From: a virus
Strand: one strand, 5' to 3'
DNA: 35,855 bases
IMG/VR virus record: IMGVR_UViG_3300022924_000015
Span: 1 to 35,855 of that record
Of this stretch, positions 1-35,855 are shown in pieces. The notes under the pieces are model-generated. The model was given only the letters and a program-made list of their open reading frames with translations, was not told where the DNA came from and searched no databases. Every line of letters begins with the position of its first letter. The first letter of the stretch is position 1. The position numbers were made by a program, and so were the translations under genes.

Positions 1-127
1 GTATACGGCTTAGGACAACTCGGTGAGCTTGAAGGTCAAATCTATAAAGGTTGGGCAGCTATTGACTCAGTACCACACGAGGCACGGCTGGTTAAGCGTG
101 GGTTAGACTTTGGGTATACAAACGACC
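1..127. repeat. Terminal direct repeat, left copy
   Basis: These 127 bases are identical to the last 127 of the window. They lie inside the terminase large-subunit gene, which reads without interruption across the join. The simplest explanation is an assembler overlap from a circular or circularly permuted genome, not a packaged terminal repeat. Confidence 0.95.
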
Positions 128-597
128 CTAGTGGAATTATTGATGTATATGAATACAACGGAGGCTTTATCTTCGACGAACAACTATACCAGAAGGGCAT
201 GAGCAACAAAGCCCTCGCAGATGTTATCCAGTCCCTCCCTAGCCCGCACACACTAGTGATAGCAGACTCCAGTGAGCCTAAGAGCATTGACGAGCTACGC
301 CTATATGGTGTGAATGTCCTCGGTGCTAACAAAGGTGCAGGATCAATTAACCAAGGTATCTCATTCGTACAGGGACAGAAGATCAGCTATACAAAGCGCA
401 GCACTAACCTTGCTAAAGAGTATCGCAACTATATGTGGCTCAAAGACAAGGCTACAGACACGTACATCAACAAGGCTCAGGACTTTATGAATCACCTTCT
501 TGACCCTATACGTTATGCTTTGGAGTCTTACGTTGCGAAGGACTACGAGGAAGATCAACAGTACAGTACAGGTAACATTGATAGCTTAATTTATTAA
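1..597 (+). CDS. terL: Terminase large subunit, C-terminal part (nuclease domain)
   Basis: This is the 3' part of the packaging motor gene whose 5' part is at the right end of the window; joined, they give about 393 residues, beginning here at residue 196. The nuclease domain is visible: LDFGYTNDPSG supplies the first acidic residue, IADSSEP the second, and DFMNHLLDPIRYAL is the usual C-terminal acidic motif of RNase H-fold terminases. The enzyme cuts concatemeric DNA and, with the ATPase part, pumps it through the portal. It is followed 10 bases later by a small gene of the same operon. Family assignment is firm; the subfamily (Terminase_3 or Terminase_6 type) is less certain. Confidence 0.95.
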   Translation, partial: VYGLGQLGELEGQIYKGWAAIDSVPHEARLVKRGLDFGYTNDPSGIIDVYEYNGGFIFDEQLYQKGMSNKALADVIQSLPSPHTLVIADSSEPKSIDELRLYGVNVLGANKGAGSINQGISFVQGQKISYTKRSTNLAKEYRNYMWLKDKATDTYINKAQDFMNHLLDPIRYALESYVAKDYEEDQQYSTGNIDSLIY

Positions 598-607
598 AGG
601 GGGATAT

Positions 608-769
608 ATGAGCAAAAACAAAGAATGTTTCGACTATATAGACGATAATGTAACTACACCTTGTAGAGGAAATGTAAAGGCGTATGTACATCAAGGATGG
701 GGCGGTGTAATTGTCAAACTATGTTCGGGTCATTATAACGAACACTTTGTAGATGGGGACGAATCATGA
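608..769 (+). CDS. Small Cys/His-containing protein, 53 aa
   Basis: I do not recognise this protein. It has a purine-rich ribosome binding site (AAAGGGGG) just upstream of ATG 608 and its TGA stop overlaps the next ATG (ATGA), so it is probably translated in a coupled series with its neighbours. It contains C7, C19, C39 and H42, which could bind a metal, but no known zinc-ribbon spacing is clear. It lies between terL and the portal gene, where phages often keep small accessory genes. Confidence 0.7.
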   Translation: MSKNKECFDYIDDNVTTPCRGNVKAYVHQGWGGVIVKLCSGHYNEHFVDGDES

Positions 770-990
770 TTCAATTCGGAGAAGAAAACACCAAGCGCAA
801 GTACGAGAACGGCAAGGAAGTACTATCACATACCTTTACGATGGTGAAAGACCCAGTAGCAGATGATGCTAATGAGCTAAGCCAGATACTACAGTTCCTA
901 CGTGAACATAAAGACAGTAAACACATCCTCATTAAACGGGTGTATTCAGATAAAGGTAATAGGTTCTTAGAGAAGGAGTGGAGAGCATGA
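766..990 (+). CDS. Hypothetical protein, 74 aa
   Basis: Charged protein with no recognisable domain; hydrophilic, with a likely helix in the second half (NELSQILQFLREH). It starts in an ATGA overlap with the preceding gene and ends in another with the following gene, so it belongs to a tightly coupled block between terL and portal. No function can be proposed from the sequence. Confidence 0.75.
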   Translation: MIQFGEENTKRKYENGKEVLSHTFTMVKDPVADDANELSQILQFLREHKDSKHILIKRVYSDKGNRFLEKEWRA

Positions 991-1289
991 GTAACAGAGA
1001 TATTCTTGAGAAAGCGATACAAAAAGCACTTGATAATGGCTGGATTGGTAATTACTATCATGCTTTAACAATTGCTGATACTTTTCCCGAAGGTGAGATG
1101 ACAAAGCAGGTAATATTTAACCACGACTTCGCTAAAGCATTATGGGGTGAAAGCTGGCCAATGCCACGTACAAAACACGAAATAGAACGCTATCAGTGGT
1201 CTGATACAAAACTTGCACCTTGGCAGGGACACCTTCAACAAATGGTTATCAGCGAAGATCCAATTAAATACCTAGGTGATAACATCTAA
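987..1289 (+). CDS. Hypothetical protein, 100 aa
   Basis: The ATG at 987 is preferred over a GTG nine bases earlier because AAGGAG lies 8 bases upstream and the ATG overlaps the previous stop as ATGA. The predicted protein begins MSNRDILEKAIQKAL and has several Trp residues in the second half (WGESWPMP, YQWSD, PWQGH), which suggests a folded domain. I do not recognise the family. The stop TAA overlaps the next ATG. Confidence 0.8.
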   Translation: MSNRDILEKAIQKALDNGWIGNYYHALTIADTFPEGEMTKQVIFNHDFAKALWGESWPMPRTKHEIERYQWSDTKLAPWQGHLQQMVISEDPIKYLGDNI

Positions 1290-1654
1290 TGGACACACGA
1301 GGCATAGACTTTTGGGTTGCAGTGGGAAAGTACCGTGTCCGTATACATAGAAACCGTGTGACATATAAGCTAGGTTTATTCGATACCATGCCAGAAGCTC
1401 TTGAAGCTAAGCGTGTGTTCCTAGAAGACTACGCGCTACGTAGCGATGATACAGACGCAGTCCCCCAATACACGAAGGAATGGTTCAAACGAGAGCATAA
1501 GAAACAAGTAGAGAAGTTCAAACTATTATATGCAACACCCGTTAAAGGTCAACCTCATTTCATCGTGCTTCCTGATTCATTCAGTTCAGAATACAAATCA
1601 TCAACAGACGCTCTGCGACTCAAGCAAACATACGAGAATGATGGTTATGAATAG
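1289..1654 (+). CDS. AP2-like DNA-binding protein, 121 aa
   Basis: The first half resembles the AP2/ERF-type DNA-binding module seen in phage homing endonucleases: YRVRIHRNRVTYKLGLFDT followed by EALEAKRVFLED matches the pattern of three short strands, an LG.FDT turn and a helix starting EA..A. No HNH, GIY-YIG or other nuclease motif accompanies it. The C-terminal part (about residues 65-121) is unassigned and basic in its first third. It is the last gene before the portal promoter, with a TAATG start overlap. A role as a DNA-binding regulator or a nuclease remnant is possible; both are inference. Confidence 0.7.
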   Translation: MDTRGIDFWVAVGKYRVRIHRNRVTYKLGLFDTMPEALEAKRVFLEDYALRSDDTDAVPQYTKEWFKREHKKQVEKFKLLYATPVKGQPHFIVLPDSFSSEYKSSTDALRLKQTYENDGYE

Positions 1655-1655
1655 T

Positions 1656-1684
1656 TTGAATAACTAAAACAATAACCCTATACT
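1656..1684 (+). promoter_or_regulatory. Promoter of the portal/capsid operon
   Basis: TTGAAT and TATACT are separated by exactly 17 bases, giving a good sigma-70-type promoter with a predicted start near 1691. The CTTTATATATC stretch overlapping its -10 recurs at 10198 in front of another virion gene block. The 5' leader runs to the GTG at 1736. Confidence 0.65.
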
Positions 1685-1735
1685 TTATATATCAAAGACT
1701 AGTGTACGTTCCACGGTCCCTAACAGGAATTATCA

Positions 1736-3796
1736 GTGGCTACACCTTATCTAACTAAAGAGAATTTCAGCGACAAATGGGAAGACGCCAAGACGTACAT
1801 GGCTCCTATTTTCCAACCTCTTAGTGAATATGAACGTATTGCACGTAACCGACCACACCCAGGCATTAACGCCGCGTACCCTAAGAATACAGACGGCACA
1901 CTCGCAGCAATTATTCAAGAACAACCAAAACGTACCATCCAGCAAATCCCTACAGGTAAGGTCATGGCTAATGGCGATCAGATTAAGTCTATCGTCACCA
2001 ATTTCGTACTGACACAACGTATCATCCCTAACGCTATCTCACAGGCTGACGTCTTGCAGAAGTCTTGGGGTATCATGTCTAAGGCTTTGACCTTTGGTTC
2101 TTACGGGTCAATGACTTTCTTCGGTAAGCACAACGACTACACAGGGGCAGACTTCAAACTGTTCTATATCAAGGACTCATTCTTTGAACGTGGCAAACTA
2201 ACCTTCGCAGACTGTAACATATTCTTCGTGCGTTCTTGGTATCAGCCTTCAGATATTGACGCACTTATCGAGAAGCACAAAGGCAAAGAAGGTGGCAAGT
2301 GGAACGTTAAGAAGCTTGAAGACCTTAAAGATCAGATTAAAAAGAAAGAGCAAGAAGCTCAATCATCTGGTGAGAAAGAACGTAACCGTGCTGTTGAAGC
2401 GATTGAACTAGTTACAGGATTCCAGTCTGGTATCAAGGCTAAATTCTTTGTATACTCTCCTGATCTTGGCACTGGTGAAGACGGAATCGTCGGTGAGTTT
2501 GAGAACGAAGACCCTCGTGGTGTCATGCCTATTCAGTGGCTCTACGCTAACATCGACTTCGAGAACCCTATTGGTCGCGGTGTCGTAGAACTTTCAGGTG
2601 GTACACAAAACGTCATCGACTCAATGCTCCAATCTTACCAGTACATGCGCGCACTACAGCTTGCACCGCCTATGGTGAAGACTGGTACATGGAACAAGAC
2701 ACAGGCTAAGCTCCAACCTAACGCTCTTATTGACCTTGGCTCAGACTCTAACAACTCATTCAGTCCTGTAAAGCTAGACACAACTGCTCTTAATAACTTC
2801 CCTACAGACTACGGGCTATTCAAGTCACAGATAATCGCTCTTAACAACAACGGCGACACGTCTATTAGCGCTGAGGTAGGAAACCCTGGCTTCTCTAAGA
2901 CGAGTGCTGGTGTCCAGTCTCAGAACCTTAAACTCGGTATCTCAGACAACTACATGCGTAAACAGTTTGAGGCATGGTTCGGTGATGTATGTGAGTCTAT
3001 GCTTAACATTGAATTTGCCAACAAGCACGGTAAAGAAGAACTGCAACTCGATAAAGACACGGCAGATAAGATCCGTGAGATTGATGAAAAACTCGTAACT
3101 GAAGATGACAAGTACGTGATCGACTATGACTCTTACAAGGATAGCCTCAAGTTCACAGTAGACGCTTCTACTTCTGACAAGGCAAGTACCCAGGCGCAGC
3201 TTGAATCACTTGACTCACTCCTCCAACGTATTGAAGGTTCACCAATCCTTTCAGGACTCTTGCAACAATACCCAGACAAGGCGATCGAGCTATACAACCG
3301 CTTTGCATCCCTCACTGGCGTAGAAGACCAAGAGAAACTAGCGATTGACCTCGAACAGTTCAAGGCAGACCAAGAAGAAGCACAAGCTATAGCTGAACAA
3401 CAGGCGCAGCAACAAGCAATGCAACCACAACTTCCAGCTGAGCTGCCTATTGATCCTTCAATGATTCAAGAGGGCGAAGTACTCCCAATGGAACCAGGCA
3501 TGGAACAATTGCCGCCTGAACTACTAGAAGCACCACAGGAGGGCTTAGAACAAGCCGTAGCACCTGAATTACCTATGGAGCAACTAGAAGAACTACCAGA
3601 CCCACTCGCTGATGGTGTGATTGACGAACAGGACCTTGTTGGTTTAGACGAAGAAGAGATCCAACTGGTACAAGGACTACAAGAACGTGGCTTTGATAAC
3701 GAGATCATCGCACAGGCGATTGTCATGCTACGCGAAGAGGTACCTATTGAAGAAGTAGCAGAGATTATTGGTCAAGCAGATAGGAGTGAAATGTAA
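1736..3796 (+). CDS. Portal protein, 686 aa
   Basis: Called portal from its position between terL and scaffold/coat, its size, and a long helical middle region (GGTQNVIDSMLQSYQYMRAL followed by LAPPMV) like that of podoviral portals. Twelve copies would form the DNA channel at one capsid vertex and dock terminase and then the tail. The start is GTG, with AGGA 8 bases upstream. About residues 540-686 form a Gln/Pro/Glu-rich extension ending in a predicted helical tail; it is unusually acidic and could contact the scaffold or be specific to this phage. The stop overlaps the next ATG (TAATG). Confidence 0.85.
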   Translation: MATPYLTKENFSDKWEDAKTYMAPIFQPLSEYERIARNRPHPGINAAYPKNTDGTLAAIIQEQPKRTIQQIPTGKVMANGDQIKSIVTNFVLTQRIIPNAISQADVLQKSWGIMSKALTFGSYGSMTFFGKHNDYTGADFKLFYIKDSFFERGKLTFADCNIFFVRSWYQPSDIDALIEKHKGKEGGKWNVKKLEDLKDQIKKKEQEAQSSGEKERNRAVEAIELVTGFQSGIKAKFFVYSPDLGTGEDGIVGEFENEDPRGVMPIQWLYANIDFENPIGRGVVELSGGTQNVIDSMLQSYQYMRALQLAPPMVKTGTWNKTQAKLQPNALIDLGSDSNNSFSPVKLDTTALNNFPTDYGLFKSQIIALNNNGDTSISAEVGNPGFSKTSAGVQSQNLKLGISDNYMRKQFEAWFGDVCESMLNIEFANKHGKEELQLDKDTADKIREIDEKLVTEDDKYVIDYDSYKDSLKFTVDASTSDKASTQAQLESLDSLLQRIEGSPILSGLLQQYPDKAIELYNRFASLTGVEDQEKLAIDLEQFKADQEEAQAIAEQQAQQQAMQPQLPAELPIDPSMIQEGEVLPMEPGMEQLPPELLEAPQEGLEQAVAPELPMEQLEELPDPLADGVIDEQDLVGLDEEEIQLVQGLQERGFDNEIIAQAIVMLREEVPIEEVAEIIGQADRSEM

Positions 3797-4101
3797 TGGA
3801 AGATCTACTACCAAACGACGGACAAAGCTTCAACCCTACGGAACTACCTGAGGAACGTATCGAAGAAGACCAACTTGAACAAGCAAAGGCAGCCCAGAGC
3901 TACCCTATTATCGAAGACCTCATCGAAGCAACAGAGCAGAAGCTTACAGAGACTGACTCATTAAAATGTCTAGGAATTGATAGCGCTATGCCAGCAGTTC
4001 AAGTGCAGATCCTGAGTGAAGCTAATAAGAAGTACCAAGCGCTCCTTGTTAGTCATATCGAATGGCTAAAGGGGTTAAAGGAGCTGTACGAGTCTAGGTA
4101 G
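3796..4101 (+). CDS. Hypothetical head-region protein, 101 aa
   Basis: Acidic, mostly helical protein translated in overlap with the portal gene (TAATG). No family is recognised. Its place between portal and scaffold suggests a head-assembly accessory. The second half (LSEANKKYQALLVSHIEWLK) looks like a coiled coil or long helix. Confidence 0.75.
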   Translation: MEDLLPNDGQSFNPTELPEERIEEDQLEQAKAAQSYPIIEDLIEATEQKLTETDSLKCLGIDSAMPAVQVQILSEANKKYQALLVSHIEWLKGLKELYESR

Positions 4102-4105
4102 TTTG

Positions 4106-4139
4106 TAAGCTGGTGACGACCCCACTCGTCGCTGGCTTA
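4106..4139 (+). other. 14-bp hairpin in the portal-scaffold gap
   Basis: Bases 4106-4119 pair with 4126-4139 (14 pairs, including three G-T) around a 6-base loop. No run of T follows, so it is not a standard intrinsic terminator. It could be a processing or stability element ahead of the highly expressed scaffold and coat genes. A second short hairpin (CGTTC/GAACG, 4161-4177) follows before the ribosome binding site. Confidence 0.6.
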
Positions 4140-4202
4140 GAGCCTATCCAACTCTCGAATCGTTCACGCTACGAACGTAAAACATAACGGAGGACTTGAA
4201 AC

Positions 4203-5012
4203 ATGCCAGAAGATGACGGTTTCGCACTAGATGTAAACGACTTTAAATCCGAAGAGGATAAGTCACCAGAGGTAGAGACACAGGACACTACCGCAGAGGA
4301 ATCATCAACCCCTGAGAAAAAAGAAACTGTAGAGGCTGACCAAGAAACAGAAGCCGAAGACACCGAAGCTAGTGGGGACACAGAGGCAGAGGAAGAATCG
4401 ACAGATGAAACAGAAGAGAAGCCCAAGGCAAAGAACAGCGCAGAGAATCGCAAGCAGCAGCTCAACCAAGAGATACGAGAGCTTGTAGCAACCAGAGATA
4501 AGACCCGACGTGAAGTCGAACAAGTTACCTCACAGTACTATAAGCCAGCTTCAACTGACCAACTCGTAGAACAAGGCATGAGTGAATCAGACGCTAAGTT
4601 TGAATCCCTGAAACAAGAGTTAGCCATTCGTGACTACACAGCTCAAGTAACAGAGATGACAAACGCAGTAAACACTGAATCCTTGCAAATATTCTCAGAC
4701 TTCCCACAGTTTGACCCTGAAAGTAGTGACTACGATAAGGAATTAGCAGAAGAAACTGCCAAGACTTATCAGGAAATCGCTGGTATTAGAGAAGACCCAA
4801 ACACGGGACATATAGTCGATGTGAAAGTATTGCCTTACAACTTTTATAAATTCGTTGCCAATACTCAGAAGAAGTCTCAAACCCGAGGCGAAGTATCAGC
4901 CCGAAAGAACGTAGAGAAACAGTTTGCCACTGCTGAAAATCCAGTGTCAACCGCCAAGACTCACGCTCCAAAGAAAGATAGCTTTGAAGAAGGTTTCGAC
5001 TCGATCAAGTAG
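4203..5012 (+). CDS. Scaffold protein, 269 aa
   Basis: The N-terminal third is strongly acidic and low in complexity (runs of Glu, Asp, Thr and Ser), followed by a helical coiled-coil section beginning AENRKQQLNQEIREL and a basic C-terminal tail (KTHAPKKDSFEEGFDSIK). This layout, directly before the coat gene, is typical of podoviral and siphoviral scaffolds, which direct capsid assembly and then leave or are degraded. GGAGG lies 9 bases before the ATG. The assignment rests on composition and position, since scaffolds diverge quickly. Confidence 0.8.
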   Translation: MPEDDGFALDVNDFKSEEDKSPEVETQDTTAEESSTPEKKETVEADQETEAEDTEASGDTEAEEESTDETEEKPKAKNSAENRKQQLNQEIRELVATRDKTRREVEQVTSQYYKPASTDQLVEQGMSESDAKFESLKQELAIRDYTAQVTEMTNAVNTESLQIFSDFPQFDPESSDYDKELAEETAKTYQEIAGIREDPNTGHIVDVKVLPYNFYKFVANTQKKSQTRGEVSARKNVEKQFATAENPVSTAKTHAPKKDSFEEGFDSIK

Positions 5013-5038
5013 GCGACATAACCTAAGGATACACACTA

Positions 5039-5857
5039 ATGGCTCAAAACTTAGCATCTAAGTACAGCGCTAAAGTTGTTGAACGCTTTAAACTAAAAAG
5101 CCTCACCGACAAAGCTGTAAACAACGACTACGACTGGACTGGCGTTAACGCCGTGAGCGTATACTCAGTAGCAACAGCTGCAATGGGTACATACACTCGT
5201 TCAGGACAAAACCGATACGGTACAGTTACAGAAGTTGACACAACAATCCAAACACTAACCCTCGCCCGTGACCGTGCGTTTACGAAGTCTATTGACCGCC
5301 GTAACCGTGATGAATCAATGGGTGTTACAGAAGCTGGTAAGTTCCTCGCCCGACAATTGGACGAAGTTATTACCCCAGAGATCGACGTTTACCGTCTTGC
5401 AGCTCTTGGTACAGCTGCCTCAGTAGGTGTTACAGCAGGTGCTACAACATCAGCTAACGCTTACTCAAACTTCCTTGCAGTTCAGACTACAATCACTGAC
5501 AAGAAGGTTCCACTAACAGGACGTATTGCTTTCATGACTGCGAACTACTACGCACTATTGAAGCAAAGTAACTTCATCCTTGATTCTGAAGATTTCGCTG
5601 GTTCACGCCACTCAGGTAACTACGGAACAGTTGACGGTACTACTATCCAAGTTGTACCTAGCTCATACATGCCTGCTAACACCGACCTAATCATCACTCA
5701 CCCAGTAGCGATGGTAAGCCCAATGGTGCTTGAAAGCTACAAGACACACGTAGATGCCCCTGGTATCAACGGTTGGCTCGTAGAAGGTCGTGTAGTATAC
5801 GATGCATTCGTTCTTACAGCTAAGGCTGACGCGATTGCTAAGCACACTACAGTTTAA
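5039..5857 (+). CDS. Major capsid protein (HK97 fold), 272 aa
   Basis: The position after the scaffold, the length, and the sequence character fit an HK97-fold coat protein of the P22/N4gp56-like type: an N-terminal arm, TLARDRAFTKSIDRRNRDES in the region of the spine helix, then a beta-rich part with PLTGRIAFMTANYYALLKQ and VDGTTIQVVPSSYMP, and a final strand segment GRVVYDAFVLTAKADAI. No protease gene is seen nearby, consistent with coats that are not cleaved. AAGGA lies about 12 bases before the ATG. It would form the capsid shell. Confidence 0.9.
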   Translation: MAQNLASKYSAKVVERFKLKSLTDKAVNNDYDWTGVNAVSVYSVATAAMGTYTRSGQNRYGTVTEVDTTIQTLTLARDRAFTKSIDRRNRDESMGVTEAGKFLARQLDEVITPEIDVYRLAALGTAASVGVTAGATTSANAYSNFLAVQTTITDKKVPLTGRIAFMTANYYALLKQSNFILDSEDFAGSRHSGNYGTVDGTTIQVVPSSYMPANTDLIITHPVAMVSPMVLESYKTHVDAPGINGWLVEGRVVYDAFVLTAKADAIAKHTTV

Positions 5858-5883
5858 TAACGATAATAAAAGGAGAATCTCAC

Positions 5884-6174
5884 ATGGCTGATACACAAGA
5901 ACCATATGCAGACATCAAAGAAGATGCAGAACGACTTACAAAAGCTCGTCTTGCAGCACAGAACAACAACATTACTGAGAACGATCTAAAAATCGAACCA
6001 GTCTTGCAAGCTGTGACACCTAACGATGCAGAAGCAAAGAAAGCCAACACTGGCGGTATCGAAGTTTCTGGATCACCTGAATCATTCAGCGGTCCTGTCT
6101 CTGACGGATTCAACGATGGTGCAGTAGAAGAAGCTTCAACAGCTCCTGTCAAAGCTAGTAAAGTAGCTAAATAG
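5884..6174 (+). CDS. Hypothetical head-associated protein, 96 aa
   Basis: Small acidic protein, rich in Ala, Glu and Ser, following the coat gene with an AAAAGGAG ribosome binding site. The C-terminal half is of low complexity (VEEASTAPVKASKVAK). It may decorate the capsid or act in head completion, but only its position supports this. Confidence 0.7.
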   Translation: MADTQEPYADIKEDAERLTKARLAAQNNNITENDLKIEPVLQAVTPNDAEAKKANTGGIEVSGSPESFSGPVSDGFNDGAVEEASTAPVKASKVAK

Positions 6175-6181
6175 TTCATAC

Positions 6182-6199
6182 GGGGCAGTGGGGTGCCCC
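6182..6199 (+). other. GC-rich hairpin between head and fibre genes
   Basis: GGGGCA pairs with TGCCCC around a 6-base loop. It is not followed by a T run, so any termination would be weak. It may partly separate expression of the head genes from the fibre genes or mark RNA processing. Confidence 0.5.
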
Positions 6200-6220
6200 T
6201 CCAAATATTAAGGAGATATA

Positions 6221-6565
6221 ATGGCTGTAAAGCTAACAAAGAAAAATGCACTCATTTGTGGAGACGATCGAAGTCTCATTGTTACCTTTCCAATGGATAT
6301 TACAGGGTACGACATCTTCTTTACTGTAAAAAGTAGTGAGGGTTTGACACCTGATAATGATATTGATGCAGTAATCTCAAAAGATACAAGTAATGGCGTT
6401 ACTATTCTAGGATCAGTTGCAACGATTGCTCTTTCAAACACAGACACTCGTGTGACTCCTGGACAATATGTATATGACATTCAAGCTGTCTCACCTGGCG
6501 GATTAGTTTCAAGCACGAAAAAACAAGAGATCGAGTTCGTCTCTGACGTAACAAAGGATATATAA
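6221..6565 (+). CDS. Ig-like baseplate/fibre protein (BppU N-terminal type), 114 aa
   Basis: A beta-sandwich pattern common in phage tail-associated proteins is visible: DDRSLIVTFPMDITGYDIFF, then VISKDTSNGV, then LSNTDTRVTPGQYVYDIQAV and a closing strand ending FVSDVTKD. This matches the BppU N-terminal domain that anchors receptor-binding proteins. It starts after AAGGAG and its TAA overlaps the next ATG, so it is translated with the fibre gene that follows and probably forms its base. Confidence 0.75.
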   Translation: MAVKLTKKNALICGDDRSLIVTFPMDITGYDIFFTVKSSEGLTPDNDIDAVISKDTSNGVTILGSVATIALSNTDTRVTPGQYVYDIQAVSPGGLVSSTKKQEIEFVSDVTKDI

Positions 6566-7989
6566 TGCAGCCGATTGACGTTGACGTAAACATAGACGAA
6601 GCTCTAAACGTAGACATTCAGTTGGCTGCTCCTATATCTGTACCAATTACACTAGCGCCTGACGTTATTATTAGCGTGGACGTTGATGCAGTTGGTCCAG
6701 CAGGACCTAATCAAGTAACAAACCTTATTGAACCTGGAACAAATGTAACCTTCGACGGTTCAGGAACATTAGCTGACCCATACGTTGTAAACGCTTCAGG
6801 AGGCAGCGCAGGAGCAGTAACGTCTGTAAATGGACAAACTGGCGTTGTCGTCCTTACTGCTGCTAACGTGGGCGCTCCTACAGGCTCAGGCACATCTACA
6901 GGTACTAACACAGGCGATCAGGACTTATCTAGCTATGCCACTACTTCAGCGCTTACATCAGGGCTTGCAACTAAAGAGCCAACAATTGCTGCTGGTACAA
7001 CCTCACAGTACTGGCGTGGAGACAAGTCATGGCAAACACTTGATAAGACAGCAGTGGGACTGGCTAACGTTGACAACACCTCAGACGCAACAAAGAACGC
7101 AGCTGCCGTATCTCTTACGAACAAGAACCTTACAAGTGGAACAAACACATTCCCAACATTTAACCAGAGCACTACAGGTTCAGCGGCTACTCTCACGACA
7201 GCCCGAACAATTGGGACGCTTACAGGCGATGTAACAACTGCGGGTTCAACATTTAACGGATCAGCAAACAATACAAACGCAACGGTGCTTGCTACAGTAA
7301 ACTCCAACGTAGGTACGTTTGGTTCTGCCTCAAGTGTCAATGTTCAAACAGTGAATGCTAAAGGGCTTACTACCGCTGCTTCATCAGTTGCTATTCAGAT
7401 AGCAGAATCCCAGGTTACAAACTTAGTAACTGATCTGGCGGGTAAAGAATCTGCACTCACATTCTCGACGGGTCTTACGCGATCTACGAATACTATTACG
7501 GTCAATACAAGTCAGAACATTAGCACGTTATCTAACTTAACCTCTAATGGGTTAGTAAGAACTTCAGGGGGCACAGGTGCACTATCTATTGCCATTGCGG
7601 GAATAGACTATCAAACACCAATTACACTTACAACTGTCGGTACAAGCGGAGCCTCGACTTTAATAGGTAGCACTCTTAATATCCCTAACTACGCAGGAGG
7701 TGGTGGTTCTGCGGGTATTACACGATCTATATCTAGTATTTCTACCAATACAAACGCTGGTTCTACGGCTTTGGTGGATTACGTATATATCGTAAGCGCT
7801 GGAGCAACTCTTACCCTTCCGACTGCCGTAGGTAACACAAATGCCTACGAGGTGACAAACTCTGGTGCAACGAATATTACTGTAAATACGACATCATCAC
7901 AAACTATAAACGGAAATCTATCTATGTTAATCAGTCCTAATTCATCACGTAAATTCTATAGCGATACTGCTAACTGGAGGGTCTTCTAG
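6565..7989 (+). CDS. Tail fibre protein, 474 aa
   Basis: Rich in Thr, Ser, Asn and Gly with repeated short strands, as in trimeric fibres. It carries the phage-fibre motif AVTSVNGQTGVVVLTAANVG (about residues 82-101) and the segment YWRGDKSWQTLDKTAVGL, both common in tail fibres of many phages. The C-terminal section (from about residue 385) looks like a small globular tip. The start overlaps the stop of the Ig-like gene. It is likely to reach for the host surface; the receptor is unknown. Confidence 0.85.
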   Translation: MQPIDVDVNIDEALNVDIQLAAPISVPITLAPDVIISVDVDAVGPAGPNQVTNLIEPGTNVTFDGSGTLADPYVVNASGGSAGAVTSVNGQTGVVVLTAANVGAPTGSGTSTGTNTGDQDLSSYATTSALTSGLATKEPTIAAGTTSQYWRGDKSWQTLDKTAVGLANVDNTSDATKNAAAVSLTNKNLTSGTNTFPTFNQSTTGSAATLTTARTIGTLTGDVTTAGSTFNGSANNTNATVLATVNSNVGTFGSASSVNVQTVNAKGLTTAASSVAIQIAESQVTNLVTDLAGKESALTFSTGLTRSTNTITVNTSQNISTLSNLTSNGLVRTSGGTGALSIAIAGIDYQTPITLTTVGTSGASTLIGSTLNIPNYAGGGGSAGITRSISSISTNTNAGSTALVDYVYIVSAGATLTLPTAVGNTNAYEVTNSGATNITVNTTSSQTINGNLSMLISPNSSRKFYSDTANWRVF

Positions 7990-8940
7990 ATGGCGTACGA
8001 TCAAATTGTTAAACAAACTATTAACGGTACAGATGTTGTTCCAGTTATCAACGCTGCACCTCAAGCTAATACAACGGGGAATATCACTACTTCGTCAACG
8101 AGTATTACAGCAACAGATTTAACAGGGGTAGGTTCAGCGACAGTACAGATCTCAGGTACGCACGCTGGTATTAACATGATCTTTGAAGCATCTGCAGATG
8201 GTGGTACAACCTTCTTCCCTGTACAAGGTATAAACCAGTCTACCAATGCACTAACGATAGCAGGAGCAACAGGTGTCATTCCATCAAACACCACGGTAGT
8301 GTGGACAGTAAGCCCACTTCTTGGACAATCGCAATTCCGTGTTCGTTCTACCGCCTTTACATCAGGTTCAGGTGCAATTGTTATCCACCCCTCAACTCAG
8401 TTCATTGCACTACCTGTCGCAACACAAGCCGTCTCTGGTTCAGTCACAGCTACAGTAGGATCAACAACGATCACCTCACTTGTTCCTGGAGTAGGAGCTA
8501 CCTCTTTAGGTAAGGCTGAGGATGCTGTACATGCCTCTGGTGATACAGGTGTACTTGCATTAGGAATCCGCAACGACAACGCAGCAACGGCTCTTACGAG
8601 TGCTACGGGTGATTACAGCGGGCAAGCAGTAGATATTAACGGTTCCCTGTTTACACGTGATGCACCTTCAAATACTCCGACTTTGGCTAACGTAGCTGGA
8701 TCAGTAACAAGCGTTACAATTCGAGCAGCAAACTCAGCCCGTCGATCACTTATTATTTATAACGATTCAGCTTCTGATGTTTACCTAGCATACGGAGCAA
8801 CCGCTTCGACAACATCATTCACTATCTTATTGCCTTCACTTGGAACTACTACCATTACAGGTGCTGAATATGCTGGGATTGTAACAGGGATTTGGAATAC
8901 CGCAGTAGGAAATGCTAGGGTCACAGAAACGGTAATCTAG
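7990..8940 (+). CDS. Tail fibre-associated protein, 316 aa
   Basis: Begins at the base after the stop of the fibre gene. The composition (Thr, Ser, Ala, Gly, Val with few charges) and the strands TATDLTGVGSATVQISGTHA and VYLAYGATASTTSFTILLP suggest beta-sandwich modules of a virion surface protein. Similar proteins occur among phage fibres and structural proteins. There are few Lys or Glu residues and no enzymatic motif. It probably forms part of the fibre or baseplate complex. Confidence 0.7.
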   Translation: MAYDQIVKQTINGTDVVPVINAAPQANTTGNITTSSTSITATDLTGVGSATVQISGTHAGINMIFEASADGGTTFFPVQGINQSTNALTIAGATGVIPSNTTVVWTVSPLLGQSQFRVRSTAFTSGSGAIVIHPSTQFIALPVATQAVSGSVTATVGSTTITSLVPGVGATSLGKAEDAVHASGDTGVLALGIRNDNAATALTSATGDYSGQAVDINGSLFTRDAPSNTPTLANVAGSVTSVTIRAANSARRSLIIYNDSASDVYLAYGATASTTSFTILLPSLGTTTITGAEYAGIVTGIWNTAVGNARVTETVI

Positions 8941-8948
8941 GAGAAATC

Positions 8949-9431
8949 ATGCCAACAATCAACAGCCCAACACCAGACGCAACAACACTCACAAAGGGAA
9001 AGATTCAGCTTGCAGGAGTACTAGCTGGGACTGCAGCTCTGCCTGCCTTCTCTACGACAGCTGGAGGTCTTGGTGGTGCAAGTATTTCATGGAGTCCTAC
9101 TATTGTTGGCTTCTCTGCTAACCCGAGTGGTATCTACCAATATACAAAGGTCGGTAAATTCGTAACGCTCTTCATTAACCAATATACTAACGGCACAAGC
9201 AACTCTGCAACGTTTACAATTAGTCTACCTGTTACAGCATTAACACTAACTAACGCTCAGTGGGTTGTACCAGCCCAGGTAGTTAATAACGGTGCATCTG
9301 GTTTCGGGCAAGCGTTTATAGCATCTGCAGGAACAGTTTTAAATATTACTGCAGATGCTGGTGGTTCGGGCTTTGCTACAAGTGGCAACAAACGTACTAT
9401 TGGTATGCAAATAACATATGAAGTAGCTTAG
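8949..9431 (+). CDS. Receptor-binding-like protein with duplicated C-terminal domain, 160 aa
   Basis: About residues 45-160 (from ISWSPTIVGFSANPSGIYQY to NKRTIGMQITYEVA) closely match the last 115 residues of the 287-aa protein at 18605-19468, including FSANP.G, TNGTSNS, .QVV.NG and KRT.GMQITY. The N-terminus has the short LTKGKIQLAG segment seen at the start of many fibre tips. It would be a distal, receptor-contacting module. AGGAG lies before the ATG. Confidence 0.8.
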   Translation: MPTINSPTPDATTLTKGKIQLAGVLAGTAALPAFSTTAGGLGGASISWSPTIVGFSANPSGIYQYTKVGKFVTLFINQYTNGTSNSATFTISLPVTALTLTNAQWVVPAQVVNNGASGFGQAFIASAGTVLNITADAGGSGFATSGNKRTIGMQITYEVA

Positions 9432-9439
9432 GAGACACA

Positions 9440-9982
9440 ATGCCAGATATAACACCAGCAAACACACCAAGTAATGCAGTAACATGGGACATGATTACAA
9501 ATGTTATGCCTATGGTCGACGACCCAACTAAAGTAGCGTCTGAGAGCCAGGTATACAAAGGTGACCAGGCACTTCTCTCGCTTATAAATGCAAAGCCAAT
9601 AACTAGGTACTGTGAGAATGGAACATTTAAAAATGGTACGCCTCTTACGGGAGATATAATCGTATTCACCGACTCGGTCACTACATCAGGAGGGAGTGCT
9701 ACATTTTATGCAACCTCTGACCATTTATCTACAGGTACAGCTTTATGTTCTTACATATCTGGTGATTCATTCCAGCCAAACTATCGTGACTCCACTGGTA
9801 TATACCTTCCTGGTTCCGTAACTGTTGCAGGAGACCTGAAGTCAATATCGCAGTCATTCGCTAAGCAGACTTTTACAGGTATTACAATCCTGACTACGAT
9901 TAACGTTCTTGGTTCTACTACCAACACGGCAATTCCTAACGGGGTTACTGTAAAGGCGGGATTCTGGGGTATTTCAGTCTAA
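9440..9982 (+). CDS. Fibre or tail-tip protein, 180 aa
   Basis: The N-terminal part is helical (SNAVTWDMITNVMPMVDDPT) and the rest is Thr/Gly/Ser-rich beta-type sequence, like other proteins in this cluster. No family is recognised. AGGAG sits upstream, and the stop overlaps the next ATG (TAATG). It is probably a virion surface protein. Confidence 0.7.
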   Translation: MPDITPANTPSNAVTWDMITNVMPMVDDPTKVASESQVYKGDQALLSLINAKPITRYCENGTFKNGTPLTGDIIVFTDSVTTSGGSATFYATSDHLSTGTALCSYISGDSFQPNYRDSTGIYLPGSVTVAGDLKSISQSFAKQTFTGITILTTINVLGSTTNTAIPNGVTVKAGFWGISV

Positions 9983-10173
9983 TGGCTACTGATAAAGAGT
10001 TTATCGTTAATAAGAAGTTCTTGATCGTATTTATTACTATACAAATTATAGTAACTGGGCTTATTCTATATGCGCTACTTTCGCCTAAGACAGTCACAGT
10101 TCACGTTGAAAAAGCTGAACGGGCGTTTCAAATCGAAAGACCGCTTGAAATAATCCCACCTACGATTAATTAG
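9982..10173 (+). CDS. Single-pass membrane protein, 63 aa
   Basis: One hydrophobic segment (about residues 13-33, FLIVFITIQIIVTGLILYAL) follows a short basic N-terminus, and a polar segment of about 28 residues follows it. It is translationally coupled to the preceding fibre gene. It may be a membrane accessory of entry or lysis; I see no holin or spanin signature. Confidence 0.7.
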   Translation: MATDKEFIVNKKFLIVFITIQIIVTGLILYALLSPKTVTVHVEKAERAFQIERPLEIIPPTIN

Positions 10174-10199
10174 CGTAACCAACACTACAGAGATATACT
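10170..10199 (+). promoter_or_regulatory. Late promoter before internal virion genes
   Basis: A TTAGCGTAACCAACACTA block (overlapping the stop codon of the previous gene) is followed by TATACT at 10194. The same block recurs at 18554 with one or two changes, and CTTTATATATC recurs from the promoter at 1656. A match to -35 is weak (TTAGCG with an 18-base spacer). The gap 10174-10290 holds this promoter and the ribosome binding site for the next gene. Confidence 0.5.
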
Positions 10200-10290
10200 T
10201 TATATATCGAGACTATATCTACTGAGTAGTCGCTCTAAGGATTACCTGGACGATAAAATACAACTTATTTTATTACAAGGAATTTATTAC

Positions 10291-11406
10291 ATGGCTAACT
10301 TTTTAGGAAATCTAGTAGACTTCGCTGCAACAGTGAACCCACTAGGAGCAGCAGGAAATTTATATTCACGCGCTACTGGTAACGCAAACCCATTCGAGTT
10401 TGGTCTATCAGAATCTATTGGTGGCGGCAAAACTTTTGCAAGTGGTCGTCAAGCGAACGAAGGTCTTGGTGCACCAGGACAAATAGGTGCACCTGCTCCT
10501 AATTTAGTATCAGGCTATTCACCACTTGAACGTGCACCTGGTGTAGTTAATGGTACTGTAATCGACGGAAAGACAGTCGTTAGTGCAGGCGGTGGAGGTA
10601 GTTCATACGATCCAGCTGCAATTCAGTACTACAACGACCAAGAAGCGCAAGCACGACAAGCTATTGCCCGTCTTAATGCACAACGCGGTATTGGACTAGG
10701 AAACATTCAAGGTGCTTACCAAAGCGCATACGATACCCTCTTAGGTAGCAACGCACAGGCAGAGCGAGATGCAGGACTTACCCGCCAACGCACAGTAGAT
10801 GACAACGTAACTGCTCGTGCAAACGTAGACCAAACAGTTTCACGTCAAGCACAAGGACTTCGTCGTCTACTTGGTAACTCATCTAGTGCAGCTCAATTTG
10901 CTGCCCCTCTTGCTGTAGCTCGACAAGGTAATCAACAACAAGGTGCAATTCAAACTACATTCGGACGCAACCTACAGAACATTGATATTGCCGATGATGA
11001 CCGAAAGAAAGCCTTTGGTTCAGCACAAGAAGATCTTACTCGTCAACGTACTATGCAAGAGAATACACTTAACTCTGGTCTGCTTAATACAGAAGCACAG
11101 CTTAATGAAAGCCTCTCTGGTATCGCCCTTCAACGTGCACAAGCGCAAGGTCAGAACTATGCACAGGCTCGTGGAGCACTTACACCATACAACGACCGTG
11201 TTAGCTCACTTCTTTCACAGATTGACCAACTTGGTGCAAACCCAGCAATTTCAGCCCGTAATGTAAACTTCACCGCTCCAACACTTGACGCATACAACAC
11301 AAGCGGTATCGCAGTTGGACAGGGACAAAACCCCGCACAAGCTCAAGCTGGACAATACGCAAACTTACTTAACCTAGAAGATCGAAAGAAAAGGATACTA
11401 TTCTAA
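10291..11406 (+). CDS. Internal virion (DNA ejection) protein, 371 aa
   Basis: The N-terminal 60 residues are Ala/Gly-rich and hydrophobic (NFLGNLVDFAATVNPLGAAG), followed by a long Gln/Ala/Arg-rich helical region (EAQARQAIARLNAQRG, then ERDAGLTRQRTVDDN) with coiled-coil character. Size, composition and position before two further proteins of this kind fit the ejected core proteins of podoviruses (P22 gp7/gp20/gp16 or T7 gp14-16 class). These leave the capsid first and build a channel across the host envelope. Identity with a particular family is not established. Confidence 0.7.
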   Translation: MANFLGNLVDFAATVNPLGAAGNLYSRATGNANPFEFGLSESIGGGKTFASGRQANEGLGAPGQIGAPAPNLVSGYSPLERAPGVVNGTVIDGKTVVSAGGGGSSYDPAAIQYYNDQEAQARQAIARLNAQRGIGLGNIQGAYQSAYDTLLGSNAQAERDAGLTRQRTVDDNVTARANVDQTVSRQAQGLRRLLGNSSSAAQFAAPLAVARQGNQQQGAIQTTFGRNLQNIDIADDDRKKAFGSAQEDLTRQRTMQENTLNSGLLNTEAQLNESLSGIALQRAQAQGQNYAQARGALTPYNDRVSSLLSQIDQLGANPAISARNVNFTAPTLDAYNTSGIAVGQGQNPAQAQAGQYANLLNLEDRKKRILF

Positions 11407-11729
11407 TGGATATTTTAGCTAACCTACGTAAACTTCTTGGTATTCAACAAGAGCAACCAAAGCAAAAACTATCAATGAAGCCTGCAGATGTCCCAGTTCA
11501 GTATCAAGTGCAGCCTGAAATTACTCGCGACTTTAACAGAATTACACCTGGATACCAAAACGCTGCATTGAATTACGAGCGTAATTTTGACCAAGGCAAT
11601 TTCAATAGTCCCTACATTGCGGGTCCGCAAGCAATAGACCCTGCAAACTTTGGGTACTCACAAGCTGGCGCACAGCCACGACAACGACCAGGTCTATTAG
11701 ACTTCGATCAACTACTAAGACGACGATAG
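11406..11729 (+). CDS. Hypothetical internal virion-associated protein, 107 aa
   Basis: Gln/Pro/Asn-rich small protein translated in overlap with the preceding ejection-like gene. It contains EQPKQKLSMKPADVPVQYQV and a C-terminal RPGLLDFDQLLRRR. No known domain. It probably works with the two large neighbours in the ejected complex. Confidence 0.65.
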   Translation: MDILANLRKLLGIQQEQPKQKLSMKPADVPVQYQVQPEITRDFNRITPGYQNAALNYERNFDQGNFNSPYIAGPQAIDPANFGYSQAGAQPRQRPGLLDFDQLLRRR

Positions 11730-11741
11730 GAGTAATCCATA

Positions 11742-14700
11742 GTGGCTAAAAAAGTTCAACGTTCCGATAAGGGGTTTGACTTCTTTGATGATAACGGTAA
11801 GAAAATTACCATTGAACAGTATACCCAAGCCACGGGTGCTAATGGATCGAATCTTCGTAGAGAACTAGCTATAGCTGGCGATAAGACTTCTCAGAAGATT
11901 ATACGAGATGATACCTTCTCAAGACTCGGTAAGAATCTAGGAGACTTGGGTAAGACATTGGGCGCTGGATTCCAGCAAACAGGTGGAGCAATCGCAGACG
12001 TAGCACTACAAGGTGGAGCATTACTAGGGAGTGCGGGTGCACTATCGAACCCTTTTAAAAATAACGAACAGAAGCTTAAACAATCTAATCAACAACTAGC
12101 TAATACAGATAGCCTACGTAAGCTATTACAAACTGGTAAAGACATCGAAGGTAAAGCTATCGTTGGTACATCTGATGTAGATGAAAATGCAACACGTATC
12201 GCCACAGGACGCGGTAATGCACAAGATGTCGCCGCTGTTTTAGGTAAAGGGTTAGAAGTAGCTAACGGTGTTACGATGTTCGCCAATCCACTCAACCTAG
12301 CTAAGGGTGCACCTGTAAAGGAAATACTTAAACGTGGTGTTGCAGATGCTGGATTATTCGGAGCTACTGGTGGTTCACAAGCTGGACTACAAACATTCGG
12401 TCAAACAGGCGATCTAGGGGAATCGTTATCCGCTGGTGCTAAGGGCGCAGCACTTTCAGGCTTAACAGCTGGAGCATTAGATATTGCAGCACCTCTCACG
12501 GGTGCTATTGTTCGTGGTGCAAGTAAGACACCTAAAGCTGTAGTCAATACAGTAAACGAAGCTCGTCCGTCAGTGATCGCTTCTAAAGACCCTCGTGTGA
12601 CAGGTTTCGATGATCAGTACTCACAACTAGCACAACAATTCGATACCATTGCTGATCCTGTCGCTCGTCGAGAGGTTTCTAAAGCTATGGCTATGAACCG
12701 AGTTGAGCGTCTCAATACACAAAAGAGTGTTGAACGCGAGATTGGGCAAGGTGGGTATTTAGGTTTACCAAACTTTAATAAACCAGACGTTCTGTATCAT
12801 GGAACATCAGAAGGTGCAGCACGACGCATTCAACAAGAAGGTTTAATGGGTGGTAAAGCCAATCTTGGGAAAGTAGATCCAAATAGCGATGCAGCCCGTA
12901 TTTTCCTAAGTAAATCAGAAGACACAGCCCAAAGTTTTGCTGATCGAAAAGGAATGGCAGGAAGCTATCTATTAAGGGTCAAAAAGACTCCAACAACAAT
13001 TGCTGATAATGCAAGGGTTGGTCGTGGGAAGGACCAGGACTACATATCGAACAGCCCTATTGGGGCGCGAGACATTGAGATTAAAACACCTGACGGTAAA
13101 TGGACATCAATACAAAACTATGATTTTAACGAAAAACGTATCTTAAATCCTGATTTAAGAAACTTTGATATGCCAAGTCGCGCAGAACGTGAAGGTGGCT
13201 ATATCAAACTACCAGGTAATGAACCAGAATTCCCTATTACACCTCGTGTAGATGAAACTGAAATTATCCCGCAGGTTCAAGCAATACCTGCACCTACCCG
13301 TCAGACTAAGTTTGCATCTCAAACAGCACCAAATAGTGGTAATCTTTCTGATGACCTCGCGCAAAGAGTACGTGAATCTGCCCCTGAATATGACCCAGTA
13401 ACTAACCAGGGTTCACTTGAGGATTCTATCGTCTATCTAAAGGATAAGGGGGTTGACGAAGCTTCTACAGACGTTCTCTCACGCCTAGACTCACCTACTG
13501 CAAGTTCAAAGGATATTGCGGATGGACTCGCTACAGCTACAGCACTAGACCTACGTGGTGATGAAGCGAGTTTGCGTCTTGCTACTGAAATTTATGACAA
13601 GCTTTCTAGCTCACTTACTAAGGCGGGGCAAACAGTTCAAGCAGCAAAACTTATTAATCGTCGTACCGCACAAGGCTTGTTGTTTGATGCACAACGTCAA
13701 TTAAAACAAGCTGATGTAAAACTAAACCCTGAACAACGTCAAAAGATACAAGGACTAGCAAGTCGTATTGATGAGGTAGACTCTACTCCAGATCTATCTA
13801 AGGTTCAGAAGGACGAAGCTAAAAGCCAAATCATTGCCGAAGTACAGCGTGAGGTCAATAGTCTTATCCCTACCGAGTTAGTAGATAAAATTGTTGGAAC
13901 ATGGAAAGCTGGACTACTTACAGGTATTCGTACTACTACAGGTGGTGCATTATCTAACGCTCTATTCAGAGGACTACGTGAAGTATCTCGCCCTGGTGCG
14001 GTAGCAGCTGACATGGTCGCATCACTCTTCACAAAGAAGCGTAGTGCAGTTCTCACAGGGCGTGGTAACTGGGAAGGTACCGCACAAGGACTATCTAAAG
14101 CAGCTAAGTACCTCCGCACTGGTGTAGATGAACGCGCATTTACCGCTGATGGGAAGTATATTGATCGTGAGATTAACTTTAAAAATAAAGCCCTTAAAAC
14201 CTATGTGAACGGTGTATTCCGTGTCATGGGTGCAGCCGACCGACCGTTCTACTACTCACAGTTTAAAAACTCCATCGCTGAAGCTACGATTGTTGAAGCT
14301 AAGAACCTTAAACTTAAAGGTAAAGCGTTTGATGACTATGTAGAGAACGGACTCAAGAATCCAACTGACGAAGCGACACAATATGCTACAGAGGTAGCAA
14401 ACCAATCTGTTCTTGCCAATGATACGTTGCTCTCTAATGGTGTTAATGGTGTCCGTCAGTCTATTGAACGACTTGAAAACCCTATTGTTAGAGGTAGTGC
14501 TAAATTAACTCTCGGTATACTTGCACCGTTTACTAAGGTACCGTCAGCATTCTTGTCTCGTGTTATTGACTTTACGCCTATTGGAGCAGTTAAAGAGGTA
14601 GCCCTACAAGCAGGTAAGAAACAACTTAACCAGGCAAAACTAGTACAGGCTATCTCAGAAGCTGGTACAGGAACAGGGCTTATCTACTTAGGTGCTGTAC

Positions 14701-15842
14701 TTGCTAATAATGATTTACTTACTGGTAATTATCCTAATGATCCAAAAGAAGCGGCTCGCTGGAAAGCAGAGGGTATTATCCCTAATGCAATACGTGTTGG
14801 AGATAAATACTATTCCCTTAACTATGCAGGTCCTGTTGGTGCACTATTTAACGTTGGTAAAGCAATTACTGACGCAGCCAAAGAAGGAGCAAATGGATTT
14901 GATTCAACAGTAGCAGGGGCTACACAACTCGCAACAGGAACACTGGAGCAATCATTCCTTTCTGGTATCTCAGGTGCACTAGACGCTATTCAAGACCCAC
15001 AACGATACGCAGCAAACTTTGTGAAGTCACAGGCTGGTTCAGTTATACCTACACTGTTAAATGACATTGGAAATGCTACAGACGAAACGCAACGCCAAGC
15101 AAACAACCCAGGCGAAGCCATACTTAGCCGTATACCTGGTGCTAGAACAACGCTGAACGCGAAATCAGACGCTTTCGGTAATGAGTTGAAACAAGCCAAC
15201 GACTCTCCTATTGGTCGTCTTGTAGACCCTCTACGACCTTCAAATGCTATAGAGAATAATCTTACAGATGAATTGAAGCGATTAAAAGACGCGGATCAAT
15301 TCATTTACCCTCTCACAGACAAGACTATTAAAGCTGGTGGAGAAACAGTCGACCTCACACCTGACCAACAAAAGGAATATAACGACGGCATAGGACAAGA
15401 GACTCAGCTTATATGGAAGAATATTATCAACTCTGAAGAATACAAGGCACTTTCTGATGAAGAAAAGAAAGAAACACTTGCAAATGCTCAGACAGATATT
15501 AGCGCTATTGCTAAGAAACAATACTTAGAAAAGCTACAGAAAACGGATCTAGCGGGTAAAGTAACGTACACGAAGCGACAAGAAAAGTACGCTGGTGGAA
15601 CTATTGATCCTACTCTGTGGATTCCTTCTGATAACGTAGCTTCAACCTCACCAACTAAAAAGAAAACTGACACAGCTAAAACAACGAGTACAAAAAAGAC
15701 CGCTAAGAAATCAAGCGGCACACGAAAAATTGGCTTCAAAGCCCCCAAGTCTGGTGGGTTCAAGCGTACTCAGTCTACAGCTGCTATCCGTAAGCTTCTT
15801 TCGTCAGCAGGTTCGGGTATTAAAGCTAAGAGCATAGCTTAA
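11742..15842 (+). CDS. Giant internal virion protein with ADP-ribosyltransferase-like domain, 1366 aa
   Basis: GTG start, with AGGAG 9 bases upstream. Regions: hydrophobic Gly/Ala helices near residues 65-110 and 230-260; an ART-like domain at about 350-460; a Pro-rich linker; a long helical section with RPFYYSQFKNSIAEA near residue 835, like large polyvalent-protein modules of phage ejection proteins; hydrophobic segments near 920-990; and a Lys/Thr/Ser-rich tail from about 1300. The ART call rests on VLYHGTSEGAARRIQQEGL (Y352-H353-G354-T355-S356), then IFLSKSEDTAQSFAD, then GSYLLRVKK, and DYISNSPIGARDIEI (about 430-445). It is likely ejected into the cell with the DNA and could modify a host protein or nucleic acid on entry; catalysis is not shown. 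Confidence 0.8.
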   Translation: MAKKVQRSDKGFDFFDDNGKKITIEQYTQATGANGSNLRRELAIAGDKTSQKIIRDDTFSRLGKNLGDLGKTLGAGFQQTGGAIADVALQGGALLGSAGALSNPFKNNEQKLKQSNQQLANTDSLRKLLQTGKDIEGKAIVGTSDVDENATRIATGRGNAQDVAAVLGKGLEVANGVTMFANPLNLAKGAPVKEILKRGVADAGLFGATGGSQAGLQTFGQTGDLGESLSAGAKGAALSGLTAGALDIAAPLTGAIVRGASKTPKAVVNTVNEARPSVIASKDPRVTGFDDQYSQLAQQFDTIADPVARREVSKAMAMNRVERLNTQKSVEREIGQGGYLGLPNFNKPDVLYHGTSEGAARRIQQEGLMGGKANLGKVDPNSDAARIFLSKSEDTAQSFADRKGMAGSYLLRVKKTPTTIADNARVGRGKDQDYISNSPIGARDIEIKTPDGKWTSIQNYDFNEKRILNPDLRNFDMPSRAEREGGYIKLPGNEPEFPITPRVDETEIIPQVQAIPAPTRQTKFASQTAPNSGNLSDDLAQRVRESAPEYDPVTNQGSLEDSIVYLKDKGVDEASTDVLSRLDSPTASSKDIADGLATATALDLRGDEASLRLATEIYDKLSSSLTKAGQTVQAAKLINRRTAQGLLFDAQRQLKQADVKLNPEQRQKIQGLASRIDEVDSTPDLSKVQKDEAKSQIIAEVQREVNSLIPTELVDKIVGTWKAGLLTGIRTTTGGALSNALFRGLREVSRPGAVAADMVASLFTKKRSAVLTGRGNWEGTAQGLSKAAKYLRTGVDERAFTADGKYIDREINFKNKALKTYVNGVFRVMGAADRPFYYSQFKNSIAEATIVEAKNLKLKGKAFDDYVENGLKNPTDEATQYATEVANQSVLANDTLLSNGVNGVRQSIERLENPIVRGSAKLTLGILAPFTKVPSAFLSRVIDFTPIGAVKEVALQAGKKQLNQAKLVQAISEAGTGTGLIYLGAVLANNDLLTGNYPNDPKEAARWKAEGIIPNAIRVGDKYYSLNYAGPVGALFNVGKAITDAAKEGANGFDSTVAGATQLATGTLEQSFLSGISGALDAIQDPQRYAANFVKSQAGSVIPTLLNDIGNATDETQRQANNPGEAILSRIPGARTTLNAKSDAFGNELKQANDSPIGRLVDPLRPSNAIENNLTDELKRLKDADQFIYPLTDKTIKAGGETVDLTPDQQKEYNDGIGQETQLIWKNIINSEEYKALSDEEKKETLANAQTDISAIAKKQYLEKLQKTDLAGKVTYTKRQEKYAGGTIDPTLWIPSDNVASTSPTKKKTDTAKTTSTKKTAKKSSGTRKIGFKAPKSGGFKRTQSTAAIRKLLSSAGSGIKAKSIA

Positions 15843-15863
15843 CCATATGCACAACTCTATAAT
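15835..15863 (+). promoter_or_regulatory. Late promoter before adaptor gene
   Basis: TATAAT at 15858 is followed by TAAGACA. The stretch TATAATTAAGACA is identical to that at 18578. Upstream, TAGCTTAACCA overlaps the stop codon of the preceding gene and parallels the TTAGCRTAACCA block of the other late promoters. The -35 match is weak. Confidence 0.5.
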
Positions 15864-15882
15864 TAAGACAGGAAAATAACTC

Positions 15883-16569
15883 ATGAACGTTACCCAATTA
15901 ATCGCCAAAGCAAACCTAGCCGCAAATGGTAAAGCAACAACACTTGCCACTACTTCACCTCGCTACACACAATTCCTTGCTATTGCTAATATGTTACAAG
16001 ATGACTGGCTTTCTGAGCCTGATATTCAGTGGAACAGCCGTTACCAAAAATTATCACTAGGTTCTATTACCTCGGATCGAGTCTCTTTAGATGAAGACAT
16101 CTATGAGTTTTCAAAACGTGAGGGTGACTACATTACTATCCAAAGTACTTCTGACCCACGATCAGTTGCATACTACTCACTTGTTTCACCTGATGAGTTT
16201 CGCCGTTACCATAGCGATACAATCTGTACTGTGATAGACGATGAGTTAATCTTTGCTCACACCTTTGTCCCAACAGATAGCTACTACGATGGTGAAGTTA
16301 TCGTACCCGTAACAATGAAACTTGATCCCCTTGTCAGCCCAACACAAGATATTCTCGTCGATGACCCTAACTGGCTTGTCTACATGACCGCAGCAGAACG
16401 TGTCCGTAACACCGTGACGAAACTTGGACAATACCCCGCACTTGTACAAAAAGCTAACAACCTCATGCTAAAGATGAAGGAAAAGAACAACGGACAAGTG
16501 AATACTGTTGAACTTTATCCTAGTGTTATTGGTGAAACGTTTGATGCTGACTGGGGATACAGTAGCTAA
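15883..16569 (+). CDS. Tail adaptor (head-tail connector) protein, 228 aa
   Basis: Located just before the nozzle protein, with the right size and a C-terminal helix pattern (YPALVQKANNLMLKMKEKNN) seen in podoviral adaptor proteins that ring the portal. The middle part carries strands such as QKLSLGSITSDRVSLDEDIY and ELIFAHTF. It would form the collar between portal and nozzle. The stop overlaps the next ATG. The assignment is from context and pattern, at moderate strength. Confidence 0.65.
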   Translation: MNVTQLIAKANLAANGKATTLATTSPRYTQFLAIANMLQDDWLSEPDIQWNSRYQKLSLGSITSDRVSLDEDIYEFSKREGDYITIQSTSDPRSVAYYSLVSPDEFRRYHSDTICTVIDDELIFAHTFVPTDSYYDGEVIVPVTMKLDPLVSPTQDILVDDPNWLVYMTAAERVRNTVTKLGQYPALVQKANNLMLKMKEKNNGQVNTVELYPSVIGETFDADWGYSS

Positions 16570-18557
16570 TGGCATTTATACCCGCAGCGATTAGGGCACC
16601 CAAAATAGAGAGACTCTCTATCCGCTCTTGGATTGAAGGGTATAATTCTACGCTTGATGTTGGTCGTACACCTCAAAAAGGTCTTGTTGGTGCTACAAAC
16701 GTCCTTGTATACCAAGACGGTACTATTGGACCTCGTCCTTCACTTGTTCCATATGGTCAAGCTCCACTCGGTACAATACTGGGAGAGGTCGGAGAATTTC
16801 TTAACTCAGTCACTTTAGATAAGTGGCTTATTACTTTACAGAATATTGCAGGAGTTACAAAAGTTACGATTTCTAAAGACGGTGGTGCTTGGATCGTTGT
16901 CGACGGAAAGACCTACGACAATACAGCTTCTGGTCACTTCGTTCAAATAGACGACAAGGTTCTTGTGATGAACGGCGTAGACTCTCTCAGTTACTTCAAT
17001 ATCCCAACTCAGACAGTTGTTCCATTTGTTGCTTTAACGACCCCTACAGCGCCTGTAATCACTCCTACGGGTCTTTCTGGTACAACTTATACGTATTACT
17101 ACACAATTACAGCAAACTCTACAGTTGGTGAAACCGCAGCCGCTCCAACTGACTCACAGCAGGTATCTTTAGTACGTGGTGCATGGGACACTACAACAAA
17201 CTTCCTAACAATAAACTGGTCTGCCGTTGCTGGTGCACAAAGCTATAACTTATACATGGGTGAGACTGCAGATGCACAATTCCTTATCGCCTCAGCTATT
17301 ACAGGACTAACCTATAAAGATGACGGCACAGCATCTAAAGACATTACACGTACAGCTCCAGTAGCAGACACAACAGAAGGACCAAAAGTTACTAGGGCTA
17401 CAGTCATTACAGCAAGCCAAGGTGCACAAGTGTTCCTCACTGGTGACGCAGATAATCCCCGCTATGTCCGCTATGGAGGTACAGGAACCTCAGCCCTGGA
17501 CTTCTCTCCTTACGGTGGTGGTGGCTGGGTTGAAATTGGAAAAGGAACGAAAGAGTTTCCTGTTGTTGTAAAGTCTTTCCGTACAGGTCAAGGTCAGTCT
17601 ACCCCTATGGTTATCTGTAAGGGTACAAACGGTAACGGTAAACGCTACACAATGACCCCTGCTACAGTGACGGTTGGTGATGAGATTATCCCTTACTTCG
17701 ACGTGAAAGAAGACAACGGACAAGACGGTACAGACTCACCCGACGGAGTGGTTTCTTACCGTGACTCCCTGTGGTATCCATCACGTGGCGGTTTTAAGAC
17801 TACAGGTACCCGTCCACAACTACAAAATATTCTTTCTACTAATACCGTCTCAGAGACTATCCAACCTGACGTTGTAAACCTAAATATCCTCGCAATGGAT
17901 AACTGTGTAGGACTAGCCTATGACGGTCGTATCTATTGGGCGCTACCTGTAGGTGCTACAAACAACAACCAGATTTGGGTACTTGACCTTGATCGTGACG
18001 GTGCATGGATGCTTCCGTTTAATATCTCAGCTGATTGGATGAGCTTATATGAAGACAACTCAGGTAGTACACATCACTTGATCTTGAAAGACAACATGAT
18101 CTTTGAGCTAACAGATTCGCAAGCGACTATGGATAACGGGCTAGCTTTTCCTACTAACATTACCTCTGGTCAGCTTCGGTTCTCAGAAGACGGTGAAGAA
18201 TGGGCAACTGTGACGCGTGTGACATTTGTATTCCTTCGCCCAAGGGGAACAATTAACGTCGCAGTATCAGGTAAGACTGAAGATTCGTCACTCGCCACAG
18301 TGGGTACTGACTCCTTCTCAAGTGTTTCTACAGCTGTTGGCTGGGGTGAAGCTGCTTGGTCTGTCTTGCCTTGGTCTACTACTTTAGAGGTTCCGATTTC
18401 ATACGGAAACTCACGCGAGAAGATCGCTATTGAAATTGAAGAAGATATGAACTGGGTAACTTTCTCGGTTGACTCTGTTGAAGCGAATACAGCATACCAA
18501 TTATCAGACATAATCGTAGAGTACGTCAAAATTGGGCTTCTCGATTCAGACGGTTAG
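16569..18557 (+). CDS. Tail nozzle protein (podoviral tail hub), 662 aa, with Fn3-like domain
   Basis: The N-terminus GYNSTLDVGRTPQKGLVGATN and the later repeated blade-like segments (SYRDSLWYPSRGGFKTTGT, then GLAYDGRIYWALP, IWVLDLDRDGAWMLPF, HHLILKDNMIFEL) match beta-propeller nozzles of P22 gp10/T7 gp12 type. An inserted fibronectin-III-like module at about residues 155-255 has TYTYYYTITANSTVGET and WSAVAGAQSYNLYMGE. Six copies would form the end of the short tail, through which DNA passes. It starts in overlap with the adaptor gene (TAATG). Confidence 0.8.
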   Translation: MAFIPAAIRAPKIERLSIRSWIEGYNSTLDVGRTPQKGLVGATNVLVYQDGTIGPRPSLVPYGQAPLGTILGEVGEFLNSVTLDKWLITLQNIAGVTKVTISKDGGAWIVVDGKTYDNTASGHFVQIDDKVLVMNGVDSLSYFNIPTQTVVPFVALTTPTAPVITPTGLSGTTYTYYYTITANSTVGETAAAPTDSQQVSLVRGAWDTTTNFLTINWSAVAGAQSYNLYMGETADAQFLIASAITGLTYKDDGTASKDITRTAPVADTTEGPKVTRATVITASQGAQVFLTGDADNPRYVRYGGTGTSALDFSPYGGGGWVEIGKGTKEFPVVVKSFRTGQGQSTPMVICKGTNGNGKRYTMTPATVTVGDEIIPYFDVKEDNGQDGTDSPDGVVSYRDSLWYPSRGGFKTTGTRPQLQNILSTNTVSETIQPDVVNLNILAMDNCVGLAYDGRIYWALPVGATNNNQIWVLDLDRDGAWMLPFNISADWMSLYEDNSGSTHHLILKDNMIFELTDSQATMDNGLAFPTNITSGQLRFSEDGEEWATVTRVTFVFLRPRGTINVAVSGKTEDSSLATVGTDSFSSVSTAVGWGEAAWSVLPWSTTLEVPISYGNSREKIAIEIEEDMNWVTFSVDSVEANTAYQLSDIIVEYVKIGLLDSDG

Positions 18558-18583
18558 CATAACCAGCACTATATATTTATAAT
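18554..18583 (+). promoter_or_regulatory. Late promoter before receptor-binding and lysis genes
   Basis: TTAGCATAACCAGCACTA lies immediately upstream of TATAAT at 18578 and begins in the stop codon of the nozzle gene. TTAGCA with an 18-base spacer is the nearest -35. The following TAAGACA matches the promoter at 15858. Confidence 0.5.
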
Positions 18584-18604
18584 TAAGACATAAAAGGATA
18601 AACC

Positions 18605-19468
18605 ATGGTTCTCATTACAGACAAGTTCCACAAAGCGAGTAACGGTACACGAGCAGAAGCTACAACGCTAACAGCCCAAAAAGCATTGGCTGCTTCTTCA
18701 ATAACTGTCGCTGCACTCAACGGTTGGGCTACCGACACACCTGTAGACTTCCAGCTTTATAACACGGACACAAGTAATAACATCATCCCTGGCTCACAGT
18801 CTGATTGGACTGGTATCGTTTCAGGTACTACCATTACACAGCTAGTTCTTACTGGTGGTTCAGACGATATTTATCCTATTGGTGCTATTGTTGTTTGTCT
18901 ACCTACTGCTAACTGGGCTGATTCACTTATGGAAGGTGTGTTAACATCTCTTGATCAAGACGGAACACTAAAAGCTGGTGCGGTTGATAACGCGGCTGTA
19001 TTAGGTTCTGACGTAGTTACAACCTCTAAGATCTTAAATGCAAACGTAACAACTGCAAAGATCGCAGACGCAGCAATTACTTCTGCTAAGATTGACTTTA
19101 CAAGTGTTGGACAACTCACTTCATGGGTGCCGACTCTCACTGGATTCTCGGCGAACCCTACAGGTCTTTATTACTACTCAAAAATTGGAAACCAGGTAAC
19201 TCTTTACATTTCACACACAACTAACGGTACCAGCAACTCTGGCGTATTCACAGTTACGCTACCGTTTGCGTCTGCCAACGTAACGGCGGGTATGCAATGG
19301 GAGACAACTAGCCAGGTAGTAGACAATGGATCGTCTATGATTGGTGTTGCAATCGTGAGCAACAACTCGGGTGTACTTAGCTTTTTCAGAGATGCGGCAG
19401 GCACTGCTTTTACTGCTTCTGGGTCTAAGCGTACACTTGGTATGCAAATAACGTACACATCAGTATAG
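18605..19468 (+). CDS. Receptor-binding tail protein, 287 aa
   Basis: Three parts: an N-terminal module (about 1-110) beginning LITDKFHKASNGTRAEA, a short linker of repeated N/A-AKI turns (VTTSKILNANVTTAKIADAA, about 140-165) typical of trimeric fibre shafts, and a C-terminal domain (about 170-287) duplicated from, or shared with, the 160-aa protein at 8949-9431. It probably binds the host surface at the tail tip. AAAAGGA lies before the ATG. Confidence 0.75.
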   Translation: MVLITDKFHKASNGTRAEATTLTAQKALAASSITVAALNGWATDTPVDFQLYNTDTSNNIIPGSQSDWTGIVSGTTITQLVLTGGSDDIYPIGAIVVCLPTANWADSLMEGVLTSLDQDGTLKAGAVDNAAVLGSDVVTTSKILNANVTTAKIADAAITSAKIDFTSVGQLTSWVPTLTGFSANPTGLYYYSKIGNQVTLYISHTTNGTSNSGVFTVTLPFASANVTAGMQWETTSQVVDNGSSMIGVAIVSNNSGVLSFFRDAAGTAFTASGSKRTLGMQITYTSV

Positions 19469-19490
19469 AATTAATTAGAAGGAGATTATT

Positions 19491-19838
19491 ATGGCATCTG
19501 ACGGCGGAAGTGCAAGTTTACCATCTGGTACTGGTTCAAAATCTATTAATATGGGTGTCAGTATGACTGGCATGACTTGGTGTAGAGTTACGCTCAAGAG
19601 TCCTTTATACAAGGATTTTATAGGATACTCATACGGTACAGGTGCTTATCAAAATAGTTACCCAGCTCCAAATGAGGCTTTAAATACGACTAAGTTCTTT
19701 AGGATTAAAGACACTTCAGGAACAATTGTTTATGAAGGTACGCATACAGGTTTTAGTGGTAATAACTTGGTATTCAACATCACAACTAACACAATCTCAC
19801 CTTCAATGCCTGCCGCCTTTTTTGAATGGGGCAACTAG
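19491..19838 (+). CDS. Hypothetical tail-tip protein, 115 aa
   Basis: Beta-rich, with aromatic residues (LYKDFIGYSYGTGAYQNSY, FFRIKDTSGTIVYEGTHTGF). AGAAGGAG precedes the ATG. It lies between the receptor-binding gene and the membrane-protein group. No family is recognised; a virion surface role is likely from context. Confidence 0.65.
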   Translation: MASDGGSASLPSGTGSKSINMGVSMTGMTWCRVTLKSPLYKDFIGYSYGTGAYQNSYPAPNEALNTTKFFRIKDTSGTIVYEGTHTGFSGNNLVFNITTNTISPSMPAAFFEWGN

Positions 19839-19840
19839 AA

Positions 19841-20275
19841 ATGAAGAACAAGATCCTTATAGCACTTATAGGGTTTCTTGTTCTTTTAAATGTTGTATCA
19901 CTACTTAACAATATTCATACTAATGATTCAATTGCGTCTATACAAAACAAGATACAGTCTATTCCAAAAGAGCCTATCGTATATATAGGAAAAGATGGTC
20001 GCACACCTGTTAAGGGTATTGATTACCGTGATGGCGATAATGGTAAGGCTGGTATTAATTCTATTAGCTTTATTACTACACAAACTGTCATTAAGGAAGT
20101 CCCGCTCATGGGTACACCTGGTAAAGATGGCGTTAATGGTGAAAATGCACCAACTCAAGAGATTCAAGTAAACCCCGATACTTACGATATAGAGACAAAG
20201 CTATCGAATTTACGCGGATGGAATCTATTGGTTAAGTGTTCTGAATATCGCCTGGAGTGTCCAAGTGGCAATTAG
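19841..20275 (+). CDS. Membrane-anchored protein with collagen-like stretches, 144 aa
   Basis: The ATG at 19841 is taken over an in-frame ATG at 19826 that would overlap the previous gene. An N-terminal hydrophobic anchor (ILIALIGFLVLLNVVSLL, about residues 4-22) is followed by Gly-X-Y-like turns: GKDGRTPVKGIDYRDGDNG and GTPGKDGVNGENAP. The C-terminus has two Cys residues (KCSEYRLECPSG). It would sit in the host membrane with a rigid outer segment, or be a tail component. Its job is unknown. Confidence 0.7.
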   Translation: MKNKILIALIGFLVLLNVVSLLNNIHTNDSIASIQNKIQSIPKEPIVYIGKDGRTPVKGIDYRDGDNGKAGINSISFITTQTVIKEVPLMGTPGKDGVNGENAPTQEIQVNPDTYDIETKLSNLRGWNLLVKCSEYRLECPSGN

Positions 20276-20660
20276 CGATAAAGATTTCCGCGACCTTAGA
20301 GATAAGGTTAATTCTGTCTCACAGACACAGGACTCTATTGTTATTCCAGCGCTTGATGAGATTAAGACCAGCATTGGTAAGCTTGCCTTTGTATCACAAA
20401 AAGATCACGATAGAGATATGAGAGATATACGCAAAGAAATTCTTTCAGCCGTAGAAGACCTAAAAACTGAATTTCAGCCAACTATTGACCAGGCAAAGAT
20501 TGACTCTGTTCTTGTTAATAAGGGCGGCGTTAAAGCTACAAATGCAGTATTTGGTAAGGTCGGAGGTATCATAGCCTTTGCTCTTGCAATTGGTATTCTC
20601 ATAGCAATAGTAATGGGAGTCTTTACTCTTTACCCAGCCATTAAGGGGACTGTACAATGA
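20265..20660 (+). CDS. Helical protein with C-terminal membrane segment, 131 aa
   Basis: GTG start overlapping the end of the preceding gene by 11 bases, with TGGAG upstream. Residues 1-80 form charged helices (KDHDRDMRDIRKEILSAVED); one hydrophobic segment near the C-terminus (about 100-122, GGIIAFALAIGILIAIVMGV). The layout is like some holin-associated or entry proteins with a cytoplasmic coiled coil. It is coupled to the next gene by ATGA. Confidence 0.7.
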   Translation: MAISDKDFRDLRDKVNSVSQTQDSIVIPALDEIKTSIGKLAFVSQKDHDRDMRDIRKEILSAVEDLKTEFQPTIDQAKIDSVLVNKGGVKATNAVFGKVGGIIAFALAIGILIAIVMGVFTLYPAIKGTVQ

Positions 20661-21367
20661 AAATTCTAAGAAATATATCTGAATTTGTAACGAAGCACAT
20701 CACCTCTGTAATTGGTGCAGTGTTTATATTCTCGGTCACTGCAGTATTGTTCTTTAATCTCTTCCCTTTTAACGTTGCTGAGTTTAAGAATATTCAAGTT
20801 AAAAGCGACACAAGTGTAGGAGGAATATTAGAATACACAAATGAATACTGCCAAAATGTACAAAAAGGAACTGATCGTACTCTACGAAGGTTCCTCGTTC
20901 CTAAAGACTCGACACTAGTCAATCCTATTGAATTATCTTCAAGTCCCGAAGATGAAACCTTGCAAGGCGCTGGTTGCCGTACATCTGTTCCAATTAAGAT
21001 TCCTGTAAATGTGAATATCCCAGCGGGTGAATATAAGCTACGCGTTAAAGCCTGTTACGATGTATTCCTACGAGTAAGGTGTATCCCCGTACAAGGTGAG
21101 TCTGATTACTTCAAAATATCCAAATTGAACGTCGAAGACCAATTGAGCATACTTAATCAGAAAATAGACGAAGTAAACGAACAGCTTAAACAAAAACCCT
21201 ACACTCCCGTTGCGAATACAATGAACATGACAATACCTCAAGTAATAACCCCACCATTCTCTGAACCCCAAATTCCTACACCACAGCAACCAACCACGTC
21301 AACGCCTGTCGAACCTCCAGAAACTTGCACAATTAACCTACTAGGCATTAAACTGCTTTGTAGATAG
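20657..21367 (+). CDS. Membrane-anchored exported protein, 236 aa
   Basis: Single N-terminal hydrophobic segment (about 17-38, SVIGAVFIFSVTAVLFFNLF), then an Ig-like beta region with four Cys (CQN, AGCRT, ACYD, RCIP), a short coiled coil (VEDQLSILNQKIDEVNEQL) and a Pro/Thr-rich tail with two more Cys. It is probably displayed on the outer face of the host membrane. In a phage this could be a superinfection-exclusion or lysis-support protein; no family is recognised. Confidence 0.7.
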   Translation: MKILRNISEFVTKHITSVIGAVFIFSVTAVLFFNLFPFNVAEFKNIQVKSDTSVGGILEYTNEYCQNVQKGTDRTLRRFLVPKDSTLVNPIELSSSPEDETLQGAGCRTSVPIKIPVNVNIPAGEYKLRVKACYDVFLRVRCIPVQGESDYFKISKLNVEDQLSILNQKIDEVNEQLKQKPYTPVANTMNMTIPQVITPPFSEPQIPTPQQPTTSTPVEPPETCTINLLGIKLLCR

Positions 21368-21374
21368 GAGCTAT

Positions 21375-22079
21375 ATGGCTATAGGACTTGACTTAGATTC
21401 ATTCGCAGCACAAACCCTTGGAGTTTCGTATGGAACGCCGCCACCTGTCATGGTGACAAACAGCGGTAAATTTATAGGTCAGTGTGTCTCTTACTGTAGG
21501 CAATACATGGAAGCTGTTCTTGGTGTTAAAAGTGAGGTCTATGGCAATGCGGTAGACTGGTGGACTAATCCCAAAGTATTAGCATTATTTGATCGTATAC
21601 CAAAGGGTCAAGAGCGTGATGGTGACATTGCAGTATGGGGAGATGACCCTGGAAGCTTCACAGGCAAAGAAGGTCACGATGGTATCTGGTACAAGGGTAA
21701 AATCCTAAACCAGAACTATAACGGCAGTCTCAAAGTTTCAATAAATGATTTCTTTCCACAAGGTTATTTAGGCGCACTAAGGTTAAAAGGAGGCAACATG
21801 CCAGATTATTTCGGTAGTAAAGAAGAGTTAGCATGGTCATACCGTGACATTTACGGGAGTGAACCATCAAAGAAGTGGATTGATGATACATGGAATGCCA
21901 AAGGTTCTTACAAAGACGTCACAGAAGGTCTAAAGAACTATGCAGCACAAACAGGTATCAACTATCCTAAATACAAAGAAGCTACGCAAAAAGAGATCGC
22001 AGACCTAAAGAAGCAAATCGAACAAGGATCTGGGGACTTTATTCCAGTCGGTGAATTATTTATAAGGAAGGACAAATAA
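21375..22079 (+). CDS. Endolysin, CHAP-type peptidoglycan hydrolase, 234 aa
   Basis: The N-terminal CHAP domain (about residues 1-135) has catalytic C37 in GQCVSYC, H101 in EGHDGIWY and N114 in ILNQN, in the order and spacing of the family. CHAP enzymes are amidases or endopeptidases that cut peptide stems or cross-bridges of peptidoglycan. The C-terminal third (about 140-234) has a short helical repeat-like segment (YRDIYGSEPSKKWIDDTWN) and may bind the wall. No signal peptide is visible, so release would depend on the holin encoded two bases downstream. AGGAG precedes the ATG. Confidence 0.9.
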   Translation: MAIGLDLDSFAAQTLGVSYGTPPPVMVTNSGKFIGQCVSYCRQYMEAVLGVKSEVYGNAVDWWTNPKVLALFDRIPKGQERDGDIAVWGDDPGSFTGKEGHDGIWYKGKILNQNYNGSLKVSINDFFPQGYLGALRLKGGNMPDYFGSKEELAWSYRDIYGSEPSKKWIDDTWNAKGSYKDVTEGLKNYAAQTGINYPKYKEATQKEIADLKKQIEQGSGDFIPVGELFIRKDK

Positions 22080-22080
22080 C

Positions 22081-22326
22081 ATGAGCGCACTTACGACTAA
22101 AACATTTTGGATTGACACAGCTGAACGTGCCATTAAGACCGCAGCACAGACTTCTCTAGCCTTATTAACTATCGACGGGGCTAACTTACTTTCTCTTACA
22201 ACAGAGGGCTTCTGGAGCGCTGTAGGGCTTGCTTCACTAATATCAGTATTAACAAGTGTTATTTCATCAGCAACAGGTAGTAGCAACAGTGCCTCACTTG
22301 TAGTTGAAACTGAAGAATTAAAATAA
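22081..22326 (+). CDS. Holin, r1t-type, 81 aa
   Basis: The start KTFWIDTAERAIKTAAQTSL and the two hydrophobic stretches (LALLTIDGANLLSL and SAVGLASLISVLTSVISSA) match the r1t-like holin family common in phages of Gram-positive hosts. It oligomerises in the cytoplasmic membrane and opens holes for the endolysin whose gene ends just before it. AAGGA lies upstream. The acidic C-terminus (VVETEELK) is shorter than in some homologues. Confidence 0.85.
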   Translation: MSALTTKTFWIDTAERAIKTAAQTSLALLTIDGANLLSLTTEGFWSAVGLASLISVLTSVISSATGSSNSASLVVETEELK

Positions 22327-22328
22327 GC

Positions 22329-22357
22329 TTGATAAACCGCTTATGCGGGTGTATTAT
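22329..22357 (+). promoter_or_regulatory. Promoter with conserved CGCTTATG spacer, probable leaderless start
   Basis: TTGATA and TATTAT are separated by 17 bases; the spacer contains CGCTTATG, as do the early promoters. The expected start is at about 22364, which is the first base of an ATG. A small CCGC/GCGG hairpin lies inside the spacer and has no T run. Confidence 0.6.
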
Positions 22358-22363
22358 TCGTTT

Positions 22364-22537
22364 ATGGAATTAATACGTACTATACCAAACCAAGAACTTG
22401 AGACTATCTTATCTCAGACAAGTGGTGGTGAGTACGTACAAGCAAGAACACTGGTTTCAGACGAGTTAGCTCGTCGAGCCAGTGTTCTTTTGTCTCTAGG
22501 CACAGCAGATATGCCCGCGTGGGACGGATTAGAATAG
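22364..22537 (+). CDS. Hypothetical protein, 57 aa, probable leaderless mRNA
   Basis: The ATG at 22364 begins MELIRTIPNQELETILSQ. An in-frame ATG at 22343 lies inside the promoter and is unlikely to be used. With a predicted transcription start at 22364 the mRNA would have no leader. The product is helical with an N-terminal PNQELE segment; no family is recognised. Confidence 0.65.
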   Translation: MELIRTIPNQELETILSQTSGGEYVQARTLVSDELARRASVLLSLGTADMPAWDGLE

Positions 22538-22538
22538 C

Positions 22539-22907
22539 GTGATAGATCATCACCATATCTTGCACACAAAAGGAGATTGGTCACGACGCGGAGAATCACT
22601 ATATCTACGTGGAACACCAAGCCTTGTGCCACGCATTGAGAGAGACGCTCACAACGAAATACATCGAGAATGTCCAAGTATACCCGTTTTGGGTTTTCAT
22701 GCGTTACAACGCGTCTCACGCACGTTTGATCCTATAGGAAATACTATGCGTGATATTGAATTACTCCAGCTAAGTATAGACAAAGGAACTAAGCATCCTA
22801 AAACACACCCAATAGAACGATCTATGGCTGAATTAACCCTACATGCAATTGACCTTCAAAAGCCATTCTTACAAGAAGCGTTGAGTGAAAGGAAGTTTGT
22901 AGCATGA
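22539..22907 (+). CDS. Conserved phage protein with His-rich N-terminus, 122 aa
   Basis: GTG start. The protein begins MIDHHHILHTKGDWSRRGES and continues with SLVPRIERDAHNEIHREC and THPIERSMAELTLHAIDLQK. From memory this pattern is found in small proteins of actinobacteriophages and related phages; its function is not known. The clustered His residues could bind a metal. Its stop overlaps the next gene (ATGA). Confidence 0.7.
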   Translation: MIDHHHILHTKGDWSRRGESLYLRGTPSLVPRIERDAHNEIHRECPSIPVLGFHALQRVSRTFDPIGNTMRDIELLQLSIDKGTKHPKTHPIERSMAELTLHAIDLQKPFLQEALSERKFVA

Positions 22908-23092
22908 GTGAGAACTATATTGAGATGAGCTTAGAACGACTTGATACACGCGGTAAAGAATTGTCTGCTGCCATACGTGGCAACTACCTCAATGAGGAGC
23001 GCAAAGCTCAGGTACAATCTGAATTAGGATTGATTGCTTTTGAATTATATATGCGACATGAAGCTGGTGAAATGGAAATAGCCAGAGTATAA
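22904..23092 (+). CDS. Hypothetical protein, 62 aa
   Basis: Helical, charged protein starting in an ATGA overlap with the preceding gene. Last gene of the short rightward operon; a terminator follows. No family is recognised. Confidence 0.7.
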   Translation: MSENYIEMSLERLDTRGKELSAAIRGNYLNEERKAQVQSELGLIAFELYMRHEAGEMEIARV

Positions 23093-23156
23093 TTAAAAAG
23101 ACCACTATGTTAAAAGTGGCTAGTTGGTAAGAACTATTGTGAGAACAAGCAAAAGA

Positions 23157-23187
23157 GAAAACCGCCTGATATGGGCGGTCTTTTGTT
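23157..23187. terminator. Bidirectional intrinsic terminator
   Basis: ACCGCC (23161-23166) pairs with GGCGGT (23174-23179). The plus strand then reads CTTTTG and the minus strand GGTTTTCTCTTTT, so it can end both the rightward operon and the leftward operon that converge here. A small CCACT/AGTGG hairpin lies upstream at 23102-23119. Confidence 0.8.
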
Positions 23188-23238
23188 TCTCTCCTGCTTT
23201 CACAGCGGTAGGTGACTTAACACCGTACCTATTTTACG

Positions 23239-23430
23239 CTAAGACCAAAGCCTTTCACCAGTAAGAAAGAACCATACACCTGCTACAAGTCCAAACAACC
23301 ATGCTAGGCTTTGGATAAGTGCGCCAATTCCACCAACCACTGGGAAGATGCTAATGAGTGCTCCAATAAGTAATACCGCTAAGAACGTAATGATACCTAC
23401 TAGAATTGACAATAATATTCGCTTAATCAT
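23239..23430 (-). CDS. Small membrane protein, 63 aa
   Basis: Two hydrophobic stretches: about residues 3-30 (RILLSILVGIITFLAVLLIG) and 38-57 (LIQSLAWLFGLVAGVWFFL), with a short basic N-terminus. AAGGAGA lies upstream on the minus strand. It is the last gene of the leftward operon. Small double-pass proteins in early regions are sometimes superinfection-exclusion factors, but nothing specific shows this. Confidence 0.7.
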   Translation of the reverse strand: MIKRILLSILVGIITFLAVLLIGALISIFPVVGGIGALIQSLAWLFGLVAGVWFFLTGERLWS

Positions 23431-23468
23431 GTTACTTTGATCTCCTTAAGTTTATATACAGTATTATA

Positions 23469-23798
23469 CTACTTCTCTAAAAGTTCTGGGTTTTCGTAGA
23501 TGTTGCCGATCACTTCAATACCTTGATCAAACAATCTTAATGCCTGTATACCTGTATTATTATTTAGAAAAAATACCCCTTGATCAAAACAAACCGTTCC
23601 CGTGATTGATTGATTACGTTTAGGCAATGACCCTGTAAAACTACCATTAACAATATCGCCCTCATAAATCTCTACATCGTTCTTGTCTTTGATACCTGTG
23701 AACTGCATGACTTCGATTCCATCACGTTGAATACTTGATACGTTTTTGAACATCAGATTCTTTTCTGTGTCCCACGCTCTAAACTTAATTTCTCTCAC
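23469..23798 (-). CDS. YopX-family protein, 109 aa
   Basis: Starts MREIKFRAWDTEKNLMF and has MQFTGIKDKNDVEIYEGDIV and VIGNIYENPELL, the hallmark motifs of the YopX family, widespread in phages of Firmicutes and other monoderms. The molecular role of this family is not settled; members are early, non-structural proteins. It overlaps the upstream 93-aa gene by one base. Confidence 0.9.
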   Translation of the reverse strand: MREIKFRAWDTEKNLMFKNVSSIQRDGIEVMQFTGIKDKNDVEIYEGDIVNGSFTGSLPKRNQSITGTVCFDQGVFFLNNNTGIQALRLFDQGIEVIGNIYENPELLEK

Positions 23799-24079
23799 TA
23801 TAAACTCCTTAATTTCTTTTCAAATATTGATACAAAGGCTTTACCAGGTGTATTTGCCTTGCGCGCACACCAATCAGCTAGCTTGTATATTTCGAAGTCG
23901 CTAAACTTCGCTATCTTATAAGTATGACCTAGTTCGTAGTTGTCATCCTTTAAACGTTCACATAAATCACTGTGAAGCTTCCTAACTCGATTATCGATAC
24001 TCGATTGTTTAATTTCATTTGCTTCTTTAGTCTCTCGATACTCGATAATCGATTCGAGGGTTACTGCTTTTTGTAACAT
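23798..24079 (-). CDS. Leftward operon first gene, 93 aa, carrying internal TCGAT repeats
   Basis: A small basic helical protein of unknown family. The C-terminal part (LADWCARKANTPGKAFVSIF) faintly recalls the tail of replication-loader or initiator proteins, which is only a suggestion. Its coding sequence contains two clusters of 7-bp NTCGATN repeats, whose period is not a multiple of three. AGGA precedes the ATG on the minus strand. It is the first gene after the small-RNA array and could be a DNA-binding regulator or replication factor. Confidence 0.65.
   Translation of the reverse strand: MLQKAVTLESIIEYRETKEANEIKQSSIDNRVRKLHSDLCERLKDDNYELGHTYKIAKFSDFEIYKLADWCARKANTPGKAFVSIFEKKLRSL
23986..24006. 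repeat. 7-bp TCGAT repeats, cluster 1
   Basis: Three head-to-tail heptamers, CTCGATT ATCGATA CTCGATT. Each has a TCGAT core. They lie in the middle of the 93-aa leftward gene. Confidence 0.75.
24034..24054. repeat. 7-bp TCGAT repeats, cluster 2
   Basis: Three heptamers CTCGATA CTCGATA ATCGATT, starting 48 bases from the start of cluster 1, again inside the 93-aa gene. They could be iterons or an operator. Confidence 0.75.
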
Positions 24080-24154
24080 CTAATAATCCTCACCATAGGT
24101 TAATAATCCGAATTGTATGTTCGTTTGGAATGACCTGCAGATCAACTAATTGTT

Positions 24155-24202
24155 TATAAAAAGAAACTCCCCATTTCGGGGAGTTAGCTATGCACTTCGT
24201 CA
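24155..24202 (-). ncRNA. Candidate small RNA U5 (about 45 nt)
   Basis: Predicted from a promoter at 24209-24237 and an intrinsic terminator in which bases 24066+100 (24166)-24172 pair with 24179-24185 (stem AACTCCC/GGGAGTT), followed on the minus strand by TTCTTTTTAT. The 5' part (TGACGAAGTGCATAGC) is complementary to the neighbouring U4 RNA. No open reading frame fits inside. Confidence 0.5.
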
Positions 24203-24208
24203 CCTCTA

Positions 24209-24237
24209 AATATACAAGAGTGTGAGCATAAATACAA
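24209..24237 (-). promoter_or_regulatory. Promoter of small RNA U5
   Basis: On the minus strand TTGTAT and TATATT are separated by 17 bases. The expected start is near 24202. The -35 begins just after the T run of the U4 terminator. Confidence 0.6.
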
Positions 24238-24307
24238 TAGAAAAGTCCCCTAGTCTGGTGTTACTAGTAGCAGGACTACGCTATTTTGACGAAGGCATAA
24301 CCTGCTG
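24238..24307 (-). ncRNA. Candidate small RNA U4 (about 70 nt)
   Basis: Starts after a good promoter (24314-24342) and ends in a hairpin with stems 24244-24248/24273-24277 and 24250-24254/24063+200 (24263)-24267, then TTTTC on the minus strand. Its 5' AGCAGG can instead pair with CCTGCT, which overlaps the terminator base, so two folds compete. The middle (TATGCCTTCGTCA) is complementary to U5. Confidence 0.5.
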
Positions 24308-24313
24308 ATACTT

Positions 24314-24342
24314 ACTATACACCGCATATCGCTAACGTTCAA
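24314..24342 (-). promoter_or_regulatory. Promoter of small RNA U4
   Basis: TTGAAC and TATAGT with a 17-base spacer on the minus strand; predicted start near 24307. It lies immediately downstream of the U3 terminator. Confidence 0.6.
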
Positions 24343-24346
24343 GTAC

Positions 24347-24440
24347 CAAATAAAATAACCCCTTATATCATTAGGGGTTATAATACGATCACTTCCCGCA
24401 CATTAAACGGTGTGATGACAGGTACACGCTTCGCGGCGAT
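24347..24440 (-). ncRNA. Candidate small RNA U3 (about 90 nt)
   Basis: Ends in a perfect 9-bp hairpin (24355-24363 with 24373-24381, ATAACCCCT/AGGGGTTAT) followed on the minus strand by TTTTATTT. An inner fold, ATCAC with GTGAT enclosing CCG/CGG, is possible. The 5' end contains CGCCGCGAAGCG, which can form a small hairpin. Confidence 0.5.
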
Positions 24441-24446
24441 TATTCT

Positions 24447-24475
24447 ATTATACACCCTAATAAAAGAAGCACCTA
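24447..24475 (-). promoter_or_regulatory. Promoter of small RNA U3
   Basis: A perfect TATAAT on the minus strand (24447-24452), but the -35 position (TAGGTG) is weak and overlaps the terminator stem of U2. It is the weakest of the five promoters. Confidence 0.4.
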
Positions 24476-24568
24476 GTTCTATGTAGAGTGGTGCTTCTAA
24501 GTTTTTGTTATGAATAGGGAGGTATTAAGTCCGCGTAAAGTGCAAGAGGCGATTATGGTAGCCTTTAT
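24457..24568 (-). ncRNA. Candidate small RNA U2 (about 110 nt)
   Basis: Ends in a 9-bp hairpin (24465-24473 with 24490-24498, AGAAGCACC/GGTGCTTCT), which has T runs on both strands and so can also stop rightward transcription. A 5' hairpin AGGC/GCCT is possible, and the unpaired middle contains ATACCTCCCTATT, which is complementary to a Shine-Dalgarno sequence. Confidence 0.5.
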
Positions 24569-24574
24569 GTTTAG

Positions 24575-24602
24575 ATAATACCACAAGCGGAATAAAAGTA
24601 AA
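24575..24602 (-). promoter_or_regulatory. Promoter of small RNA U2 with conserved spacer
   Basis: TTTACT and TATTAT with a 16-base spacer on the minus strand. The spacer contains CCGCTTGTGG just before the -10, a close copy of the TTCGCTTATGG element of the rightward early promoters and an extended -10 (TGG). The -35 overlaps the U1 terminator T run. Confidence 0.6.
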
Positions 24603-24700
24603 GAAAAAGACCCCGAAGGATCTTGTCTTACTTGAGACCAGAAAGGCATTATCAATGAAAATATATAGGTGGTTATATATTAAGAAATGTTGCCTCAAGC
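24600..24700 (-). ncRNA. Candidate small RNA U1 (about 100 nt)
   Basis: The minus strand ends in AAGATCC-TTCG-GGGTCTT (7 pairs with a UUCG tetraloop, 24607-24624) followed by TTTCTTT, a textbook terminator. Inside, AATATATA pairs with TATATATT (24659-24680) and presents an ACCACC loop, while CTTGAG near the 5' end pairs with CTCAAG before the terminator. The fold is compact, with no reading frame of note. Confidence 0.55.
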
Positions 24701-24706
24701 ACTTTT

Positions 24707-24735
24707 ACTATACCAAATATAGGAATAATATTCAA
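24707..24735 (-). promoter_or_regulatory. Promoter of small RNA U1
   Basis: TTGAAT and TATAGT with a 17-base spacer ending TGG (extended -10) on the minus strand. It is divergent from the main early rightward promoter, which starts nine bases further right. Confidence 0.65.
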
Positions 24736-24743
24736 TAAGCTAG

Positions 24744-24772
24744 TTGTATCTTCGCTTATGGTATGGTATTAT
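24744..24772 (+). promoter_or_regulatory. Main early rightward promoter
   Basis: TTGTAT and TATTAT with a 17-base spacer holding TTCGCTTATGG and an extended -10. It drives the long run of early genes starting at 24800; start near 24779. Confidence 0.7.
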
Positions 24773-24799
24773 AGAGTTAGATTAACAAGAAAGGTTATG

Positions 24800-24886
24800 A
24801 TGAAAATAAAGGTTATATTTATTAATAGCGAGTTTCCATTAGGAACTACAGACGGTCAAACTTACACGATTGTACCGAGGCAATAA
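24800..24886 (+). CDS. Leader micro-protein, 28 aa
   Basis: First reading frame after the early promoter, with GAAAGG just upstream and a TAATG overlap to the next gene. An adjacent ATG at 24797 is in frame. The product is MKIKVIFINSEFPLGTTDGQ plus 8 residues. No function is recognised; its coupling suggests it is really translated. Confidence 0.55.
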   Translation: MKIKVIFINSEFPLGTTDGQTYTIVPRQ

Positions 24887-25038
24887 TGAGCAAGGTTCCT
24901 GTATGGGATATTTATATAAATTTAGGCGAGGCGACCTATAAATTACTAACAACAGATGAGCAGTATTTATACGATGCTTTTGATAATAAAGAACTTAAAG
25001 ATCCAGCTGGATATATAGAGGACGAATCTAAACAATGA
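24886..25038 (+). CDS. Hypothetical protein, 50 aa
   Basis: Acidic small protein coupled at both ends (TAATG and ATGA overlaps). Begins MSKVPVWDIYINLGEATYKL. No family is recognised; part of the early operon. Confidence 0.65.
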   Translation: MSKVPVWDIYINLGEATYKLLTTDEQYLYDAFDNKELKDPAGYIEDESKQ

Positions 25039-25160
25039 AAAGCTTTGAACAGATATTTAAAGAAATAGCCCAACCCCTCGTTGATGCTGGTCTATTCACC
25101 GAAGAAGAAGTATCAAAAGACTTAAACGAGATTTTCATAAAAGTAAAGGAATCGAAGTAA
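25035..25160 (+). CDS. Hypothetical protein, 41 aa
   Basis: Small helical protein (MKSFEQIFKEIAQPLVDAGL at the start) between ATGA and TAATG overlaps. No family is recognised. Confidence 0.65.
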   Translation: MKSFEQIFKEIAQPLVDAGLFTEEEVSKDLNEIFIKVKESK

Positions 25161-25363
25161 TGGAAGAGCAGACTCACGAGCAAAAACGTTTTGAGAGCGA
25201 CCGTCTGTCACTTATCCATAGAATTGTTTTTAACTCAGAATTAGGACGATGGGAATTAGCAGAAAAATACAGATCCCTCTACAAAGAAATTTATGGCGAT
25301 ATATCTGCTTACACACAACTACAAACACCACCAAGTATCATTAAGGAAGGTAAATCTAAATAA
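25160..25363 (+). CDS. Hypothetical protein, 67 aa
   Basis: Charged helical protein with a central SLIHRIVFNSELGRWELAEK segment, coupled to the recombination gene that follows by a TAATG overlap. It could be an accessory of the annealing protein, but this is only inferred from position. Confidence 0.7.
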   Translation: MEEQTHEQKRFESDRLSLIHRIVFNSELGRWELAEKYRSLYKEIYGDISAYTQLQTPPSIIKEGKSK

Positions 25364-26145
25364 TGAAAGAACTAAGACTACTCAAAGCCAACGAGATTGA
25401 TGTACGTATTGGTACGATCAATGAAAAGGGCGCAACGCTACTTCTTTACAAAGATGCCCGTGTAGATATGAATATCCTAGACGAGTCAGGTGTTAAGTGG
25501 CAACGTCGACATGATCTCATTAATGGAAATCTATTTTGTACCATTTCCATATGGGATGAAGATATTAAACAGTGGATTGAACGCCAAGATGTAGGAGTTG
25601 AAAGCAACACCGAAAAGGAAAAAGGACAAGCGTCCGACGCATTTAAACGTGCTGGGTTCAACTTTGGCATTGGTCGTGAGCTCTACACTGCTCCCTTTAC
25701 TTGGATCTCTGCAGACTCTTACAGTGCTTATAAGAACCCACAAACGGGTAAGTTAAGCACTTATGACAAGTTTGCTGTTGAAACTATTGGGTATGACGAG
25801 AATAAGGAAATTAACCAACTTGTTATTAAAAACATAAAGTCAGGTAAAGTAGTTTTTACGATGGGAAAGAAACCAGCACAAACAGGTGAAATCCGTGACC
25901 GTACAGCTGAGAGTAAAGAAGGTCCAAGTCCGATGGGTGAGCTAGAGACTGAAATTGGACGTGCTAAAAGGGCTGTATTTAACAGTCTTATAGACCTAGG
26001 GTATGAAGCCCCAGTGCAACAAAAGGCTTTTATTACACGCGTAATCAAAAAGAGCAGCATTGATAACTTAGACGAAGCTAATGAAGTTATGGATGCTATA
26101 GAGAATGAGCAAGGTATTAACGTTGATGGAAGTTACAATAAATAA
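25363..26145 (+). CDS. Rad52/Sak-like single-strand annealing protein, 260 aa
   Basis: The block at about residues 76-110 (DVGVESNTEKEKGQASDAF continuing KRAGFNFGIGRELYTAPF) is the signature of phage Rad52/22-type annealing proteins, with the helix-turn that binds single-stranded DNA. These rings anneal complementary strands in phage recombination and repair. The C-terminal part (about 175-260) is charged and probably mediates partner contacts. No exonuclease partner is found, though NinG is encoded 0.8 kb downstream, so a recombination module is present. Confidence 0.9.
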   Translation: MKELRLLKANEIDVRIGTINEKGATLLLYKDARVDMNILDESGVKWQRRHDLINGNLFCTISIWDEDIKQWIERQDVGVESNTEKEKGQASDAFKRAGFNFGIGRELYTAPFTWISADSYSAYKNPQTGKLSTYDKFAVETIGYDENKEINQLVIKNIKSGKVVFTMGKKPAQTGEIRDRTAESKEGPSPMGELETEIGRAKRAVFNSLIDLGYEAPVQQKAFITRVIKKSSIDNLDEANEVMDAIENEQGINVDGSYNK

Positions 26146-26146
26146 T

Positions 26147-26326
26147 ATGGATAAATCTGACGTATTCTTTACAAGTGGTGTGGTTTTATTTGTTGGTAAT
26201 ATTTTAACTGATGATCCCGTTAAGAGCACTGTACTATTAATATTTCAAACTATATCTTTAACGTTGCAAATAACTGCACTAATACAAGAATTTAAAGGAC
26301 GTACTAACGGATTGGATAATAAGTAA
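26147..26326 (+). CDS. Small membrane protein, 59 aa
   Basis: Two hydrophobic segments (FFTSGVVLFVGNIL and VLLIFQTISLTLQITALI). Start choice is uncertain: ATG 26147 follows the previous stop directly; in-frame ATGs at 26126 and 26105 would overlap the annealing gene. The stop overlaps the next ATG. No family is recognised. Confidence 0.65.
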   Translation: MDKSDVFFTSGVVLFVGNILTDDPVKSTVLLIFQTISLTLQITALIQEFKGRTNGLDNK

Positions 26327-26517
26327 TGAGTAAAGCCAAAGACACCGTTTCTTTTGTTGATAGAGTAAGAGTGGTGATAGCATTCCCAATTGTGTTGATT
26401 GGATTTTTGGTAGTTTTTGTCGCATTCGTGTTCCTACTTATTGGCGGTATCTTGATAAAAAGAGATATTATCGGTGAAAGCTTCGAGTTTAAACCTAACA
26501 CAACAGAAGAGGGATAG
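26326..26517 (+). CDS. Membrane protein, 63 aa
   Basis: A long hydrophobic stretch at about residues 16-44 (VVIAFPIVLIGFLVVFVAFV) in a small protein with a charged C-terminus. Coupled to the previous membrane gene by TAATG, so the two may act together. No family is recognised. Confidence 0.7.
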   Translation: MSKAKDTVSFVDRVRVVIAFPIVLIGFLVVFVAFVFLLIGGILIKRDIIGESFEFKPNTTEEG

Positions 26518-26518
26518 T

Positions 26519-26743
26519 ATGAGCAAGTGGCTTAAAAGGTTTGAAACAGAATATCTAAAAGAAGATAATGAGTGGTACCTTACAATGCTAGACATTTCTG
26601 ACCTAATGAAAAGTTATGGTCATAGCCGTCACATATCGGATGAAAAAGAATATGCTGCACGAGCAATTGGGTTTGTTCTTAGTCATATTGAACGTGAAGG
26701 TCAAAGAGTAAAAGTACGCCACGACCCCCTACAGAGTAAGTAA
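26519..26743 (+). CDS. Hypothetical protein, 74 aa
   Basis: ATG 26519 is chosen because AGAGGG lies just before it and the previous stop ends 2 bases earlier. Contains YLTMLDISDLMKSYGHSRH, which may be a small helical DNA-binding-like fold. No family is recognised. Confidence 0.7.
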   Translation: MSKWLKRFETEYLKEDNEWYLTMLDISDLMKSYGHSRHISDEKEYAARAIGFVLSHIEREGQRVKVRHDPLQSK

Positions 26744-26760
26744 TAAATAAGGAGTGAAAC

Positions 26761-26964
26761 ATGAAGACTACGAAAATAGCACCCGCTAAAGAATCTAAAG
26801 AATATGAGATTGAAGTATATGTTGCCTTTTACAAAGATGGTGGCATATTCGTGAATGCTCAGGAAGTTGGGAAAATTAACCATATCCCCACAGGAGACGT
26901 TGTTGAACGGTATACATTCAAAGTAGCAATGCCAAACAACTTTGTCCAACAGGAAGATATATAA
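26761..26964 (+). CDS. Hypothetical protein, 67 aa
   Basis: Small beta-type protein (YEIEVYVAFYKDGGIFVNA) with AAGGAG before the ATG. No family is recognised. It lies directly before the NinG gene. Confidence 0.7.
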   Translation: MKTTKIAPAKESKEYEIEVYVAFYKDGGIFVNAQEVGKINHIPTGDVVERYTFKVAMPNNFVQQEDI

Positions 26965-26967
26965 GAG

Positions 26968-27660
26968 ATGACAGTATTGAGTGCAACACAGCGAACAAAA
27001 AAGTGTAAGGAGTGTGGCAAAGATTTTTTGAGTTTCAACACTGTTCAGAAGTATTGCTCTCTCGATTGCGCAAAAATATCTCGACATATACAAACCGTAT
27101 CGAAGACTAAAAGTGCCGAAAAGCGCAATAAAGTACTATTTAAAAAGAAGTACGGTGAAAAAGTTGGTAAGGTGTCCTTATTATGTGCAGTTTGCAAAAA
27201 TCCCTACGATCGTTACGCATCACAAGTGAAGTTTAGGGGTAGTACCTATTGTTCTGTCACCTGCAAGGGAGTTGCACAATTAAAGTCAAAAACACGTACT
27301 CAACTTGTTAAAGGGTTAGACGTTGCATACTCAAGATATATACGAGAGAAGTATTCAATCAATGGTATGGTTTCTTGTGTTACTTGTAATAAGGTTGATG
27401 AACTGAGGCATATGCAAAATGGGCATTTTATGAGTCGTAGATACTATTCGACTAGGTGGTTAGACAAGAATTGCCACCCACAATGTTACGGGTGTAACGT
27501 GGGGTTATCTGGTAATTATGCGAGATATTCATTATTTATGATAGATACTTATGGTTTAGATGTATTACAGGAGCTTATAGACTTATCTACGCAGCCAAGC
27601 GAGCTGACTAAGTTGGAATTACAAGAGAAGATAGACTATTACAAAGGGTTATTGAAATAA
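26968..27660 (+). CDS. ninG: NinG/Rap-type recombination nuclease, 230 aa
   Basis: The second half has the NinG/Rap pattern: SRYIREKYSINGMVSCVTCN, HMQNGHFMSRR, then KNCHPQCYGCNVGLSGNYA. Zinc-binding residues there include C137, C140, C169, C173 and C176. The first 100 residues add two further zinc-ribbon-like units, C13/C16/C30/C34 and C73/C76/C95/C99, which is more than lambda NinG has. Members cut branched DNA such as Holliday junctions or flaps and partner with phage recombinases; here the Rad52-like annealing protein is the obvious partner. The gene ends 5 bases before the next promoter. Confidence 0.85.
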   Translation: MTVLSATQRTKKCKECGKDFLSFNTVQKYCSLDCAKISRHIQTVSKTKSAEKRNKVLFKKKYGEKVGKVSLLCAVCKNPYDRYASQVKFRGSTYCSVTCKGVAQLKSKTRTQLVKGLDVAYSRYIREKYSINGMVSCVTCNKVDELRHMQNGHFMSRRYYSTRWLDKNCHPQCYGCNVGLSGNYARYSLFMIDTYGLDVLQELIDLSTQPSELTKLELQEKIDYYKGLLK

Positions 27661-27665
27661 AGTAT

Positions 27666-27694
27666 TTGACTCTTCGCTTATGGTATGCTATATT
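27666..27694 (+). promoter_or_regulatory. Early promoter before the lysozyme-like locus
   Basis: TTGACT and TATATT with a 17-base spacer containing TTCGCTTATGG. It is the best match to consensus of this family. The transcript would carry a leader of about 107 nt before ATG 27808, with a GAGA/TCTC hairpin. Confidence 0.75.
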
Positions 27695-27807
27695 AGAAAC
27701 AGATAACTCAGAAGGGCTATCAACAAGAACCAGGGCGAGATGCAGACTCTCACGACATACGGTATAAGTCACCCCATAACGGTTCACTAATAAACAAAGG
27801 AAACAAA

Positions 27808-28035
27808 ATGGGCAAATCAAACAAAGCACAAGAATACGCAGACAAAACTAAAAAAGAATATACAGTTAAAGTAACTACTATCCTAAAGGTTATCCTTGTA
27901 GTAGCACTCATGATTGGTTCATATATTCTCGGATGGATTGGCAGAAGCGACTTTAGTAACGAAGTACGTGGCGAAGTTAAGACACAAATGTCCGCAGTAC
28001 AAGCTGTAGAGTCAGTGTCAAAAACAAAGAACTAG
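27808..28035 (+). CDS. Membrane-anchor protein, 75 aa, frame 0 part of a probable frameshift product
   Basis: Has one hydrophobic segment (about residues 27-46, ILKVILVVALMIGSYILGWI) after a basic N-terminus and a polar region beyond it. It stops at TAG 28033. The -1 frame is open from 27981 through this point and continues into a lysozyme-like domain, so a ribosome that slips in the last codons would produce an anchored enzyme. The last sense codons AAA ACA AAG AAC contain A-rich slippery sequence next to the stop. AAAGGAAAC precedes the ATG. Confidence 0.75.
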   Translation: MGKSNKAQEYADKTKKEYTVKVTTILKVILVVALMIGSYILGWIGRSDFSNEVRGEVKTQMSAVQAVESVSKTKN

Positions 28036-28427
28036 ATTTACCGTCACCTAGTTTAGAAGTTAAGACGGTAATTGAACCGACTATCGAAATAAAAGCTGAT
28101 GTAGAGCCTTTAAACGAGCCTACAGCGCCATTAACAAACGAACAGATAGTGCGTAATGCAGCTAACAAGTATGGTATCAGCGAGGACTATTTTGTCAGCA
28201 TCGCAAAGTGTGAAAGTTCTTTAGACAATATGAGAGTAAACTATAACTATAGTGAGAACGGCAAAGATTTTCCTTCGGGACTATTCCAACACCTGACGAA
28301 CTATTGGGATGCTCGTGCAAACAAGTACGGATACTCAGGAGCAAGCGTGTTTGATGCAGAAGCTAATGCTAATGTAACAGCACAGATGTTCCGAGATGGT
28401 TTACAGCGATATTGGGAATGTAAATAG
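28020..28427 (+). CDS. Lysozyme/transglycosylase-like domain in -1 frame, 135 codons
   Basis: From 28020 the -1 frame reads a Pro/Glu-rich linker (LPSPSLEVKTVIEPTIEI and on) and then a lytic-transglycosylase-like domain: AANKYGISEDYFVSIAKCES with a probable catalytic Glu, then DFPSGLFQHLTNYWDARANK and ANANVTAQMFRDG. No ATG, GTG or TTG exists in this frame between the upstream stop at 27978 and GTG 28149, so the linker can only be made by frameshifting from the membrane-anchor gene. GTG 28149 would give a 92-aa domain without the linker and has no ribosome binding site I can identify. A genuine mutation or sequencing error is the other explanation. Confidence 0.65.
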   Translation, partial: KNKELDLPSPSLEVKTVIEPTIEIKADVEPLNEPTAPLTNEQIVRNAANKYGISEDYFVSIAKCESSLDNMRVNYNYSENGKDFPSGLFQHLTNYWDARANKYGYSGASVFDAEANANVTAQMFRDGLQRYWECK

Positions 28428-28436
28428 TACCTTTAA

Positions 28437-28533
28437 ATAGTTAAGCTGTAGTTGTGCGGTCGCTGTAGTAGTTAATTGAGGCGTATACACCGAGACAAGA
28501 GACTACGACGGTCGCACCATACAGCTTAACTAT
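28437..28533 (+). ncRNA. Long imperfect hairpin, candidate structured RNA 1
   Basis: Bases 28437-28450 pair perfectly with 28520-28533 (14 bp); after a small internal loop, 28454-28462 pairs with 28509-28517 (9 bp with two G-T) and 28465-28469 with 28502-28506. Total about 28 pairs in 97 nt. No T run follows. It sits directly after the lysozyme-like frame, in sequence with no gene. Confidence 0.6.
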
Positions 28534-28535
28534 AA

Positions 28536-28616
28536 CTAATTGAGTCAGTACATGGACGCTTAAAGGAAAAGGAGAAATACCTAACCATTTAAGCGTCAAC
28601 CTTCTGACTGAATTAG
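28536..28616 (+). ncRNA. Long hairpin, candidate structured RNA 2
   Basis: 28536-28548 pairs with 28604-28616 (12 of 13), and 28555-28564 pairs perfectly with 28588-28597 (10 bp), enclosing a purine-rich loop containing AAAAGGAGAAAT. Only two bases separate it from the previous hairpin. Confidence 0.55.
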
Positions 28617-28640
28617 AGTACAAAGACTTATAGATGGTAA

Positions 28641-28720
28641 TGAGCGGTGTTGTAAAGGAAACCTACCGTACACGTGCACCTCGGAATTACGGAGACATGA
28701 GTTCGATTCTCATCCGCTCT
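28641..28720 (+). ncRNA. tRNA-like element with a 17-nt anticodon loop
   Basis: Fold: acceptor GAGCGG (28642-28647) with CCGCTC (28714-28719); D-like arm GTT/AAC with a loop containing GG; anticodon stem CCGTA (28666-28670) with TACGG (28688-28692), enclosing 17 nt instead of 7; variable region AGAC; perfect T arm ATGAG-TTCGATT-CTCAT (28697-28713). Arm spacing is otherwise that of a normal tRNA. The last 7 loop residues plus T (CTCGGAA) would be a canonical anticodon loop for CGG (Pro) if about 10 nt were removed. CCA is not encoded. An in-frame open stretch also crosses it, but the T arm and acceptor pairing argue for RNA. Confidence 0.5.
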
Positions 28721-28768
28721 TTTCTGTTTATAAGGTTAATAACAATATTTAGTAAGAAGGAGAATAAT

Positions 28769-28945
28769 ATGACTCATGTAATTACAGACCGAGAACGTAA
28801 AGTATACCTTCAAGATTTAAGAGTCCTAATGTCGCAACTCGTCGACGATGAACCTTACATTACTAATACTTTTAACAAGATTGAAGAATTACGCAAAGAC
28901 CTATTAAACGGTAAGTATATTCGATTTACCAAACCCAGTAACTAA
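28769..28945 (+). CDS. Hypothetical protein, 58 aa
   Basis: ATG 28769 follows AAGGAG by 6 bases, which fixes this start over an upstream in-frame ATG that would place the tRNA-like element inside the gene. The product is helical and charged. No family is recognised. Confidence 0.75.
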   Translation: MTHVITDRERKVYLQDLRVLMSQLVDDEPYITNTFNKIEELRKDLLNGKYIRFTKPSN

Positions 28946-28968
28946 CCCTTAATATAGATAGGAGATAA

Positions 28969-29184
28969 ATGACATACGAATTATTCACCGATGTAGACCA
29001 TACAGGCGAGATACGAGCAATGATTCTTGCACTAGGTAAAGATAACTACGCTGTGTCAGAACTATCGAAAGAAGAAATTAAATCGTATGCACATAAGCAT
29101 GGTATGAAAATATCAGTACGTAGCAGACCAAGGGATTTGAAAGTAGAAGTAAGGCTAAAGAAAGAAGTAATAGATAATGAGTAA
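28969..29184 (+). CDS. Hypothetical protein, 71 aa
   Basis: AGGAG precedes the ATG. Charged alpha/beta protein (begins MTYELFTDVDHTGEI) with a basic C-terminal part. It overlaps the next gene by 8 bases. No family is recognised. Confidence 0.7.
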   Translation: MTYELFTDVDHTGEIRAMILALGKDNYAVSELSKEEIKSYAHKHGMKISVRSRPRDLKVEVRLKKEVIDNE

Positions 29185-29416
29185 GCTAGACGAAATACTA
29201 GAAAATCCTCCTGTCGGTGGTTATGAATGGGAAGTATACCCAGACGATGTAGTTGAACAGAAGAAGGATGTTAAGAATTTATTTATGGAAATCATAGGTG
29301 AAGATGAGTTAATTCCAACTATAGACGAAGACTCAATTTTCCACCAGAGTGACTACAGGATAGTTACAGAAAACCTGTTAAGAGCAGAATTGCGCAGCAG
29401 AGTTAAAGAACTTTAA
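29177..29416 (+). CDS. Hypothetical protein with LF-IIGEDE motif, 79 aa
   Basis: Acidic protein with NLFMEIIGEDELIPTID, which resembles SLFIDVIGEDEKYVKID in the 96-aa protein at 32945-33235; both then end in a short LR..VK helix. They may be diverged paralogues. No function is known. Confidence 0.7.
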   Translation: MSKLDEILENPPVGGYEWEVYPDDVVEQKKDVKNLFMEIIGEDELIPTIDEDSIFHQSDYRIVTENLLRAELRSRVKEL

Positions 29417-29420
29417 AAAG

Positions 29421-29490
29421 ACCAGACCCCTAAACGGTTATGCGTGGGGATAGAGTGCATGTCGAATAACTCCAAAAGAGCAGTCTGGTT
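29421..29490 (+). ncRNA. Candidate structured RNA 3a
   Basis: ACCAGAC (29421-29427) pairs with GTCTGGT (29483-29489). Inside, CCC/GGG and ACG/CGT form a hairpin (29428-29448) with loop GTTATG. It lies directly after a stop codon and before the longer element at 29509, with no gene here. Confidence 0.45.
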
Positions 29491-29508
29491 GTCAAGGATT
29501 ATTAACAG

Positions 29509-29661
29509 TATTGAAGTCGTAGTGGTGCGCATATATGACGACCAGCGGTGATTAGCGTAAATGCTATCATCATAGGTGACTATACTCATCTCCTCTGCCC
29601 GAAATGCTGGAGAAAATTGAGACAAATCCTTAGTATGTGCGCCACCACTATCATTTCAATA
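29509..29661 (+). ncRNA. Candidate structured RNA 3b, closed by a helix of about 26 bp
   Basis: 29509-29535 pairs with 29634-29661, with one C-C mismatch, one bulged C and three G-T pairs. Inside: CCAGC (29542-29546) with GCTGG (29606-29610); TGAT(T)AGC with GCTATCA (29549-29569); and ATAG-GTGA-CTAT (29572-29583), a GNRA-type tetraloop. Together these form a branched fold. AGGAG of the next gene starts 10 bases later, so it could act as a 5' regulatory element or be processed into a free RNA. Confidence 0.6.
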
Positions 29662-29680
29662 ACAAAGTATAGGAGAAAAC

Positions 29681-29791
29681 ATGGACTTAGAGGCAGTACT
29701 GTTGGATCTGTATCTATATAGGCTACGAAGAGTTGGACGCAAACACATGACGTATGAACAATTACATGCTGAGTGGCTAGAGAGATCATAA
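29681..29791 (+). CDS. Hypothetical protein, 36 aa
   Basis: Short basic helical protein (MDLEAVLLDLYLYRLRRVGR and on) with AGGAG 8 bases before its ATG, immediately downstream of the structured RNA element. A real gene is likely because of the strong ribosome binding site; no family is recognised. Confidence 0.65.
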   Translation: MDLEAVLLDLYLYRLRRVGRKHMTYEQLHAEWLERS

Positions 29792-29803
29792 GAAATTATG
29801 GTC

Positions 29804-29832
29804 TTTCTTTTACAGTTCGCTTATGGTATTAT
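29804..29832 (+). promoter_or_regulatory. Early promoter with conserved spacer
   Basis: TTCGCTTATGG precedes TATTAT directly, giving an extended -10 (TGG); the -35 (TTTCTT) is weak. The start lies near 29839, just ahead of the gene at 29860. Confidence 0.6.
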
Positions 29833-29859
29833 AGAGACATACAAACAGAAAGGTATCAC

Positions 29860-30030
29860 ATGAAGACATTAGAACAAGCTATCAAACAAGTTATGACACC
29901 AGAGCAGACACAACGCTACGAATTAACACAGCGTCTTAACACTCGAATGAAGTCAAAATCTGAACTTGAAAAAGAAGCTAAAGCTAATGGACTCTGGGAC
30001 TACCGTAATAATAAGATTGTGGAGGCGTAA
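29860..30030 (+). CDS. Hypothetical protein, 56 aa
   Basis: ATG 29860 follows AGAAAGG and lies after the promoter; upstream in-frame starts lie inside the promoter. Helical, highly charged (MTPEQTQRYELTQRLNTRMK). Stop overlaps the next ATG. Confidence 0.7.
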   Translation: MKTLEQAIKQVMTPEQTQRYELTQRLNTRMKSKSELEKEAKANGLWDYRNNKIVEA

Positions 30031-30188
30031 TGCTTAACTTCTTTAACGAAAACATCCTTCCATTAAGTGAACAGCTCCAGGCAACTCTTGATGCTAGAGA
30101 GCTAAGGGACGACAAAGATCGCGCCGACGCGAGGATCGAAGAAGACGAAGCTAAGGCGGCTAAAGACCTAGACGGGTGTGAAAGCTAA
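30030..30188 (+). CDS. Hypothetical protein, 52 aa
   Basis: Acidic C-terminus (DRADARIEEDEAKAAKDLDG), a likely charged helix. Starts and ends in TAATG overlaps. No family is recognised. Confidence 0.65.
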   Translation: MLNFFNENILPLSEQLQATLDARELRDDKDRADARIEEDEAKAAKDLDGCES

Positions 30189-30490
30189 TGAAGAAGCCCT
30201 TAACTAAGAAACAAGAGCTTGTACTGACAGTGATCGAAGGGAACCCAGGCGTCCAGGACGATGAGATGAAGCTCTTAGAGGCTGTGTGGCGTTACGAAAA
30301 CTGGGACGACACCAAATCCCTGTATTGGAACTTAACACGCGTCACACACCCTGAAACGATCTCCAGGGCTAGGAGATTCCTACACGAGCATGGACGAATC
30401 AAGTATTCAGACGAAGCAGACACACGACGCTACACCCAGTACATAGAAATGACCAACGAATACGGCGAACGGGTGATGAAAGCACTATGA
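30188..30490 (+). CDS. Winged-helix-like DNA-binding protein, 100 aa
   Basis: TKKQELVLTVIEGNPGVQDD at the start and ETISRARRFLHEHGRIKYSD later fit a small helix-turn-helix plus wing pattern used by phage regulatory or replication proteins. There is no direct motif proof. It overlaps the next gene by ATGA, which encodes another HTH-like protein. Confidence 0.6.
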   Translation: MKKPLTKKQELVLTVIEGNPGVQDDEMKLLEAVWRYENWDDTKSLYWNLTRVTHPETISRARRFLHEHGRIKYSDEADTRRYTQYIEMTNEYGERVMKAL

Positions 30491-30627
30491 ACCGCTGGGA
30501 AAAAGAATACGCAAGAGAACTTTGGTCAGATGGCTGGACGGCAATAGAGCTGGCACAAATGTACGGAGTTACCACGTGGAGAATTTATTACATAACAAGA
30601 GGCGTAAAGCGCCCACAACGAATCTAA
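30487..30627 (+). CDS. Helix-turn-helix micro-protein, 46 aa
   Basis: LWSDGWTAIELAQMYGVTTW followed by RIYYITRGVKRP matches an HTH of the resolvase/Myb type (helix, turn with G, recognition helix). It is coupled to the winged-helix-like gene, so the two may form a DNA-binding pair. It is short for a stand-alone regulator. Confidence 0.65.
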   Translation: MNRWEKEYARELWSDGWTAIELAQMYGVTTWRIYYITRGVKRPQRI

Positions 30628-30637
30628 AGGAGATTAC

Positions 30638-30877
30638 ATGACAGAGAAAAGACTAGACCCAATGTTCACGAAGAACAAACGTAGCATCGCAGCAAAAGAG
30701 CGCGCCCGTAAACAGAAGGAATTAAACCCCGACCACTTCTCAAAAGCTGGTCAAAAGGGTGGATCAGTCCGTGGTATCACCAAAGGCTTCGGATCAATGG
30801 ACGTAGAGCAGCACAAGAAGCTTTCTAGAGACGCTATTAATAAAAGGTGGGGTAAAGATGTCAAGCAAGCAGATTAA
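30638..30877 (+). CDS. Small basic protein with KGG motif, 79 aa
   Basis: Contains FSKAGQKGGSVRGITKGFGS and HKKLSRDAINKRWG, a basic Lys/Gly-rich pattern similar to small KGG-type phage and stress proteins. GGAG lies before the ATG. It may bind nucleic acid; no direct evidence. Confidence 0.7.
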   Translation: MTEKRLDPMFTKNKRSIAAKERARKQKELNPDHFSKAGQKGGSVRGITKGFGSMDVEQHKKLSRDAINKRWGKDVKQAD

Positions 30878-30953
30878 TTACACCCTCAAATTTGAACAAG
30901 ATAAGACCCTGCGAACCATTAAAAAGGAACTCAGACGGAGAACGCAATCATGA
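30858..30953 (+). CDS. Basic micro-protein, 31 aa
   Basis: Begins MSSKQINYTLKFEQDKTLRT and ends in a run of Arg. Overlaps the preceding gene by 20 bases and the following ATG by ATGA; GGTGGGG lies just before the ATG. Coding is plausible but unproven. Confidence 0.45.
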   Translation: MSSKQINYTLKFEQDKTLRTIKKELRRRTQS

Positions 30954-31015
30954 ACCTACAAGAATCAGCAAAACTAACATGCGAGTTTGAACAGACTTGT
31001 CAGGTAGGTGTGTAA
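30950..31015 (+). CDS. Possible micro-protein, 21 aa
   Basis: A 21-residue frame between ATGA and TAATG overlaps, product MNLQESAKLTCEFEQTCQVG plus one. GGAG precedes the ATG. It could simply couple translation between its neighbours. Confidence 0.4.
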   Translation: MNLQESAKLTCEFEQTCQVGV

Positions 31016-31350
31016 TGGACGAAGAACTTTTTGACCTATGTAGAGAAGTTTCAGATAAAACAGGTTGGCACTCTAAGGATTTACGTTTGCTAGGTAGGGG
31101 GGTGAAAGACGTTGTAGAAATGTTCCCCCTCTATACCAGTGATTTCATTCTAGAGAAGTTGCCAAAGTACATTGCAAAACCAACGACTGCATATTTAACA
31201 GTTATGGTTGGACATTCAAGCGGTGGGTATATCGCTGGTTTTTATCAGAGAGTACCTAGACACTGGTTTCACTCTCAGAGTGCTGACACCCCACTCAAAA
31301 GTCTACTTAAACTCACGATTGCACTCCACGAAGCAAAGGAACTAAAATAA
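31015..31350 (+). CDS. Hypothetical protein, 111 aa
   Basis: ATG 31015 is in TAATG overlap with the preceding frame. Contains WHSKDLRLLGRGVKDVVEMF and VMVGHSSGGYIAGFYQRVPR. No family is recognised. Part of the early operon. Confidence 0.7.
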   Translation: MDEELFDLCREVSDKTGWHSKDLRLLGRGVKDVVEMFPLYTSDFILEKLPKYIAKPTTAYLTVMVGHSSGGYIAGFYQRVPRHWFHSQSADTPLKSLLKLTIALHEAKELK

Positions 31351-31649
31351 TGACTGAACGTATATTAGGAGATCAAGAGTTAAGAAGTAAGATGCAAGCA
31401 ATAGTTCATAGCACAGTTATACAAACTCTAGGAAGAGAACATCCAAAATATGGATTAACCAAAGAAGCTGTAGACTCCCTTTATCAATTAGTAGTAGAGA
31501 GCCAGATAGCGGAACTAAAGCATGTATTCCACGTTAGCCATGACAATTTAGGTACGACGATAAACGAAGGAGATGATGGGTATACTTGGGTACACCATCG
31601 AATTGATGAGCTTCAATCTCAACTCTCATCTATAGGGGAATCAAAATAA
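31350..31649 (+). CDS. Hypothetical protein, 99 aa
   Basis: Helical, charged protein coupled at both ends (TAATG). Includes HPKYGLTKEAVDSLYQLVVE and a C-terminal helix. No family is recognised. Confidence 0.7.
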   Translation: MTERILGDQELRSKMQAIVHSTVIQTLGREHPKYGLTKEAVDSLYQLVVESQIAELKHVFHVSHDNLGTTINEGDDGYTWVHHRIDELQSQLSSIGESK

Positions 31650-31723
31650 TGGCACTTTGTCTAGTAGACCATAGTGAATGTGATTGTTATAAGAAACCAC
31701 CAACGCTAAAGGAGAATAACTAA
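31649..31723 (+). CDS. Cys-rich micro-protein, 24 aa
   Basis: MALCLVDHSECDCYKKPPTL and four more residues; C4, H8, C11 and C13 could bind a metal. It starts in a TAATG overlap. Its tail encodes the ribosome binding site of the next frame (AAAGGAG). Confidence 0.5.
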   Translation: MALCLVDHSECDCYKKPPTLKENN

Positions 31724-31724
31724 T

Positions 31725-31799
31725 ATGAACGAACATCAGATACTTGGAATATTTGCACAGGGTTACTTCTTAGAAGAACAGGACGAAGATGATGAATAA
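31725..31799 (+). CDS. Acidic micro-protein, 24 aa
   Basis: MNEHQILGIFAQGYFLEEQD and DEDDE, with AAAGGAG before ATG 31725. Overlaps the next start. Coding is plausible from the strong ribosome binding site. Confidence 0.5.
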   Translation: MNEHQILGIFAQGYFLEEQDEDDE

Positions 31800-32079
31800 A
31801 GACTTTAAAGAGACCTACTCTGATAAAAATCTCTATGAAACAGTGAAATCTATCCGCAGAGACTTACTAAATAAGTTCGATGTCGATTCAGAAGAATATC
31901 AAGAGGAATTGGCGTCAAAGTTCTACCTACTGTGTAAAAGAATGCGAGATAATTACCTCGACACCTTCCTACAGGCTTTACCAGAAGACGTAGACACCAA
32001 AGGAACACAAGTCGGTGATGGATATAATACAGCGTTACGTGATGTACGTAATATTCTAAATGAAGCGAGGAACAAATAA
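31789..32079 (+). CDS. Hypothetical protein, 96 aa
   Basis: Helical protein (KSIRRDLLNKFDVDSEEYQE) starting at ATG 31789 or the adjacent 31792, overlapping the preceding micro-gene. No family is recognised. Confidence 0.7.
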   Translation: MMNKDFKETYSDKNLYETVKSIRRDLLNKFDVDSEEYQEELASKFYLLCKRMRDNYLDTFLQALPEDVDTKGTQVGDGYNTALRDVRNILNEARNK

Positions 32080-32250
32080 ATGGGATTTTTACCAAACAGT
32101 ATATCACTAGATGACCCAGACTTTTTTAAGAAGATTAATAGTCAACGACCTGACCTATTTGACCAGGAAAAAATGGCAAAGAACATAGAAGAAGAATACA
32201 AATCATGGGAGTCTGAGCTTTCACCTAAACCACTAGAGTCGAAGTCATGA
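32080..32250 (+). CDS. Hypothetical protein, 56 aa
   Basis: Begins one base after the previous stop; acidic with aromatic residues (MGFLPNSISLDDPDFFKKIN). ATGA overlap with the next gene. No family is recognised. Confidence 0.65.
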   Translation: MGFLPNSISLDDPDFFKKINSQRPDLFDQEKMAKNIEEEYKSWESELSPKPLESKS

Positions 32251-32378
32251 GCTACGTTATAAGCATTTTTACTATCATAGGATTCCTGTTTGTTATCGTG
32301 ATTCTGATTGTTGGTGCAATGGATATTATATGGCGACTTAGAAACACGGTAATTGCATTTTTGCAGAGGAGAAAGTAA
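32247..32378 (+). CDS. Single-pass membrane protein, 43 aa
   Basis: Hydrophobic segment at about residues 3-27 (YVISIFTIIGFLFVIVILIV) and a basic C-terminus. Coupled to neighbours on both sides. No family is recognised. Confidence 0.65.
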   Translation: MSYVISIFTIIGFLFVIVILIVGAMDIIWRLRNTVIAFLQRRK

Positions 32379-32512
32379 TGGAATGGATTTATGGACTTGG
32401 TGGATTTATAGTAGGTTGTTTACTGGCTGAATTGAACCACCGTTGGGCTTTCAAACAAGGTGAATTAATAGGTTATGCCCTCCGTAAGAATGAAGAAAAG
32501 GAACAACTCTAA
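32378..32512 (+). CDS. Hypothetical membrane-associated protein, 44 aa
   Basis: Short Gly-rich hydrophobic N-terminus (MEWIYGLGGFIVGCLLAELN) and a charged tail. TAATG overlaps on both sides. AGAGGAG precedes the ATG. Confidence 0.65.
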   Translation: MEWIYGLGGFIVGCLLAELNHRWAFKQGELIGYALRKNEEKEQL

Positions 32513-32826
32513 TGCCTTCTAATGATGTACACAGCGAAGAGCAGGCAGTAACTCGTTTTGAAGTTATTGACCATAGAGAATGTCTATATTGCCGTGGTCG
32601 TATGACAGCTAATTATCTGCAAAAAGATGGTACTTACAAAGAAATGCCGTGTGATAAATGTTACGGAAGCGGAACAAGAGGCGGTAGGGTTTATGGAGCT
32701 TTTAGTAATCCAGAAACTAGTATGATTCAAGTCGAATTAAGCTACCAAGATGACGATAAGACTTTAAAAGTATTTGTATCTGACCGCATCCAATCATTAA
32801 ACAAAGAACAAGGAGAACAATCATGA
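32512..32826 (+). CDS. Zinc-finger protein with CxxC pair, 104 aa
   Basis: C24/C27 (ECLYCRG) and C47/C50 (PCDKCYGSG) form a DnaJ-like zinc-binding pair. The C-terminal half is unassigned beta-type sequence. DnaJ zinc units bind unfolded proteins, but in such small phage proteins the role is unknown. Confidence 0.7.
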   Translation: MPSNDVHSEEQAVTRFEVIDHRECLYCRGRMTANYLQKDGTYKEMPCDKCYGSGTRGGRVYGAFSNPETSMIQVELSYQDDDKTLKVFVSDRIQSLNKEQGEQS

Positions 32827-32948
32827 GTAAGCTTAAACCAAACTTCATAGACAAATTGATATGTTATTTTAATGGTCATAAACCTTCAATATTACTAAGC
32901 ATGAATACTGGTAAACGACACTGTGTTAGGTGTGGAGGTGAATCATGA
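32823..32948 (+). CDS. Zinc-ribbon micro-protein, 41 aa
   Basis: C14, H19, C34 and C37 (RHCVRCGGES) are the likely zinc ligands, in the pattern of one-finger phage proteins. ATGA overlaps at both ends. AAGGAG lies just upstream. Confidence 0.65.
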   Translation: MSKLKPNFIDKLICYFNGHKPSILLSMNTGKRHCVRCGGES

Positions 32949-33235
32949 TAGACCACCAAACCTATAAAGACAGACGAGATGCGATATTAAATCAATTCAG
33001 ATCAAATACAAAACAAACCGAGACTCAACTCGGTTACTCAAAAGGGGGAATAGAAGAATATTTTGCTAGGCAGGAAGCAAACCTTGCAGAAGCCCAAAAA
33101 GCTATTGACTCTCTATTTATAGATGTAATAGGAGAAGACGAAAAATACGTAAAAATAGACCCAGTGAAAAACGTTGAAGTAAGTATTGTAAACCAGGTAT
33201 TTTCTGAACTAAGAACTATTGTGAAGGGGAAGTAA
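32945..33235 (+). CDS. Hypothetical protein with LF-VIGEDE motif, 96 aa
   Basis: Helical N-terminal half and the segment SLFIDVIGEDEKYVKID, similar to the 79-aa protein at 29177-29416. Stop overlaps the next ATG. No function is known. Confidence 0.7.
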   Translation: MIDHQTYKDRRDAILNQFRSNTKQTETQLGYSKGGIEEYFARQEANLAEAQKAIDSLFIDVIGEDEKYVKIDPVKNVEVSIVNQVFSELRTIVKGK

Positions 33236-33417
33236 TGAATGAACAAGAAGAAACCAAAACTTGTGATCATGTATTTATTAAGAAAACAGAACGTGTTCGC
33301 CCAAGCCGTAAGAATGAGAAACAACCTCAGTTTACGCATTCAGGAGCTTACTTTGTATATAACGTTTGTGAGAAGTGTGATAAAAAGATACCACTTGATT
33401 ACGTAGTGGAGCAATAA
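33235..33417 (+). CDS. Zinc-binding protein, 60 aa
   Basis: C10, H12 and the C-terminal C45/C48 (NVCEKCDKK) form a probable zinc ribbon of the CxH...CxxC type. Many phages carry such 60-aa proteins with no known role. Confidence 0.7.
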   Translation: MNEQEETKTCDHVFIKKTERVRPSRKNEKQPQFTHSGAYFVYNVCEKCDKKIPLDYVVEQ

Positions 33418-33418
33418 T

Positions 33419-33496
33419 ATGGCTATCTTCTGTGACTTTTGCCATACAGTGACCCACACTAATACAAGTTGTCCGCATCAGGCTATTGACTCCTAA
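33419..33496 (+). CDS. Cys/His micro-protein, 25 aa
   Basis: MAIFCDFCHTVTHTNTSCPH then five residues; C5, C8, C18 and H20 could form a single zinc finger. The gene is translated right after the previous stop. Its last codons contain the -35 of the next promoter. Confidence 0.5.
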   Translation: MAIFCDFCHTVTHTNTSCPHQAIDS

Positions 33497-33514
33497 GTTC
33501 GCTTATGGTATATT
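33486..33514 (+). promoter_or_regulatory. Early promoter, probable leaderless start
   Basis: TTGACT and TATATT with a 17-base spacer ending in TTCGCTTATGG. The expected start (33521) is the A of an ATG. It lies inside and just after the preceding micro-gene. Confidence 0.7.
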
Positions 33515-33520
33515 GAAGCT

Positions 33521-33637
33521 ATGAACAACCAAGAAAAAGCAGAAGCAACAATTGCAGTAGGACTAATCCTTTTCGGACTATTATTCATTGCAGCGTTTAT
33601 TGGAACTGTATACCTACTCGTAACAGCACAATTCTAA
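33521..33637 (+). CDS. Membrane micro-protein, 38 aa, probable leaderless mRNA
   Basis: MNNQEKAEATIAVGLILFGL then a second hydrophobic run to the C-terminus; one membrane segment at about 11-34. There is no Shine-Dalgarno sequence within the transcript, since the promoter -10 lies only six bases upstream. It is a single-gene unit with its own terminator. Function unknown. Confidence 0.7.
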   Translation: MNNQEKAEATIAVGLILFGLLFIAAFIGTVYLLVTAQF

Positions 33638-33672
33638 TTAAAGAAGCTCTTAAATAGGGCTTTCTTTTTTAT
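33638..33672 (+). terminator. Intrinsic terminator
   Basis: AGAA-GCTC pairs with GGGC-T-TTCT with one bulge, followed by TTTTTT. It ends the one-gene unit before the next promoter. Confidence 0.7.
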
Positions 33673-33673
33673 T

Positions 33674-33689
33674 CCGTTCATGGTATGAT
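33674..33689 (+). promoter_or_regulatory. Promoter of the terS/terL block
   Basis: CCGTTCATGG followed by TATGAT, a diverged copy of the TTCGCTTATGG extended -10 promoters; no good -35. Predicted start near 33696; ACGGAGA follows before ATG 33714. Confidence 0.5.
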
Positions 33690-33713
33690 TCGATTATCTA
33701 ACGGAGAATAATC

Positions 33714-33836
33714 ATGGGTGACTCTATCAGTCTTAGCATCAGGGCAGCGCAGGTTCGACAAGGCATTAAACAAGAAGACCCTGAACAGGTGATTCTTAAA
33801 ACCAAAGCTATCTTAGAACAGGACGATTCACTGTAA
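33714..33836 (+). CDS. Hypothetical protein, 40 aa
   Basis: ACGGAGA precedes the ATG. Short helical protein (MGDSISLSIRAAQVRQGIKQ). First gene after the promoter; stop overlaps the next ATG. Confidence 0.6.
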   Translation: MGDSISLSIRAAQVRQGIKQEDPEQVILKTKAILEQDDSL

Positions 33837-33967
33837 TGAGGCAATGTTCTATTAGCGTTGACTTTGGTAATGACGGTTACAATACAACAGGCGATATACT
33901 AACTGTACTGAGGACTATCTTAAAAGAATCAGCAACGGGTAATGTGTCTATACGGGTTTTGAAATAA
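33836..33967 (+). CDS. Hypothetical protein, 43 aa
   Basis: Translated in TAATG overlap at both ends. Product starts MRQCSISVDFGNDGYNTTGD. No family is recognised. Confidence 0.6.
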   Translation: MRQCSISVDFGNDGYNTTGDILTVLRTILKESATGNVSIRVLK

Positions 33968-34236
33968 TGGGAAACACTAAGACCCGTGCAGCAAAGAATG
34001 CTATACCTCGTTTCATTGTGCAGATTGTAGACACGAAGACAGTCAGCAAGAACAGCAAAGGTGAGAAATCTTATCTCAACGTAAGCGCCGCTAGTGATAA
34101 CTTAAAAGACTTTCTTACTCCATATACGGAAACTGAGTCAGCAAGCCACCAAGGAGCTTTAAATGAGTTTGAGAGCATGGTTATGTTCTTTAAGGATGAC
34201 ATTGTGGAAGCGCAGACGGAGACCAAGAGTGAATAA
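33967..34236 (+). CDS. Hypothetical protein, 89 aa
   Basis: Begins in overlap with the previous gene; basic N-terminus, acidic C-terminus. Contains ASDNLKDFLTPYTETESASH. No family is recognised. Confidence 0.7.
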   Translation: MGNTKTRAAKNAIPRFIVQIVDTKTVSKNSKGEKSYLNVSAASDNLKDFLTPYTETESASHQGALNEFESMVMFFKDDIVEAQTETKSE

Positions 34237-34390
34237 GCATGAACATTCTTTTGTTTTAGCAAAGTTCTCTGACAACAGTGAGCATTTACCTCCGACACTG
34301 TACAGCCAGGCTATTAGTGATTATCGATGGCAAGCCATTGCACTGTACATATGCGAATGCGGCGAAAAGAAAGAAGTATTTTATGAGTAA
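34229..34390 (+). CDS. Small Cys/His protein, 53 aa (GTG start)
   Basis: GTG 34229 is chosen because CGGAG lies 7 bases upstream; a longer reading from ATG 34163 would be an Arg-rich shadow of the overlapping gene. H4, H6 and C42, C44 (ICECGEKKEV) may bind a metal. Confidence 0.65.
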   Translation: MNKHEHSFVLAKFSDNSEHLPPTLYSQAISDYRWQAIALYICECGEKKEVFYE

Positions 34391-34616
34391 AGACCAATAC
34401 ACAGTACACGATGATCCTACTATGAAGCCTAAGACTTTAGACCTTTCCTTTTCTTTCAAAGGTGAACGTATAAAAAATCATGTTACTGACATTGCCTTCC
34501 CTGGTTTTAGCTCAGCAAGAGAATTTATAGATACATATGTTAAGGGTGTTGAGTCCTCAACCGAAAGACGAATCGAATCTATTGAGTACTGGGTAAACGT
34601 AAAGGCAGACAAATAA
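34383..34616 (+). CDS. Hypothetical protein, 77 aa
   Basis: ATG 34383 is preferred over upstream in-frame starts, which overlap the previous gene. Contains KTLDLSFSFKGERIKNHVTD. Stop overlaps the terS start (TAATG). Confidence 0.65.
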   Translation: MSKDQYTVHDDPTMKPKTLDLSFSFKGERIKNHVTDIAFPGFSSAREFIDTYVKGVESSTERRIESIEYWVNVKADK

Positions 34617-35065
34617 TGGGACGACCAACTCTATACACTCAAGAACTTGCTGATTATATCTGTGAACAGCTTGCAGAGGGTAAGAGTATGCGTACTGTAG
34701 CTAAGGACGAGAAGCTACCTTCTATGCAAACTATGTTTACTTGGTTGAGAGTACACAAAGAATTTCTTGAGCAATACACGCGCGCGAAAGAGGAAGCAGC
34801 CGATTTACTTGTCGAGGAGATGTTAGAAATAGCCGACGAAGTCTCTAATGATACAATCTCAACAGATAAGGGCGACAAACCTAACAGTGAATGGATTAAC
34901 CGTTCACGACTACGTGTAGACACTCGTAAATGGGTTGCAAGTAAGCTTAAGCCTAAGAAATATGGCGACAAGGTAGACCTTACTACAAATGGCAAAGACC
35001 TCGTACAACCTATTCTAGGCGGTGCTTCTGTTAATAAAAATACTAATGATGAGATAAAAGAATAG
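34616..35065 (+). CDS. terS: Terminase small subunit, 149 aa
   Basis: An N-terminal HTH (GRPTLYTQELADYICEQLAE, then SMRTVAKDEKLPSMQTMFTW) for recognising the packaging site, a central oligomerisation helix (KEEAADLLVEEMLEIADEVS), and a C-terminal VASKLKPKKYGDKVDL motif, the usual pattern of terminase small subunits found just before terL. It selects phage DNA and regulates the large subunit. It is separated from terL by an 11-bp hairpin. Confidence 0.85.
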   Translation: MGRPTLYTQELADYICEQLAEGKSMRTVAKDEKLPSMQTMFTWLRVHKEFLEQYTRAKEEAADLLVEEMLEIADEVSNDTISTDKGDKPNSEWINRSRLRVDTRKWVASKLKPKKYGDKVDLTTNGKDLVQPILGGASVNKNTNDEIKE

Positions 35066-35093
35066 TATGTTTGGCGTGGGTGTGCCAAATATA
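35066..35093 (+). other. Hairpin between terS and terL
   Basis: TATGTTTGGC pairs with GCCAAATATA around an 8-base loop. No T run follows. It could regulate the ratio of the two subunits or protect the terL mRNA. A CTTTATATA stretch resembling other late promoters follows. Confidence 0.55.
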
Positions 35094-35143
35094 TCGGCTT
35101 TATATAAAGATTCGACAAAATATATTGTCATGGATGATATATC

Positions 35144-35855
35144 ATGTATGTAGCAACAACCGCAACGAATAAACTACTTGCCCTTCGTAAGCGCATTAAG
35201 GGCGTAGCAGGTGGTACTTCCGCTGGTAAGACTATCTCTATCCTTCAAATACTTATAGACAAAGCACAATCAGATAAGACACCGAAGCTGACTAGTATTG
35301 TGTCAGAGTCAATGCCTCACCTAAAGCGTGGAGCAATGAGAGACTTTCTTTCTATCCTTACAGAGCATGGCTACTTCAAACCAGAGCGATGGAACAAGTC
35401 AGACTTTACCTATACGTTCGAGACAGGTAGCAAGATAGAGTTCTTTAGTGCAGATCAACCGTCTAAGGTACGTGGTCCAAGGCGTAACCGTCTGTACATG
35501 AATGAGCTTAACAACCTACCACAAGAGACATTTGAACAACTAGAGGTGCGTACCGACGAAGAGATCTGGGCTGACTGGAATCCTACGAGTGAGTTTTATT
35601 GGTACACAGAGATCATGCCAAACCGTGATGTGGACTTTCTTACGCTTACTTACAAGGATAATGAAGGACTGCCGCAGAGCATCGTTGAGTCTATCGAATC
35701 ACGCAAGAACAACAAGGCATGGTGGCAAGTATACGGCTTAGGACAACTCGGTGAGCTTGAAGGTCAAATCTATAAAGGTTGGGCAGCTATTGACTCAGTA
35801 CCACACGAGGCACGGCTGGTTAAGCGTGGGTTAGACTTTGGGTATACAAACGACC
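35144..35855 (+). CDS. terL: Terminase large subunit, N-terminal part (ATPase), cut by the window end
   Basis: Walker A is GGTSAGKT at residues 23-30. A Walker-B-like RLYMNELNNLP follows near residue 120, and ADWNPTSEFYWY a little later is the usual coupling motif. The reading continues without a break at base 1 of the window. It powers DNA packaging. The ATG at 35144 is the first usable start; a weak GGA lies 10 bases before it. Confidence 0.95.
   Translation, partial: MYVATTATNKLLALRKRIKGVAGGTSAGKTISILQILIDKAQSDKTPKLTSIVSESMPHLKRGAMRDFLSILTEHGYFKPERWNKSDFTYTFETGSKIEFFSADQPSKVRGPRRNRLYMNELNNLPQETFEQLEVRTDEEIWADWNPTSEFYWYTEIMPNRDVDFLTLTYKDNEGLPQSIVESIESRKNNKAWWQVYGLGQLGELEGQIYKGWAAIDSVPHEARLVKRGLDFGYTND
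35729..35855. repeat. Terminal direct repeat, right copy
   Basis: These last 127 bases repeat bases 1-127 exactly, so the genome unit is 1-35728. The two copies are one biological stretch inside terL. Confidence 0.95.

Follow-up and report, generated by a model that had tools for sequence, protein, structure and literature searches.

The regulatory RNAs described from phages are, for the most part, single genes of model phages. Elsewhere, Gram-positive bacteria have C-rich (UCCC) small RNAs that bind Shine-Dalgarno (SD) sequences, and in the TisB/IstR locus, a type I toxin-antitoxin system, a divergent small RNA is the antitoxin.

That a phage should make antisense RNA is, of course, nothing new: sar, c4 and OOP are RNAs of this kind (PMC12197685). 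The sar RNA of P22 and the c4 RNA of P1 and P7 act on the antirepressor gene ant, while the OOP RNA of lambda is directed against cII (PMC12197685). PreS of lambda and VpdS of phage VP882 are short RNAs that act in trans, again by base pairing (PMC12197685).

The locus described here lies in the 35,855-base IMG/VR virus record IMGVR_UViG_3300022924_000015, the whole of which was analysed as the window (W, also used for the phage). It is a gene-free region that adjoins, and diverges from, a recombination (Erf) operon, and it appears to hold five small-RNA units in tandem (U1 to U5). The first of these, U1, resembles sar, c4 and OOP in being a small phage RNA that would pair with a phage mRNA (PMC12197685). 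Those RNAs, however, stand singly, whereas U1 is the first of five; sar and c4 target an antirepressor, whereas the target of U1 would be the first gene of the Erf operon; and, unlike in all three, the antisense segment of U1 is held in an open loop. PreS, VpdS and their kin are likewise short phage RNAs acting through base pairing, but they are Hfq-dependent, single and without a cassette, and their targets include host mRNAs and small RNAs. TisB/IstR-type loci resemble the W locus in that a tiny ORF has a leader complementary to a divergent small RNA, but the W peptide is not hydrophobic, several RNAs are present, and the first gene is not conserved across the phage group. The array RNAs also have the unpaired C-rich motifs, matching SD sequences, of the Gram-positive RNAs; the W units differ in being phage-borne and arrayed, with no homology detected.

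Searches of the databases gave the array no other identity. At the gathering threshold it matches no Rfam family, and lenient thresholds returned sub-threshold, chance-like matches only (Atu_C8, for example, was rejected at 26.3 bits against a gathering threshold of 50). Array DNA had no real match in phage and plasmid collections, a tRNA/tmRNA cluster was discarded after ARAGORN found no tRNA, and the open-licence literature searched held no tandem small-RNA cassette of this type. What the locus offers is a cassette of several RNAs that a group of environmental phages keeps at one position, and whose lead RNA has an antisense segment that tracks its target. This provides a concrete, testable regulator-target pair together with a new conserved micro-ORF, and a route, from sequence only, to RNA-based control circuits in uncultured phages.

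The phage

The W record has ends that overlap by 127 bp and so is complete: its genome of 35.7 kb is circular or else circularly permuted. W is a small, uncharacterised tailed phage. A podovirus-like virion is suggested by its portal, internal virion protein, Sf6-type small terminase, CHAP-like endolysin and holin. The W proteins searched, a set without ten early ones from the rightmost part, included none recognised as an integrase or a repressor. Host searches gave no match through the internal virion protein and distant relatives only through TerL. Dulem virus 31, the best capsid match, was set aside as kin; it is a different tailed phage, annotated with tail sheath and baseplate genes.

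Organization of the array

A preliminary description had read this gap, on the minus strand, as promoter, 45-110 nt and terminator five times over, with four sigma-70 promoters, a fifth consisting of TATAAT with a weak -35, a hairpin and T run closing every unit (one with a UUCG loop), and some -35 elements overlapping the terminator before them. Each of these features was found again where it had been placed (Table 1), and the mapped units are consistent with the lengths given. Between 24735 and 24158, five strong terminators follow one another, four with a good sigma-70 promoter ahead. The hairpins are worth about -10 to -13 kcal/mol each, with their T-runs on the minus strand. The overlaps are those of the P2 -35, within the T-tract of U1, and of the weak P3 -35, within the U2 hairpin.

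Table 1. Features of the W array and its surroundings, with predicted U1/leader pairing in related phages. Promoter ranks are from a sigma-70 matrix scored over 71,638 positions of the W genome; target ranks give the place of the early first gene, by U1 pairing, when every start region in that phage is compared.
Feature	Position	Strand	Remarks
Three leftward genes	23239-24079	-	Left side of array
U5 small RNA (predicted)	24158-24203	-	Terminator 24185-24165
P5 promoter	24209-24237	-	TTGTAT-17-TATATT; rank 30
U4 small RNA (predicted)	24238-24308	-	Terminator 24277-24244
P4 promoter	24314-24342	-	TTGAAC-17-TATAGT; rank 26
U3 small RNA (predicted)	24350-24441	-	Terminator 24381-24355
P3 -10 element	24447-24452	-	TATAAT, poor -35; rank 472, weak
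U2 small RNA (predicted)	24458-24569	-	Terminator hairpin 24498-24465
P2 promoter	24575-24602	-	TTTACT-16-TATTAT; rank 13
U1 small RNA (predicted)	24600-24701	-	Terminator hairpin 24624-24607, UUCG loop
U1 antisense segment	24640-24661	-	UUUUCAUUG (24661-24653) and GCCUUUCU (24647-24640); predicted to pair with early leader
P1 promoter	24707-24735	-	TTGAAT-17-TATAGT, TG before -10; rank 5
Divergent early promoter	24744-24772	+	TTGTAT-17-TATTAT with TTCGCTTATGG element; rank 14; 8 bp from P1
Target SD and start region	24788-24806	+	AGAAAGGU and UGAUGAAAA, early leader of W
Micro-ORF, 29 codons	24797-24886	+	MMKIKVIFINSEFPLGTTDGQTYTIVPRQ; TAA overlaps next ATG (24886), TAATG
Downstream early genes	24886-26145	+	Include Erf/Rad52-like annealing protein, 25363-26145
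W pairing			GCCUUUCU and UUUUCAUUG with AGAAAGGU and UGAUGAAAA; target rank 4/72 (2/72 with second ATG)
G001 pairing			AGUCCCUUC with GAAGGGAUU; target rank 1/70
G002 pairing			CUUUUCUACU with AGUAGAAAAG; target rank 3/61
G003 pairing			CCUUUCAA and AUUCGUUGAUA with UUGAAAGG and UAUCAAUGAGU; target rank 1/46
L115 pairing			UAUAUCUAGUCUUU with AAGGAUUAGAUAUG; target rank 3/33
L112 pairing			GCCCUUUC and CAUUUCGUA with GAAAGGGU and UACGAAAUG; target rank 1/14
G005 pairing			GCGUUUACUCU with GGAGUAAACGC; target rank 2/36
L040 pairing			GCGUUUACUCU with GGAGUAAACGC; target rank 2/19
L051 pairing			UGCGUUUCC with GGAAACGCA; target rank 2/7

Hairpins and promoter-like hexamers arise, of course, by chance. 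Here, the array has four scored units against a mean of 0.22 (maximum 2) in dinucleotide shuffles, and five terminators against a mean of 0.36; none of 300 shuffles reaches four units, and none reaches five terminators. Scoring of both strands, a check that the preliminary description had proposed, placed units on the minus strand only; the plus strand of the region has neither a promoter-terminator unit nor a terminator by the same scoring. Genome-wide, four of the 47 promoter-like sites that score at least 8 fall within this 0.8 kb, on the array strand. Five strong terminators spaced by no more than 180 nt occur only in W among 1.72 Mb of related loci, both strands included.

Arrays in related phages

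Relatives were found through the Erf-like protein or TerL. In three of these (G001 = L003/L118, G002 = L004/L119, G003 = L034/L121), the corresponding position is a gap of 0.5-1.2 kb with few genes. Leftward promoters and terminators stand in it, diverging from the Erf operon and differing in sequence from those of W. P1 has near-identical counterparts in G003 (TTGAAT-17-TATAGT) and in L115. The arrays of these three phages rest partly on reading of the sequence; automatic scoring alone gave two units each in G001 and G003, while G002, with hairpins that are longer or weaker, gave none. A systematic scan with inspection added similar arrays in L115, divergent from its own Erf gene, and in L112, divergent from its own first early gene. 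Clear units lie between the Erf operon and the small terminase in G005 (= L042/L122) and L040, where the U1-like RNA is upstream of the operon and not divergent; related RNAs were seen in these two phages and in L051. Scanning viral contigs with the U1-loop motif recovered only G001 and G003, plus chance matches in coding sequence.

Thus, the shuffle statistics and the presence of arrays at this position in relatives make an organised cassette of independent small RNAs a well-supported prediction. The cassette of the preliminary description stands, and it is not confined to W: arrays recur across the group. The comparison of the gap between phages, which that description had also proposed, showed as well that the U1 antisense changes with its target.

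Pairing of U1 with the early leader

In W, U1 is predicted to fold into a 10-bp outer stem enclosing an inner hairpin with an ACCACC loop and an open antisense segment, followed by the UUCG terminator. The first RNA is built alike in W, G001, G002, G003 and L112. Its outer stem, of about 8-10 bp, encloses an inner part and, before the 3' arm, an open segment; a short linker then leads to the terminator. The outer stem has a different sequence in each phage, and in four phages the fold is lower in energy than mononucleotide shuffles by 3.1-4.5 standard deviations. Most of the antisense segment is unpaired in the predicted fold; it is 8-14 nt long and complementary to the SD/start region of whichever gene comes first in the adjacent early operon. 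In L051 (1902-2180), GGAAACGCA is common to the leftward and rightward leaders, and one RNA could pair with both.

Every SD is purine-rich, so the right control is to exchange U1 and leader between phages. With six phages, whose U1s were defined before the complementarity was noticed, the pairing of each U1 with its own leader is the best of 720 assignments. It is 1 of 40,320 with eight phages and 2 of 362,880 with nine; the RNAs of G005, L040 and L051 were recognised by their complementarity, so that the six-phage test is the only one free of selection. Within phages, the early first gene ranks between 1 and 4 in all nine (Fisher p 6e-5). A looser duplex program, which allows long gaps, left the cross-phage result unchanged and gave unremarkable within-phage ranks. 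The W pairing is among the weaker, with 12 of 300 shuffled U1s pairing as well. In view of these shuffles and of the looser program's ranks, the case for U1 rests on the group and not on W alone.

Here, then, the preliminary guess of translation control, one of several offered, gains support for U1 in the form of an antisense that changes in step with its target in nine phages. The guesses of sponges and defence decoys gain no such support for U2 to U5. Like RNAs of the sar/c4 kind, U1 has a promoter and terminator of its own (both predicted) and is, across the nine phages, complementary to a phage mRNA at its ribosome-binding region; its predicted target in W is not an antirepressor gene (ant) but the micro-ORF that heads the Erf operon. 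The reading we prefer, at a probability of about three quarters, is that the region is a cassette of five small RNAs, independently promoted and intrinsically terminated, in which the lead member, U1, acts on the early operon as an antisense translational repressor. The outer stem of U1 would hold open a single-stranded segment complementary to the SD and start codon of the micro-ORF, and pairing would block 30S binding at this first early gene. Repression might then spread along the operon, since the micro-ORF stop overlaps the next start; by such translational coupling, the genes behind the micro-ORF would be lowered too. The array may further have a role in timing or in lysis/dormancy control. 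Taken as a whole, it resembles a regulatory switch built from RNA more than a chance set of hairpins.

U2 to U5 and anti-SD motifs

The other four units are presumably further small RNAs, some with anti-SD motifs, that would be directed at translation starts. U2 (fold z = -2.9) has an unpaired ACCUCC at 24523-24518. Over the sense strands of eight arrays, CCUCC occurs nine times (in seven of the arrays) against 1.8 in shuffles, and CCUCC, CACCU and ACCUC together 27 times against 7.3, with none of 500 shuffles reaching either total, for a motif that was picked after the arrays had been read. This suggests that the arrays carry SD-binding RNAs in general. A CUACA loop motif in U2 was not enriched. 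One candidate site for U2, at 32945-33235, was good by one score (4 of 200 shuffles) and was rejected on a stricter one.

The small RNAs might, of course, act mainly on the host, on mRNA starts, as sponges or in defence, with the match of U1 to the early leader being secondary. No specific target of U2 to U5 within W survives controls, and anti-SD motifs could hit many host genes. This is nevertheless an unlikely account, as U1 complementarity follows each phage's own early leader. A bolder form of the preferred reading would have an all-RNA module do the work of a protein repressor across this group of phages, with each unit silencing one start through its anti-SD, U1 setting the early operon, and RNA dosage controlling development or a dormant state. 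This bolder form is a tentative proposal, and a doubtful one.

Leftward genes and serial terminators

Terminators in series might also be attenuators within a single leftward leader, read through by antitermination into the genes at 24079-23239. These genes have no strong promoter of their own (best score 5.3), and competing stems are possible in U4. Set against this are the four strong promoters, one ahead of each of four terminators. In G005, moreover, two successive units have near-identical TTGACA promoters, each directly after the preceding terminator, an arrangement hard to explain except by independent RNA genes. Attenuation is thus quite improbable here.

Within U4, a stable AGCAGG/CCUGCU stem can compete with the terminator stem, as in an attenuator. 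At the start of U5 (24158-24210, minus strand), an SD-like AGAGGUGA is followed by GUG CAU AGC UAA, a three-codon ORF.

The early promoter and the micro-ORF

The divergent plus-strand promoter, the micro-ORF behind it and the U1 antisense to its leader were all absent from the preliminary description. The micro-ORF of W is unannotated, and falls under the ORF size limit of the initial target scan. It is kept in four relatives (G001, G002, G003 and L115; tblastn E down to 5e-6), where, as in W, it has 28-30 codons with an LGTxNGxDYTIYP-like core in common; the phage collection gave no match.

A 29-codon ORF whose leader is complementary, over a short stretch, to a divergent small RNA recalls, of course, a type I toxin-antitoxin pair, in which the micro-ORF would be the toxin and U1 its antisense antitoxin. 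The peptides, however, are polar and lack a hydrophobic membrane stretch. Further, in L112, G005, L040 and L051 the first gene codes for an unrelated protein (74-191 aa) while the antisense logic is maintained; this logic, and not the protein, is what stays constant, and a toxin here is very improbable. A replication or packaging origin with hairpins, or a like structure that is not transcribed, would suit a gene-free region beside a recombination operon, but is scarcely credible given T-runs on one strand, promoters phased with the hairpins and a U1 antisense that changes in step with its target.

The TTCGCTTATGG element of the early promoter is common to promoters ending at 27694 and 33514. 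Further, TTCGCTTATGGTAT lies in the spacer/extended -10 of the rightward promoters at 24744-24772, 27666-27694 and 33486-33514 (plus strand), and is likely a common regulator site of the three. A similar element lies ahead of the early operons in G001 and G003.

Two other places in W may be mentioned. The strongest promoter predicted in the genome is followed by a small membrane-protein-like ORF (33521-33637, plus strand; MNNQEKAEATIAVGLILFGLLFIAAFIGTVYLLVTAQF) and then by a terminator at 33640-33667. At 22445-22488, inside a small ORF adjoining the lysis genes, is a very strong hairpin that has the form of a terminator whichever strand is read (-22 and -27 kcal/mol).
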